Assembly: GCA_029880245.1 (NCBI GenBank)
Contig: JAOUOR010000013.1
Location: 1 to 37,221, forward strand
Origin: Alphaproteobacteria bacterium
GTDB lineage: Bacteria; Pseudomonadota; Alphaproteobacteria; Micavibrionales; Micavibrionaceae
Direction: 5' to 3'
Length of the DNA stretch: 37,221 nucleotides
The position numbers were made by a program, and so were the translations under genes. The notes below the pieces were generated by a model. The model had not been told where the DNA came from. It was given only the letters and a program-made list of their open reading frames with translations, and searched no databases. Below are positions 1 through 37,221 of this stretch, piece by piece (positions within the stretch are counted from its first letter, which is position 1; each line of letters opens with the position of its first letter).

Positions 1-4
1 GATT

Positions 5-889
5 ATGTCTGCAAAAAAAATTCGCCCCGTGAGAAAAGCTGTTTTCCCTGTCGCCGGCCTTGGTACAAGGTTTCTGCCTGCGACAAAGGTCATGCCAAAG
101 GAAATGCTTCCCATCAACGACCGCCCGTTGATTCAGCACGTTTTCGAGGAAGCCCGCGAAGCCGGAATTGAAGATTTCATCTTTGTTACAGGCCGCCAAA
201 AAGAAATGCTGGAAGAGCATTTCGACTATCAGCCGGAACTTGAGCAAACTCTGGAATCCCGTGGAAAAACAGATATGCTCCAAAAAGTGCGCGATTCAGA
301 AATGCCCGCAGGCAGATTATTCCTCACACGACAACCCCGCCCGCTTGGCCTTGGTCATGCGATCTGGTGTGCCGCCAAGCTTATTGGAAACGAACCTTTT
401 GCCGTCCTCCTGCCCGATGTTCTGATGAAAGGCCCTGAGGCTTGCCTGAAACAAATGACAGATGTCTATAATAAGGAAGGCGGCAATATTATTGCCGTTG
501 AAGAAGTTCCGGAAAGCGAAGCCTATAAATACGGGATTGTCGATGCAGATACACCTGATGAAAACATTATGATCGTTAAAGGACTAGTCGAAAAACCCAA
601 ACCGGGAACACAGCCCTCTAATTTATCTGTAGTTGGCCGCTATATCCTGCAACCTGAAATTTTTGACCATTTAAGTGTCTTTGAAACCGGTGCAGGCGGT
701 GAAATACAATTAACCGATGCCATGTCCAAACTCATTGACGGAAAAAGTTTCCGCGCTATGCGCTTTAAAGGTAAAAGCTACGATAGCGGTAGCCGCCTTG
801 GTTTTATCGAGGCCAATATTGCATGGGGACTGAGCGATCCCGAAATTGGAGATGGTGTGCGCGCTCTTTTGAAGAAATATAATCAATAG
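5..889 (+). CDS. galU: UTP--glucose-1-phosphate uridylyltransferase
   Basis: This enzyme makes UDP-glucose from UTP and glucose-1-phosphate in the cytoplasm, feeding envelope polysaccharide synthesis. The 294-residue product has the usual family length. The nucleotide-binding signature GLGTRFLPATKVMPKEMLP begins at about residue 18, and a VEKPKPG segment lies in the second half, as expected for bacterial GalU. The ATG at base 5 is the first available start; the upstream region lies outside the window, so promoter and ribosome site cannot be judged. The next gene, a phosphohexomutase that can supply glucose-1-phosphate, follows after 12 bases on the same strand, so the two probably form an operon. 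The family call is very secure. Confidence 0.96.
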   Translation: MSAKKIRPVRKAVFPVAGLGTRFLPATKVMPKEMLPINDRPLIQHVFEEAREAGIEDFIFVTGRQKEMLEEHFDYQPELEQTLESRGKTDMLQKVRDSEMPAGRLFLTRQPRPLGLGHAIWCAAKLIGNEPFAVLLPDVLMKGPEACLKQMTDVYNKEGGNIIAVEEVPESEAYKYGIVDADTPDENIMIVKGLVEKPKPGTQPSNLSVVGRYILQPEIFDHLSVFETGAGGEIQLTDAMSKLIDGKSFRAMRFKGKSYDSGSRLGFIEANIAWGLSDPEIGDGVRALLKKYNQ

Positions 890-901
890 AAATCATTTAA
901 T

Positions 902-2284
902 ATGCCTCATATGTTCGATCCGGTTATTTTGCGTGAATATGATATAAGAGGCCAAATCGGTGAAAATTTAAGCGAAAAAGATGCTTATGCTTTGGGGAAA
1001 GCCTTTGCCCTTTATCTTGCCAAAGAACTTCCTGACCAGGATAAATACACACTATGTGTTGGTTATGATGGACGGCACAGTTCCCTTGCCCTTGCGCAAA
1101 GCCTGACCCAAGGACTAATCGAATCCGGTATCAACGTCAAATCTATTGGCCTTGGCCCCTCCCCAATGCTGTACTTCGCCGTAAAAGACTTAAAAACCGA
1201 TGCAGGAATCATGGTTACAGGCTCTCATAACCCACCTGATTACAATGGCTTTAAGATGACAACCTTTGACCATCCTGTTTTCGGAACTGAAATTCAGGAA
1301 ATCGGGAAACTTGCCGCGCAAGATAAACCACCGGTAAAAATTCAAGGCACAGAAGAAAAAATCGACATGAAAGAGCGCTATGTCGCTCGGCTCCTTCAGG
1401 ATTTAAAATGCTTTCGTCCTCTTAAAATTGCATGGGACGCAGGAAATGGCGCAGCAGGTGATGTGCTGAAACTATTAACCGGCAAAATGCCTGGTGAACA
1501 TATATTGCTTTACGATACCATAGATGGGGACTTCCCGAACCATCACCCTGACCCGACTGTCGATGAAAACCTCAAAGATTTGCAAAAAGTTGTACTTGAA
1601 CAACATTGTGATCTGGGCATTGCCTTTGACGGGGACGCCGACCGTATAGGCGCGGTAGACGAAAATGGCGAGATTATCCGTTGCGATACACTGATGATCT
1701 TATATGCGAAAGATATTCTTAAACGTCATCCCGGCGCTCCTATTATAGGTGACGTAAAATGCTCCAGCGTTATGTATGACGAAATTGCTAAAATGGGCGG
1801 CAAGCCGATTATGTGGAAAACAGGTCACTCCGTCATCAAAGATAAAATGCGGGAAATGAATGCCCCCCTCGCCGGAGAACTCAGCGGACATATTTTCTTC
1901 GCAGATGGCTATTATGGTTTTGACGATGCGCTCTATTGCAGCATACGCCTGATTAACGCATTAGAAAAAGACAAACTCTCGGACCTGACCGCCAATCTGC
2001 CAAAGCTCTATAATACGCCGGAAATTAGACTTCCCGTAGAGGAAAATGAAAAATTTGATCTGATCCCGCGAATTATAAAAAATTTAAAAAACCTGCCTGA
2101 CTTACAAATAAATACTCTTGATGGAATAAGAGTGACCACAAAAGATGGCTGGTGGCTGGCGCGCCCCTCAAATACGCAAAACGTCCTTGTTATCCGCGCT
2201 GAAAGCAAAACCAGTCAAGGCCTTGAATCACTTTTGAAAATGGTGGGTGAACAAATTAAAGAATTAGGCTATACTCTCCCCTGA
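902..2284 (+). CDS. phosphomannomutase/phosphoglucomutase
   Basis: An alpha-D-phosphohexomutase that interconverts hexose 6- and 1-phosphates, supplying precursors for UDP-glucose and GDP-mannose. The 460 residues show the four family landmarks in order: the catalytic phosphoserine loop MVTGSHNPPDYNG, the metal-binding loop FDGDADRIG, the sugar-binding GELSGHIF, and the C-terminal phosphate-binding RPSNTQNVLVIRAES. The REYDIRG start of domain 1 is also present. The annotated ATG could be replaced by the one three codons later (911). Length and motifs suit the bifunctional AlgC/ManB type rather than a pure phosphoglucomutase, but substrate preference cannot be read from sequence. It sits directly downstream of galU, a functionally coherent pair. 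Confidence 0.94.
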   Translation: MPHMFDPVILREYDIRGQIGENLSEKDAYALGKAFALYLAKELPDQDKYTLCVGYDGRHSSLALAQSLTQGLIESGINVKSIGLGPSPMLYFAVKDLKTDAGIMVTGSHNPPDYNGFKMTTFDHPVFGTEIQEIGKLAAQDKPPVKIQGTEEKIDMKERYVARLLQDLKCFRPLKIAWDAGNGAAGDVLKLLTGKMPGEHILLYDTIDGDFPNHHPDPTVDENLKDLQKVVLEQHCDLGIAFDGDADRIGAVDENGEIIRCDTLMILYAKDILKRHPGAPIIGDVKCSSVMYDEIAKMGGKPIMWKTGHSVIKDKMREMNAPLAGELSGHIFFADGYYGFDDALYCSIRLINALEKDKLSDLTANLPKLYNTPEIRLPVEENEKFDLIPRIIKNLKNLPDLQINTLDGIRVTTKDGWWLARPSNTQNVLVIRAESKTSQGLESLLKMVGEQIKELGYTLP

Positions 2285-2318
2285 TAAATAATAACTAGCA
2301 CAAGAATGTTTTCACATT

Positions 2319-2948
2319 ATGGATACAAGCAATACCAAACTCCTCGAATTATTAGCCTCAAAAATCTGCCACGACCTCATAAGCCCTGTCGGCGCCATTG
2401 CCAATGGAGTGGAATTTCTTACTGACATGGGAGAAGATTCTGGTGATGAAATCACCGACCTTATTGCCTATAGTTCGTCTCAAGCTTCTGCAAAACTAAA
2501 AGCCATGCGCTTGGCTTATGGGTTTGGCGGCGCAGATCAAAGCATCAAAGCAGAAGATGTTCATAAAATATTTTCTGATTTCATTGCAGGCGAATCATCC
2601 AGACTATCTCATGACTGGGACCCTCACTCTTTGGCACCTCCCGTGATAGGATCTTCGAAAATGCTGATGTGCGGCTTGATGCTAGTCGCTGAAGGCTTGC
2701 CCAAAGGTGGTGAGATAAAAGTAATACAGGAAGATGCACAAACAGTAAAAATCTTCGCAAAAGGGGAAAATGCAGGGTTACGTGATGGGCTTTACGAAGC
2801 TCTGAAACAACAATTTAATATTGATGATCTGCAGCCAAAACACGCTCACGCAGCGCTTTTTGGCCTTATGGCTAAAAATTACGGCTACTCCCTTTATGTC
2901 GACGAAACAGAAGCAAATACCATCACATTAAAAATTTCCACCCTTTAA
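2319..2948 (+). CDS. chpT: histidine phosphotransferase ChpT
   Basis: ChpT relays phosphate from the hybrid kinase CckA to the cell-cycle regulator CtrA (and CpdR) in alphaproteobacteria. The 209-residue product carries the characteristic dimerisation/H-box KICHDLISPVGAIANG near the N terminus; His18 is the expected phosphorylated residue. The remainder resembles a degenerate histidine-kinase ATPase fold without clear ATP-binding N or G boxes, as is typical of ChpT. It lies 34 bases after the phosphohexomutase and 153 bases before cheA, on the same strand. That position suggests co-regulation of the CtrA relay with chemotaxis. I see no strong ribosome site in front of the ATG. The family assignment is confident; the functional link to the che genes is inference. 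Confidence 0.9.
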   Translation: MDTSNTKLLELLASKICHDLISPVGAIANGVEFLTDMGEDSGDEITDLIAYSSSQASAKLKAMRLAYGFGGADQSIKAEDVHKIFSDFIAGESSRLSHDWDPHSLAPPVIGSSKMLMCGLMLVAEGLPKGGEIKVIQEDAQTVKIFAKGENAGLRDGLYEALKQQFNIDDLQPKHAHAALFGLMAKNYGYSLYVDETEANTITLKISTL

Positions 2949-3101
2949 TTGCCTTTAATAAACATCTTGTTAGACATGACGCATATATATTGTTAATATC
3001 TTTTCTGCGAAAAGTAGTGTTCTTCGCAAATCTTCCTGAGTTTTTCTTTCCCTCGAGTAACTTCAAATTAATTGCAATAATCGTCAAAAGGAAAACACCT
3101 C

Positions 3102-6092
3102 GTGGATGACCTGATACAAGAATTTTTGATGGAAACCAACGAAAGTCTGGATGAACTGGATATCGATTTGGTCAATCTGGAACAAAATCCAAATGATAAG
3201 GAACTACTGGGAAAAATCTTTCGTCTTAAGCACACAATAAAGGGTACGTGCGGGTTTCTTGGTCTCCCTAGACTCGAGAAAGTTGCTCACCACGCAGAAA
3301 ACGTTCTCGGAAAATTCAGAGATGGCGAGCTTGAAGTTACCCCCGACTACGTCACTCTTATTTTCGAATCAATAGACAGAATTAAATTTATTGTCTCCAA
3401 ATTAGAAGAGACAGGTAAAGAACCGGAAGGCGAAGATTCAGATATTATAAATAAACTTGATGCCGCCTTTGAGGGCAAAGATATTAGCGGCAAAGGAGGA
3501 AGCGGAAGCCCTCCTCCAAAAGCTAAGGTTGCGCCCGTACAGGAAAAACACATGGCCCCCGGCGATGCCTCGGAGGAAGAATTGCAAGCCGCTTTTGATT
3601 CTGCCCCCGGCCCTGATGATATAGAAGAAGATGACACCCAAAAAGGAAGTATTGGAGATAAAATGATTAAGCCTACACTTGCCCCTGGCGATGCCACAGA
3701 AGAAGAATTGCAAGCCGCTTTTGATTCTGCCCCCGGCCCTGATGATGCCGAAATATCTGCTGATCAGGATGATGCGCAAAAAGATCAGGGTGCCGCCGGA
3801 CAGGGAAAAGCTTCTGACAAAAAAGTTGCTAACCAGACTTTGCGTGTAAATGTCGACGTATTAGAAGGTTTGATGACCATGGTCAGTGAGCTCGTCTTAA
3901 CTCGCAACCAGCTCCTGCAAATCTTGCGTGTAAATGCGGAAAGCGATTTTAGTGGGCCGCTTCAAAGATTAAACCACGTCGTTTCCGATCTTCAGGAAGG
4001 TGTTATGAAGACACGCATGCAACCTATAGGTAATGCATGGTCAAAACTGCCGCGGATTATTCGTGACCTGAGCATAGAGCTGGATAAAAAAATTGACCTT
4101 GAAATGCATGGGCAAGATACCGAGTTGGATCGTCAGGTTCTGGAAATGATTAAAGATCCGCTAACGCATATGGTGCGCAATTCCGGTGACCACGGTATAG
4201 AATTGCCCGCTGACCGCGTCGCCGCGGGTAAACCGGAAACTGGCAAGATCGTTCTTGATGCCTATCACGAGGGCGGGCATATCATAATTAAAATTTCGGA
4301 TGACGGTAAAGGTCTATCAGCCGATAAGATCAAAGCCAAAATCCTTGAAAAGAGATTAGCCACGGCAGAAGAACTGGCAGAAATGAACACTCAGCAAATA
4401 CAGCAATTTATTTTCAAAGCCGGGTTTTCGACTGCTGAGAAAGTGACAGCAGTATCAGGGCGCGGCGTCGGTATGGATGTGGTGCGCACCAATATTGAAA
4501 AAATTGGTGGATCGGTTGAGTTAAAATCAACAGAAGGAAAAGGCTCGACCTTTATTATAAAAATCCCTCTTACGCTTGCTATTGTTTCCGCACTTATTGT
4601 TGCAGCATCGGGCGAGCGTTTTGCAATCCCTCAGCTCTCAGTGCGCGAACTTGTTATGATTTCTATACAAGGCGATAACCGTATCGAATATATTAAGGGC
4701 TCGGCCGTCTTCCGCTTGAGAGATCGTCTCTTACCTCTAATTTCCCTGAATGATGTTCTGGGTTTGAGCGAAGAGAAAACAATCGAAAAGATTAAATCTT
4801 TGGAAGAATCCAAAAAAGAAGAAGAGAAAAAAACGAAAAAAAGCTCTAAGGCTAAAGATGCAGATAGTAAAAATATCAAGGAAGAATCTCTGGATCATAG
4901 CGCCGAATCCCAGGCACAAAGTCCTGAAAGCGCTTTAAATCCTGAAGGCACATTAAAACAGGAATCAAATGTTGATGATTTAGAATCCGAATACAAAAAC
5001 TTATACATCGTTGTAACTCAGGTCGGAGGTTATGATTTTGGAATTATAGTCGATCGTGTTTTCGATACAGAGGAAATTGTTGTTAAGCCCGTAGCTAAAA
5101 TCTTGAAGGATATTACTTTGTTCTCGGGCAACACTATTTTGGGTGACGGTAGCGTCATCATGATCCTTGATCCCAATGGAATCGCCAATGCCACGGGTGA
5201 CATGAGCCAACTTGAAGCCACACAGGAAATTACTGCTCAAATCAGTCACAAGGCAGATACAGAGAAGAAGACTTCGCTTTTACTTTTCCGTGTTGGAAGT
5301 CAAGCCCCCAAAGCTGTTCCTCTATCCCTTGTCGCGCGGCTTGAGGATATTGTTACCGATAACATTGAATATTCCAGCGGTAAAATGATGGTCCAATACA
5401 GGGATACACTTATGCCTCTGGTTGCATTTGACTCTTCCGTAGAAATTTCTGGATCCCGAGAGAAACCTGTTCTTGTGTTTTCTGATAACGCACAATCCAT
5501 GGGGTTGATCGTTGATGAAATCATTGACATCGTAGAAGAACGAGTCGATGTACAGCTTAGTGGCACGCAAGAAGGTGTCCTGGGAAGCGCCATTATCGAC
5601 GGTAAGGCTACCGATGTTGTAGATGTTACTCATTACCTGAGAATTGTTGATGGCAACTGGTTCAAAGATTTTAACTCCATGCCTTTCGAAGGAAATGGAG
5701 GGCAGAATGCCGATAATACTAATCGGAAATTAAAGGTACTTCTTGTTGATGACAGTTCCTTCTTCCGGAACATGATCACACCGCTGCTCAGTGTTGCCGG
5801 CTACGAAGTCACCACATTGGAAACCCCGATGGAAGCGCTTGATCTTTGTAAAAAAGGCGCAATATTTGATGTTATTGTCAGTGATATAGAAATGCCGGAA
5901 ATGAATGGGTTTGAATTTGCTCGTAAGGTCAAATCGGACGGAAGTTGGAAGGATACACCGATGGTTGCTCTGACATCACACGCCACTCCCGAGGATATCG
6001 AGCGCGGCATAGAAGCTGGATATAACAAATATGTTGCCAAATTCGACAAAGATAGTCTGCTTAGTACATTGTCACAAACCCTGAATTCTTAA
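3102..6092 (+). CDS. cheA: hybrid chemotaxis histidine kinase CheA with receiver domain
   Basis: Central chemotaxis kinase, phosphorylating CheY and CheB in complex with CheW and receptors. Start is GTG, behind AAAAGGAAAA. Domain order in 996 residues: HPt with phospho-acceptor His44 (RLKHTIKGTCGFLG); an acidic linker (about 120-240) holding two near-identical 22-residue units at 152-173 and 194-215 instead of a recognisable P2 domain; dimerisation helices (about 243-300); ATPase with N box HMVRNSGDHGIE, DDGKGL and GRGVGMDVVRTNI; a CheW-like domain interrupted by a charged Lys/Glu/Ser-rich insert of about 70 residues (560-630); a second CheW-like domain; and a C-terminal receiver with VLLVDDSS and predicted phospho-acceptor Asp928. 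Typical CheA proteins are shorter (about 650-750 residues). The receiver may be a phosphate sink or output. It leads cheW-cheY-cheB-cheR. Confidence 0.97.
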   Translation: MDDLIQEFLMETNESLDELDIDLVNLEQNPNDKELLGKIFRLKHTIKGTCGFLGLPRLEKVAHHAENVLGKFRDGELEVTPDYVTLIFESIDRIKFIVSKLEETGKEPEGEDSDIINKLDAAFEGKDISGKGGSGSPPPKAKVAPVQEKHMAPGDASEEELQAAFDSAPGPDDIEEDDTQKGSIGDKMIKPTLAPGDATEEELQAAFDSAPGPDDAEISADQDDAQKDQGAAGQGKASDKKVANQTLRVNVDVLEGLMTMVSELVLTRNQLLQILRVNAESDFSGPLQRLNHVVSDLQEGVMKTRMQPIGNAWSKLPRIIRDLSIELDKKIDLEMHGQDTELDRQVLEMIKDPLTHMVRNSGDHGIELPADRVAAGKPETGKIVLDAYHEGGHIIIKISDDGKGLSADKIKAKILEKRLATAEELAEMNTQQIQQFIFKAGFSTAEKVTAVSGRGVGMDVVRTNIEKIGGSVELKSTEGKGSTFIIKIPLTLAIVSALIVAASGERFAIPQLSVRELVMISIQGDNRIEYIKGSAVFRLRDRLLPLISLNDVLGLSEEKTIEKIKSLEESKKEEEKKTKKSSKAKDADSKNIKEESLDHSAESQAQSPESALNPEGTLKQESNVDDLESEYKNLYIVVTQVGGYDFGIIVDRVFDTEEIVVKPVAKILKDITLFSGNTILGDGSVIMILDPNGIANATGDMSQLEATQEITAQISHKADTEKKTSLLLFRVGSQAPKAVPLSLVARLEDIVTDNIEYSSGKMMVQYRDTLMPLVAFDSSVEISGSREKPVLVFSDNAQSMGLIVDEIIDIVEERVDVQLSGTQEGVLGSAIIDGKATDVVDVTHYLRIVDGNWFKDFNSMPFEGNGGQNADNTNRKLKVLLVDDSSFFRNMITPLLSVAGYEVTTLETPMEALDLCKKGAIFDVIVSDIEMPEMNGFEFARKVKSDGSWKDTPMVALTSHATPEDIERGIEAGYNKYVAKFDKDSLLSTLSQTLNS
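3555..3746 (+). repeat. two-copy 66-bp coding repeat in cheA linker
   Basis: Two copies, at 3555-3620 and 3681-3746 (start to start 126 bases, 42 codons), encode near-identical 22-residue acidic units beginning APGD and containing SEEELQAAFDSAPGPDD (TEEELQAAFDSAPGPDD in copy 2). They lie in the linker where the CheY/CheB-binding P2 domain would normally be. DNA similarity is high but not perfect, so the duplication is not brand new. Confidence 0.85.
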
Positions 6093-6119
6093 AAGTCCAT
6101 CTTTTTTAAGGAGATAAAA

Positions 6120-6581
6120 ATGCACGATACTGCCATAAATCAAAACGAACTGGTATCAAAAGATTACCTTACTGTGACAATAGCAGACCAGCTTTTCGGA
6201 ATACCTGTTTTGCAGGTACAAGACGTCCTCAGAGGTCAGGTTGTAACCAAAGTCCCCCTCGCCGCACCGGAAATAGCCGGATCGCTTAACCTCAGAGGTC
6301 GCGTTGTTACAGCCATCGACGTGCGCAAGCGATTAAAACTGGAAGATAACGCAATAAACAAAAATTCTATGAGTGTCGTAGTCGAACATGGACACGAACT
6401 CTACAGCCTGATCATTGACAGCGTAGGTGACGTTCTAAGCCTTAAAGATAAAGTTTTTGAAAAAAATCCAGGAACACTTGACCCCTTATGGATGGATATC
6501 TCGATAGGTATATACCAACTTGAAGACGACCTTCTTATCATTATGGATGTTGCACGTCTTCTGGAATATGTTAACAACTGA
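6120..6581 (+). CDS. cheW: chemotaxis coupling protein CheW
   Basis: CheW links chemoreceptors to CheA at the inner face of the membrane. The 153-residue protein is essentially one CheW domain of normal family length. Visible landmarks are YLTVTIADQLFGIPVLQVQD near the N terminus, the conserved NLRGRVVTAIDVRKRL block at about residues 58-75, and a C-terminal LLIIMDVARLLEY. A strong ribosome site (AAGGAG, 6108-6113) precedes the ATG. It starts 27 bases after the cheA stop, so the two are almost certainly co-transcribed. No unusual insertions or losses are visible. Confidence 0.96.
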   Translation: MHDTAINQNELVSKDYLTVTIADQLFGIPVLQVQDVLRGQVVTKVPLAAPEIAGSLNLRGRVVTAIDVRKRLKLEDNAINKNSMSVVVEHGHELYSLIIDSVGDVLSLKDKVFEKNPGTLDPLWMDISIGIYQLEDDLLIIMDVARLLEYVNN

Positions 6582-6600
6582 TTTTTTTTACGAAAAAGAA

Positions 6601-6636
6601 GTGATATTTATAATATCTTCACCTATAGATTATAGG
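6601..6636. promoter_or_regulatory. two adjacent inverted repeats in the cheW-cheY gap
   Basis: GTGATATT (6601-6608) can pair imperfectly with AATATCTTCAC (6612-6622), and CCTATA-GAT-TATAGG (6622-6636) is a perfect 6-bp inverted repeat with a 3-base spacer. Neither has a following T-run. They could be an mRNA processing or stability element or an operator ahead of cheY. Function not established. Confidence 0.4.
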
Positions 6637-6681
6637 ATCGACTTGAGGTTTTAAAAAATTAGAACATAGGAAGTATTGCCG

Positions 6682-7047
6682 ATGAAATCATGTTTAATTG
6701 TAGATGATAGCCGTGTTGTAAGGAAAGTTGCGAGTCGCATTGTACATGATTTAGGATTTGAATGCCGAGAAGCTGAAGATGGTCAAAAAGCATACGAATC
6801 TTGTGCTCAGAATATGCCGGACACCATTTTACTGGATTGGAACATGCCGGTAATGAGCGGCATTGAATTTCTGGAAAAATTAAGAGACATGGCAGGAGGC
6901 GACCATCCGAAAGTCGTATTTTGCACCACTGAGAATGATATCTCTCACATACAGCGTGCTATGCAGGCCGGTGCAAACGAATATATTATGAAACCCTTCG
7001 ATAGCGATATTATCCAATCCAAATTTGAGCAAATCGGTGTCTTATAA
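6682..7047 (+). CDS. cheY: chemotaxis response regulator CheY
   Basis: A single-domain receiver of 121 residues, the diffusible signal to the flagellar switch. It begins MKSCLIVDDSRVVRKVASRI, with the acidic pair in IVDDS, predicted phospho-acceptor Asp52 (LLDWNMPVMSG), the switch Thr in FCTTEND and the conserved Lys in YIMKPFD. I chose the ATG at 6682 over an in-frame TTG at 6676 because AGGAAG (6668-6673) sits 8 bases before the ATG and only 2 before the TTG. There is no output domain. Position between cheW and cheB supports CheY rather than a generic stand-alone receiver. Confidence 0.93.
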   Translation: MKSCLIVDDSRVVRKVASRIVHDLGFECREAEDGQKAYESCAQNMPDTILLDWNMPVMSGIEFLEKLRDMAGGDHPKVVFCTTENDISHIQRAMQAGANEYIMKPFDSDIIQSKFEQIGVL

Positions 7048-7077
7048 ATAACAACATTAGCGACTTTGAGTATCAAC

Positions 7078-8187
7078 ATGACAATTGATAATAGTGATAA
7101 AATTAGAGTTGCTCTGGTTGATGACTCAAGCATAATTCGCGGTATACTTGCCCGAACATTGACAACTGATCCATCCATTGAGATTGTCGCTTCTGTCTCA
7201 AATGGTGAACTGGGCGTACATATTGCCGAATCCAAAAAGCCTGACATTCTTATTTTGGATGTAGAAATGCCCGTTATGGATGGGATCACAGCACTACCCC
7301 TGATCATAAAGGCATCCCCGAAAACCAAAGTTATTATGTGCTCGACATTGACCGAAAAAGGAGCTGATATTACCCTAAAAGCAATGGCTTTAGGTGCGGT
7401 TGAGACAATTGCTAAACCAAGCAATACTATTGAGACAGGCAGTGATAGTGCCTTTAAGGCACGCCTGATTCAATTGGTAAAGTCACTTGCCTCTCACGTT
7501 GCTCACAGAACACAGAACGCAGCGCCTGCAAGAGATAGAGTAGCAACAACGCCGATATCAACCGCCCTAAAACCCAAAATGCCTGTGATACTGCGCAATG
7601 ACACGCATGCTTATAAGGGCCGTCCTGATATACTGGCTATTGGAAGTTCTACCGGAGGACCAAATGCTCTTTTCAAGGTTGTCAAAGATTTGAAAAATAT
7701 CGATATACCTATTGTAATAACTCAGCATATGCCAAAAACCTTTACAAAAGTTCTGGCCCAGCACATCACCGATCAGACAGGCATTGAGACCTTCGAAGGT
7801 GAAGAAGGTATGACCGTTGAAAGAGGCAAGGCTTATGTTGCACCTGGTGGTATGCACATGGTTTTTAGAAAAGACGGAATGAATGTAAAAATAAAACTGG
7901 ATGATGGTCCACCTGAAAATTTCTGCAAACCTGCCGTAGATGTTATGCTCAGATCACTTATCTCTATTTACGGCAAGAAAGTTTTATGTGCCATTTTAAC
8001 CGGTATGGGTTCAGACGGGTTGAAAGGTGCACAAGAATTAGCAGGCTTGGGGGGGCGCATTATTGCACAAGATGAAAAAACAAGTATTGTATGGGGTATG
8101 CCCGGTGCAGTAGCCCAAAACCAGCTATGCTCTGCGGTTTTACCACTTGAAGGAATTGGACCTTGGTTAATGAATGCGACTAAATAA
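7078..8187 (+). CDS. cheB: protein-glutamate methylesterase/glutaminase CheB
   Basis: CheB removes methyl groups from (and deamidates) chemoreceptor glutamates, providing adaptation. An N-terminal receiver (VALVDDSSIIRGIL; phospho-acceptor Asp61 in LDVEMPVMDG) is joined by a linker of about 40 residues to the catalytic domain. Catalytic-triad motifs are all visible: Ser191 in AIGSSTGGPNAL, His in ITQHMP, and Asp in GMGSDGLKGA. I prefer the ATG at 7078 to an in-frame TTG at 7066, because a GAG-type ribosome site lies 7 bases before the ATG; evidence for either is modest. It starts about 30 bases after cheY and ends 21 bases before cheR. Confidence 0.95.
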   Translation: MTIDNSDKIRVALVDDSSIIRGILARTLTTDPSIEIVASVSNGELGVHIAESKKPDILILDVEMPVMDGITALPLIIKASPKTKVIMCSTLTEKGADITLKAMALGAVETIAKPSNTIETGSDSAFKARLIQLVKSLASHVAHRTQNAAPARDRVATTPISTALKPKMPVILRNDTHAYKGRPDILAIGSSTGGPNALFKVVKDLKNIDIPIVITQHMPKTFTKVLAQHITDQTGIETFEGEEGMTVERGKAYVAPGGMHMVFRKDGMNVKIKLDDGPPENFCKPAVDVMLRSLISIYGKKVLCAILTGMGSDGLKGAQELAGLGGRIIAQDEKTSIVWGMPGAVAQNQLCSAVLPLEGIGPWLMNATK

Positions 8188-8208
8188 TTTAGGCTAGGAC
8201 AGCAAAAT

Positions 8209-9051
8209 ATGCACATCACAGACTTTGATATTTATAAAGACCTTCTTAAGCAGAAATCAGGGCTGGTCCTAACACAAGATAAATCATATTTGCTTGATTC
8301 CAGATTAAATCCTGTCGCCAAAAAATGGGGCTACGAAAATATTGAGGCCATGACTAAAGTCTTAAGGGGCGTACCCCCGGCAGATTTGGTTACTGATATA
8401 ATTGAGGCCATGACTACGAATGAAACCTCTTTTTTCCGTGATATCAAGCCATTTGAGACCTTCAAAGACACCGTCCTTAAATATTACAAAGAAAACCCAA
8501 ATCATAACAGAAAACTCAGAATTTGGTGCGCGGCCTCCTCAAGCGGTCAAGAGCCCTACTCCATTGCCATGATATTAAAAGAAAAATCAGTTGAAATGCC
8601 GGGCTGGAGCTTTGAAATTACAGCCACCGATATTTCACACGAAATCCTAAATCAGGCACGCACGGCGCAATATTCACAATTCGAGGTGCAAAGAGGTCTG
8701 CCAATTACTTATCTAATGAATTATTTTACACAAGGTGAAAATGAGAAATGGCATCTCAAGGACGAAATTCGTAATATGGTGAAATTCGATTACTTCAACC
8801 TGTTAGACCCTATGACTAGGCTGGGACAATTCGATGTTATATTCTGCCGCAACGTCTTGATTTATTTTGACAACGAGACCAAAGGCGAAATTCTTGGCAA
8901 TATGTCCAAGCAAATGTTTAATGATGGTTTTCTCTTCCTTGGTGGTGCAGAAACTGTAATTGGCATTACAGATAACTTTGTTTCTATTCCTGACCGAAGA
9001 GGACTTTACGCTCTCCAAGGCAGCAAGCATCTGAATTCAAAAGCCGCGTGA
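8209..9051 (+). CDS. cheR: chemotaxis protein methyltransferase CheR
   Basis: CheR methylates receptor glutamates from S-adenosylmethionine, opposing CheB. The 280 residues contain an N-terminal helical CheR domain, the TTNETSFFRD motif at the domain junction, the SAM-binding loop IWCAASSSGQEPYSIAM, ATDIS as the acidic loop that holds the SAM ribose, and FCRNVLIYFD near the C-terminal half. Length matches the family and no tetratricopeptide extension is present. It is the last recognisable gene of the chemotaxis cluster. There is no obvious terminator after it; a palindromic dispersed element follows. Confidence 0.96.
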   Translation: MHITDFDIYKDLLKQKSGLVLTQDKSYLLDSRLNPVAKKWGYENIEAMTKVLRGVPPADLVTDIIEAMTTNETSFFRDIKPFETFKDTVLKYYKENPNHNRKLRIWCAASSSGQEPYSIAMILKEKSVEMPGWSFEITATDISHEILNQARTAQYSQFEVQRGLPITYLMNYFTQGENEKWHLKDEIRNMVKFDYFNLLDPMTRLGQFDVIFCRNVLIYFDNETKGEILGNMSKQMFNDGFLFLGGAETVIGITDNFVSIPDRRGLYALQGSKHLNSKAA

Positions 9052-9081
9052 TGAAAATCAGGTTTTTACTGTAAATCATAT

Positions 9082-9188
9082 ATATAGTCGTTTCGCTTTA
9101 TTTTTGCACAAAGCATGAAGAGTGAAGCGTATAATAAATACGTAAGCGACGAATAACGAAGTGCAAGAATAAATGGGAATGACTATAT
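9082..9188. mobile_element. MITE-like palindromic element, family A copy 1
   Basis: A 107-base element with 28-base imperfect terminal inverted repeats (9082-9109 and 9161-9188, 23 of 28 positions matching on reversal), both beginning ATATAGTC and ending TTGCAC. An inner inverted repeat CGTAT...ATACG sits at the centre, so the whole could fold into one long hairpin. A second full element of almost the same length lies at 27217-27324, and partial ends occur at 19143, 25789 and 36873. It contains no ORF, so it would be non-autonomous. The terminal TA suggests, but does not prove, IS630/mariner-type target duplication. Confidence 0.65.
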
Positions 9189-9249
9189 TAGCGCTTGAAA
9201 CGCTATTTATCGCATCGTATATTCCCCGCGCACCAAAGAAAGTGACGCG

Positions 9250-10854
9250 ATGACTGAAAATATCATAACTGCCCCGAATTCAATTAAAATAGAGCGCGCC
9301 CTGATCTCTGTGTCTGATAAAACAGGCATTGTTGATTTTGCCAAAAAACTAGCCTCTTTTGACATAGAAATCCTTTCAACGGGCGGAACAGCGAAAACTC
9401 TTACTGACGCCGGCATAAAAGTCAAAGAAGTTTCTGAGCACACACAATTCCCTGAAATCATGGAAGGTCGTGTCAAAACCCTTCACCCAAAGATTCACGG
9501 CGGACTTTTAGCTAAACGTGACGAAGATGATCATATCAAAGCCATGCAGGAAAATGACATCAGCACGATTGATATGCTTGTGGTTAATCTCTACCCTTTC
9601 GTAAAAACCGTCCAAAGTGGCGCAGATTTTGATACGTGCATCGAAAATATTGATATTGGCGGCCCTGCCATGATTCGCGCCGCAGCAAAAAACCATGAAC
9701 ATGTTGCCGTCATCACCGACCCGCAAGACTATGAGAAAGTCATAACCTCTATGGAAGAAACAGATGGCCATATAGGCGCAAATATAAGGAAAAAACTTGC
9801 CCTGACAGCTTTTTCAATGACAGCCACTTATGATTCCTCTATCTCCAGTTGGCTTGCCGATCAGGCACAAGAAGCTATTACGCGCCGCACAAGCTTCTCC
9901 GGTACATTAAAACAAAAACTGCGTTACGGAGAAAACCCGCATCAAACCGCAGCTCTTTACCTCACAGATCACTCGGTTCGCCCGGGTGCCGCGCGTGCCC
10001 TGCAGAAACAGGGAAAAGAATTATCCTATAACAACCTGAACGACACAGATGCCGCTTTCGAGCTTGTTTCGGAATTCGAAGAACCCGCCGTCGCCATTAT
10101 AAAGCATGCCAACCCTTGCGGCGTGGCCATAGCCGAAGATACGCTGGCAGCTTATCACCATGCCCTAATGTGTGATCAAACCAGCGCATTCGGAGGCATT
10201 ATTGCCACAAACCGCCCTCTTACAGCCGATCTGGCAACCCTTATAACCGAGCGCTTTGTCGAGGTGATTATCGCGCCAAAAGTTGACGATGACGCCCTTA
10301 AAGTCTTGCAGAAAAAAGACAAAATCCGCGTCCTGGAAACAGGCGCCATGCCCGACAAAGAACAAAAGCGTAAGCTCGTAAAATGTATAGCCGGCGGACT
10401 TCTTGTTCAAGAAGACGATAGATACATCATTAACGAAGATGATCTCAAAGTCGTATCAGACCGCGAGCCAACCGATCAGGAAATGAAGGATATGCTTTTC
10501 GCCTTCACAGTCGCCAAACATGTCAAATCCAATGCCATTGTCTACGCCAAGGACGGGGCCACAGTTGGAATCGGCGCCGGACAGATGAGCCGCATTGACT
10601 CCTCCCGCATCGCAGCATGGAAAGCCCAACAAGCCGCAGAAGACGCCGGATGGGACGAACCTTTGACCAAAGCCTCCGTCGTGGCTTCTGATGCCTTCTT
10701 CCCTTTCGCAGACGGGCTTATTGCTGCGGCTGATGCGGGGGTCACCGCTATAATCCAGCCCGGCGGCTCTATCCGGGATCAGGAAGTCATAGATGCCGCT
10801 AATGAGCGCGGCCTTGCCATGATTTTCACCGGCATGCGCCATTTCAGGCATTAA
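9250..10854 (+). CDS. purH: bifunctional AICAR formyltransferase/IMP cyclohydrolase
   Basis: PurH performs the last two steps of IMP synthesis in the cytoplasm. The 534-residue length is standard. The N-terminal IMP cyclohydrolase (MGS-like) domain shows [18 protein letters not shown] and [15 protein letters not shown]. The C-terminal transformylase domain shows [51 protein letters not shown] and [12 protein letters not shown], with the usual end [10 protein letters not shown] purine-rich AAAGAAAGTGA precedes the ATG. It stands alone: the family-A element separates it from cheR and a promoter-bearing gap follows it. Nothing unusual in the protein. Confidence 0.97.
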
Positions 10855-10934
10855 CTTAAAAGTCCTACGTCATGCCCGCGGCGAAGCAACGATGTCCGCA
10901 ACTAAAATCAAATGACTATATTTTCCGAAAAAAC

Positions 10935-11015
10935 TTGCTTTTTTAATTTTCTTTACCGTATAGTAAGGGTAATGAATTATAAAAACACATAAAAATGTGC
11001 TATAGTATTAAGGTG
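10935..11015 (+). promoter_or_regulatory. predicted promoter region of the orphan locus
   Basis: TTGCTT (10935-10940), an 18-base spacer and TATAGT (10959-10964) form a good sigma70-like promoter. Downstream, CACAT-AAAA-ATGTG (10986-10999) is a perfect inverted repeat immediately before a second TATAGT (11001-11006), so an operator over a second start point is plausible. The rest of the 10855-11101 gap shows nothing else apart from a possible leader ORF. Predicted from sequence only. Confidence 0.55.
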
Positions 11016-11021
11016 ATAATA

Positions 11022-11102
11022 GTGCGAAAGATTACACAAAATATACGTTTCCTACAGGATTTTACGCTTTCTGATGCATATAAGATCGGGAGGGTTTTGT
11101 AA
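11022..11102 (+). CDS. possible 26-residue leader peptide
   Basis: A GTG codon at 11022 is preceded at good distance by AAGGTG (11010-11015), the same AGGTGA-type ribosome site used by the two large downstream genes. The frame runs 26 codons to a TAA whose last base is the A of the next ATG (TAATG), the classic arrangement for translational coupling. The peptide would be basic and end DAYKIGRVL. It is far below normal gene size and codes for nothing I recognise, so it may be chance. If real, it would couple translation of the 234-residue gene to itself. Confidence 0.35.
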   Translation: MRKITQNIRFLQDFTLSDAYKIGRVL

Positions 11103-11806
11103 TGGGAGTTCCTCTTCTTCTACTCTTGGGTATAGGCGGTTACGGCCTCAATTCAATGGATGATGACTGGACTGGCGGTGCCGTAAAACGGTGGATTGGC
11201 AACACGGTCAAAGGCTGGGCTGATGATAAACGAGAAGTTCCAAAAACCCTGTTAGAACAACGCTCCCCAAAAATAGTTAGAGAACCACGAAGCGAGTTAA
11301 ACCGAGAGTTCAGCGAACGAGGCGGTAGTGACGATAAGACTGGCACAACACAAGAACAACTCAAATCCAGCACCAGCGATTTAAGCTTAAAAGGTCAACT
11401 CAGCCAAGCTGCCGCACCTGTAAAACAAGAAACAGAAGAAGCAAAAGGTGATGGACTTATTGAAACTGTAATGAAATTAGCAACCGGTAAAGAAGACTAC
11501 GGCAAAGCTGATGATTTCGGCTTCGCGACAGCTTTCGCAGGTGCTTCAAAACTCGCTGGAGTAGGCAACATGAAAACTGCTGTTCTCACTGCTCTGGCAA
11601 CTGTATTATGGAACTTCAGAGCAGAAATTATCGGGGGATTTAAAACCGCATTCGGAATGGCGTCAAATATGACTGGCTTATCCAACCCGCAAGCTTTAGA
11701 GCGCCCTCCCTTTGAGGCTCTTCAAATACAACTGGACGAAAGAAACCGGCAAGCCAAAGAAGGGCAAGCCCTTTCCTTTAAAAACCCAGAACCAGGGACA
11801 GCATAA
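11102..11806 (+). CDS. unrecognised membrane-associated protein, orphan locus gene 1
   Basis: A 234-residue protein I do not recognise. The start is well supported by GGGAGG just upstream. The N terminus has a short hydrophobic run (GVPLLLLLGIGGYG) that is not a clean signal peptide because no positive residue precedes it. Residues about 45-130 are charged and low in hydrophobics, probably disordered. Residues about 136-195 form a glycine/alanine-rich hydrophobic stretch (AVLTALATVLWNF and neighbours) able to form one or two membrane helices. The tail is polar. It opens a run of six co-directional unknown genes and is followed by a 131-base gap with another predicted promoter. A role as a membrane component partnering the two large proteins is inference from position. 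Confidence 0.75.
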   Translation: MGVPLLLLLGIGGYGLNSMDDDWTGGAVKRWIGNTVKGWADDKREVPKTLLEQRSPKIVREPRSELNREFSERGGSDDKTGTTQEQLKSSTSDLSLKGQLSQAAAPVKQETEEAKGDGLIETVMKLATGKEDYGKADDFGFATAFAGASKLAGVGNMKTAVLTALATVLWNFRAEIIGGFKTAFGMASNMTGLSNPQALERPPFEALQIQLDERNRQAKEGQALSFKNPEPGTA

Positions 11807-11840
11807 AAATCTTAACCCCCTAAAAAATAACAAATTTTAT

Positions 11841-11870
11841 TTGCAATACCAGAACTACATAGTGTAGGAT
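11841..11870 (+). promoter_or_regulatory. predicted promoter before the 859-residue gene
   Basis: TTGCAA (11841-11846), 18-base spacer, TAGGAT (11865-11870). Spacing and the TTGC core match those at 10935 and 18454 in the same locus, which is the main reason for calling it. The ribosome site AGGTGATAAAGAG follows close to the ATG at 11938. Confidence 0.5.
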
Positions 11871-11937
11871 TAACACAAATTAAATGTAATACTGGTAGAA
11901 TAAGGTCAATTTGTACCTGTAACTAGGTGATAAAGAG

Positions 11938-14517
11938 ATGAGCGAAGAAAAACCGGAAGATGATATTATTATAGACGCTGAATGGGAAGAAGTCATTCAC
12001 GTTGATGTCACTGCGCGTGATCATGACCACACTTCTGGTAATGCCGGCCACACGACTTCCGGTGCAAAAACCGATAACACTTCAAATAACGCCAGCTCCA
12101 ATACGGAGGATTTTAACCTCAACTTTGATGAATCAGCCTTCGAATTTATTGATGATCCTGATGCAGTAGAGGCATTTTTATATAAAAAAGATTGGGATAA
12201 AGGACGTCTCGGGAAATATACGCCTCCAAAGGAACCCAGCGCCGATCTACCAAAATTCAGACCCAGAATTGATAAAGATAAGCTATGGGCGCATATTGAT
12301 TATTCAGAAAGCGTCATTATCCCCGACATTGTACTTTTCCCAGTGAAAGCCATGCGCTTGAACTCGGAAAGCATTACTATGCCTGTGATAGAATATGCCG
12401 ACAGGATTATGACAGAAACCGGACTTCGTGAAAAATTTCAGGAGCTTAACGTAAGAGCTCTTGCGACACTTCAACGAAAGGATGGAGGAGCAGAAAAAGC
12501 AAGAGACATTCTTGAAAAATTCTCCAAAAACCAAGAAAATATTAGAGCACTTACCGAATACCGGAACAAAATCCGTGAATTAAGGGATCATGTAGATGAA
12601 ACTTATAAGACTAATAAGGAAAGGAGCAAACGTGGTAAGGATTGGGCAACCTGGCGTCATGATCTTTCAACGGGACAGAAAAAGGAACTGCTAAAATATC
12701 TTGATGATATGGAGAAATTAGCCAATGATATGGCAGATGGTCCAGAGGGCGAAAACGGAACAGAAATTCTTGACAATTTACAGAGAATCAAGACTGGCGA
12801 GCTTAAACTTACAGACGTATATGATAGTGTAACTGGTTTATCCAGCTCGTATAAGCGTGCCAATGACGCCGAAATCCGTTTAACAAATATGTGGCCTGAA
12901 CATGTAAGAGAAAGACCGAACTGGCCTAAAAATACACGAGAGGATGACTACACAACTGCCACTTATCAATACAAAATGGCCTTGGCTCGATCCATTAACG
13001 AGCAGGTTTACAACCCCTATCAGAATACAGGGAGCCCGATTACATATACATTTTTAAGAGATGACGATAATCTGGAAGCCCAATGGCAAAATGTTGTTTT
13101 GGACACTTATGCAGCAAGGGGTGAAGACGGCCGCCCTATTGTTAACTGGAATGATGCTCAAACAGCAGAAAACTTTCTTTCCAGTCTCCTGCCTTTTCTA
13201 ACAAGTGGATTCGGACATGATACCGCCCTTACTATGGAACAATTAGCCGCCCTCAGACAAGCGCCAGGAATGAAAGATATTAAAAACCAGCCACCAATTA
13301 CAGGGTTTCACAAGGCAATCCAAGCAGTCAAGGATGCAAATAAAAATGACCGTTTTTTTCAAGGCCCTGAATTTGACTTATACATGGGTCGTTTAAAAAA
13401 TATAATGCGAAGAGAGAACAGGAGTACTAAAGGTGCTCAGGCTGAATCTACAGGACCAAGAAAGCTGAACCCTGAGCGTTATTTTGGCCTTAACCGGCAA
13501 AACAGATACAGAGCCGAACTCAATCTCTATCCGGTTACTTACGCAAAACAGTATCCGGGCACCAAGCGTTTTGCGCTACCCTATGGCGGCATTGATGTTC
13601 CGCTAAGAAAAAGATTCGCATGGCAAAAACCTTTATTCTATTTTTTGGGTTATGCAGAATTCAGGCCCGGAGAAACGACCAGATTTTCTTCAAAGATAAA
13701 AGATTGGGATAACGTAATAGGTAAACCATTTAAAGACGACGAAAAAAGTGTTTTTAATCTAGTAAGAAGGTCCCTTTTAAGAATTCTCACTGTTGGTTTT
13801 GGTACGATTGACGACTGGAGGCCAAAGAAAGATTCTAAATTAAGCTTTTCTCCATTGGACTGGATAGGATTAAAACCTTCAAAACTAGCTCTTAAAGGGG
13901 CCGCCCTGTCCACTGTAGGCGGTTTAGTGTTTACAGCTGTAGCTGGCCTTGGAAGCATGGCAAGTCTTGATACAAAAAATTGGTTGGGATTTTCTGACGG
14001 CTACAGACCTCAAACATGGGCAACTGACAAAATAGCGCATGATGGTATGAAGAAGGCTACAGCTTGGACAGGCGTTAATGACGGAGAAGGCGTTGGCATC
14101 CCTTTTTATGACCTGGCATATAACAAGGGAGGATACAAATCCGTAGGAGAAACGGCCGGTAAGATAACAGGTACATTAATAGACGCATTTAGTGACTCAA
14201 AAAGTGGCAAGGGTGGCAGTTCCTCTGGCAAGGCCGGCGAAGAAAAGCCAAAAGAAGACCCAAATAAATACGCACCCTATATAGATGACACTTATGAAGC
14301 AGAATCCGAGAGAGATCTTTGGCATAAGCAGAAGAGGACTTTTGATACAGCTGCATCTGATACAGCTGCATCTAAAAAACTCTTCCAAGATGGTTATGAA
14401 GCAGCTACGGACCAGAAAGATTTAGAAAAACATGCGCCCTATATAGATGACACTTATGAAGCAGAATCCGAGAGAGATCTTTGGCACACGGGAGAAGTGG
14501 GTCCGCAAGTAGAGTAA
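11938..14517 (+). CDS. unrecognised large protein with one membrane segment, orphan locus gene 2
   Basis: An 859-residue protein with no family I can name. The N terminus (about 1-65) is acidic and Asn/Ser/Thr/His-rich, likely disordered. Residues about 150-310 are strongly helical and charged, coiled-coil-like. One convincing hydrophobic segment at about 648-672 (GAALSTVGGLVFTAVAGLG) could be a membrane helix or a glycine-zipper-like helix. A flexible Ser/Gly/Lys linker precedes a C-terminal pair of near-identical 18-residue motifs (APYIDDTYEAESERDLWH) 54 residues apart. No signal peptide or catalytic motif is visible. It sits between two other unknown membrane-linked genes in the same orientation. 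A structural or scaffold role is the most I can infer. Confidence 0.78.
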   Translation: MSEEKPEDDIIIDAEWEEVIHVDVTARDHDHTSGNAGHTTSGAKTDNTSNNASSNTEDFNLNFDESAFEFIDDPDAVEAFLYKKDWDKGRLGKYTPPKEPSADLPKFRPRIDKDKLWAHIDYSESVIIPDIVLFPVKAMRLNSESITMPVIEYADRIMTETGLREKFQELNVRALATLQRKDGGAEKARDILEKFSKNQENIRALTEYRNKIRELRDHVDETYKTNKERSKRGKDWATWRHDLSTGQKKELLKYLDDMEKLANDMADGPEGENGTEILDNLQRIKTGELKLTDVYDSVTGLSSSYKRANDAEIRLTNMWPEHVRERPNWPKNTREDDYTTATYQYKMALARSINEQVYNPYQNTGSPITYTFLRDDDNLEAQWQNVVLDTYAARGEDGRPIVNWNDAQTAENFLSSLLPFLTSGFGHDTALTMEQLAALRQAPGMKDIKNQPPITGFHKAIQAVKDANKNDRFFQGPEFDLYMGRLKNIMRRENRSTKGAQAESTGPRKLNPERYFGLNRQNRYRAELNLYPVTYAKQYPGTKRFALPYGGIDVPLRKRFAWQKPLFYFLGYAEFRPGETTRFSSKIKDWDNVIGKPFKDDEKSVFNLVRRSLLRILTVGFGTIDDWRPKKDSKLSFSPLDWIGLKPSKLALKGAALSTVGGLVFTAVAGLGSMASLDTKNWLGFSDGYRPQTWATDKIAHDGMKKATAWTGVNDGEGVGIPFYDLAYNKGGYKSVGETAGKITGTLIDAFSDSKSGKGGSSSGKAGEEKPKEDPNKYAPYIDDTYEAESERDLWHKQKRTFDTAASDTAASKKLFQDGYEAATDQKDLEKHAPYIDDTYEAESERDLWHTGEVGPQVE
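14272..14487 (+). repeat. two-copy 54-bp repeat plus 15-bp tandem repeat in gene 2
   Basis: Copies at 14272-14325 and 14434-14487 differ at only two of 54 bases, both silent, and encode the same 18 residues (779-796 and 833-850). Between them, GATACAGCTGCATCT is repeated perfectly in tandem (14344-14358, 14359-14373). The near-perfect DNA identity points to a recent duplication or ongoing conversion within a C-terminal repeat domain whose copy number could vary between strains. Confidence 0.9.
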
Positions 14518-14590
14518 TAAAATTTTATTTTTTATGGAATATATGGTACAACTAAGGAAACAAAAAAATACAGTTTTAAGGTGAAAGCAC

Positions 14591-17446
14591 ATGGCAGCCG
14601 AAAAAAGAATGTTAAGAATAGAAAATCCCCCTAAAAATCCGGACGAAGCTCTGGAGCTGGCTGCTGCCTTGGCAGGAGGAGATAACCAGGATTTTTTTAA
14701 AGACAATGATAGATATAAAGGTAGTAAGCCACTTACAAACGCTAAAGAGCTTGTCAAAATGATTCAGGACAGGAAAACATCTCTTGAAGAATTTGGTAAA
14801 AGACAAATTAATGCCATGCCTGCTCTACCAGAGACAATAGAGGCAGCTACGACACAAGAACAGCTCGATATGCTCGCCTTAAAACATCAAATCATAAAGA
14901 CTGTAATGGGCTATGGAAACCAACGGTCAGATATTGATATTTACATTAATCCTGATAGAAAAAATCCCGATAAGGGAATACAAGGTTACTTGAAAAAAGT
15001 TGAAAAGCAATACAAGGAAATTGAAGCTCTATATAACATTGATAACAAGACGCAAGATATATCAGTTTTTCAACCATTTCTTGATGAACAAATGCGGGCT
15101 CATAACACACTTTTAAGCAAACTGGATCACTACGACGATGTAAGGAGTACGATCGAAAAGGCCTGTGCCTCTAAAAAACCGCTATCGAAAGAAGACTGGG
15201 CAAGAATTTCAAATATACAATTCCCCCCTCAAACCATATCTGATATTAAAAAATTTTCAGGTCGAATCGAATTTTATGCCCAGCTCGAACAACAAAAAAT
15301 TGCCGTTACTTTCATCGAGATGGCAGCAAGACAAGCCTCGTTAAAAAAGACAGCGGAAACATTTCGTAAAACTGGCAATAATGACAAGCTCCTGAGGGAA
15401 AAAGCGCGCATTGATGCCCTGCAAAATATTCTTGATAAAAAAGACAAGATTCTAACACTCGTTCAAGCAGGAATCAAAACCGGCGAAATAAATAAAACCC
15501 AGATAGAAGGTATGGCTAAATCAGAGAAAGAGTCGGCCATGGACGTGCTTCAATCTCAGGAAGAGGGTTATGCCGTCATCACCCAGACCTTAAATTCCCT
15601 GCGCGACATTTATAAAAACCCTGAACAGGCTGCAGAGGATGATCCTTTGGACTATCTGATTGATAATAGTGGAGCCGTTGTAACACTTGCTCAGGCCAAA
15701 CTATTATCAGAAGAGCACCGAAAAAGAGATCTGGAGCTGGCAACAACAGAGCTTAATGATGCCACTGCCAATTATGCCGAACTTGAAGAGTTAAAGGGTA
15801 AATTTGACGCTCGGGCCAAAGAATACAAGGATAATCCCGATCAGGCAGAGAAACTAAAAGACTTTCAGGATCGCTCAAAAGAGATAGATAAAATTCTGAA
15901 GGATAAGGAGGAGATAGCCAAATCCTTTAAACTCATGAATGACAATGCAGAGGCTATTCAAAAAAGTGAAGATCTAGACGAGGCCAAAAAATTATATGAA
16001 GAACAAAGAAAACAATTAAGCATAATAAAAAGTCTTGCTATGACTACCAGTGATAGCGTTACGCGTTTCACAACTTCATACGAACAAGGTGGCGTAAAAC
16101 CTCAGCCCCCTGCCGCCGCCGAGGCTGCCCCGGATACGAGTTCCTCATCAGGAGGCTCCAGCAGAAGAGCCGGCGGAAGTCCCAGCGCACCAACCACACC
16201 AGACCAGCAAATCGCTGCCCTTAGGAAAGATGCCGAAGCACTTATCAACTACAAACAAGACGGTGAAAAAAAACTATCCGACGGCCACACAGTCCTGTAT
16301 GGCACGGCTACAATGTCCACAACAGTCGACAAACACAATAAGGCCTTTGAAGAACTCACCAAGAAAGCTGAAGAGATAGAAGCAGGTCTTCGGAACCGTG
16401 GAGAGGTGAAAGATGCCGATTCCATCAAAGACGTATTGGATGAGCTTAGAAAATACCGTGATGAGACCTCTCAAATAGATTCCGAGCTTAAAGAGCTCGA
16501 CACACAGGCGAAAGAACTGAAAGGCGAAATTGACAAATTAAACAATGCCAGTGACATTCAGAAAAAACTGAAAGAACTCAAAGACATCAATACGAAGATG
16601 CAAAATATTGTCGGGAATAAATTCCTGCCCGCAAAAAATAAATTTGGCGACATTATCAAAAATAACAAGATGCTGGACGAGCAGCTTAATGGCAATATGA
16701 CCCTAAGCGATTTCGCGCGCAGATATCTGGGTGAACTCGGCAGACGTCTAGTCGGCGAAGACGATGGCGGCCCCAGCCTTTTTAAGGATTTCGCAAATGC
16801 TGCCATAAACAGGTATAACAAAACCAAAGATTGGTGGGTAAAAGAGGTCGGCGCCGAACACGGAAATTCAGCATGGTATATGGGCGCTAATGTCTTAGGC
16901 TTGACTCTGCTTGGCGCTGCCGGTATTTCGCTTTGGAATAACACCGGAGGCAAACTAATGGGTTTCGAGCTTCACGGAATCTGGAGATTTCTGGCTGTAG
17001 GCGCCATTGCCCTTTACGCCATGAGCCAAACCAAAGTAGCAGAAGCCTATACCGAGCGGAAAGACGCGCAAGATGCTTTCGCAAAGTTACGGAAAGAACA
17101 CACAAGAAATGTCGTGCAAACAGGTGGCAACTCCCCTCTTGTCGACACAAGCGCAGGACAACAGAATATTACAATAAGAGACACACGATCCGGAGAAACA
17201 AAAGAGACAATTACAATACCCCCTTCAAAAAAACCAATGACGCTCGAAGACTTTGATAAGGCGGATTTCAGCACGGATACAGGCAAAAGAACAGTTCAAC
17301 AAGGCAGCGGCAATCACACGCCGGACGGAATGCCAAAACCGTCCGAGAGCGTGTCCGGTAGCGATAGTAAAGGTGCAACCCCATCTACAACAACCATGCC
17401 GCCGCCAACCCCTATCATCCCGCTACAACCGGCGACTGCACACTAA
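14591..17446 (+). CDS. unrecognised large coiled-coil membrane protein, orphan locus gene 3
   Basis: A 951-residue protein I do not recognise. AAGGTGA sits 7 bases before the ATG. Residues about 1-500 and 540-720 are rich in Lys/Glu/Leu/Ala heptad-like sequence and should be long coiled coils, separated by a Pro/Ala/Ser/Gly-rich hinge (about 500-535). Two hydrophobic segments follow, at about 759-780 (MGANVLGLTLLGAAGISLW) and 797-813 (FLAVGAIALYAMS), forming a membrane hairpin near the C terminus. The tail is polar, ending in a proline-rich TTTMPPPTPIIPLQP. No signal peptide is seen, so the long N-terminal part is probably cytoplasmic. A tether, scaffold or secretion-related role is possible, but none is shown by a motif. 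Confidence 0.78.
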   Translation: MAAEKRMLRIENPPKNPDEALELAAALAGGDNQDFFKDNDRYKGSKPLTNAKELVKMIQDRKTSLEEFGKRQINAMPALPETIEAATTQEQLDMLALKHQIIKTVMGYGNQRSDIDIYINPDRKNPDKGIQGYLKKVEKQYKEIEALYNIDNKTQDISVFQPFLDEQMRAHNTLLSKLDHYDDVRSTIEKACASKKPLSKEDWARISNIQFPPQTISDIKKFSGRIEFYAQLEQQKIAVTFIEMAARQASLKKTAETFRKTGNNDKLLREKARIDALQNILDKKDKILTLVQAGIKTGEINKTQIEGMAKSEKESAMDVLQSQEEGYAVITQTLNSLRDIYKNPEQAAEDDPLDYLIDNSGAVVTLAQAKLLSEEHRKRDLELATTELNDATANYAELEELKGKFDARAKEYKDNPDQAEKLKDFQDRSKEIDKILKDKEEIAKSFKLMNDNAEAIQKSEDLDEAKKLYEEQRKQLSIIKSLAMTTSDSVTRFTTSYEQGGVKPQPPAAAEAAPDTSSSSGGSSRRAGGSPSAPTTPDQQIAALRKDAEALINYKQDGEKKLSDGHTVLYGTATMSTTVDKHNKAFEELTKKAEEIEAGLRNRGEVKDADSIKDVLDELRKYRDETSQIDSELKELDTQAKELKGEIDKLNNASDIQKKLKELKDINTKMQNIVGNKFLPAKNKFGDIIKNNKMLDEQLNGNMTLSDFARRYLGELGRRLVGEDDGGPSLFKDFANAAINRYNKTKDWWVKEVGAEHGNSAWYMGANVLGLTLLGAAGISLWNNTGGKLMGFELHGIWRFLAVGAIALYAMSQTKVAEAYTERKDAQDAFAKLRKEHTRNVVQTGGNSPLVDTSAGQQNITIRDTRSGETKETITIPPSKKPMTLEDFDKADFSTDTGKRTVQQGSGNHTPDGMPKPSESVSGSDSKGATPSTTTMPPPTPIIPLQPATAH

Positions 17447-17490
17447 ACAGTGAAGCCGCTAACAACTTTGAGAAATAAGAAGGCTGTGTT

Positions 17491-17991
17491 ATGATTTCGT
17501 TAAGTTCTTATCCTTATGATGCTATAGGAAAGACTTCATATGATCACCTATTTCTGGCAGATTTAATCATGTCAACAGAAGAAGACGAAACGAAAGACGC
17601 AAAGCCCGCCAAAAAGGAAAATGGCGCAAAAATGGGGGCAGATTTTGGCGCCAGCCGCTCTTCCGGCCTTAAACATCTGTTTTTGCCGGAAAACTTCGAT
17701 ATATATTGCGACTGCGAGAACGGCCAAAACTATATTTTTCACAAAAACGAGTTAAATTGCACGGTTGATCATCTGGAATATGATCCCGAAACACAGCGCA
17801 TCACAGTTTACACAAATGACGGCCAGAAACTGGATTTAGGCGCCCGTATCCAATGGCTGGTGCGCCCCTATATCGCAAAAGACCAAAATATATTCATCGT
17901 AAGAACACAAGACGGCAAAACTATTGACGGTATTGATGTGCCTTTGATTGTCAAAACACAGGAAAAACTCGAAAATCAGGAACAAACCTAA
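17491..17991 (+). CDS. unrecognised small soluble protein, orphan locus gene 4
   Basis: 166 residues, no known family. The ATG at 17491 has AAGAAGG about 7 bases upstream; an internal ATG at 17569 would give a 140-residue protein starting MSTEEDETKD but lacks a clear ribosome site. After a charged N-terminal region, residues about 65-160 alternate short beta-like stretches and end VPLIVKTQE. That part aligns by eye with the next gene: LEYDPETQRITVYTNDGQKL against LEFNLGTQQLDFVLDNGDSR, and VPLIVKTQE against VPLILHKEE. No signal peptide or membrane segment. It starts 44 bases after the 951-residue gene. Function unknown. Confidence 0.72.
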   Translation: MISLSSYPYDAIGKTSYDHLFLADLIMSTEEDETKDAKPAKKENGAKMGADFGASRSSGLKHLFLPENFDIYCDCENGQNYIFHKNELNCTVDHLEYDPETQRITVYTNDGQKLDLGARIQWLVRPYIAKDQNIFIVRTQDGKTIDGIDVPLIVKTQEKLENQEQT

Positions 17992-18070
17992 AAAAACTTG
18001 AAAAAATACGGGCCTTTTGGCAAAAAAATAGATATACTGTTTGGTAAGAAAATAAAGAAAGATAAACGGG

Positions 18071-18448
18071 ATGGCAAACAAAGCGGCAAGTAGACAGGAA
18101 GGGGCGGATAAGAAAAAGCCGAGCCTTGTTGATTTTGTCTACGGCGTTGATGAAGAACATAGATTACTGGTGCAGGTTGCTGTGAAAGAAGATGGTCGTT
18201 GCGCCGTGTTCTATAACCGCCCGTTTAAAGAAGATCCGGCATGGCTGGAATTTAATCTGGGCACGCAGCAACTGGATTTTGTATTGGATAATGGCGATTC
18301 TCGTGACGCAGGGTTGCCTTTGGGAAACGATATAACCAAGAATATGCAAAACACGCATCAGGTTTTGATGGTATTAATGGATGACGAGACAGGACAAGCC
18401 AAAGAAGGCAAATATGTCCCTCTTATTCTCCATAAAGAAGAACAATAA
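18071..18448 (+). CDS. unrecognised small soluble protein, orphan locus gene 5
   Basis: 125 residues, no known family and no signal or membrane segment. The N terminus is lysine-rich (MANKAASRQEGADKKKPS), followed by a predicted beta-rich domain and an end VPLILHKEEQ. The domain resembles the C-terminal part of the preceding gene in order and spacing of hydrophobic and Asn/Asp-Gly turns, suggesting an old duplication. The GAAAG upstream of the ATG is a weak ribosome site. A TATACT hexamer (18031-18036) could be a -10 element but has no well-spaced -35. Function unknown. Confidence 0.72.
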   Translation: MANKAASRQEGADKKKPSLVDFVYGVDEEHRLLVQVAVKEDGRCAVFYNRPFKEDPAWLEFNLGTQQLDFVLDNGDSRDAGLPLGNDITKNMQNTHQVLMVLMDDETGQAKEGKYVPLILHKEEQ

Positions 18449-18453
18449 AAAGT

Positions 18454-18483
18454 TTGCATTCAAGCAAATAAAATTGTTAGACT
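18454..18483 (+). promoter_or_regulatory. predicted promoter before orphan locus gene 6
   Basis: TTGCAT (18454-18459), 18-base spacer, TAGACT (18478-18483), followed by AATAGGTGAG. Same architecture as the predicted promoters at 10935 and 11841. Confidence 0.5.
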
Positions 18484-18542
18484 AATAGGTGAGCGGTAAA
18501 GTTTTTAAATAGTAGGAAAATGACAAACAAAGGAGTGATAGT

Positions 18543-18959
18543 ATGTCAGGTGATGGAACAACTTCGAACGAGCCAAATAGGCAACTTGATGTTACCGGCG
18601 ATTTTAACAAGGGAAAAGGTGGCATTATCTCTAACGAGTTTTTCAGAACAAATAACCCTAACGCCGCTGTTCATGTTTCATTTGTTACAGATTTAAATGG
18701 TCAGACAACCAAAGCTAACTACCCACTTGGCAAACCCACTACAGGAAATGAGATTACAGACACAAATGCGCTTACGTTTGGTAGTCATCGAATTACTGAT
18801 CCTAAAGGCATTTTAACCGGGTTCGGGCCACTGGAAAGAGTAGCAGCCATTACCACCATCAATATTAATTCTAACGGTGTGGCAGAATATCCACATGTTG
18901 CAGCGCTTGAAGTCGGAACACCTTCTACTGGCGCGGAATACCCGTCGCCACAAGCGTAG
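18543..18959 (+). CDS. unrecognised small protein, orphan locus gene 6
   Basis: 138 residues, unknown family. A strong AAGGAG lies 7 bases before the ATG. The sequence is rich in Gly, Asn and Thr with short beta-like strands (HVSFVTDLNG, ERVAAITTININSNG) and no Cys, signal peptide or membrane segment. A weak resemblance of the centre (SFVTDLNGQTTKANYPLG) to part of gene 5 (DFVLDNGDSRDAGLPLG) hints at a shared fold but is not conclusive. It has its own predicted promoter and is followed after 27 bases by a strong terminator that closes the locus. Confidence 0.72.
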   Translation: MSGDGTTSNEPNRQLDVTGDFNKGKGGIISNEFFRTNNPNAAVHVSFVTDLNGQTTKANYPLGKPTTGNEITDTNALTFGSHRITDPKGILTGFGPLERVAAITTININSNGVAEYPHVAALEVGTPSTGAEYPSPQA

Positions 18960-18986
18960 ATTCACTTTTAAAACTACAGATTATAC

Positions 18987-19021
18987 AAAACCCCGTCGGA
19001 TCACTCCTTGCGGGGTTTTTA
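18987..19021 (+). terminator. intrinsic terminator closing the orphan locus
   Basis: AAAACCCCG (18987-18995) pairs perfectly with CGGGGTTTT (19011-19019), followed by further T residues. It lies 27 bases after the last gene of the cluster and is the only strong terminator seen between purH and this point. Confidence 0.88.
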
Positions 19022-19045
19022 TTCGTTTTCGGGCTTAACACCCTT

Positions 19046-19072
19046 GCCCCTTGGGGCGTTTTTTCGTCATTG
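19046..19072. repeat. dispersed repeat family E, copy 1
   Basis: GCCCCTTGGGGCGTTTTTT followed by CGTCATTG. The same block, with AGA for TGG, recurs at about 33989-34012. The GCCCC/GGGGC arms form a small hairpin followed by a T-run. Confidence 0.5.
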
Positions 19073-19073
19073 A

Positions 19074-19137
19074 CCCCTCACCCTGATGCTGACGCATCTT
19101 CCCTCTCCCCATGGGGAGAGGGATTAAGGGAGAGGGG
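19074..19137. repeat. 64-bp palindromic repeat family D, copy 1
   Basis: A 64-base block with a central CTCTCCCCATGGGGAGAG palindrome and outer CCCCTCACCC and AGGGAGAGGGG. Its reverse complement matches 32967-33030 at 61 of 64 positions. It resembles widely seen REP-like blocks with CCCTCACCC and CTCTCCCC cores. It sits between a plus-strand terminator and a convergent minus-strand gene. Confidence 0.8.
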
Positions 19138-19148
19138 AATAACTATAG

Positions 19149-19469
19149 TCATTTTCTAAACTCTGCCTCTCTGGACATTCTTTCTTTTTCATCAATATAG
19201 GCTTCAAATTCCTGAACCTGCCGGAGCATTTCCTGCCTTTCTTCCTCCCGTGCTTTTTCATCAAAAAAAACACCCTTCACAAGTAAACCGATCACAGTCA
19301 ACGCCAGAATAGCAAGAATAAAAAGCCGCTTTATTTTTTCATTCGGATCCTGATCCCCCCCCAGATACAAACCCATATTGCCGGATCTGACTTGTTCATC
19401 CACGGGCGCCAAAAACGGGACATGCCCGTCATTCTTACTTGTGTTATTATCCTGATTATCTTCTGCCAT
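19149..19469 (-). CDS. small single-pass membrane protein, unrecognised
   Basis: 106 residues with a polar N-terminal half of about 45 residues, one clear membrane helix at about 49-66 (LFILAILALTVIGLLVKG) and a charged, helical C-terminal tail rich in Glu and Arg. No signal cleavage motif, and no family I can name. It is transcribed divergently from lepA (147 bases between starts) and convergently with the orphan locus. Its stop codon lies inside CTATAGTCATTTTC, a sequence matching the end of the family-A palindromic element, so the 3' end may have been shaped by a repeat insertion. Confidence 0.65.
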   Translation of the reverse strand: MAEDNQDNNTSKNDGHVPFLAPVDEQVRSGNMGLYLGGDQDPNEKIKRLFILAILALTVIGLLVKGVFFDEKAREEERQEMLRQVQEFEAYIDEKERMSREAEFRK

Positions 19470-19616
19470 AGCCCATCATTCACTTTCCAAAAAACTATAA
19501 AATAGCGCAGCCATTTTTGCAACGCTCAGGAATTTAACACAACTATTTTGCAAGAAAAAACATGTCAATCTTCCCCCTATTTCCCGCTTGCAAAAACCCC
19601 GCCCTGCCCTTAAAAC

Positions 19617-21446
19617 ATGGGCATGAGCCAGAATAGTAAAACAAAACCCATAAACGAAATCCGTAACTTCGCGATTATAGCCCATATCGACCACGGCAAA
19701 TCCACCCTTGCCGACCGCCTGATCCAACAATGCGGCGGGCTGGAAGAGCGTGAAATGCAGGAACAAGTCCTCGATAACACCGATATCGAGCGCGAACGCG
19801 GCATCACCATCAAGGCCCAGACCGTGCGCCTTGAACACACCGCCAAGGACGGCATAACCTATCAGCTCAATTTGATGGACACACCGGGCCATGTGGATTT
19901 CTCCTACGAGGTTTCCCGTTCTCTGGCCTCATGTGAAGGCTCGATCCTTGTCGTGGATGCAAGCCAAGGCGTTGAAGCGCAGACTCTCGCCAATGTCTAT
20001 CAAGCCCTTGATAATGACCACGAGATTATCCCCGTGATTAACAAAATTGACCTGCCCGCCGCCGATCCTGAAAAAGTGCGCACAGAAATCGAAGATGTGA
20101 TCGGTCTTGACGCCAGCGACGCCATTCTAGCCTCCGCCAAGACAGGTGCGGGCATTAATGATCTGCTGGAAGCCATCTGCACCCGCCTGCCGCCGCCCCA
20201 TGAAGGCGAGGCCGACAAGACCACCAAAGCCCTGCTGGTCGATAGCTGGTACGATATTTATCTTGGCGTCGTTGTTCTTGTGCGCGTGATTGACGGTTAC
20301 TTACGCAAAGGCCAGAAGATCAAATTCATGTCCAATGGCGCCACGCGCGAGATTGACCGCGTCGGGATGTTCACCCCCAAAAAGGTCGAGCTTGACATAC
20401 TCGGCCCCGGCGAAATGGGCTTTATCACCGCCTCCATCAAGGATATCAGCGAAACCAATGTCGGCGACACCATCACAGACGAGAAAAAGCCCTGCGAGAC
20501 TGCCCTGCCCGGCTTCAAACCCAGCATCCCTATGGTGTTTTGCTCCTTCTATCCTGCCGATGCGGGCGAGTTCGAAAAACTGCGCGAAAGCCTCGGCAAG
20601 ATCAGGCTGAATGACGCCAGCCTTCACTACGAACCCGAAAGCTCCCAGGCCCTCGGCCTTGGTTTCAGATGCGGCTTCCTCGGCCTGCTCCACATGGAAA
20701 TTATTCAGGAACGCCTAGAGCGCGAGTTTGACCTCGACCTCATCCCCACCGCGCCAAGCGTGGTTTACAAGATCAACATGACCAACAACACGCAAGTAGA
20801 GCTGTATAACCCCGTGGACATGCCCGATGTTGTCAAAATCAAATCCATCGAAGAACCGTGGATCAAGGCCACCATCCTTGTCCCCGATGAATATCTGGGC
20901 GGCCTGCTCCAGCTCTGCCAAGACCGCCGCGGCGTGCAGGTTGATCTGACCTATGCAGGCGGACGTGCAATGCTGATCTACCGTCTGCCCTTAAACGAAG
21001 TGGTGTTTGATTTCTATGACCGCCTGAAATCCATCTCCAAGGGCTATGCCAGCTTCGATTACGAGCTTGACGGATACGGGGAGAACGACCTTGTGAAGCT
21101 GGAAATCCGTGTGAATGAAGAACCCGTGGATGCGCTGGCCATGATCGTCCACCGCGCCAGCGCCGAAAAGCGCGGACGCCAAATGTGCGAGCGCCTCAAA
21201 GACCTCATCCCACGCCAGATGTTCAAAATCGCCATACAGGCCGCCATCGGCGGAAAGATCATCGCACGGGAAAACGTCAGCGCCCTGCGCAAGGACGTAA
21301 CCGCCAAATGTTACGGCGGGGATATCACGCGGAAAAAGAAGTTGCTGGAAAAGCAGAAAAAAGGGAAAGCCAAAATGCGGCAATACGGCAATGTTGAAAT
21401 TCCTCAATCCGCCTTTATCGCAGCACTCAAGATGGGAGATGAATGA
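19617..21446 (+). CDS. lepA: elongation factor 4 (LepA)
   Basis: A ribosome-associated translational GTPase that back-translocates stalled ribosomes. The 609 residues match the family. Visible GTPase motifs are G1 [15 protein letters not shown]2 [12 protein letters not shown]3 [11 protein letters not shown] and G4 [10 protein letters not shown]. LepA-specific C-terminal sequence includes [20 protein letters not shown] and [20 protein letters not shown]. Two in-frame ATGs (19617, 19623) are possible and neither has a clear ribosome site. Unlike its neighbours, the gene is visibly GC-rich with many GCC and CTG codons. The stop overlaps the start of the next, AT-rich gene. Confidence 0.97.
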
Positions 21447-22081
21447 TGTCAGAAAATTATATTCCTTTAAATTTGAGTTCCTATGCCAAGAAAAAATTGG
21501 GACAGTTTCTCTTACTCTTAGAAGAAAATTGGTTAAAAGAAATTCATTATTTATTATCGTCAGCATGGACAGAAGATAAAAACATTCCACCAAGACAAGC
21601 ACACATTACATCAGGTGTTATGTGCTTAACTACTGTTGCCGGCATGTCAACTATATTCTATAAACCTGACGAATATGGAAGAGGAAAAGCAGGAATACAT
21701 TTTAAAGGCCTACTAAACAACCATTACCCTTGGAATTTGGATAAACCACTAGGCATATCAAGTACAGACGCTGTAGACCAATTATACAATGAAATACGAA
21801 ATCCCCTTGCTCATTCTCTAGGAATAGATACATCTAGTAAAAAGTTGATCTACCTCTTACCTGCAGTTTACACACGGCAAGATTTAAACAAACGAATTGC
21901 CGATAAACAACTACCCTTTGGTAGCCCTTCTATTAAGAAGAATAATAACGAAATAACTTTTGCGCCTGCTAGCTTTTACTGGGGCATAAGAAAAATGATA
22001 GAAAATATACTTTCTACAGATAAAGATGTAGATGATCTCTTCAAACGATTACAAACAAAATATGGATTAACAGTGCCTTAG
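21446..22081 (+). CDS. HEPN-like protein, candidate ribonuclease (unrecognised family)
   Basis: 211 residues from the ATG at 21446, which overlaps the lepA stop by one base (TGATG); GGGAG lies 7 bases upstream. An in-frame ATG one codon earlier is possible. I do not recognise the whole protein, but NEIRNPLAHSLG contains RN-x3-H, which fits the R-x4-6-H motif with polar residue after Arg that marks HEPN domains (ribonucleases of toxin and antiviral systems). The motif is flanked by helical sequence, as expected. The gene is strikingly AT-rich compared with lepA, suggesting later acquisition by insertion behind a housekeeping gene. No antitoxin-like partner is adjacent. The HEPN call rests on one motif. 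Confidence 0.6.
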   Translation: MSENYIPLNLSSYAKKKLGQFLLLLEENWLKEIHYLLSSAWTEDKNIPPRQAHITSGVMCLTTVAGMSTIFYKPDEYGRGKAGIHFKGLLNNHYPWNLDKPLGISSTDAVDQLYNEIRNPLAHSLGIDTSSKKLIYLLPAVYTRQDLNKRIADKQLPFGSPSIKKNNNEITFAPASFYWGIRKMIENILSTDKDVDDLFKRLQTKYGLTVP

Positions 22082-22190
22082 AAATTGCATTTAATTCACC
22101 ATAAAACCCCTCATCCCCGCCCCCCACCTTCCGATTGCCATCTCCGTTTTTGATATGGTATAAACAGGTACACTATAAAGGATTACACTC

Positions 22191-22718
22191 ATGCCTATTC
22201 GTCTTTTGCTTGCCCTTATTCCCCTTGCCCTCGCCTTTTCGGTTATGCCTGCCCGTGCAGACCATAAAGACAACGGCGCTTCGGCAGAAGAAATCCTTGT
22301 CAGAACTGTTTTCGACCTCGCGGAAAAAGCCATCATCGAGGAATATTTCGGCAAAAGCAAACATGAAGGCAAGCACAAAGATCACGATGATGATGACGAG
22401 GACGAGGACGGGCATCATCATAAAAACAGAGATAAACATCACAAACACGGCCATCATGAAAAGGAACACCACGAGCACGAGCATGAGCACGACCACCATA
22501 GCCATGCCTTGCCGCCAGGGCTACAGAAATACCTGAACGAGAATGGAAGACTGCCTCACGGTCTTGAGCGCGACCTTCCCGATGATCTGAAAAAGCGCTT
22601 GCCGAAGGAACGCGAAGGCACCAAACGTGTGATTGTCGATAATGATGTGGTCCTGCTCGAAGAAGGCACACGGAAAATCCTCGACGTCATCGAGGATGTG
22701 CTATCCACTGGCAACTAG
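22191..22718 (+). CDS. exported His-rich protein, CigR/RcnB-like
   Basis: 175 residues. The first 23 form a clean Sec signal peptide with cleavage expected after MPARA. Residues about 57-105 are an extreme His/Asp/Glu/Lys run (HDDDDEDEDGHHHK, HEHEHEHDHHSH), an obvious candidate for divalent-metal binding (Ni, Co, Zn or Cu). The C-terminal part LPPGLQKYLNENGRLPHGL followed by LPDDLKKRLP resembles the CigR/RcnB-type periplasmic domain with repeated LPPGL units. It probably acts in the periplasm in metal buffering or envelope stress; the exact role is unknown. It converges with the next gene on the opposite strand. Confidence 0.72.
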   Translation: MPIRLLLALIPLALAFSVMPARADHKDNGASAEEILVRTVFDLAEKAIIEEYFGKSKHEGKHKDHDDDDEDEDGHHHKNRDKHHKHGHHEKEHHEHEHEHDHHSHALPPGLQKYLNENGRLPHGLERDLPDDLKKRLPKEREGTKRVIVDNDVVLLEEGTRKILDVIEDVLSTGN

Positions 22719-22722
22719 AAAA

Positions 22723-22744
22723 ATCCCTCGACTTCGCTCGGGAT
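22723..22744. terminator. possible bidirectional hairpin between convergent genes
   Basis: ATCCC and GGGAT flank TCGACTTCGCTC in an imperfect stem directly between two convergent genes. The sequence resembles part of the dispersed TCATCCC-type repeats seen at 27.1 and 35.1 kb, so it may be a repeat fragment used as a terminator. There is no clean T-run. Confidence 0.4.
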
Positions 22745-22764
22745 GACACAGAAATCACTAAGAC

Positions 22765-23145
22765 TTAAGCCGCGTCTTCGAGCGGTAATCCGGCAACCCA
22801 ATTCCGCGCCTGATCGATCTCGCTCATAGTAAACACCCGCACTTCCGCAGGAATCATCCACGCAACGAAGGCCGCCGCACTTTTGGCCCAATCCATATCC
22901 GTGACCAGAGCCAAACGCTTGAAACCGCTCCAATGCTTGATGCCAAAACACGCATCATCCCAAAGTGCAGCGAGTTCCACGCCCTCATAATCCTCCATCA
23001 CGAACAGCGCATTAAGCTTGTCATGGGTCTTAAACTTTTCCTCAAAAGCAGGAATGATAACCGCCTCATATTCCTTGGCCGTAATCTTGCCGCGCGAGAT
23101 AATGCCAACCGTATCATCGGGTAAATCTTTAATAATTTCCATCAT
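22765..23145 (-). CDS. STAS/SpoIIAA-like protein
   Basis: 126 residues resembling the SpoIIAA-like/STAS family (SEC14-type fold, formerly DUF3478). The features are an early GIISRGKITAKEYEAVIIPAFEEK, a central LFVMEDYEG, LALVTDMDWAKSAAAF and a C-terminal VRVFTMSEIDQARNWV. These small cytoplasmic proteins have the STAS fold, but no specific partner is known from sequence. A strong ribosome site (GGAGG) lies 8 bases before the ATG. The upstream region carries a perfect FNR-type box placed at about -41.5 from a matching -10, so expression under low oxygen is predicted. No partner anti-sigma or kinase gene is adjacent. Confidence 0.78.
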   Translation of the reverse strand: MMEIIKDLPDDTVGIISRGKITAKEYEAVIIPAFEEKFKTHDKLNALFVMEDYEGVELAALWDDACFGIKHWSGFKRLALVTDMDWAKSAAAFVAWMIPAEVRVFTMSEIDQARNWVAGLPLEDAA

Positions 23146-23171
23146 GGTAATGCCCTCCTTTGAAACACCAT

Positions 23172-23213
23172 TTTATACACTTTTAGACACAAATATCACT
23201 TGATTTTGATCAA
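23172..23213 (-). promoter_or_regulatory. FNR/FixK-type promoter for the STAS-like gene
   Basis: TTGAT-TTTG-ATCAA (23200-23213) is a perfect match to the FNR/Anr/FixK box TTGATNNNNATCAA. On the minus strand TATAAA (23177 down to 23172) lies so that a start near 23165 puts the box centre at about -41.5, the class II activating position. The STAS-like gene starts at 23145 with GGAGG in its leader. The geometry is seen directly; oxygen control is inferred. Confidence 0.72.
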
Positions 23214-23251
23214 AAATCCAGATCCATACAAAAGATACAAATCACAGCATA

Positions 23252-23358
23252 TTTTATATACATAATACACCCAAAAACAGCCTTTTTATATACCTAATAA
23301 ACAACTACGGGTATTTATTAAACCACTGAAATACCTTAATATTTAATATTAATATTTT
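23252..23358. promoter_or_regulatory. AT-rich divergent region with direct and inverted repeats
   Basis: TTTTATATACATAATA (23252-23267) and TTTTATATACCTAATA (23284-23299) are near-identical direct repeats 32 bases apart, about three helical turns. They are followed by GGTATTT...AAATACC (23310-23316, 23329-23335) and a run of overlapping AATATT palindromes to 23358. This is the upstream region of the gene starting at 23386 and could be an operator cluster. Confidence 0.45.
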
Positions 23359-23385
23359 TACATAACTGTGTATAAGGAGTGGACT

Positions 23386-23688
23386 ATGAATCAATCATTT
23401 CCAGAATATATTGAACGTCATTTTGAACGTGTTACCACCCCCCAAAAAAGTTTTCTTGAAGAAAACACGGACTTTGAAACATTAAGGATCAAAACCCTTC
23501 TTACCGTGCAGGAACTGGAAAGTTCGAACTCCAAAGACAAGCGCGACGCAGTTTATGAGCGTTTAGAAAAAGAAAGCAAGGGAAACAGCTCTGTTGCCCC
23601 TTATCTTAAAATGCTGGTCTCTACGATCAATCACGCCTTATGGGCCAATGGTGAAAGTGTCCATCAAAAAGACATGGCAAACGCTTAA
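23386..23688 (+). CDS. unrecognised small soluble protein
   Basis: 100 residues from the ATG at 23386, chosen over a GTG at 23368 because AAGGAG (23373-23378) sits 7 bases before the ATG. The sequence is charged and probably all-helical (RIKTLLTVQELES, AVYERLEKESKG, YLKMLVSTINHALWANGE), with no signal peptide, membrane segment or cysteine. I do not recognise a family. It is divergent from the STAS-like gene across a 240-base AT-rich region with repeats and an FNR-type box, so joint regulation is possible. A GC-rich hairpin follows its stop. Confidence 0.6.
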   Translation: MNQSFPEYIERHFERVTTPQKSFLEENTDFETLRIKTLLTVQELESSNSKDKRDAVYERLEKESKGNSSVAPYLKMLVSTINHALWANGESVHQKDMANA

Positions 23689-23698
23689 ATGATCTCAC

Positions 23699-23720
23699 TC
23701 CCCGCCCCACCGGGCGGGGA
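23699..23720 (+). terminator. GC-rich hairpin after the 100-residue gene
   Basis: TCCCCGCCC (23699-23707), 4-base loop, GGGCGGGGA (23712-23720): a perfect 9-bp stem. It is followed by ATTAAAT rather than a long T-run, so it is a likely but not ideal intrinsic terminator. Confidence 0.65.
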
Positions 23721-23803
23721 ATTAAATCCCAAACAGATAAATACACCTGAAACATGTAAATTCGGCTTTCTTTTTACTAAAGAAATCATATATCATTGCG
23801 TTT

Positions 23804-23944
23804 ATGCATAAGACGCCCATTTTTATCGTATTTCTTGGCTTTGCACTGTTCCTGCTTTCCTCATGCGAGAGCAACACCGCTAAACAATGGCAAAATGTCT
23901 TTAACAATCAAGCAGCAAAATATGGACGAAAAGCAGGACGTTAA
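23804..23944 (+). CDS. tiny lipoprotein, 46 residues
   Basis: An ATG at 23804 opens 46 codons to a TAA at 23942-23944. The product starts MHKTPIFIVFLGFALFLLSS and continues with Cys: a short basic n-region, a hydrophobic h-region and a lipobox LLSSC, with Cys21 as the predicted lipidated residue. The mature part is only about 26 residues, polar and ending KYGRKAGR. That is similar in size and plan to entericidin-type small lipoproteins but without convincing sequence match. It ends 4 bases before the next small lipoprotein gene, so the two are probably co-translated. No clear ribosome site is visible. Confidence 0.55.
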   Translation: MHKTPIFIVFLGFALFLLSSCESNTAKQWQNVFNNQAAKYGRKAGR

Positions 23945-23948
23945 AAAT

Positions 23949-24173
23949 ATGAAATTTTCCTATTCAAAACTTATTATTTTTGTATTATGCTGCGGATTGT
24001 TAAATGGGTGCGGTATAGCAAGACGCATTATCATGGCCCCAGTTAATATACTCACTGAAAATGAGTATGACACTACCAAGGATATAAACGAAACGGCGCT
24101 TGCTTTTGCAGACACGCCTGAAGGTAGTGAGAAGACAAAATTATACGTTGTCACATATGAAATTTCAGAATAA
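23949..24173 (+). CDS. small lipoprotein, 74 residues
   Basis: From the ATG at 23949, a classical type II signal MKFSYSKLIIFVLCCGLLNG precedes Cys21 (lipobox LLNGC). The mature protein of about 54 residues is polar and acidic (NILTENEYDTTKDINETA). Longer starts upstream in this frame would bury the signal sequence and overlap the preceding lipoprotein gene, so I reject them. The start lies 4 bases after that gene's stop; AGGA in its last codons may be the ribosome site. Function is unknown. The pair of tiny lipoproteins in tandem is unusual. Confidence 0.65.
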   Translation: MKFSYSKLIIFVLCCGLLNGCGIARRIIMAPVNILTENEYDTTKDINETALAFADTPEGSEKTKLYVVTYEISE

Positions 24174-24432
24174 ATCATAGAGTAATTCTGAGTTAAAAAT
24201 TACGGGCTGGTCATATGAATGATGCATATTTCCTTACGGCACAAGTATTCGGGAAAAAAATTCCCGACTGCCTGAGGGAGTGTGTGTGGGGGGAAGGACA
24301 GCCGGGATGTGCCCTATATAGGCGCCTTGGTTGTGGACGTCAAGCATTATTATAGCCATACAGCGATATTTTTCGTGCGTATGGTCCTGAGCCTGTATTG
24401 CAATTGGAAAAAAGTTGTTACAAGGAGAGGAC
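24174..24432. other. non-coding gap with a small hairpin
   Basis: A 259-base gap before the GST-like gene. TCGGGAA (24249-24255) and TTCCCGA (24261-24267) form a perfect 7-bp stem with an AAAAA loop and no T-run; it may end the lipoprotein transcript. A G-rich stretch follows at about 24285-24308. I see no gene here; short ORFs lack ribosome sites and family resemblance. Confidence 0.45.
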
Positions 24433-25200
24433 ATGCCCCTCACATTACAGAAATTCGGTACTCAATGGGACATAGCTGACCCTAGCCCGTATTGCGTTAA
24501 AGTTGAAAATTTCCTTCGGGCAAATAACATCCCTTTCGATACCCGGAATTTTGATCTTAAAACCACCTTTACAATGCCCCTTGGGAAAAAGATTCCCTAT
24601 ATTATTTTGGAGGATGGTGAAACTATGGGCGATTCGACCCTGATCATAGAGCGACTATCCCGCGATCGGAACATTGATATGGATAAAGGCCTAACCAAAG
24701 AGCAAAGAGCCACCTCCAAAGCCTTCTGCACTATGCTTGATGAAGGCCTTTACTGGCCTGTGATTTATTCCCGCTGGCAAGATGAAAATGGCTGGAAAGT
24801 TATAAAACCCCTTTTCTTCTCGGGCAACCCTGCTTTTCTTGCGAATATCGCGGCAAGCTATATCCGGATGAAAACCATCAGAACTATTTACGCACAAGGT
24901 ACAGGACAACGCAATCAAGAGGAAGTCTACATGATTGGCGCCTCCATGCTTAAGTCTCTTTCCGATTTTCTGGGCCAGAACCAATGGTTTTTCGGACAGA
25001 ACAAACCCGGCCTGATGGATATATGGACCCATGCCTTTGTGATCAATATTATCCGCCCGCCCATTGAAAATTCGCTCAAGGATAATACGCTAAGGCTTAC
25101 CAATTTATGCCGCCATGCAGAAAACTTCCAGAAACTGTTTTACAGTGACAAGAAAGCCAATGAAAATACGCCAAAACACCTTCGTAAAAAAGCGGCTTGA
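24433..25200 (+). CDS. glutathione S-transferase-like protein (FAXC/metaxin type)
   Basis: 255 residues from the ATG at 24433; AAGGAGAGG sits immediately upstream, which decides this start over a TTG at 24415. The N-terminal thioredoxin-fold domain shows PSPYCVKVENFLRANNIPF, then KKIPYIILEDGETMGDS, as in GST-like proteins of the FAXC/metaxin group. A helical C-terminal domain ends in FFGQNKPGLMDIWTHAF, which matches the conserved GST C-terminal Asp helix-capping region. Reaction and substrate are unknown; many members have lost classical conjugating activity. The C terminus is basic (KHLRKKAA). It stands 32 bases before a membrane methyltransferase-like gene. Confidence 0.82.
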   Translation: MPLTLQKFGTQWDIADPSPYCVKVENFLRANNIPFDTRNFDLKTTFTMPLGKKIPYIILEDGETMGDSTLIIERLSRDRNIDMDKGLTKEQRATSKAFCTMLDEGLYWPVIYSRWQDENGWKVIKPLFFSGNPAFLANIAASYIRMKTIRTIYAQGTGQRNQEEVYMIGASMLKSLSDFLGQNQWFFGQNKPGLMDIWTHAFVINIIRPPIENSLKDNTLRLTNLCRHAENFQKLFYSDKKANENTPKHLRKKAA

Positions 25201-25232
25201 AAAAGAGCATGTTCAGTGATCTAATCTAGGCC

Positions 25233-25760
25233 ATGGAAATTAATCACAGCCAAGATAATATACCCGAAGATCTGCGCCCCTCTGACGCGCAATTTGAAAC
25301 ATCAGAAGACCACGCCGATGTAAAAATCTTACCGCCTTTTATTTTTGGCAGCTTTTTAATATTGGCTGTAATTCTGGAAATTTTCATGGGCGCTAATCTC
25401 TTTCGTTGGAGCGCACAGCTTGTCCTTGGCCTGACCGGCCTTAGCTTCGGCGCAGGGCTTATGACATGGTGTGTGATGCGCTTTATCAATGCCGCCACAG
25501 CACTTAACCCAAAAAAACCAACCTCTACCCTAGTCACTGACGGGCCTTATTGCATGTCCCGCAACCCCATATATGTGGCTTTTATATCGCTCTATCTGGG
25601 CATAGTTTTTATCTTTGATATTGTCTGGGGCCTCCCCCTGCTCCTCCCCATGATCTACATCGTCCGCCGCTTTGTCATCACACCGGAAGAAGCCTACCTT
25701 GAACGCCGCTTCGGTGAAGAATACGAAACTTACAAAAAAACCGTCCGCCGCTGGCTATAG
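25233..25760 (+). CDS. isoprenylcysteine methyltransferase-family membrane protein
   Basis: 175 residues with about four hydrophobic segments. The C-terminal half has the hallmark of the bacterial isoprenylcysteine O-methyltransferase/PEMT-like family: LVTDGPYCMSRNPIYVAF followed by a hydrophobic helix, then TPEEAYLERRFGEEYETYK. These residues form the S-adenosylmethionine and substrate site in characterised relatives. Bacterial members act on unknown small molecules or lipids, so the substrate is open. No strong ribosome site precedes the ATG. The stop codon falls in GGCTATAGCACTT, which resembles the end of the family-A repeat whose partial copy begins about 30 bases later. Confidence 0.85.
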   Translation: MEINHSQDNIPEDLRPSDAQFETSEDHADVKILPPFIFGSFLILAVILEIFMGANLFRWSAQLVLGLTGLSFGAGLMTWCVMRFINAATALNPKKPTSTLVTDGPYCMSRNPIYVAFISLYLGIVFIFDIVWGLPLLLPMIYIVRRFVITPEEAYLERRFGEEYETYKKTVRRWL

Positions 25761-25821
25761 CACTTAAAGACTACCTCAAACATTACTATAGTCATTCCCA
25801 TTAATTCTTGCACTTAAAGAC
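25761..25821. repeat. partial family-A element with flanking direct repeats
   Basis: TATAGTCATTCCCATT and the following bases (about 25789-25814) match one terminal arm of the family-A element at 9161-9188 almost perfectly, but no second arm is present. An 11-base direct repeat, CACTTAAAGAC, occurs at 25761-25771 and 25811-25821. This may be a decayed or rearranged copy lying in the promoter region of the next gene, where GATCT...AGATC (25824-25837) forms another inverted repeat. Confidence 0.6.
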
Positions 25822-25845
25822 CTGATCTGGTTAGATCATAGTCTT

Positions 25846-26856
25846 ATGAGCAAAGAACAAAAAACAGATGAGTCCCCCCAAGAAGAACACGTTGAACTCG
25901 GCGAACTTAACCGCGTTGACGACACACGTTTCAACAAGACACTCGAAGCCCTGATACAAGAATCCGAAGATACGCGCCTGCACCGCATGAAACAAATGCG
26001 TACACGGGGCTTTATCGCCATGAATGCCAGCATAGCCCTGATATTCATTGGCATTGCGGCTTTTGGCTGGTTTTTCCTGATGGAAGGCAAAATAATCGAG
26101 GGCCTGATCGCCATAGCACTCTCCTTGGCCCCTTCTGTTCTTCTTTATAAATGGGCGGACTTACCCTTGAAAAAATATGTGCGCGAGCACAAAGAAATCT
26201 TTATGCCCAAACTCGCCAAAGCCATTAACGGCCTGAGCTTCTATCCAAAACGAGGCGTCAGCTCCAAAATCCTAGGAAAATTGGCCGTCCTTCCGGCCCA
26301 TGATCGCTACGAGGCCGAGGATTGCTTTATGGGCATGTATAAGGGCGTCAAAGTCATCTTCTCCGAAGCGCGCCTTTATTCCAAAACCTATAAAACCGGT
26401 CAGGTCTTTGACGGAATATTTGTCCTGCTGGAAACTCCGGCTGACGTTATTGACGGTCACACAATCGTTACCGCCAATAACAAAATGGTCAAAGCTTATT
26501 CCAAAACGCGCTGGAAAACCATGCAACAGGTCCATATCGCCCCCAGTGACCCGAAATGGGACAAATTTACGATTTATTCAACCAAACCCGATAGTGCAGA
26601 ACTAATTATTGGCGATCGTTTACTCAAAGAACTCGCCGAAGCTTCCGAAATTTTTGATAATGCCCCCTTAACCGCCGTATTCTTTGGAAATAAATATATC
26701 TTCATAATGCTGCCCTATGATAAGGACATGTTCGAGGCCTCGGATATCCATGTTCCCGTCACCACAAAACAACATGCTACTCAGTGCAAAAAAGAAATAG
26801 AACAGATTCTTGAGATTGTTGACGTATTTGACCTCTACCAGCCCGTCAAAAGCTAA
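25846..26856 (+). CDS. DUF3137-like membrane protein
   Basis: 336 residues. After a polar, acidic N terminus of about 55 residues, two hydrophobic helices (about 56-75 and 84-103: ASIALIFIGIAAFGWFF and GLIAIALSLAPSVLLY) form a membrane hairpin. The rest is a soluble alpha/beta region with YEAEDCFMGMYKGVKVIFSEARL and FDGIFVLLE, and near the end FIMLPYDKDMFEAS. This layout matches the DUF3137 family, whose function is unknown. The ATG at 25846 lies just after the partial family-A repeat, which must therefore contain or abut its promoter. Family call moderate; cellular role unknown. Confidence 0.78.
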   Translation: MSKEQKTDESPQEEHVELGELNRVDDTRFNKTLEALIQESEDTRLHRMKQMRTRGFIAMNASIALIFIGIAAFGWFFLMEGKIIEGLIAIALSLAPSVLLYKWADLPLKKYVREHKEIFMPKLAKAINGLSFYPKRGVSSKILGKLAVLPAHDRYEAEDCFMGMYKGVKVIFSEARLYSKTYKTGQVFDGIFVLLETPADVIDGHTIVTANNKMVKAYSKTRWKTMQQVHIAPSDPKWDKFTIYSTKPDSAELIIGDRLLKELAEASEIFDNAPLTAVFFGNKYIFIMLPYDKDMFEASDIHVPVTTKQHATQCKKEIEQILEIVDVFDLYQPVKS

Positions 26857-26904
26857 AAATGTTGCCTGTTTTTTAATATTTTTTCCATCGTCATCCCCGC
26901 CTCC

Positions 26905-27047
26905 GTTTTTGCATCCTGATGTCAATCAGGATCTGATAAGAACAGCAAAGAGATCCTGACTTATGTCAGGATGCACGTGTAATTTTACTCCTGTCATTCC
27001 GGCTAAGGGTACAGCCCGCATGGAGGAATCTCGTAAGACCTCCCCCT
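26905..27047. repeat. dispersed repeat family C, copy 1
   Basis: Begins with GCATCCTGAT and ATCAGGATC inverted arms, followed by GATCCTGAC...GTCAGGATGC and TCATTCCGGCTAAGGG. A long, clearly homologous copy lies at 34888-35034 and a shortened one at about 35678-35740. Together with families B and A it fills the 26857-27419 gap, which holds no gene. Confidence 0.8.
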
Positions 27048-27049
27048 CC

Positions 27050-27188
27050 GTCATCCCCGCGCCTGCCGAAGCTTTAGCGAAGGCAGGTTAAATGGCGGGG
27101 ATCCAGTAAAGCGTGCAGGCATAGCCTGCACACATATTGCGCTAGATCCCCGAATAACGTTCAGCTTCGCTTCACTATCGGGAATAAC
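27050..27188. repeat. dispersed repeat family B, copy 1
   Basis: Starts CGTCATCCCCGCGCCTGC, contains an AAGGCAGG partner arm and GGGGATCCAGTAAAGC, and ends with the CCCGAATAACG...CACTATCGGG tail (27148-27182). The tail recurs at about 35173-35209 with few differences. Here it is joined directly to AATAACTATAG, a family-A-like end. Confidence 0.75.
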
Positions 27189-27216
27189 TATAGAATACCA
27201 CTGTATACCCTTTGCC

Positions 27217-27324
27217 ATATAGTTGTTTGGCTTTATTTTGTGACAAGGCGCAAGCGACGACGTGTAGTTAACCTACATAAGGAGCGAAGCAACACTGTCA
27301 CAAAGTAAATGCAAACAACTATAG
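27217..27324. mobile_element. MITE-like palindromic element, family A copy 2
   Basis: A 108-base element with 28-base imperfect terminal inverted repeats (27217-27244 and 27297-27324, 24 of 28 matching on reversal), sharing TATAGTYGTTT ends with the copy at 9082. A central TGTAG-TTAAC-CTACA inverted repeat completes the long hairpin. It has no coding capacity. It ends about 95 bases before the cheZ-like start, so it lies in that gene's promoter region. Confidence 0.68.
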
Positions 27325-27419
27325 TAGGATTTTGTTAATGAATTCATCGTAGAATGGCACCGTGCATATCCAAATGCATAATTACGAATTCAACAACTTC
27401 GCAAGGGCAACGCAGAATA

Positions 27420-28061
27420 ATGTCAAAAACCAGTGAAATCAAAGCATTAGAAGAAAAACTTGAAACAATGGATACTTTTATCAAACGCCGTTTTGATGAA
27501 CTATCCATGGAAGTCAATGCCACCGCCCAGCAAGTCGATATGGCCGAAAGCGGCATAGCCAAAAAATTCACTGAAATCCTTGAGGTCATCAGCGCTATTT
27601 CCTATCACGGCGATGGGCAATCTGCTGCCAATTCCGGCGTACAATTAGAAGCCGTCATTGAAGACACTGAAAATGCCGCCAATACAATTCTTGATGCTGC
27701 AGACCGCATTTCCACCTATTTGGATGATGATTCCAAGTGGAGCAATAGTGACAATCAGGCCAATATGAAACAACAAATCCGCAAGGATATTCAGGAAATC
27801 CTTATGGCCTGTACGTTTCAGGATCTCACCGGTCAACGGATAAGAAATACACTTAATAATTTACATGACATCGAAAGCCGCATTTCTTCGACCTTCGAGA
27901 AACTTGGCATTGATGTTAAACCGGACGAACATGCTGTGGAAGAAAAGGTACAGCGCGCCTCATCACAAGAGGAGATCGACGCCCTGCTCAAAGGGTTTGA
28001 GGCCGGAGAATCCATGTGTGTTATTCCCAATAAAACCGGCACTAAAGGAACCGAGCATTAA
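27420..28061 (+). CDS. cheZ: CheZ-like CheY-phosphate phosphatase
   Basis: CheZ dephosphorylates CheY-P to end the motor signal. The 213 residues, from the ATG at 27420, are mostly helical. The catalytic helix carries CTFQDLTGQRIRN; by comparison with E. coli CheZ, Asp135 and Gln139 are the active residues. Near the C terminus, SSQEEIDALLKGF (181-193) corresponds to the CheY-binding tail and closely resembles the SQ-x-EIDALLNG peptide at the start of FliM. The ORF can be extended upstream to 27354, but that segment looks non-coding and abuts a repeat. The gene lies some 18 kb from the other che genes. About 20 residues follow the binding motif, unlike classical CheZ, where it is terminal. Confidence 0.85.
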   Translation: MSKTSEIKALEEKLETMDTFIKRRFDELSMEVNATAQQVDMAESGIAKKFTEILEVISAISYHGDGQSAANSGVQLEAVIEDTENAANTILDAADRISTYLDDDSKWSNSDNQANMKQQIRKDIQEILMACTFQDLTGQRIRNTLNNLHDIESRISSTFEKLGIDVKPDEHAVEEKVQRASSQEEIDALLKGFEAGESMCVIPNKTGTKGTEH

Positions 28062-28211
28062 TCTGTATTTTATTTCTATCAGTCAGGACATTTCGTAAAA
28101 AACACATCTCATAACTAATTTCCTTATTAACCAATTACCATTAATAGTATAGAATCTCTTTGCAAAAGCAATCCTTGCTAAAAGAAATTTCTCAACTAAA
28201 GGTTTCAAGCC

Positions 28212-30890
28212 ATGACCCGAACAGGACAAGATACTCTCAAGACTCGTAAAACCCTTACCGTAGATGGTAAGGACTACGAGTATTTCTCCCTTAAAGAGGC
28301 TGAAAAACAAATTGGCGATGTGTCACGTCTGCCCTATACGCTCAAAGTCCTTCTGGAGAACCTTTTGCGTTTTGAAGACGGGCAAAGCGTTACAACCGAA
28401 GATATTAAAGCTATTGCAGACTGGCTAAAGAGCAAGAAATCAAACCATGAAATTGCCTACCGCCCTGCCCGCGTTCTGATGCAGGATTTTACAGGTGTTC
28501 CCGCCGTCGTGGACTTGGCCGCAATGCGTGAAGCCATGGTATCCCTTGGCGGCGATGCACAGAAAATAAACCCCTTAAGTCCAGTTGATCTGGTCATTGA
28601 CCACTCGGTGATGGTAGATGAATTTGGTACAAACAAAGCCTTTCAGGCCAATGTAGAAAAAGAATTCGAGCGCAATGGCGAACGCTATAGCTTTCTGCGC
28701 TGGGGACAAGATGCTTTCAATAACTTCCGTGTTGTGCCGCCCGGCACCGGGATTTGCCATCAGGTTAATCTCGAATATCTGGCACAAACCGTCTGGATGG
28801 AAGAAGATGAGAATAATCCGGGCTCGCAGGTTATTTACCCTGATACACTTGTGGGCACGGATTCCCATACAACAATGGTCAATGGTCTGGCCGTTCTCGG
28901 CTGGGGCGTGGGAGGCATAGAAGCCGAAGCCGCCATGCTGGGTCAGCCTGTTTCGATGTTAATCCCCGAAGTAGTCGGTTTTAAACTGACCGGAAAAATG
29001 AAAGAAGGCACAACCGCCACAGATCTGGTCTTGCGTGTAGTCGAGATGCTCCGTGGATTGGGTGTTGTGGGTAAGTTTGTGGAATTTTACGGGGATGGCC
29101 TTGATCACCTGACCCTTGCCGATCAGGCTACAATCGCCAATATGGCCCCGGAATACGGTGCAACTTGCGGCTTCTTCCCGATAGACGAGGAAACCCTCAG
29201 ATACTTACGCTTCACAGGCCGCGATGATCACCGCGTAAATATTGTCGAGGCTTATGCCAAAGAACAAGGCATGTGGCGCGATGCCAATACGCCAGATCCT
29301 GTATTTACAACCACGCTGGAACTTGATCTTGCAAGCATCCAACCTGCGATTTCAGGACCAAAGCGCCCGCAGGACCGCATTGCCTTGTCAAAAGCCGCTT
29401 CTGCATTCGAAGAACTGGTCCCCGATCACAAATCCGTAGCCGTTGAAGGCACAGATTACGAGCTTGAAAATGGCGACGTTGTTATTGCTGCAATTACAAG
29501 TTGTACAAACACATCAAACCCCGATGTACTGGTCGCCGCCGGATTAGTCGCTAAAAAAGCGCATGAACTGGGTCTTACCGTTAAACCTTGGGTTAAAACA
29601 TCTCTGGCCCCCGGCTCACAAGTCGTGACCGATTACCTTGAAAAGTCAGGCCTGCAAGAACATCTCGATGCACTCGGTTTTAACACAGTCGGATATGGCT
29701 GTACGACCTGTATCGGAAATTCCGGCCCATTGCCGGCGCCCATTGCCAAAGCCGTTGAAGATGGCGATTTAAACGTTACATCAGTCCTATCAGGCAACAG
29801 AAACTTCGAAGGACGGATCTCGCCGCATGTAAAATCAAACTACCTCGCCAGCCCTCCTCTCGTGGTGGCCTATGCCATTGCAGGCTCTATGCGCGTGGAT
29901 ATGTATAATGACCCGATCGGACAGGATAAAAACGGACGTGATGTCTATATGAAGGATATCTGGCCGACGAATAAGGAAATCACAGATACAGTGCGTGATT
30001 GTCTGACATCAGAGATGTTCTTGAGCCGCTACGCTGATGTATTCAAAGGTCCGAAAGAATGGCAAGCCATTGGCGGCGCAGCCTCAAGCCAGACCTATAG
30101 CTGGGATGCGGCCTCAACTTACGTCAAAAATCCGCCTTTCTTCACCGGTATGTCCAATGATCCGGCCCCTGTGCCTGATATCATCGGCGCTTATGCACTG
30201 GCAATCCTCGGAGATTCAGTCACCACAGACCACATCTCCCCGGCTGGTTCAATCAAAGCCGACTCCCCGGCCGGAAAATACCTGCAAAGCAAGGGCGTAG
30301 ATCCGAAAGACTTTAACTCCTATGGCTCCCGCCGTGGTAATGACGAAGTTATGTCCAGAGGGACTTTCGCCAATATCCGCATCAAAAACGAAATGCTGAG
30401 TAATGTTGAGGGCGGCTTCACCAAACATGTCCCTTCAGGCGAACAAATGAGCATCTATGACGCGGCCGTAAAATACAAGGCTGAAGGTCAGCCACTTGTG
30501 ATAATCGCAGGAAAAGAATACGGCACAGGCTCATCGCGCGACTGGGCCGCCAAAGGAACAAGATTACTGGGCGTGAAAGCCGTGATTGCCGAAAGTTTTG
30601 AGCGCATCCACAGATCCAATCTGATTGGTATGGGCGTCCTTCCCCTTCAATTCACAGGCGCAAAAAACCGGAAGACATTGAATCTACGGGGAGATGAACG
30701 CTTTAACATCAAAGATATATCCGAAAACTTATCGCCACAAAAAGAAATTACCATGACAGTTAACTATGCTGACGGCTCAGAGCAAGACATTAAATTACTT
30801 TGCCGTATTGATACACTTGATGAACTCGAGTACTTCCGTAATGGCGGGATTCTCCACTATGTTCTGCGTAAAATCGCTAATGCTGCGTAG
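28212..30890 (+). CDS. acnA: aconitate hydratase A
   Basis: Iron-sulfur enzyme interconverting citrate and isocitrate in the TCA cycle. The 892-residue length matches the AcnA/IRP type. The three expected cluster ligands are present: Cys431 in [10 protein letters not shown], and Cys497 and Cys500 in [14 protein letters not shown]. Other family signatures include [44 protein letters not shown] and [16 protein letters not shown]. The start ATG is the first in frame, at the usual MTRTGQD-type N terminus. It stands as a single transcription unit with a 150-base upstream region and its own terminator. Confidence 0.97.
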
Positions 30891-30940
30891 AGCAAACGAT
30901 ATTTGAGTTTACCACGAGGTATCTCCACCCCCATTTTGTT

Positions 30941-30967
30941 GGCGGGCCTTTCGGCCCGTCCTTTTTT
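30941..30967 (+). terminator. intrinsic terminator of acnA
   Basis: GGCGGGCC and GGCCCGTCC form a GC-rich stem with a TTTC loop, followed by TTTTTTG. It lies about 50 bases after the acnA stop and just before the end of a convergent gene, so it may serve as the plus-strand stop only. Confidence 0.85.
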
Positions 30968-30974
30968 GTGGCAG

Positions 30975-31844
30975 CTAATCCAGAAATTCCGGAAAAGCCG
31001 GCAGTAATTCCACATGCGTAGGTTCATGCTGGATAATGAGCTTGGCTCCCGTATTTTGCACCAGCTTGTTCAGCCTGTCCGATGATGCCAAAGTCTGCAC
31101 GCGATCAGAATTAAGACTTGGAACGCCGTTACTGACACGGTTTTCAATAAAATGCCATTGATCTCCCGATAAAATCACAGTCCCGCTATTCACCAGATCA
31201 ATCTTCAAAGCCATATGCCCCGGCGTATGACCGGGCAGAGAAATAGCCTTAACCCGACCATTTCCAAAAAAGTCATAATCCTTAGTTATCGGCTTAACTT
31301 TGGCCTGATTTTCCTTCTTGCTAAAAAACTCGATTGTTTTGTCATTAAAATGATTAGCCTTAGCTATATCCGTATATTTCGTAAAAAGATCATATTCGGC
31401 CTGTTGCATAATTATAGTCGCATTAGGAAACGCCTCTATATTTCCGGTATGATCAAAATGCCCGTGAGAAATTGCTACATGGGTTATATCCTCCGGCACC
31501 AACCCTATTGAATCCAGTTGTTCGACAATTGTTTTAGTAACTTTCAGATGGAAACTTTCGTTTTTTTGACCGTCTTCCTCTTTCGCAATTTCCGAGGGCA
31601 ATCCCGTATCCCACAACAGCCAATTTGTTCCGGCATTGATGAGATAACAAGAACTCACCAGTGTTTTTGTCTGCCCGACATATTGATCCGTATCAGAAAA
31701 TACATTGAGATTCAAAACCTCGATAGAACCACAATCCAGCCTATAGAGCTTTGGTTTTCCATACTCTTCCGCACCGGCAGGTGACACACAAAAGACAAAC
31801 AAAAAAAAGCAAGAAAAGAGGCCAAAAATTGATTTCATATTCAT
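30975..31844 (-). CDS. exported metallo-beta-lactamase-fold hydrolase, AHL-lactonase-like
   Basis: 289 residues from the ATG at 31844. Metal ligands are visible in SHGHFDHTGN (HxHxDH), LPGHTPGH and ILSGDQWHF, with IIQHEPTH near the end; this set and spacing fit the N-acyl homoserine lactonase (AiiA/AttM-like) branch of the family. MKSIFGLFSCFFLFVFCV and a following SPAGA give a convincing Sec signal peptide, so the enzyme should act in the periplasm or outside. An upstream ATG at 31859 lacks a ribosome site, whereas GGGG lies 5 bases before 31844. The substrate is not proven: lactonase, or another lactone/ester hydrolase, is possible. Confidence 0.82.
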   Translation of the reverse strand: MNMKSIFGLFSCFFLFVFCVSPAGAEEYGKPKLYRLDCGSIEVLNLNVFSDTDQYVGQTKTLVSSCYLINAGTNWLLWDTGLPSEIAKEEDGQKNESFHLKVTKTIVEQLDSIGLVPEDITHVAISHGHFDHTGNIEAFPNATIIMQQAEYDLFTKYTDIAKANHFNDKTIEFFSKKENQAKVKPITKDYDFFGNGRVKAISLPGHTPGHMALKIDLVNSGTVILSGDQWHFIENRVSNGVPSLNSDRVQTLASSDRLNKLVQNTGAKLIIQHEPTHVELLPAFPEFLD

Positions 31845-31961
31845 AAACACCCCGCTCATCTAAAATCATATTTTGCAAGAATTACCTTTGCGCCCAGTAA
31901 TATAGCGCCTTTAGAATCATAGGCAAATAAAATCAGTAAACTATCTGGAAAAAAATGATCC

Positions 31962-32864
31962 TTATCCACTCCTCAGATACTTTTCCATGCTATCTTCTGA
32001 TTCCTGAATCATATTCCTGAAAATAGGTTTTTCGGGCCGATAACGAATCTCATATCTGTTTTCCATGACACTGATTTCTGATTCAATGCGCTGGATTTGT
32101 CTTAACCCCTCTTTCATCTCTTGATACTCAGGTGAATATTGCCGGATAAGATCAAATTTCAATTTAGCCTTATTTGTTCCAATCGTAAAACAAAGCTGTG
32201 TCCCTTCGATGAACGCAGCAGCAGCAGAAAGAATCTGAGCGTTACGAAGATGGTAATATCCGGAACCTTTATCGACTTTAATATAAAAATTAAATGTTAC
32301 CGTATGCTTAGGCGAGCGCAAGATCATACCGCAACGCCCTCCTTTTTGGTTTAACTCCGAAACCAGCGCCACGTTACTATCGTAATCAATCCTGACATTC
32401 TTACCCGCCGCACCAAAAGCCTGCTTAGCCATATCGATAGAGTCTTCATACTTACCCTTATTCACAACGTCACATTTTTCAATCACATCGAAAAAAGGAT
32501 GACGATCCCCGTGAGAATAAATCGGTTTGCCGTTATAATACACACACACCCAGCGCGAATCATTATATTTACGCTCATAATCACTTAAGGATTCATCCCA
32601 CAAAACCAGCCAGTCATCTCCATCCACACGATGGAAAAGCGGCCCGCTTTGCTCGTATTCCTTGACAATTTGCGACGCAAAGCGAATACAAAGCTGCATC
32701 GTATTGGCGCGCACGACAAACTCTTCGGCATTATCATCTCCCGATTGCAAGTGCAGAGGCAGACGATTGCTCGGCGCAATAATCTTCAAAACTTTTTCTG
32801 TATCGTCGGGCTGCTCTTCTTCGATTACGAATTTCTCGCGGAGCAAGGAAACGTTGATTTTCAT
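31962..32864 (-). CDS. unrecognised soluble protein, 300 residues
   Basis: A 300-residue protein I cannot place. It has no signal peptide or membrane helix. The N-terminal two thirds look alpha/beta with several aromatic-rich stretches (WVCVYYNGKPIYSHGDRHPFF, split here from its surroundings), and residues about 255-300 are strongly charged and helical (LRQIQRIESEISVMENRYE). Cysteines are scattered and do not form a metal motif. It is separated by about 117 bases from the exported hydrolase downstream on the same strand, so co-transcription is possible. Upstream lies a 254-base gap holding a family-D repeat. Function unknown. Confidence 0.68.
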   Translation of the reverse strand: MKINVSLLREKFVIEEEQPDDTEKVLKIIAPSNRLPLHLQSGDDNAEEFVVRANTMQLCIRFASQIVKEYEQSGPLFHRVDGDDWLVLWDESLSDYERKYNDSRWVCVYYNGKPIYSHGDRHPFFDVIEKCDVVNKGKYEDSIDMAKQAFGAAGKNVRIDYDSNVALVSELNQKGGRCGMILRSPKHTVTFNFYIKVDKGSGYYHLRNAQILSAAAAFIEGTQLCFTIGTNKAKLKFDLIRQYSPEYQEMKEGLRQIQRIESEISVMENRYEIRYRPEKPIFRNMIQESEDSMEKYLRSG

Positions 32865-32966
32865 TTTAGTCCAATATGATAGAGATCGTCGTCAACATCA
32901 GAACGTCATCATAACATATATCACTAAACGGAGAATAATGTTTTATTTTTATTATCACAGTTGAAT

Positions 32967-33030
32967 CCCCTCTCCCTTAATCCCTCTCCTCGTGGGGAGA
33001 GGGAAGATGCGTTAGCATCAGGGTGAGGGG
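32967..33030. repeat. 64-bp palindromic repeat family D, copy 2
   Basis: Matches the reverse complement of 19074-19137 at 61 of 64 positions, including the CTCTCC...GGAGAG core and the GCATCAGGGTGAGGGG end. It lies in the divergent region between genes starting at 32864 (minus) and 33119 (plus). Confidence 0.82.
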
Positions 33031-33118
33031 TAGGTCATTATGTTTGACATAAGGTTGCGTGTGTGGTTAGATGCCGGAAATTTATAACAATCTCAGGCGT
33101 GTATGAAAGGCGGAGATT

Positions 33119-33886
33119 ATGTCAGGAAATTTTTCTTTACCGGATTTATCGACTAAATCAACCAGCGAAATTTTAGATATAGCACTTAATGATAGAAGCA
33201 AGCGCAAAAAAACAGCTCTGGCGGTGCTGGAGGAATTAGATAAGCGTAAGGAAGGTGCAGAATCTACAGAAGGTAAAAAATATACGAAGAATGATAGAAT
33301 AAAAGGCACCGAGGCGATTGCTCGCATTGTGCGTGAACATAAGGACAAGCGTGGACATGAGATCATTGAAGAGGCGGCGCTGAAGATATTAAAGTATCGT
33401 GATGATAGAGTAGCTACCAAGAAAATAATGCTGGAGATATTAAAAGATCGTAAGGATGCGTGGTCTACCTATGAGTATGGCAATATTGGGCATGTGTTTG
33501 GAAGGCTAATGGGCGAAGGCGCATTGGAAAACATATTGGAGGAATTAGCCGAGCGCACGAAAGATCATAGATATAAGGGTGGTGTAGAAATGGCGATCGG
33601 CATGATTGGCCGTATTGGGGGCGGACACGGAATAGTTACTTTGCAGGCATTGGAGATATTAAAAGATTGTAAGGGAGAACAGGCTACCGAAGAGATTAAG
33701 AATATTAGAAAAGAATTTTTAGACTATACCATCACGCAAGAATATAAAGGATCATCAGAGTATCAAGGTAAGGTTAAAGAGGTTTTTAAAAAGATTGAAG
33801 AGGTCCTTGACTATAGGAAAAAGCATAATATGGATGAGAAGAAGGTTGAAGCCGTTATAAATGGGAACAATGAACCCAATCTTTAA
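33119..33886 (+). CDS. unrecognised helical-repeat protein
   Basis: 255 residues, highly charged (Lys, Glu, Arg) and almost wholly helical. Short units ending in ILKDRKD, ILKYRDD and ILKDCKG, each after an alpha-helical stretch, recur about every 30-100 residues, suggesting degenerate HEAT/ARM-like repeats. There is no signal peptide, membrane helix or catalytic motif. GGCGGAG lies upstream of the ATG as a plausible ribosome site. A GC-rich hairpin with T residues follows the stop. It is flanked on both sides by dispersed repeats, so it stands alone. Possible protein-protein interaction role; no more can be said. Confidence 0.65.
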   Translation: MSGNFSLPDLSTKSTSEILDIALNDRSKRKKTALAVLEELDKRKEGAESTEGKKYTKNDRIKGTEAIARIVREHKDKRGHEIIEEAALKILKYRDDRVATKKIMLEILKDRKDAWSTYEYGNIGHVFGRLMGEGALENILEELAERTKDHRYKGGVEMAIGMIGRIGGGHGIVTLQALEILKDCKGEQATEEIKNIRKEFLDYTITQEYKGSSEYQGKVKEVFKKIEEVLDYRKKHNMDEKKVEAVINGNNEPNL

Positions 33887-33922
33887 TTGAATTAAAAATC
33901 AACCAAAGACGATGAATTAAAA

Positions 33923-33947
33923 GGCCCGCGCAAGCGGGTCTTCTTTT
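33923..33947 (+). terminator. intrinsic terminator after the helical-repeat gene
   Basis: GGCCCGC (33923-33929), loop GCAA, GCGGGTC (33934-33940), then TTCTTTTG. Stem has one G-T type imperfection at its base. Confidence 0.75.
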
Positions 33948-33985
33948 GATATGGTTGTGTGATAAATTTCTTCGGGATTTATTCC

Positions 33986-34089
33986 CCGCCCCTAGAGGCG
34001 TTTTCGTCATTGCACGGCTTGTCCGTGCAATCTATGGATTACCCGCACAAGTCACACGCATAAAGCGTGTAACAGGCGGGTAATGACGT
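33986..34089. repeat. dispersed repeat family E, copy 2, with nested palindromes
   Basis: GCCCCTAGAGGCGTTTT and CGTCATTG match the copy at 19046-19072. It continues with TTGCACGG-CTTGT-CCGTGCAA, then ATTACCCGC paired with GCGGGTAAT and a closing AATGACG, so the whole block is an elaborate palindrome starting CGTCATT and ending AATGACG. No gene is present. Confidence 0.6.
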
Positions 34090-34124
34090 AACCGATACTC
34101 ACTGCTTGTGGAGGGGGTATCTAT

Positions 34125-34676
34125 TTAGGCCGCAACACATGGCTGCATTTGGAATTGCTCTTGAAGATTACAAGCATCCTCATATAGCCTCAGGTAATAA
34201 GCCATAGTTTGCTCGATTTTCATGCGCTCTGGCAGATCATCCAGAAAGGCCTGCATCCCCTCATCCAAAGTCACGCGCATGTTAAAGCTGTTTGAAATGG
34301 AGGTGCCGGACATACGCGCCAAAGTCCCCTGCCCGTGCGCAGCATTCCTTTGGGCTGCCCCTTCTACATCCGTAATATACGTGCTGTAACACTCCAGAGC
34401 CGCCGCAGCATCAAACTGCCCTATCCACTCACCAAAACTCTCGGAGGCAGCCTCGGCAAAAGCACTCCCGATCATGGCCTCCATAATCATCATGCCGAGC
34501 ATCCCGTCATGCTCACCGGCTTGTTTAAACGCTGCATTATTCATAAGAAATAAAGGCCCCTGATATTGTGGGCGATCCGGATGGGGAGCCAGTTTTTGCA
34601 ATTCACTCATTAGACCGGAAATTGTGACCAGAGCAACTTTTTGTTGTTCTTCAGCATAAGCTCTTTGTGTACCCAT
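34125..34676 (-). CDS. unrecognised soluble protein, 183 residues
   Basis: 183 residues, predicted mostly helical, with a Met/Ala-rich hydrophobic middle (MLGMMIMEAMIGSAFAEAA) that is more likely a buried helix than a membrane span. The C-terminal half carries acidic helices (MRVTLDEGMQAFLDDLPER) and ends in Cys-containing CNLQEQFQMQPCVAA. No signal peptide or known motif. GGGAG lies 8 bases before the ATG, supporting this start. It is isolated between repeat blocks on the minus strand. Family unknown. Confidence 0.65.
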   Translation of the reverse strand: MGTQRAYAEEQQKVALVTISGLMSELQKLAPHPDRPQYQGPLFLMNNAAFKQAGEHDGMLGMMIMEAMIGSAFAEAASESFGEWIGQFDAAAALECYSTYITDVEGAAQRNAAHGQGTLARMSGTSISNSFNMRVTLDEGMQAFLDDLPERMKIEQTMAYYLRLYEDACNLQEQFQMQPCVAA

Positions 34677-34887
34677 TAGTTTTACTCCCTCAGTAGCCCC
34701 ATACTAGGCCCGGAAGGTAAACAGGTATTTAATTATACATAAAATCCGAACTAATAGTTTGTTGTTCTATATCAAGGACTTAATATGCAATTTAGATAAA
34801 ATTTTAGGGGTCACTTTTTAAGGTATTAACGGGTATTTTTAAGGTATTTTAAGGGGCGTTTTTACCCAATCATCACCCCTGCGCCCC

Positions 34888-35034
34888 GTTTTTGCATCCT
34901 GATGACAATCAGGATCTCATAAGGGTGGCAAAGGGATCCTGACTTTCGTCAGGATGCACGTGTAATTTTACTCCTGTCATTCCGACTAAGGGCGTAGCCC
35001 GCATGGAGGAATCCGATAAGGCCTCCACACTCGT
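34888..35034. repeat. dispersed repeat family C, copy 2
   Basis: Clear homologue of 26905-27047, sharing GCATCCTGATG, CAATCAGGATCT, GTCAGGATGCACGTG, TAATTTTACTCCTGTCATTC and CCCGCATGGAGGAATC with scattered substitutions. Part of the 34677-35303 gap, which contains no gene; the bases before it (34740-34860) are AT-rich and contain TTTTTAAGGTATT twice. Confidence 0.82.
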
Positions 35035-35084
35035 CATCCCCACAGCTCCCCGCGCCTGCCCCCGTCATCCCCGCAGCCACCTTC

Positions 35085-35214
35085 GCCATCCCTGCATCCC
35101 CTCTCGTCATCCCTGCGAAAGCAGGGATCCAGTAAAGCCGCAAGCAAAGCTTGCACAAATTAAATGCTGGATTCCCGAATAACGCTCAGCTCCGCTTCAC
35201 TATCGGGAATGACG
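35085..35214. repeat. dispersed repeat family B, copy 2
   Basis: TCATCCCTGC-GAAA-GCAGGGAT is a perfect hairpin, followed by CCAGTAAAGC, a GCAAGC...GCTTGC hairpin, and the tail ATTCCCGAATAACGCTCAGC to CACTATCGGGAATGACGG. The tail is itself bounded by ATTCCCGA/TCGGGAAT inverted arms (35171-35210). Same plan as 27050-27188. Confidence 0.78.
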
Positions 35215-35236
35215 GTAACATCACACAACAGCAACA

Positions 35237-35262
35237 AAAAACCCGCCAAAAAGCGGGTCTTT
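35237..35262 (-). terminator. terminator hairpin of the small repeat protein gene
   Basis: ACCCGC (35241-35246) and GCGGGT (35253-35258) around CAAAAA. Read on the minus strand the stem is followed by TTTTTTG, ideal for the minus-strand gene ending at 35304. Confidence 0.75.
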
Positions 35263-35303
35263 CATTCATTTTTCGTATTTTGATTTTAATTTCTAACCTA
35301 AGG

Positions 35304-35567
35304 TTAGGGTTGCCAGCACCCAATTTCACCAATCGCCTTGGTGGCCTCATCTTCCGTTCCTTGCACAGCAGCAAGTTTATGCACATCCTCCGATGTAGGA
35401 CCTTTACGCTCTTCCCCAATACGAGCAATCTTCGCCGCCTGCTCTGGCGTTCCTTGCACACCAGCAAGCTTATCAACAGCCTCCGCAGCACGCTCATCAA
35501 CAACTCTACGATGATCAACCCCAATACTGGCAATACTCTCTAAGGTACCTTTTTCTTTTTCCGACAT
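35304..35567 (-). CDS. small protein with tandem internal repeats, unrecognised
   Basis: 87 residues from the ATG at 35567, chosen because AAAGGAAAAGGAT lies immediately upstream; the frame extends to 35630 but those residues have no ribosome site. Two tandem units of about 30 residues are visible: DKLAGVQGTPEQAAKIARIG and HKLAAVQGTEDEATKAIGEIG, with a diverged first unit (LESIASIGVDHRRVV). No signal peptide or membrane segment; acidic, probably helical. Family unknown. It is bracketed by repeat elements and has its own terminator. Confidence 0.6.
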   Translation of the reverse strand: MSEKEKGTLESIASIGVDHRRVVDERAAEAVDKLAGVQGTPEQAAKIARIGEERKGPTSEDVHKLAAVQGTEDEATKAIGEIGCWQP

Positions 35568-35677
35568 ATCCTTTTCCTTTCCAACACGCCTGATATAATT
35601 ATGAATTCCCTGACATTTAATCATACCCAAAACCTTATGTCAAACATTCTGTCCACTTGCGTCACCCCCGCGCCCTG

Positions 35678-35814
35678 CTTTTGCATCCTGATGCCAATCA
35701 GGATCTGATAAGGTTCCCACTCTCGTCATTCCCCGAATTTTACAAAGTAAAATTCTAGGGGAATCCAGAGAATTATGGATCACCTTAGAATGTCTTCGAC
35801 ATTCAGGTGATGAC
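35678..35814. repeat. shortened family C copy fused to a family B-type palindrome
   Basis: Family C start (GCATCCTGATGCCAATCAGG) runs to GATAAGG, then jumps to the sequence that ends longer copies (CTCGTCATTCC). After it, ATTCCCCGAATTTTAC-AAA-GTAAAATTCTAGGGGAAT (35729-35764) forms a long stem with a small bulge, and ATCACCTTAGAATGTC...GACATTCAGGTGAT (35777-35811) a second one. The gap 35568-36139 otherwise holds only the candidate small transcript below. Confidence 0.65.
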
Positions 35815-35931
35815 GACGGTAAAAAAACTACAGAGCACGCAGAGCTATCCTCTAAAAACAAATGAGAATGACGATAAATCACCTGTGTAAAACCCTAAAA
35901 ATAGCAGGAAAAATCCATTTTTTCGCCACAT

Positions 35932-36094
35932 TTGACGCGCATATTAGAAGGATAGATTATACAGAGACTTAAATGTCTGATATTTTTAGGAATTCATGTA
36001 CTCCTCTAAAGAATCTCTGGATACTCTGGTTACTTTACTCGCTTGATATATAACACCGCTGCTCCCCGCCAATAAGGAGCGGCGGTTTTTCTTT
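35932..36094 (+). other. candidate small transcript or 26-residue microprotein gene
   Basis: TTGACG (35932-35937), 17-base spacer and GATTAT (35955-35960) form a plausible promoter, and a strong terminator ends at 36094, with no conventional gene between. Inside, ATG at 35973 opens 26 codons (start MSDIFRNSCTPLK, then a hydrophobic LWILWLLYSLDI) to TAA at 36051-36053, directly before the terminator stem. It could be a small RNA of about 125 bases or a tiny membrane peptide; a chance ORF is possible. Confidence 0.35.
36054..36094 (+). terminator. intrinsic terminator without an assigned upstream gene
   Basis: CACCGCTGCTCC and GGAGCGGCGG pair (one G-T) around CCGCCAATAA, followed by TTTTTCTTT. 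No conventional plus-strand gene precedes it for more than 2 kb, which supports an unannotated transcript just upstream. Confidence 0.8.
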
Positions 36095-36139
36095 ATCCCC
36101 TCTTGCCAACATCCCTCTTTCCTCTATAAATCTTTAGAA

Positions 36140-36751
36140 ATGAATACACTTATCGGCAAAGACTTGGCCTGCACGCGCGGCGATCACACCATCTACGAGG
36201 GTATAAGCCTCGAGCTTAAATCCGGTGACACGCTTTTGCTGACGGGACATAACGGCTCGGGCAAGACGACGCTCCTGCGTAATATCTCCGGCCTGATCCC
36301 TTTCAGCAATGGAGCGTTACTGTGGAACAACGCTCCCGCACAGGATCTAAGCCATAAAATCCTGTTCCTCTCTCAGGATTTACCCTTAAAGCCCGAATTA
36401 TCTCTTTCGGATAATCTGGCCTTTCTGCACGCTGCCCTGAACATCACATCCGAATGCGGGACAGATGATCTGCTTGGCAAATACGGTTTACAAGATTTAG
36501 GGGATTACCCCGTACATATGCTGTCCTCGGGCCAAAAGCGCCGATTGCTGATGATCCTGCTGGAAAGTAAAAGCCGCCCGCTTTGGTTGCTGGACGAGCC
36601 GACAACCCACCTTGATCGCGGCGGGATAGAATTACTCCTGAATAAACTCGAATTTCATAAAAAGAACGGCGGCCTGACCGTCATAGCCACCCACCAGCCG
36701 GAGATTTTCGGGGATGCCATGATGCTGAATATGGAAGCGCATAGAAATTAA
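36140..36751 (+). CDS. ccmA: heme exporter ATP-binding protein CcmA
   Basis: ATPase subunit of the CcmABCD complex, which frees heme from CcmE during c-type cytochrome maturation (System I). The 203-residue size is typical of CcmA, one of the smallest ABC ATPases. Motifs: Walker A GHNGSGKT (36-43), ABC signature LSSGQKRR from about residue 129, Walker B LWLLDEPT at about 149-156, and the switch His in IATHQP. ccmB follows on the same strand, which confirms the identity. Unusually, 173 bases with a strong hairpin and a repeat end separate the two. No clear ribosome site is visible before the ATG. Confidence 0.92.
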   Translation: MNTLIGKDLACTRGDHTIYEGISLELKSGDTLLLTGHNGSGKTTLLRNISGLIPFSNGALLWNNAPAQDLSHKILFLSQDLPLKPELSLSDNLAFLHAALNITSECGTDDLLGKYGLQDLGDYPVHMLSSGQKRRLLMILLESKSRPLWLLDEPTTHLDRGGIELLLNKLEFHKKNGGLTVIATHQPEIFGDAMMLNMEAHRN

Positions 36752-36787
36752 ACCACACAATATCAAAGCGCCGCAGGCAAAATTTAT

Positions 36788-36871
36788 ACCACAGAGATAA
36801 AAGAGCACGTATGAGGTAAAAGAGTTTTTCTCTTTTACCTCTTTTAAGACTCCTTAACCTCTGTGGTTTTT
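36788..36871. terminator. nested hairpin with T-run between ccmA and ccmB
   Basis: An outer pair ACCACAGAG (36788-36796) and CTCTGTGGT (36859-36867) encloses a perfect 12-bp inner stem, GAGGTAAAAGAG (36813-36824) and CTCTTTTACCTC (36830-36841). TTTTTT follows the outer arm. It should act as an intrinsic terminator after ccmA. Confidence 0.7.
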
Positions 36872-36872
36872 T

Positions 36873-36898
36873 CTATAGTCGTTTCCTTGGTGACTTTA
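36873..36898. repeat. family-A element end between ccmA and ccmB
   Basis: CTATAGTCGTTTCC matches the left end of the element at 9082 (ATATAGTCGTTTCG), with no opposite arm in the window's ccmA-ccmB gap. Likely a solo or decayed end. Confidence 0.5.
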
Positions 36899-36924
36899 TG
36901 CCTTACTGGCTATAAAATGAAGTC

Positions 36925-37221
36925 ATGACCCTGTTCATCGCCACATTAAAACTCAACCTAAAGCTTGATCTTAAAAGATCATTGCAATTCCTTGTAACAC
37001 CGTCTTTTTTTATTATCATCGCCACCCTATTTCCACTCGCCATCGGACCGGATATGGAGATTTTACAGCTTATCGGGCCAGGCATATTGGTCCTGAGCGC
37101 CCTGCTCGCCAGCCTCCTGCCCCTAAGCCGCATATATGCGCTGGATTATGCGGATGGCACGCTGGATATAGTCCATTTCTCCCGCGATCCGTTTGCGCTT
37201 TATTGTCTTGGGAAGATTGCC
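36925..37221 (+). CDS. ccmB: heme exporter membrane protein CcmB (3' end beyond window)
   Basis: Membrane subunit of the cytochrome c maturation heme-handling ABC complex. The ATG at 36925 opens a frame that stays open through 99 codons to the window edge, so the gene is cut by the window, not broken. The visible part matches the CcmB N terminus: a charged LKLNLKLDLKRS, a first membrane helix FFIIIATLFPLAIGP, a second helix GILVLSALLASLLPLSR, and then ALDYADGTLDIV, the CcmB counterpart of the DYEDGSLDQL-type signature. It follows ccmA but is separated from it by a terminator-like hairpin. Confidence 0.88.
   Translation, partial: MTLFIATLKLNLKLDLKRSLQFLVTPSFFIIIATLFPLAIGPDMEILQLIGPGILVLSALLASLLPLSRIYALDYADGTLDIVHFSRDPFALYCLGKIA

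What the first reader, a model, noticed from the sequence alone, without database searches (positions are those of the whole stretch)
10935..19021. Six-gene orphan locus of unknown function
Six co-directional genes with no recognisable family occupy 8 kb between purH and a strong terminator. Order: a 234-aa protein with hydrophobic segments, an 859-aa protein with one membrane segment and C-terminal repeats, a 951-aa coiled-coil protein with a membrane hairpin and proline-rich tail, then three small soluble proteins. Seen: one orientation, similar ribosome sites, similar promoters, one terminator. Inferred: large membrane-tethered structural proteins plus small soluble partners could form an envelope, secretion or contact-dependent apparatus. 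None has a known enzymatic motif.
Basis: partly seen in the sequence, partly recalled or inferred. Interest (0 to 1): 0.85.

Follow-up and report, generated by a model that had tools for sequence, protein, structure and literature searches.

The report
Predator bacteria's swappable protein-and-helper locus
In relatives of the predatory bacterium Micavibrio, one chromosomal slot holds very large membrane-anchored proteins whose main bodies seem to have been exchanged between species, next to two small conserved helper proteins, which looks like an undescribed set of effector-like proteins and their chaperones.

Summary
The six genes are real, co-directional and without known family, but they are not one fixed six-part machine. 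They fill a slot (purH-[A]-[large]-D-E-lepA) kept in Micavibrio-related MAGs: of 29 named loci, 19 hold both purH and lepA, and D-E are adjacent in 25. B and C carry two domains found on one ORF in seven relatives. D and E are paralogs of a new small beta-rich family (107 matches in 41 of 58 relatives; 6 of 289 genomes across the class). Other copies lie beside other orphan proteins, some of which share end modules while their bodies differ (zeta-toxin-like, HExxH). In the slot, the N domain of the large protein conflicts with the species tree for two sister pairs (AU p 3.5e-7, 1.4e-10), while its C module and D/E follow it. Best reading: D/E are dedicated chaperones or adaptors of modular, membrane-inserting effector- or recognition-type proteins, possibly used on prey. 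Binding, export and target are inferred. T6SS VipB: 0 of 58 genomes. The E and B-domain models gave no informative fold match.

The parts
11102..11806 (+). A: 234-aa protein with hydrophobic segments near residues 10 and 160; occupant of the variable 'A slot'
   Evidence: homolog only in G006 among the 57 other genomes searched; no clear homology to A-slot proteins of other groups
11938..14517 (+). B: 859-aa large protein carrying the helical N domain (residues 103-452) and one hydrophobic segment near 659
   Evidence: model of residues 60-699 pLDDT 67 overall with a better-predicted helical core
12244..13293 (+). conserved N domain of the large protein (body that conflicts with the species tree)
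   Evidence: 19-member profile; trees
14275..14486 (+). two copies of a 50-bp direct repeat (14275-14324, 14437-14486) encoding YIDDTYEAESERDLWH near the B C-terminus
   Evidence: read from sequence
14591..17446 (+). C: 951-aa coiled-coil protein with C-terminal membrane hairpin and Pro/Thr-rich tail
   Evidence: homolog in G006 over most of its length
16121..17032 (+). conserved C module of the large protein (Gly/Trp-rich stretch then TM hairpin; hairpin about 16868-17029)
   Evidence: 14-member profile, alignment A5, tree
17491..17991 (+). D: small soluble protein, paralog of E, with an N-terminal extension conserved in close relatives
   Evidence: alignments A2, A7
18071..18448 (+). E: small beta-rich soluble protein, best conserved of the six
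   Evidence: alignment A1; model pLDDT 84.8; identities
18543..18959 (+). F: 138-aa soluble accessory protein, found only in the window's genome and G006 among 58
19003..19016 (+). terminator-like stem followed by T run
   Evidence: site count in the region not above shuffles

Best explanation
The slot encodes a modular, membrane-inserting large protein (here split over B and C) plus two dedicated small helpers (D, E). Shown: the B and C domains sit on one ORF in seven relatives; D/E belong to one new family; for two sister pairs D/E and the C module follow the species tree while the N domain does not; other D/E genes lie next to orphan proteins, some with shared end modules on different bodies and with enzyme-like signatures. 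Inferred: D/E bind the cognate neighbour in the cytoplasm, at its C-terminal or hydrophobic module, keep it soluble and present it for membrane insertion or export, like effector chaperones. The exchanged body is the part that meets a variable target, most likely prey or competitor cells. A would be a membrane partner and F a recent accessory.
For: Of 29 named loci: D-E adjacent in 25, a gene of at least 480 aa directly upstream of D in 25 (three of these cut by the contig end), purH and lepA both present in 19. N domain (19 members) and C module (14 members): both on one ORF in L086, L087, L088, L089, L091, L094, L103; split in window, L083, L085, L105. Identity to the window: LepA 80-95, PurH 66-75, E 43-86, D 35-69 (L097 dropped, its D value is a cross-hit of E), N domain 20-42, C module 22-33 percent. 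LepA, D+E and the C module each join window with L083 (100/98, 100/100, 97/96) and L086 with L088; the N domain rejects both pairs (AU p 3.5e-7, 1.4e-10). L086/L088 large proteins: 14-47 percent identity per 60 columns in the first 18 of 29 blocks, 42-85 in 9 of the last 11; no DNA match between 4847 and 7753 of L086. Other D/E genes: 43 of 53 have a same-strand neighbour of at least 140 aa within 110 bp, against 60 of 108 small control genes (Fisher p 0.0016). Tail 1 is shared by three body types: L114 (zeta-like), L189 (HExxH), and the L121/L188/L133 set; tail 2 by L120 and by the orthologs L134/L167/L168. Genome-wide, tail 2 gives 6 hits = 5 loci, all 5 followed by a D/E gene; 3 are in the model, and all 5 had been fetched because of D/E. 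N-terminus of L120 matches main-locus L094_2 of the same genome (E 1.8e-17). Zeta_toxin E 1.4e-4 in L114. HExxH in 3 of 70 neighbours, shuffles mean 0.36, 4 of 500 reach 3.
Against: Tail 1: the 3 loci with a D/E gene are those the model was built from; the 2 loci found independently have none beside them. Close same-strand neighbours are common (control 56 percent). 6 of the 62 stretches in the set of other D/E genes hold purH or lepA and so may be slot copies. In several other genera the neighbour lies downstream of D/E and a conserved 1-TM protein upstream. Some genomes keep a D/E-like pair between purH and lepA without a large gene (L080, L081). Zeta_toxin is 21.8 bits against a cut-off of 22.3. 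No export system or signal identified; no binding shown. L083 and L088 are long branches in the N-domain tree, and the L086+L088 test was added after that tree was seen. No informative fold match.
Confidence: 0.42

Rival explanations
1. Inner-membrane-anchored cytoplasmic scaffold: the large protein stays in the predator, tethered by its hairpin, organising a pole or envelope structure; D/E are structural subunits.
For: Long coiled coil and hairpin; slot among housekeeping genes with C module and D/E inherited vertically in two tested pairs.
Against: N domain against the species tree and other D/E neighbours with toxin- or protease-like signatures are unusual for a core scaffold.
Confidence: 0.25
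2. Toxin-immunity pairs: D/E are immunity proteins against the neighbouring toxin.
For: Small soluble acidic proteins directly 3' of some toxin-like proteins.
Against: One homologous D/E family beside different bodies; two D/E genes per main locus; tail-1 proteins without D/E.
Confidence: 0.15
3. Domesticated phage or gene-transfer-agent structural proteins (tape measure or internal virion type) kept as a unit.
For: Tape-measure matches in single members, best E 9.5e-5; Gly-rich 'DPxNL' segments recalled from phage large proteins.
Against: No PHROG family matched by more than one of 33 members; E and B find nothing in 50,697 phage records at E 0.01, E nothing in viral contigs; no viral fold match for the B model at E <= 0.001.
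Confidence: 0.08

Closest known systems
Eag (DUF1795) chaperones of T6SS effectors with transmembrane domains
   Same: Small dedicated protein encoded beside a large protein with hydrophobic segments (work-alike; Eag description seen in the search listing of PMC12881460)
   Different: No DUF1795 match of D or E in Pfam at E <= 1; T6SS VipB in 0 of 58 genomes; here the retained module is C-terminal
Polymorphic toxin systems
   Same: Shared end modules with different bodies; toxin- or protease-like bodies in some members
   Different: No known toxin or trafficking domain in B or C; no demonstrated immunity; one small family accompanies different bodies
Phage tape-measure / large polyvalent proteins
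   Same: Very long, helical, with hydrophobic stretches
   Different: No phage homolog found by tblastn (B, E); no shared PHROG family

Membership tests
Eag / DUF1795 chaperones | match to the family profile | tested here: not met
   D and E give no DUF1795 hit in Pfam at E <= 1
Eag / DUF1795 chaperones | DUF1795 fold | tested here: inconclusive
   E model: Foldseek none at E <= 0.001; VIA best Z 3.4 to 6fqa_A, rmsd 4.1, 64 aligned
T6SS effector system | T6SS sheath (VipB/TssC, PF05943) in the genome | tested here: not met
   0 of 58 genomes; control rings in E. coli, 1 of 14 control genomes
T3SS / T4SS effector system | secretion apparatus in the genome | not tested
   not searched here; PMC3189940 section 10 (read) reports neither type in M. 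aeruginosavorus ARL-13
Polymorphic toxin system | conserved end module with variable bodies | tested here: met
   tails and an N-terminus shared with different bodies; N domain against, C module with the species tree in two pairs
Polymorphic toxin system | toxic domain of known type | tested here: inconclusive
   Zeta_toxin just under cut-off in one neighbour protein; HExxH proteins; none in B or C
Polymorphic toxin system | cognate immunity protein and export | not testable with these tools
   needs experiments
Phage tape measure / internal virion protein | homology to phage families | tested here: inconclusive
   single-member tape-measure hits, best E 9.5e-5, in coiled-coil-rich proteins; nothing in phage or viral records for E, or in phage records for B
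Lamassu LmuB / SMC | ATPase head domains around the coiled coil | tested here: not met
   C residues 378-691 match LmuB 192-430/611 (E 4.9e-8), an internal stretch only; no ATPase Pfam hit in C

The most novel reading that the evidence does not exclude
A Micavibrio-lineage system of interchangeable prey- or cell-recognition/effector proteins delivered by a route other than T6SS, in which one small adaptor family (D/E) serves many different cargo proteins and the slot between purH and lepA encodes its largest, membrane-inserting cargo, diversified by exchange of bodies between species.
Probability: 0.25. Interest if true: 0.9.

Novelty: new variant of a known kind. Interest (0 to 1): 0.66.

Why it matters
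How epibiotic predators such as Micavibrio recognise, grip and kill prey is largely unknown; PMC3189940 (abstract and passages read) reports that most highly expressed attack-phase genes are hypothetical. A lineage-restricted family of small helpers gives a handle: each D/E gene points at a candidate cargo, turning an anonymous set of orphan genes into a testable list. Body exchange at one locus would be a sign of an arms race or of a recognition function in predation.

Tried and rejected
Known families for all six, for 33 large homologs and for 20 of the 70 neighbour proteins of other D/E genes: weak scattered hits and the near-threshold Zeta_toxin. PDB profile searches: coiled-coil or helical noise for the N domain and C module, nothing for E. 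Folds: the E and B-domain models found nothing useful; B VIA best Z 6.2, rmsd 8.0, 125 aligned, below the helical noise level given by the tool. PADLOC: LmuB hit on a coiled-coil stretch only. A-slot proteins, 11 groups compared as profiles: 0 of 55 pairs reach 50 percent probability, highest 44.9 (two groups without the window), window group at most 9.6 (the probability column printed was cut and is not used). Phage origin: not supported. Literature: five searches; the listings shown (25 of 99, 15 of 2,321, 25 of 29, 12 of 192, 3 of 3 papers) name neither the locus nor the family in title or abstract start. Only PMC3189940 was opened (outline with abstract, passages, section 10); its RNA-seq supplement could not be read here. 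Gene calls in scripts are simple longest-ORF calls, so starts may be off; 3 of the 62 fetched stretches gave no called D/E ORF.

Full report
What is there. The window is one whole contig of a 2.15-Mb genome in 125 contigs. Six + strand ORFs lie between purH and a terminator-like stem. Pfam, NCBIfam and PHROGs give no family. Named relatives are MAGs titled Micavibrio sp. or Alphaproteobacteria bacterium; the nearest by LepA (L083, Micavibrio sp. UBA1672) has 95 percent identity.

Who has it. In 58 related genomes, the window's own included, the single proteins were found in: A 2, B 6, C 3, D 33, E 37, F 2. A D+E profile gave 107 matches in 41 of 58 genomes: by my count of the table 34 of 37 genomes of the window's family, 5 of 5 of f7, 2 of 6 of f5, 0 of 10 of the other families. 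Across the class it rang in 6 of 289 genomes: the window's own, two of its family and three outside the order.

The slot. Of 29 named loci, 19 hold both purH and lepA on the stretch available, D and E are adjacent in 25, and a gene of at least 480 aa lies directly upstream of D in 25, three of these cut by the contig end. Between purH and D lie usually one 160-260-aa protein, often with a hydrophobic segment (the A slot), and one to three large genes. A separate family of 486-882 aa sits before the main large gene in ten loci. A-slot proteins show no clear homology between groups (0 of 55 profile pairs at 50 percent probability or more). In L112 (G033; its contig length is recalled, not checked, as that of M. 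aeruginosavorus EPB) the arrangement is reduced and purH is not in it: cheR, 209 aa, 438 aa with a hydrophobic segment, D, 227 aa, E, with lepA further on. In L080 and L081 there are D/E-like pairs between purH and lepA without a large gene.

B and C are parts of one protein type. Iterated profiles define an N domain (19 members, B residues 103-452) and a C module (14 members, C residues 511-814). Both sit on single ORFs in seven loci, and on two neighbouring ORFs in the window and three other loci. The C module ends in a Gly/Trp-rich stretch and a membrane hairpin. Scores of profile members are partly by construction.

Bodies exchanged, ends kept. LepA makes window and L083 sisters (100/98) and L086 and L088 sisters (16 of the 19 N-domain rows, those with a complete LepA). 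D+E do the same, and so does the C module (97/96 for both pairs; all 14 rows). The N domain rejects both pairs (AU p 3.5e-7 and 1.4e-10) and puts the window with L086 and L084 (100/98). L086 and L088 differ over the first part of the large protein and agree over the last part, with D, E and LepA alike. L083 and L088 are long branches in the N-domain tree, so fast divergence is not fully excluded; the L086+L088 test was added after that tree was seen.

Other D/E genes. I inspected 60 D/E-family ORFs on 62 stretches outside the named loci; 6 of these stretches hold purH or lepA and may be slot copies of other genera. In a control, 43 of 53 with both neighbours visible have a same-strand neighbour of at least 140 aa within 110 bp, against 60 of 108 other small genes of the same stretches (Fisher p 0.0016): a modest excess. 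The make-up of the neighbours tells more. Tail 1 (about 90 residues) sits on three body types: L114, L189, and a related set L121/L188/L133, in which L188 has the front of L133 and the middle of L121; L125 belongs to that set by body but lacks the tail. Tail 2 is shared by L120 and the orthologs L134/L167/L168, whose bodies differ. The N-terminus of L120 matches that of the large main-locus protein of the same genome, and that of L103. Genome-wide, tail 2 occurs at five loci, all followed by D/E; three are in the model and all had been fetched because of D/E, so the point is only that no copy was found elsewhere. Tail 1 occurs at five loci: three followed by D/E, which are those of the model, and two new ones without D/E. 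That speaks against a strict tail-D/E pairing. L114 carries a Zeta_toxin-like stretch just below cut-off. L113, L117, L161 and L189 carry HExxH (reading it with a following acidic motif as a zinc-peptidase signature is recalled). HExxH occurs in 3 of 70 neighbours against 0.36 in shuffles. In several other genera the neighbour is downstream of D/E and a 1-TM protein family (7 members) lies upstream.

Structure. E is predicted well (pLDDT 84.8; seven strands, a helix at 86-93). B 60-699 is helical with a better core. Neither finds an informative match in the PDB; B was also run against viral models.

Mechanism. The economical reading is that D/E are chaperones or adaptors of one family, serving modular proteins that must stay soluble before entering a membrane or an export route. 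In the purH-lepA slot the cargo is the largest and its body has been exchanged. The reasons are: D/E and the C module keep company through two exchanges of the N domain; D and E are small, acidic and soluble; end modules recur on other neighbours. Prey as target is inferred from the lifestyle described for Micavibrio (PMC3189940, passages read). T6SS VipB is absent in all 58 genomes, and the same paper reports no type III or IV system in ARL-13. The export route, if there is one, is open.

Novelty. The listings of five literature searches named neither locus nor family. It works like an effector-chaperone or polymorphic-toxin arrangement but is not shown to be a member of any such family tested here.

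Noticed in passing
window 19149-19469 (- strand) and equivalents in L084, L086, L088, L094 and others: A small single-TM protein on the opposite strand (about 85-175 aa) recurs between E and lepA in many loci; by sequence the window's copy matches only those of G006 (L017) and G016 (L018) among the stretches.
   Followed up: partly
L128, L138, L141, L149, L151, L159, L160: A conserved 158-217-aa one-TM protein family lies upstream of D/E genes in seven stretches.
   Followed up: partly
window 17491-17568: The first 26 codons of D, before an invariant Met, are conserved in close relatives but absent in L072, L073, L074, L077 and L078: real N-terminal extension or alternative start.
   Followed up: no
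L117:6061-8001: A protein with RTX-like Gly/Asp repeats (start seen) lies two genes upstream of a D/E gene.
   Followed up: no
L085, L086, L087, L088, L089, L091, L094, L096, L103, L105: A second large family (486-882 aa, hydrophobic Gly-rich middle) lies before the main large gene in ten loci but not in the window.
   Followed up: partly
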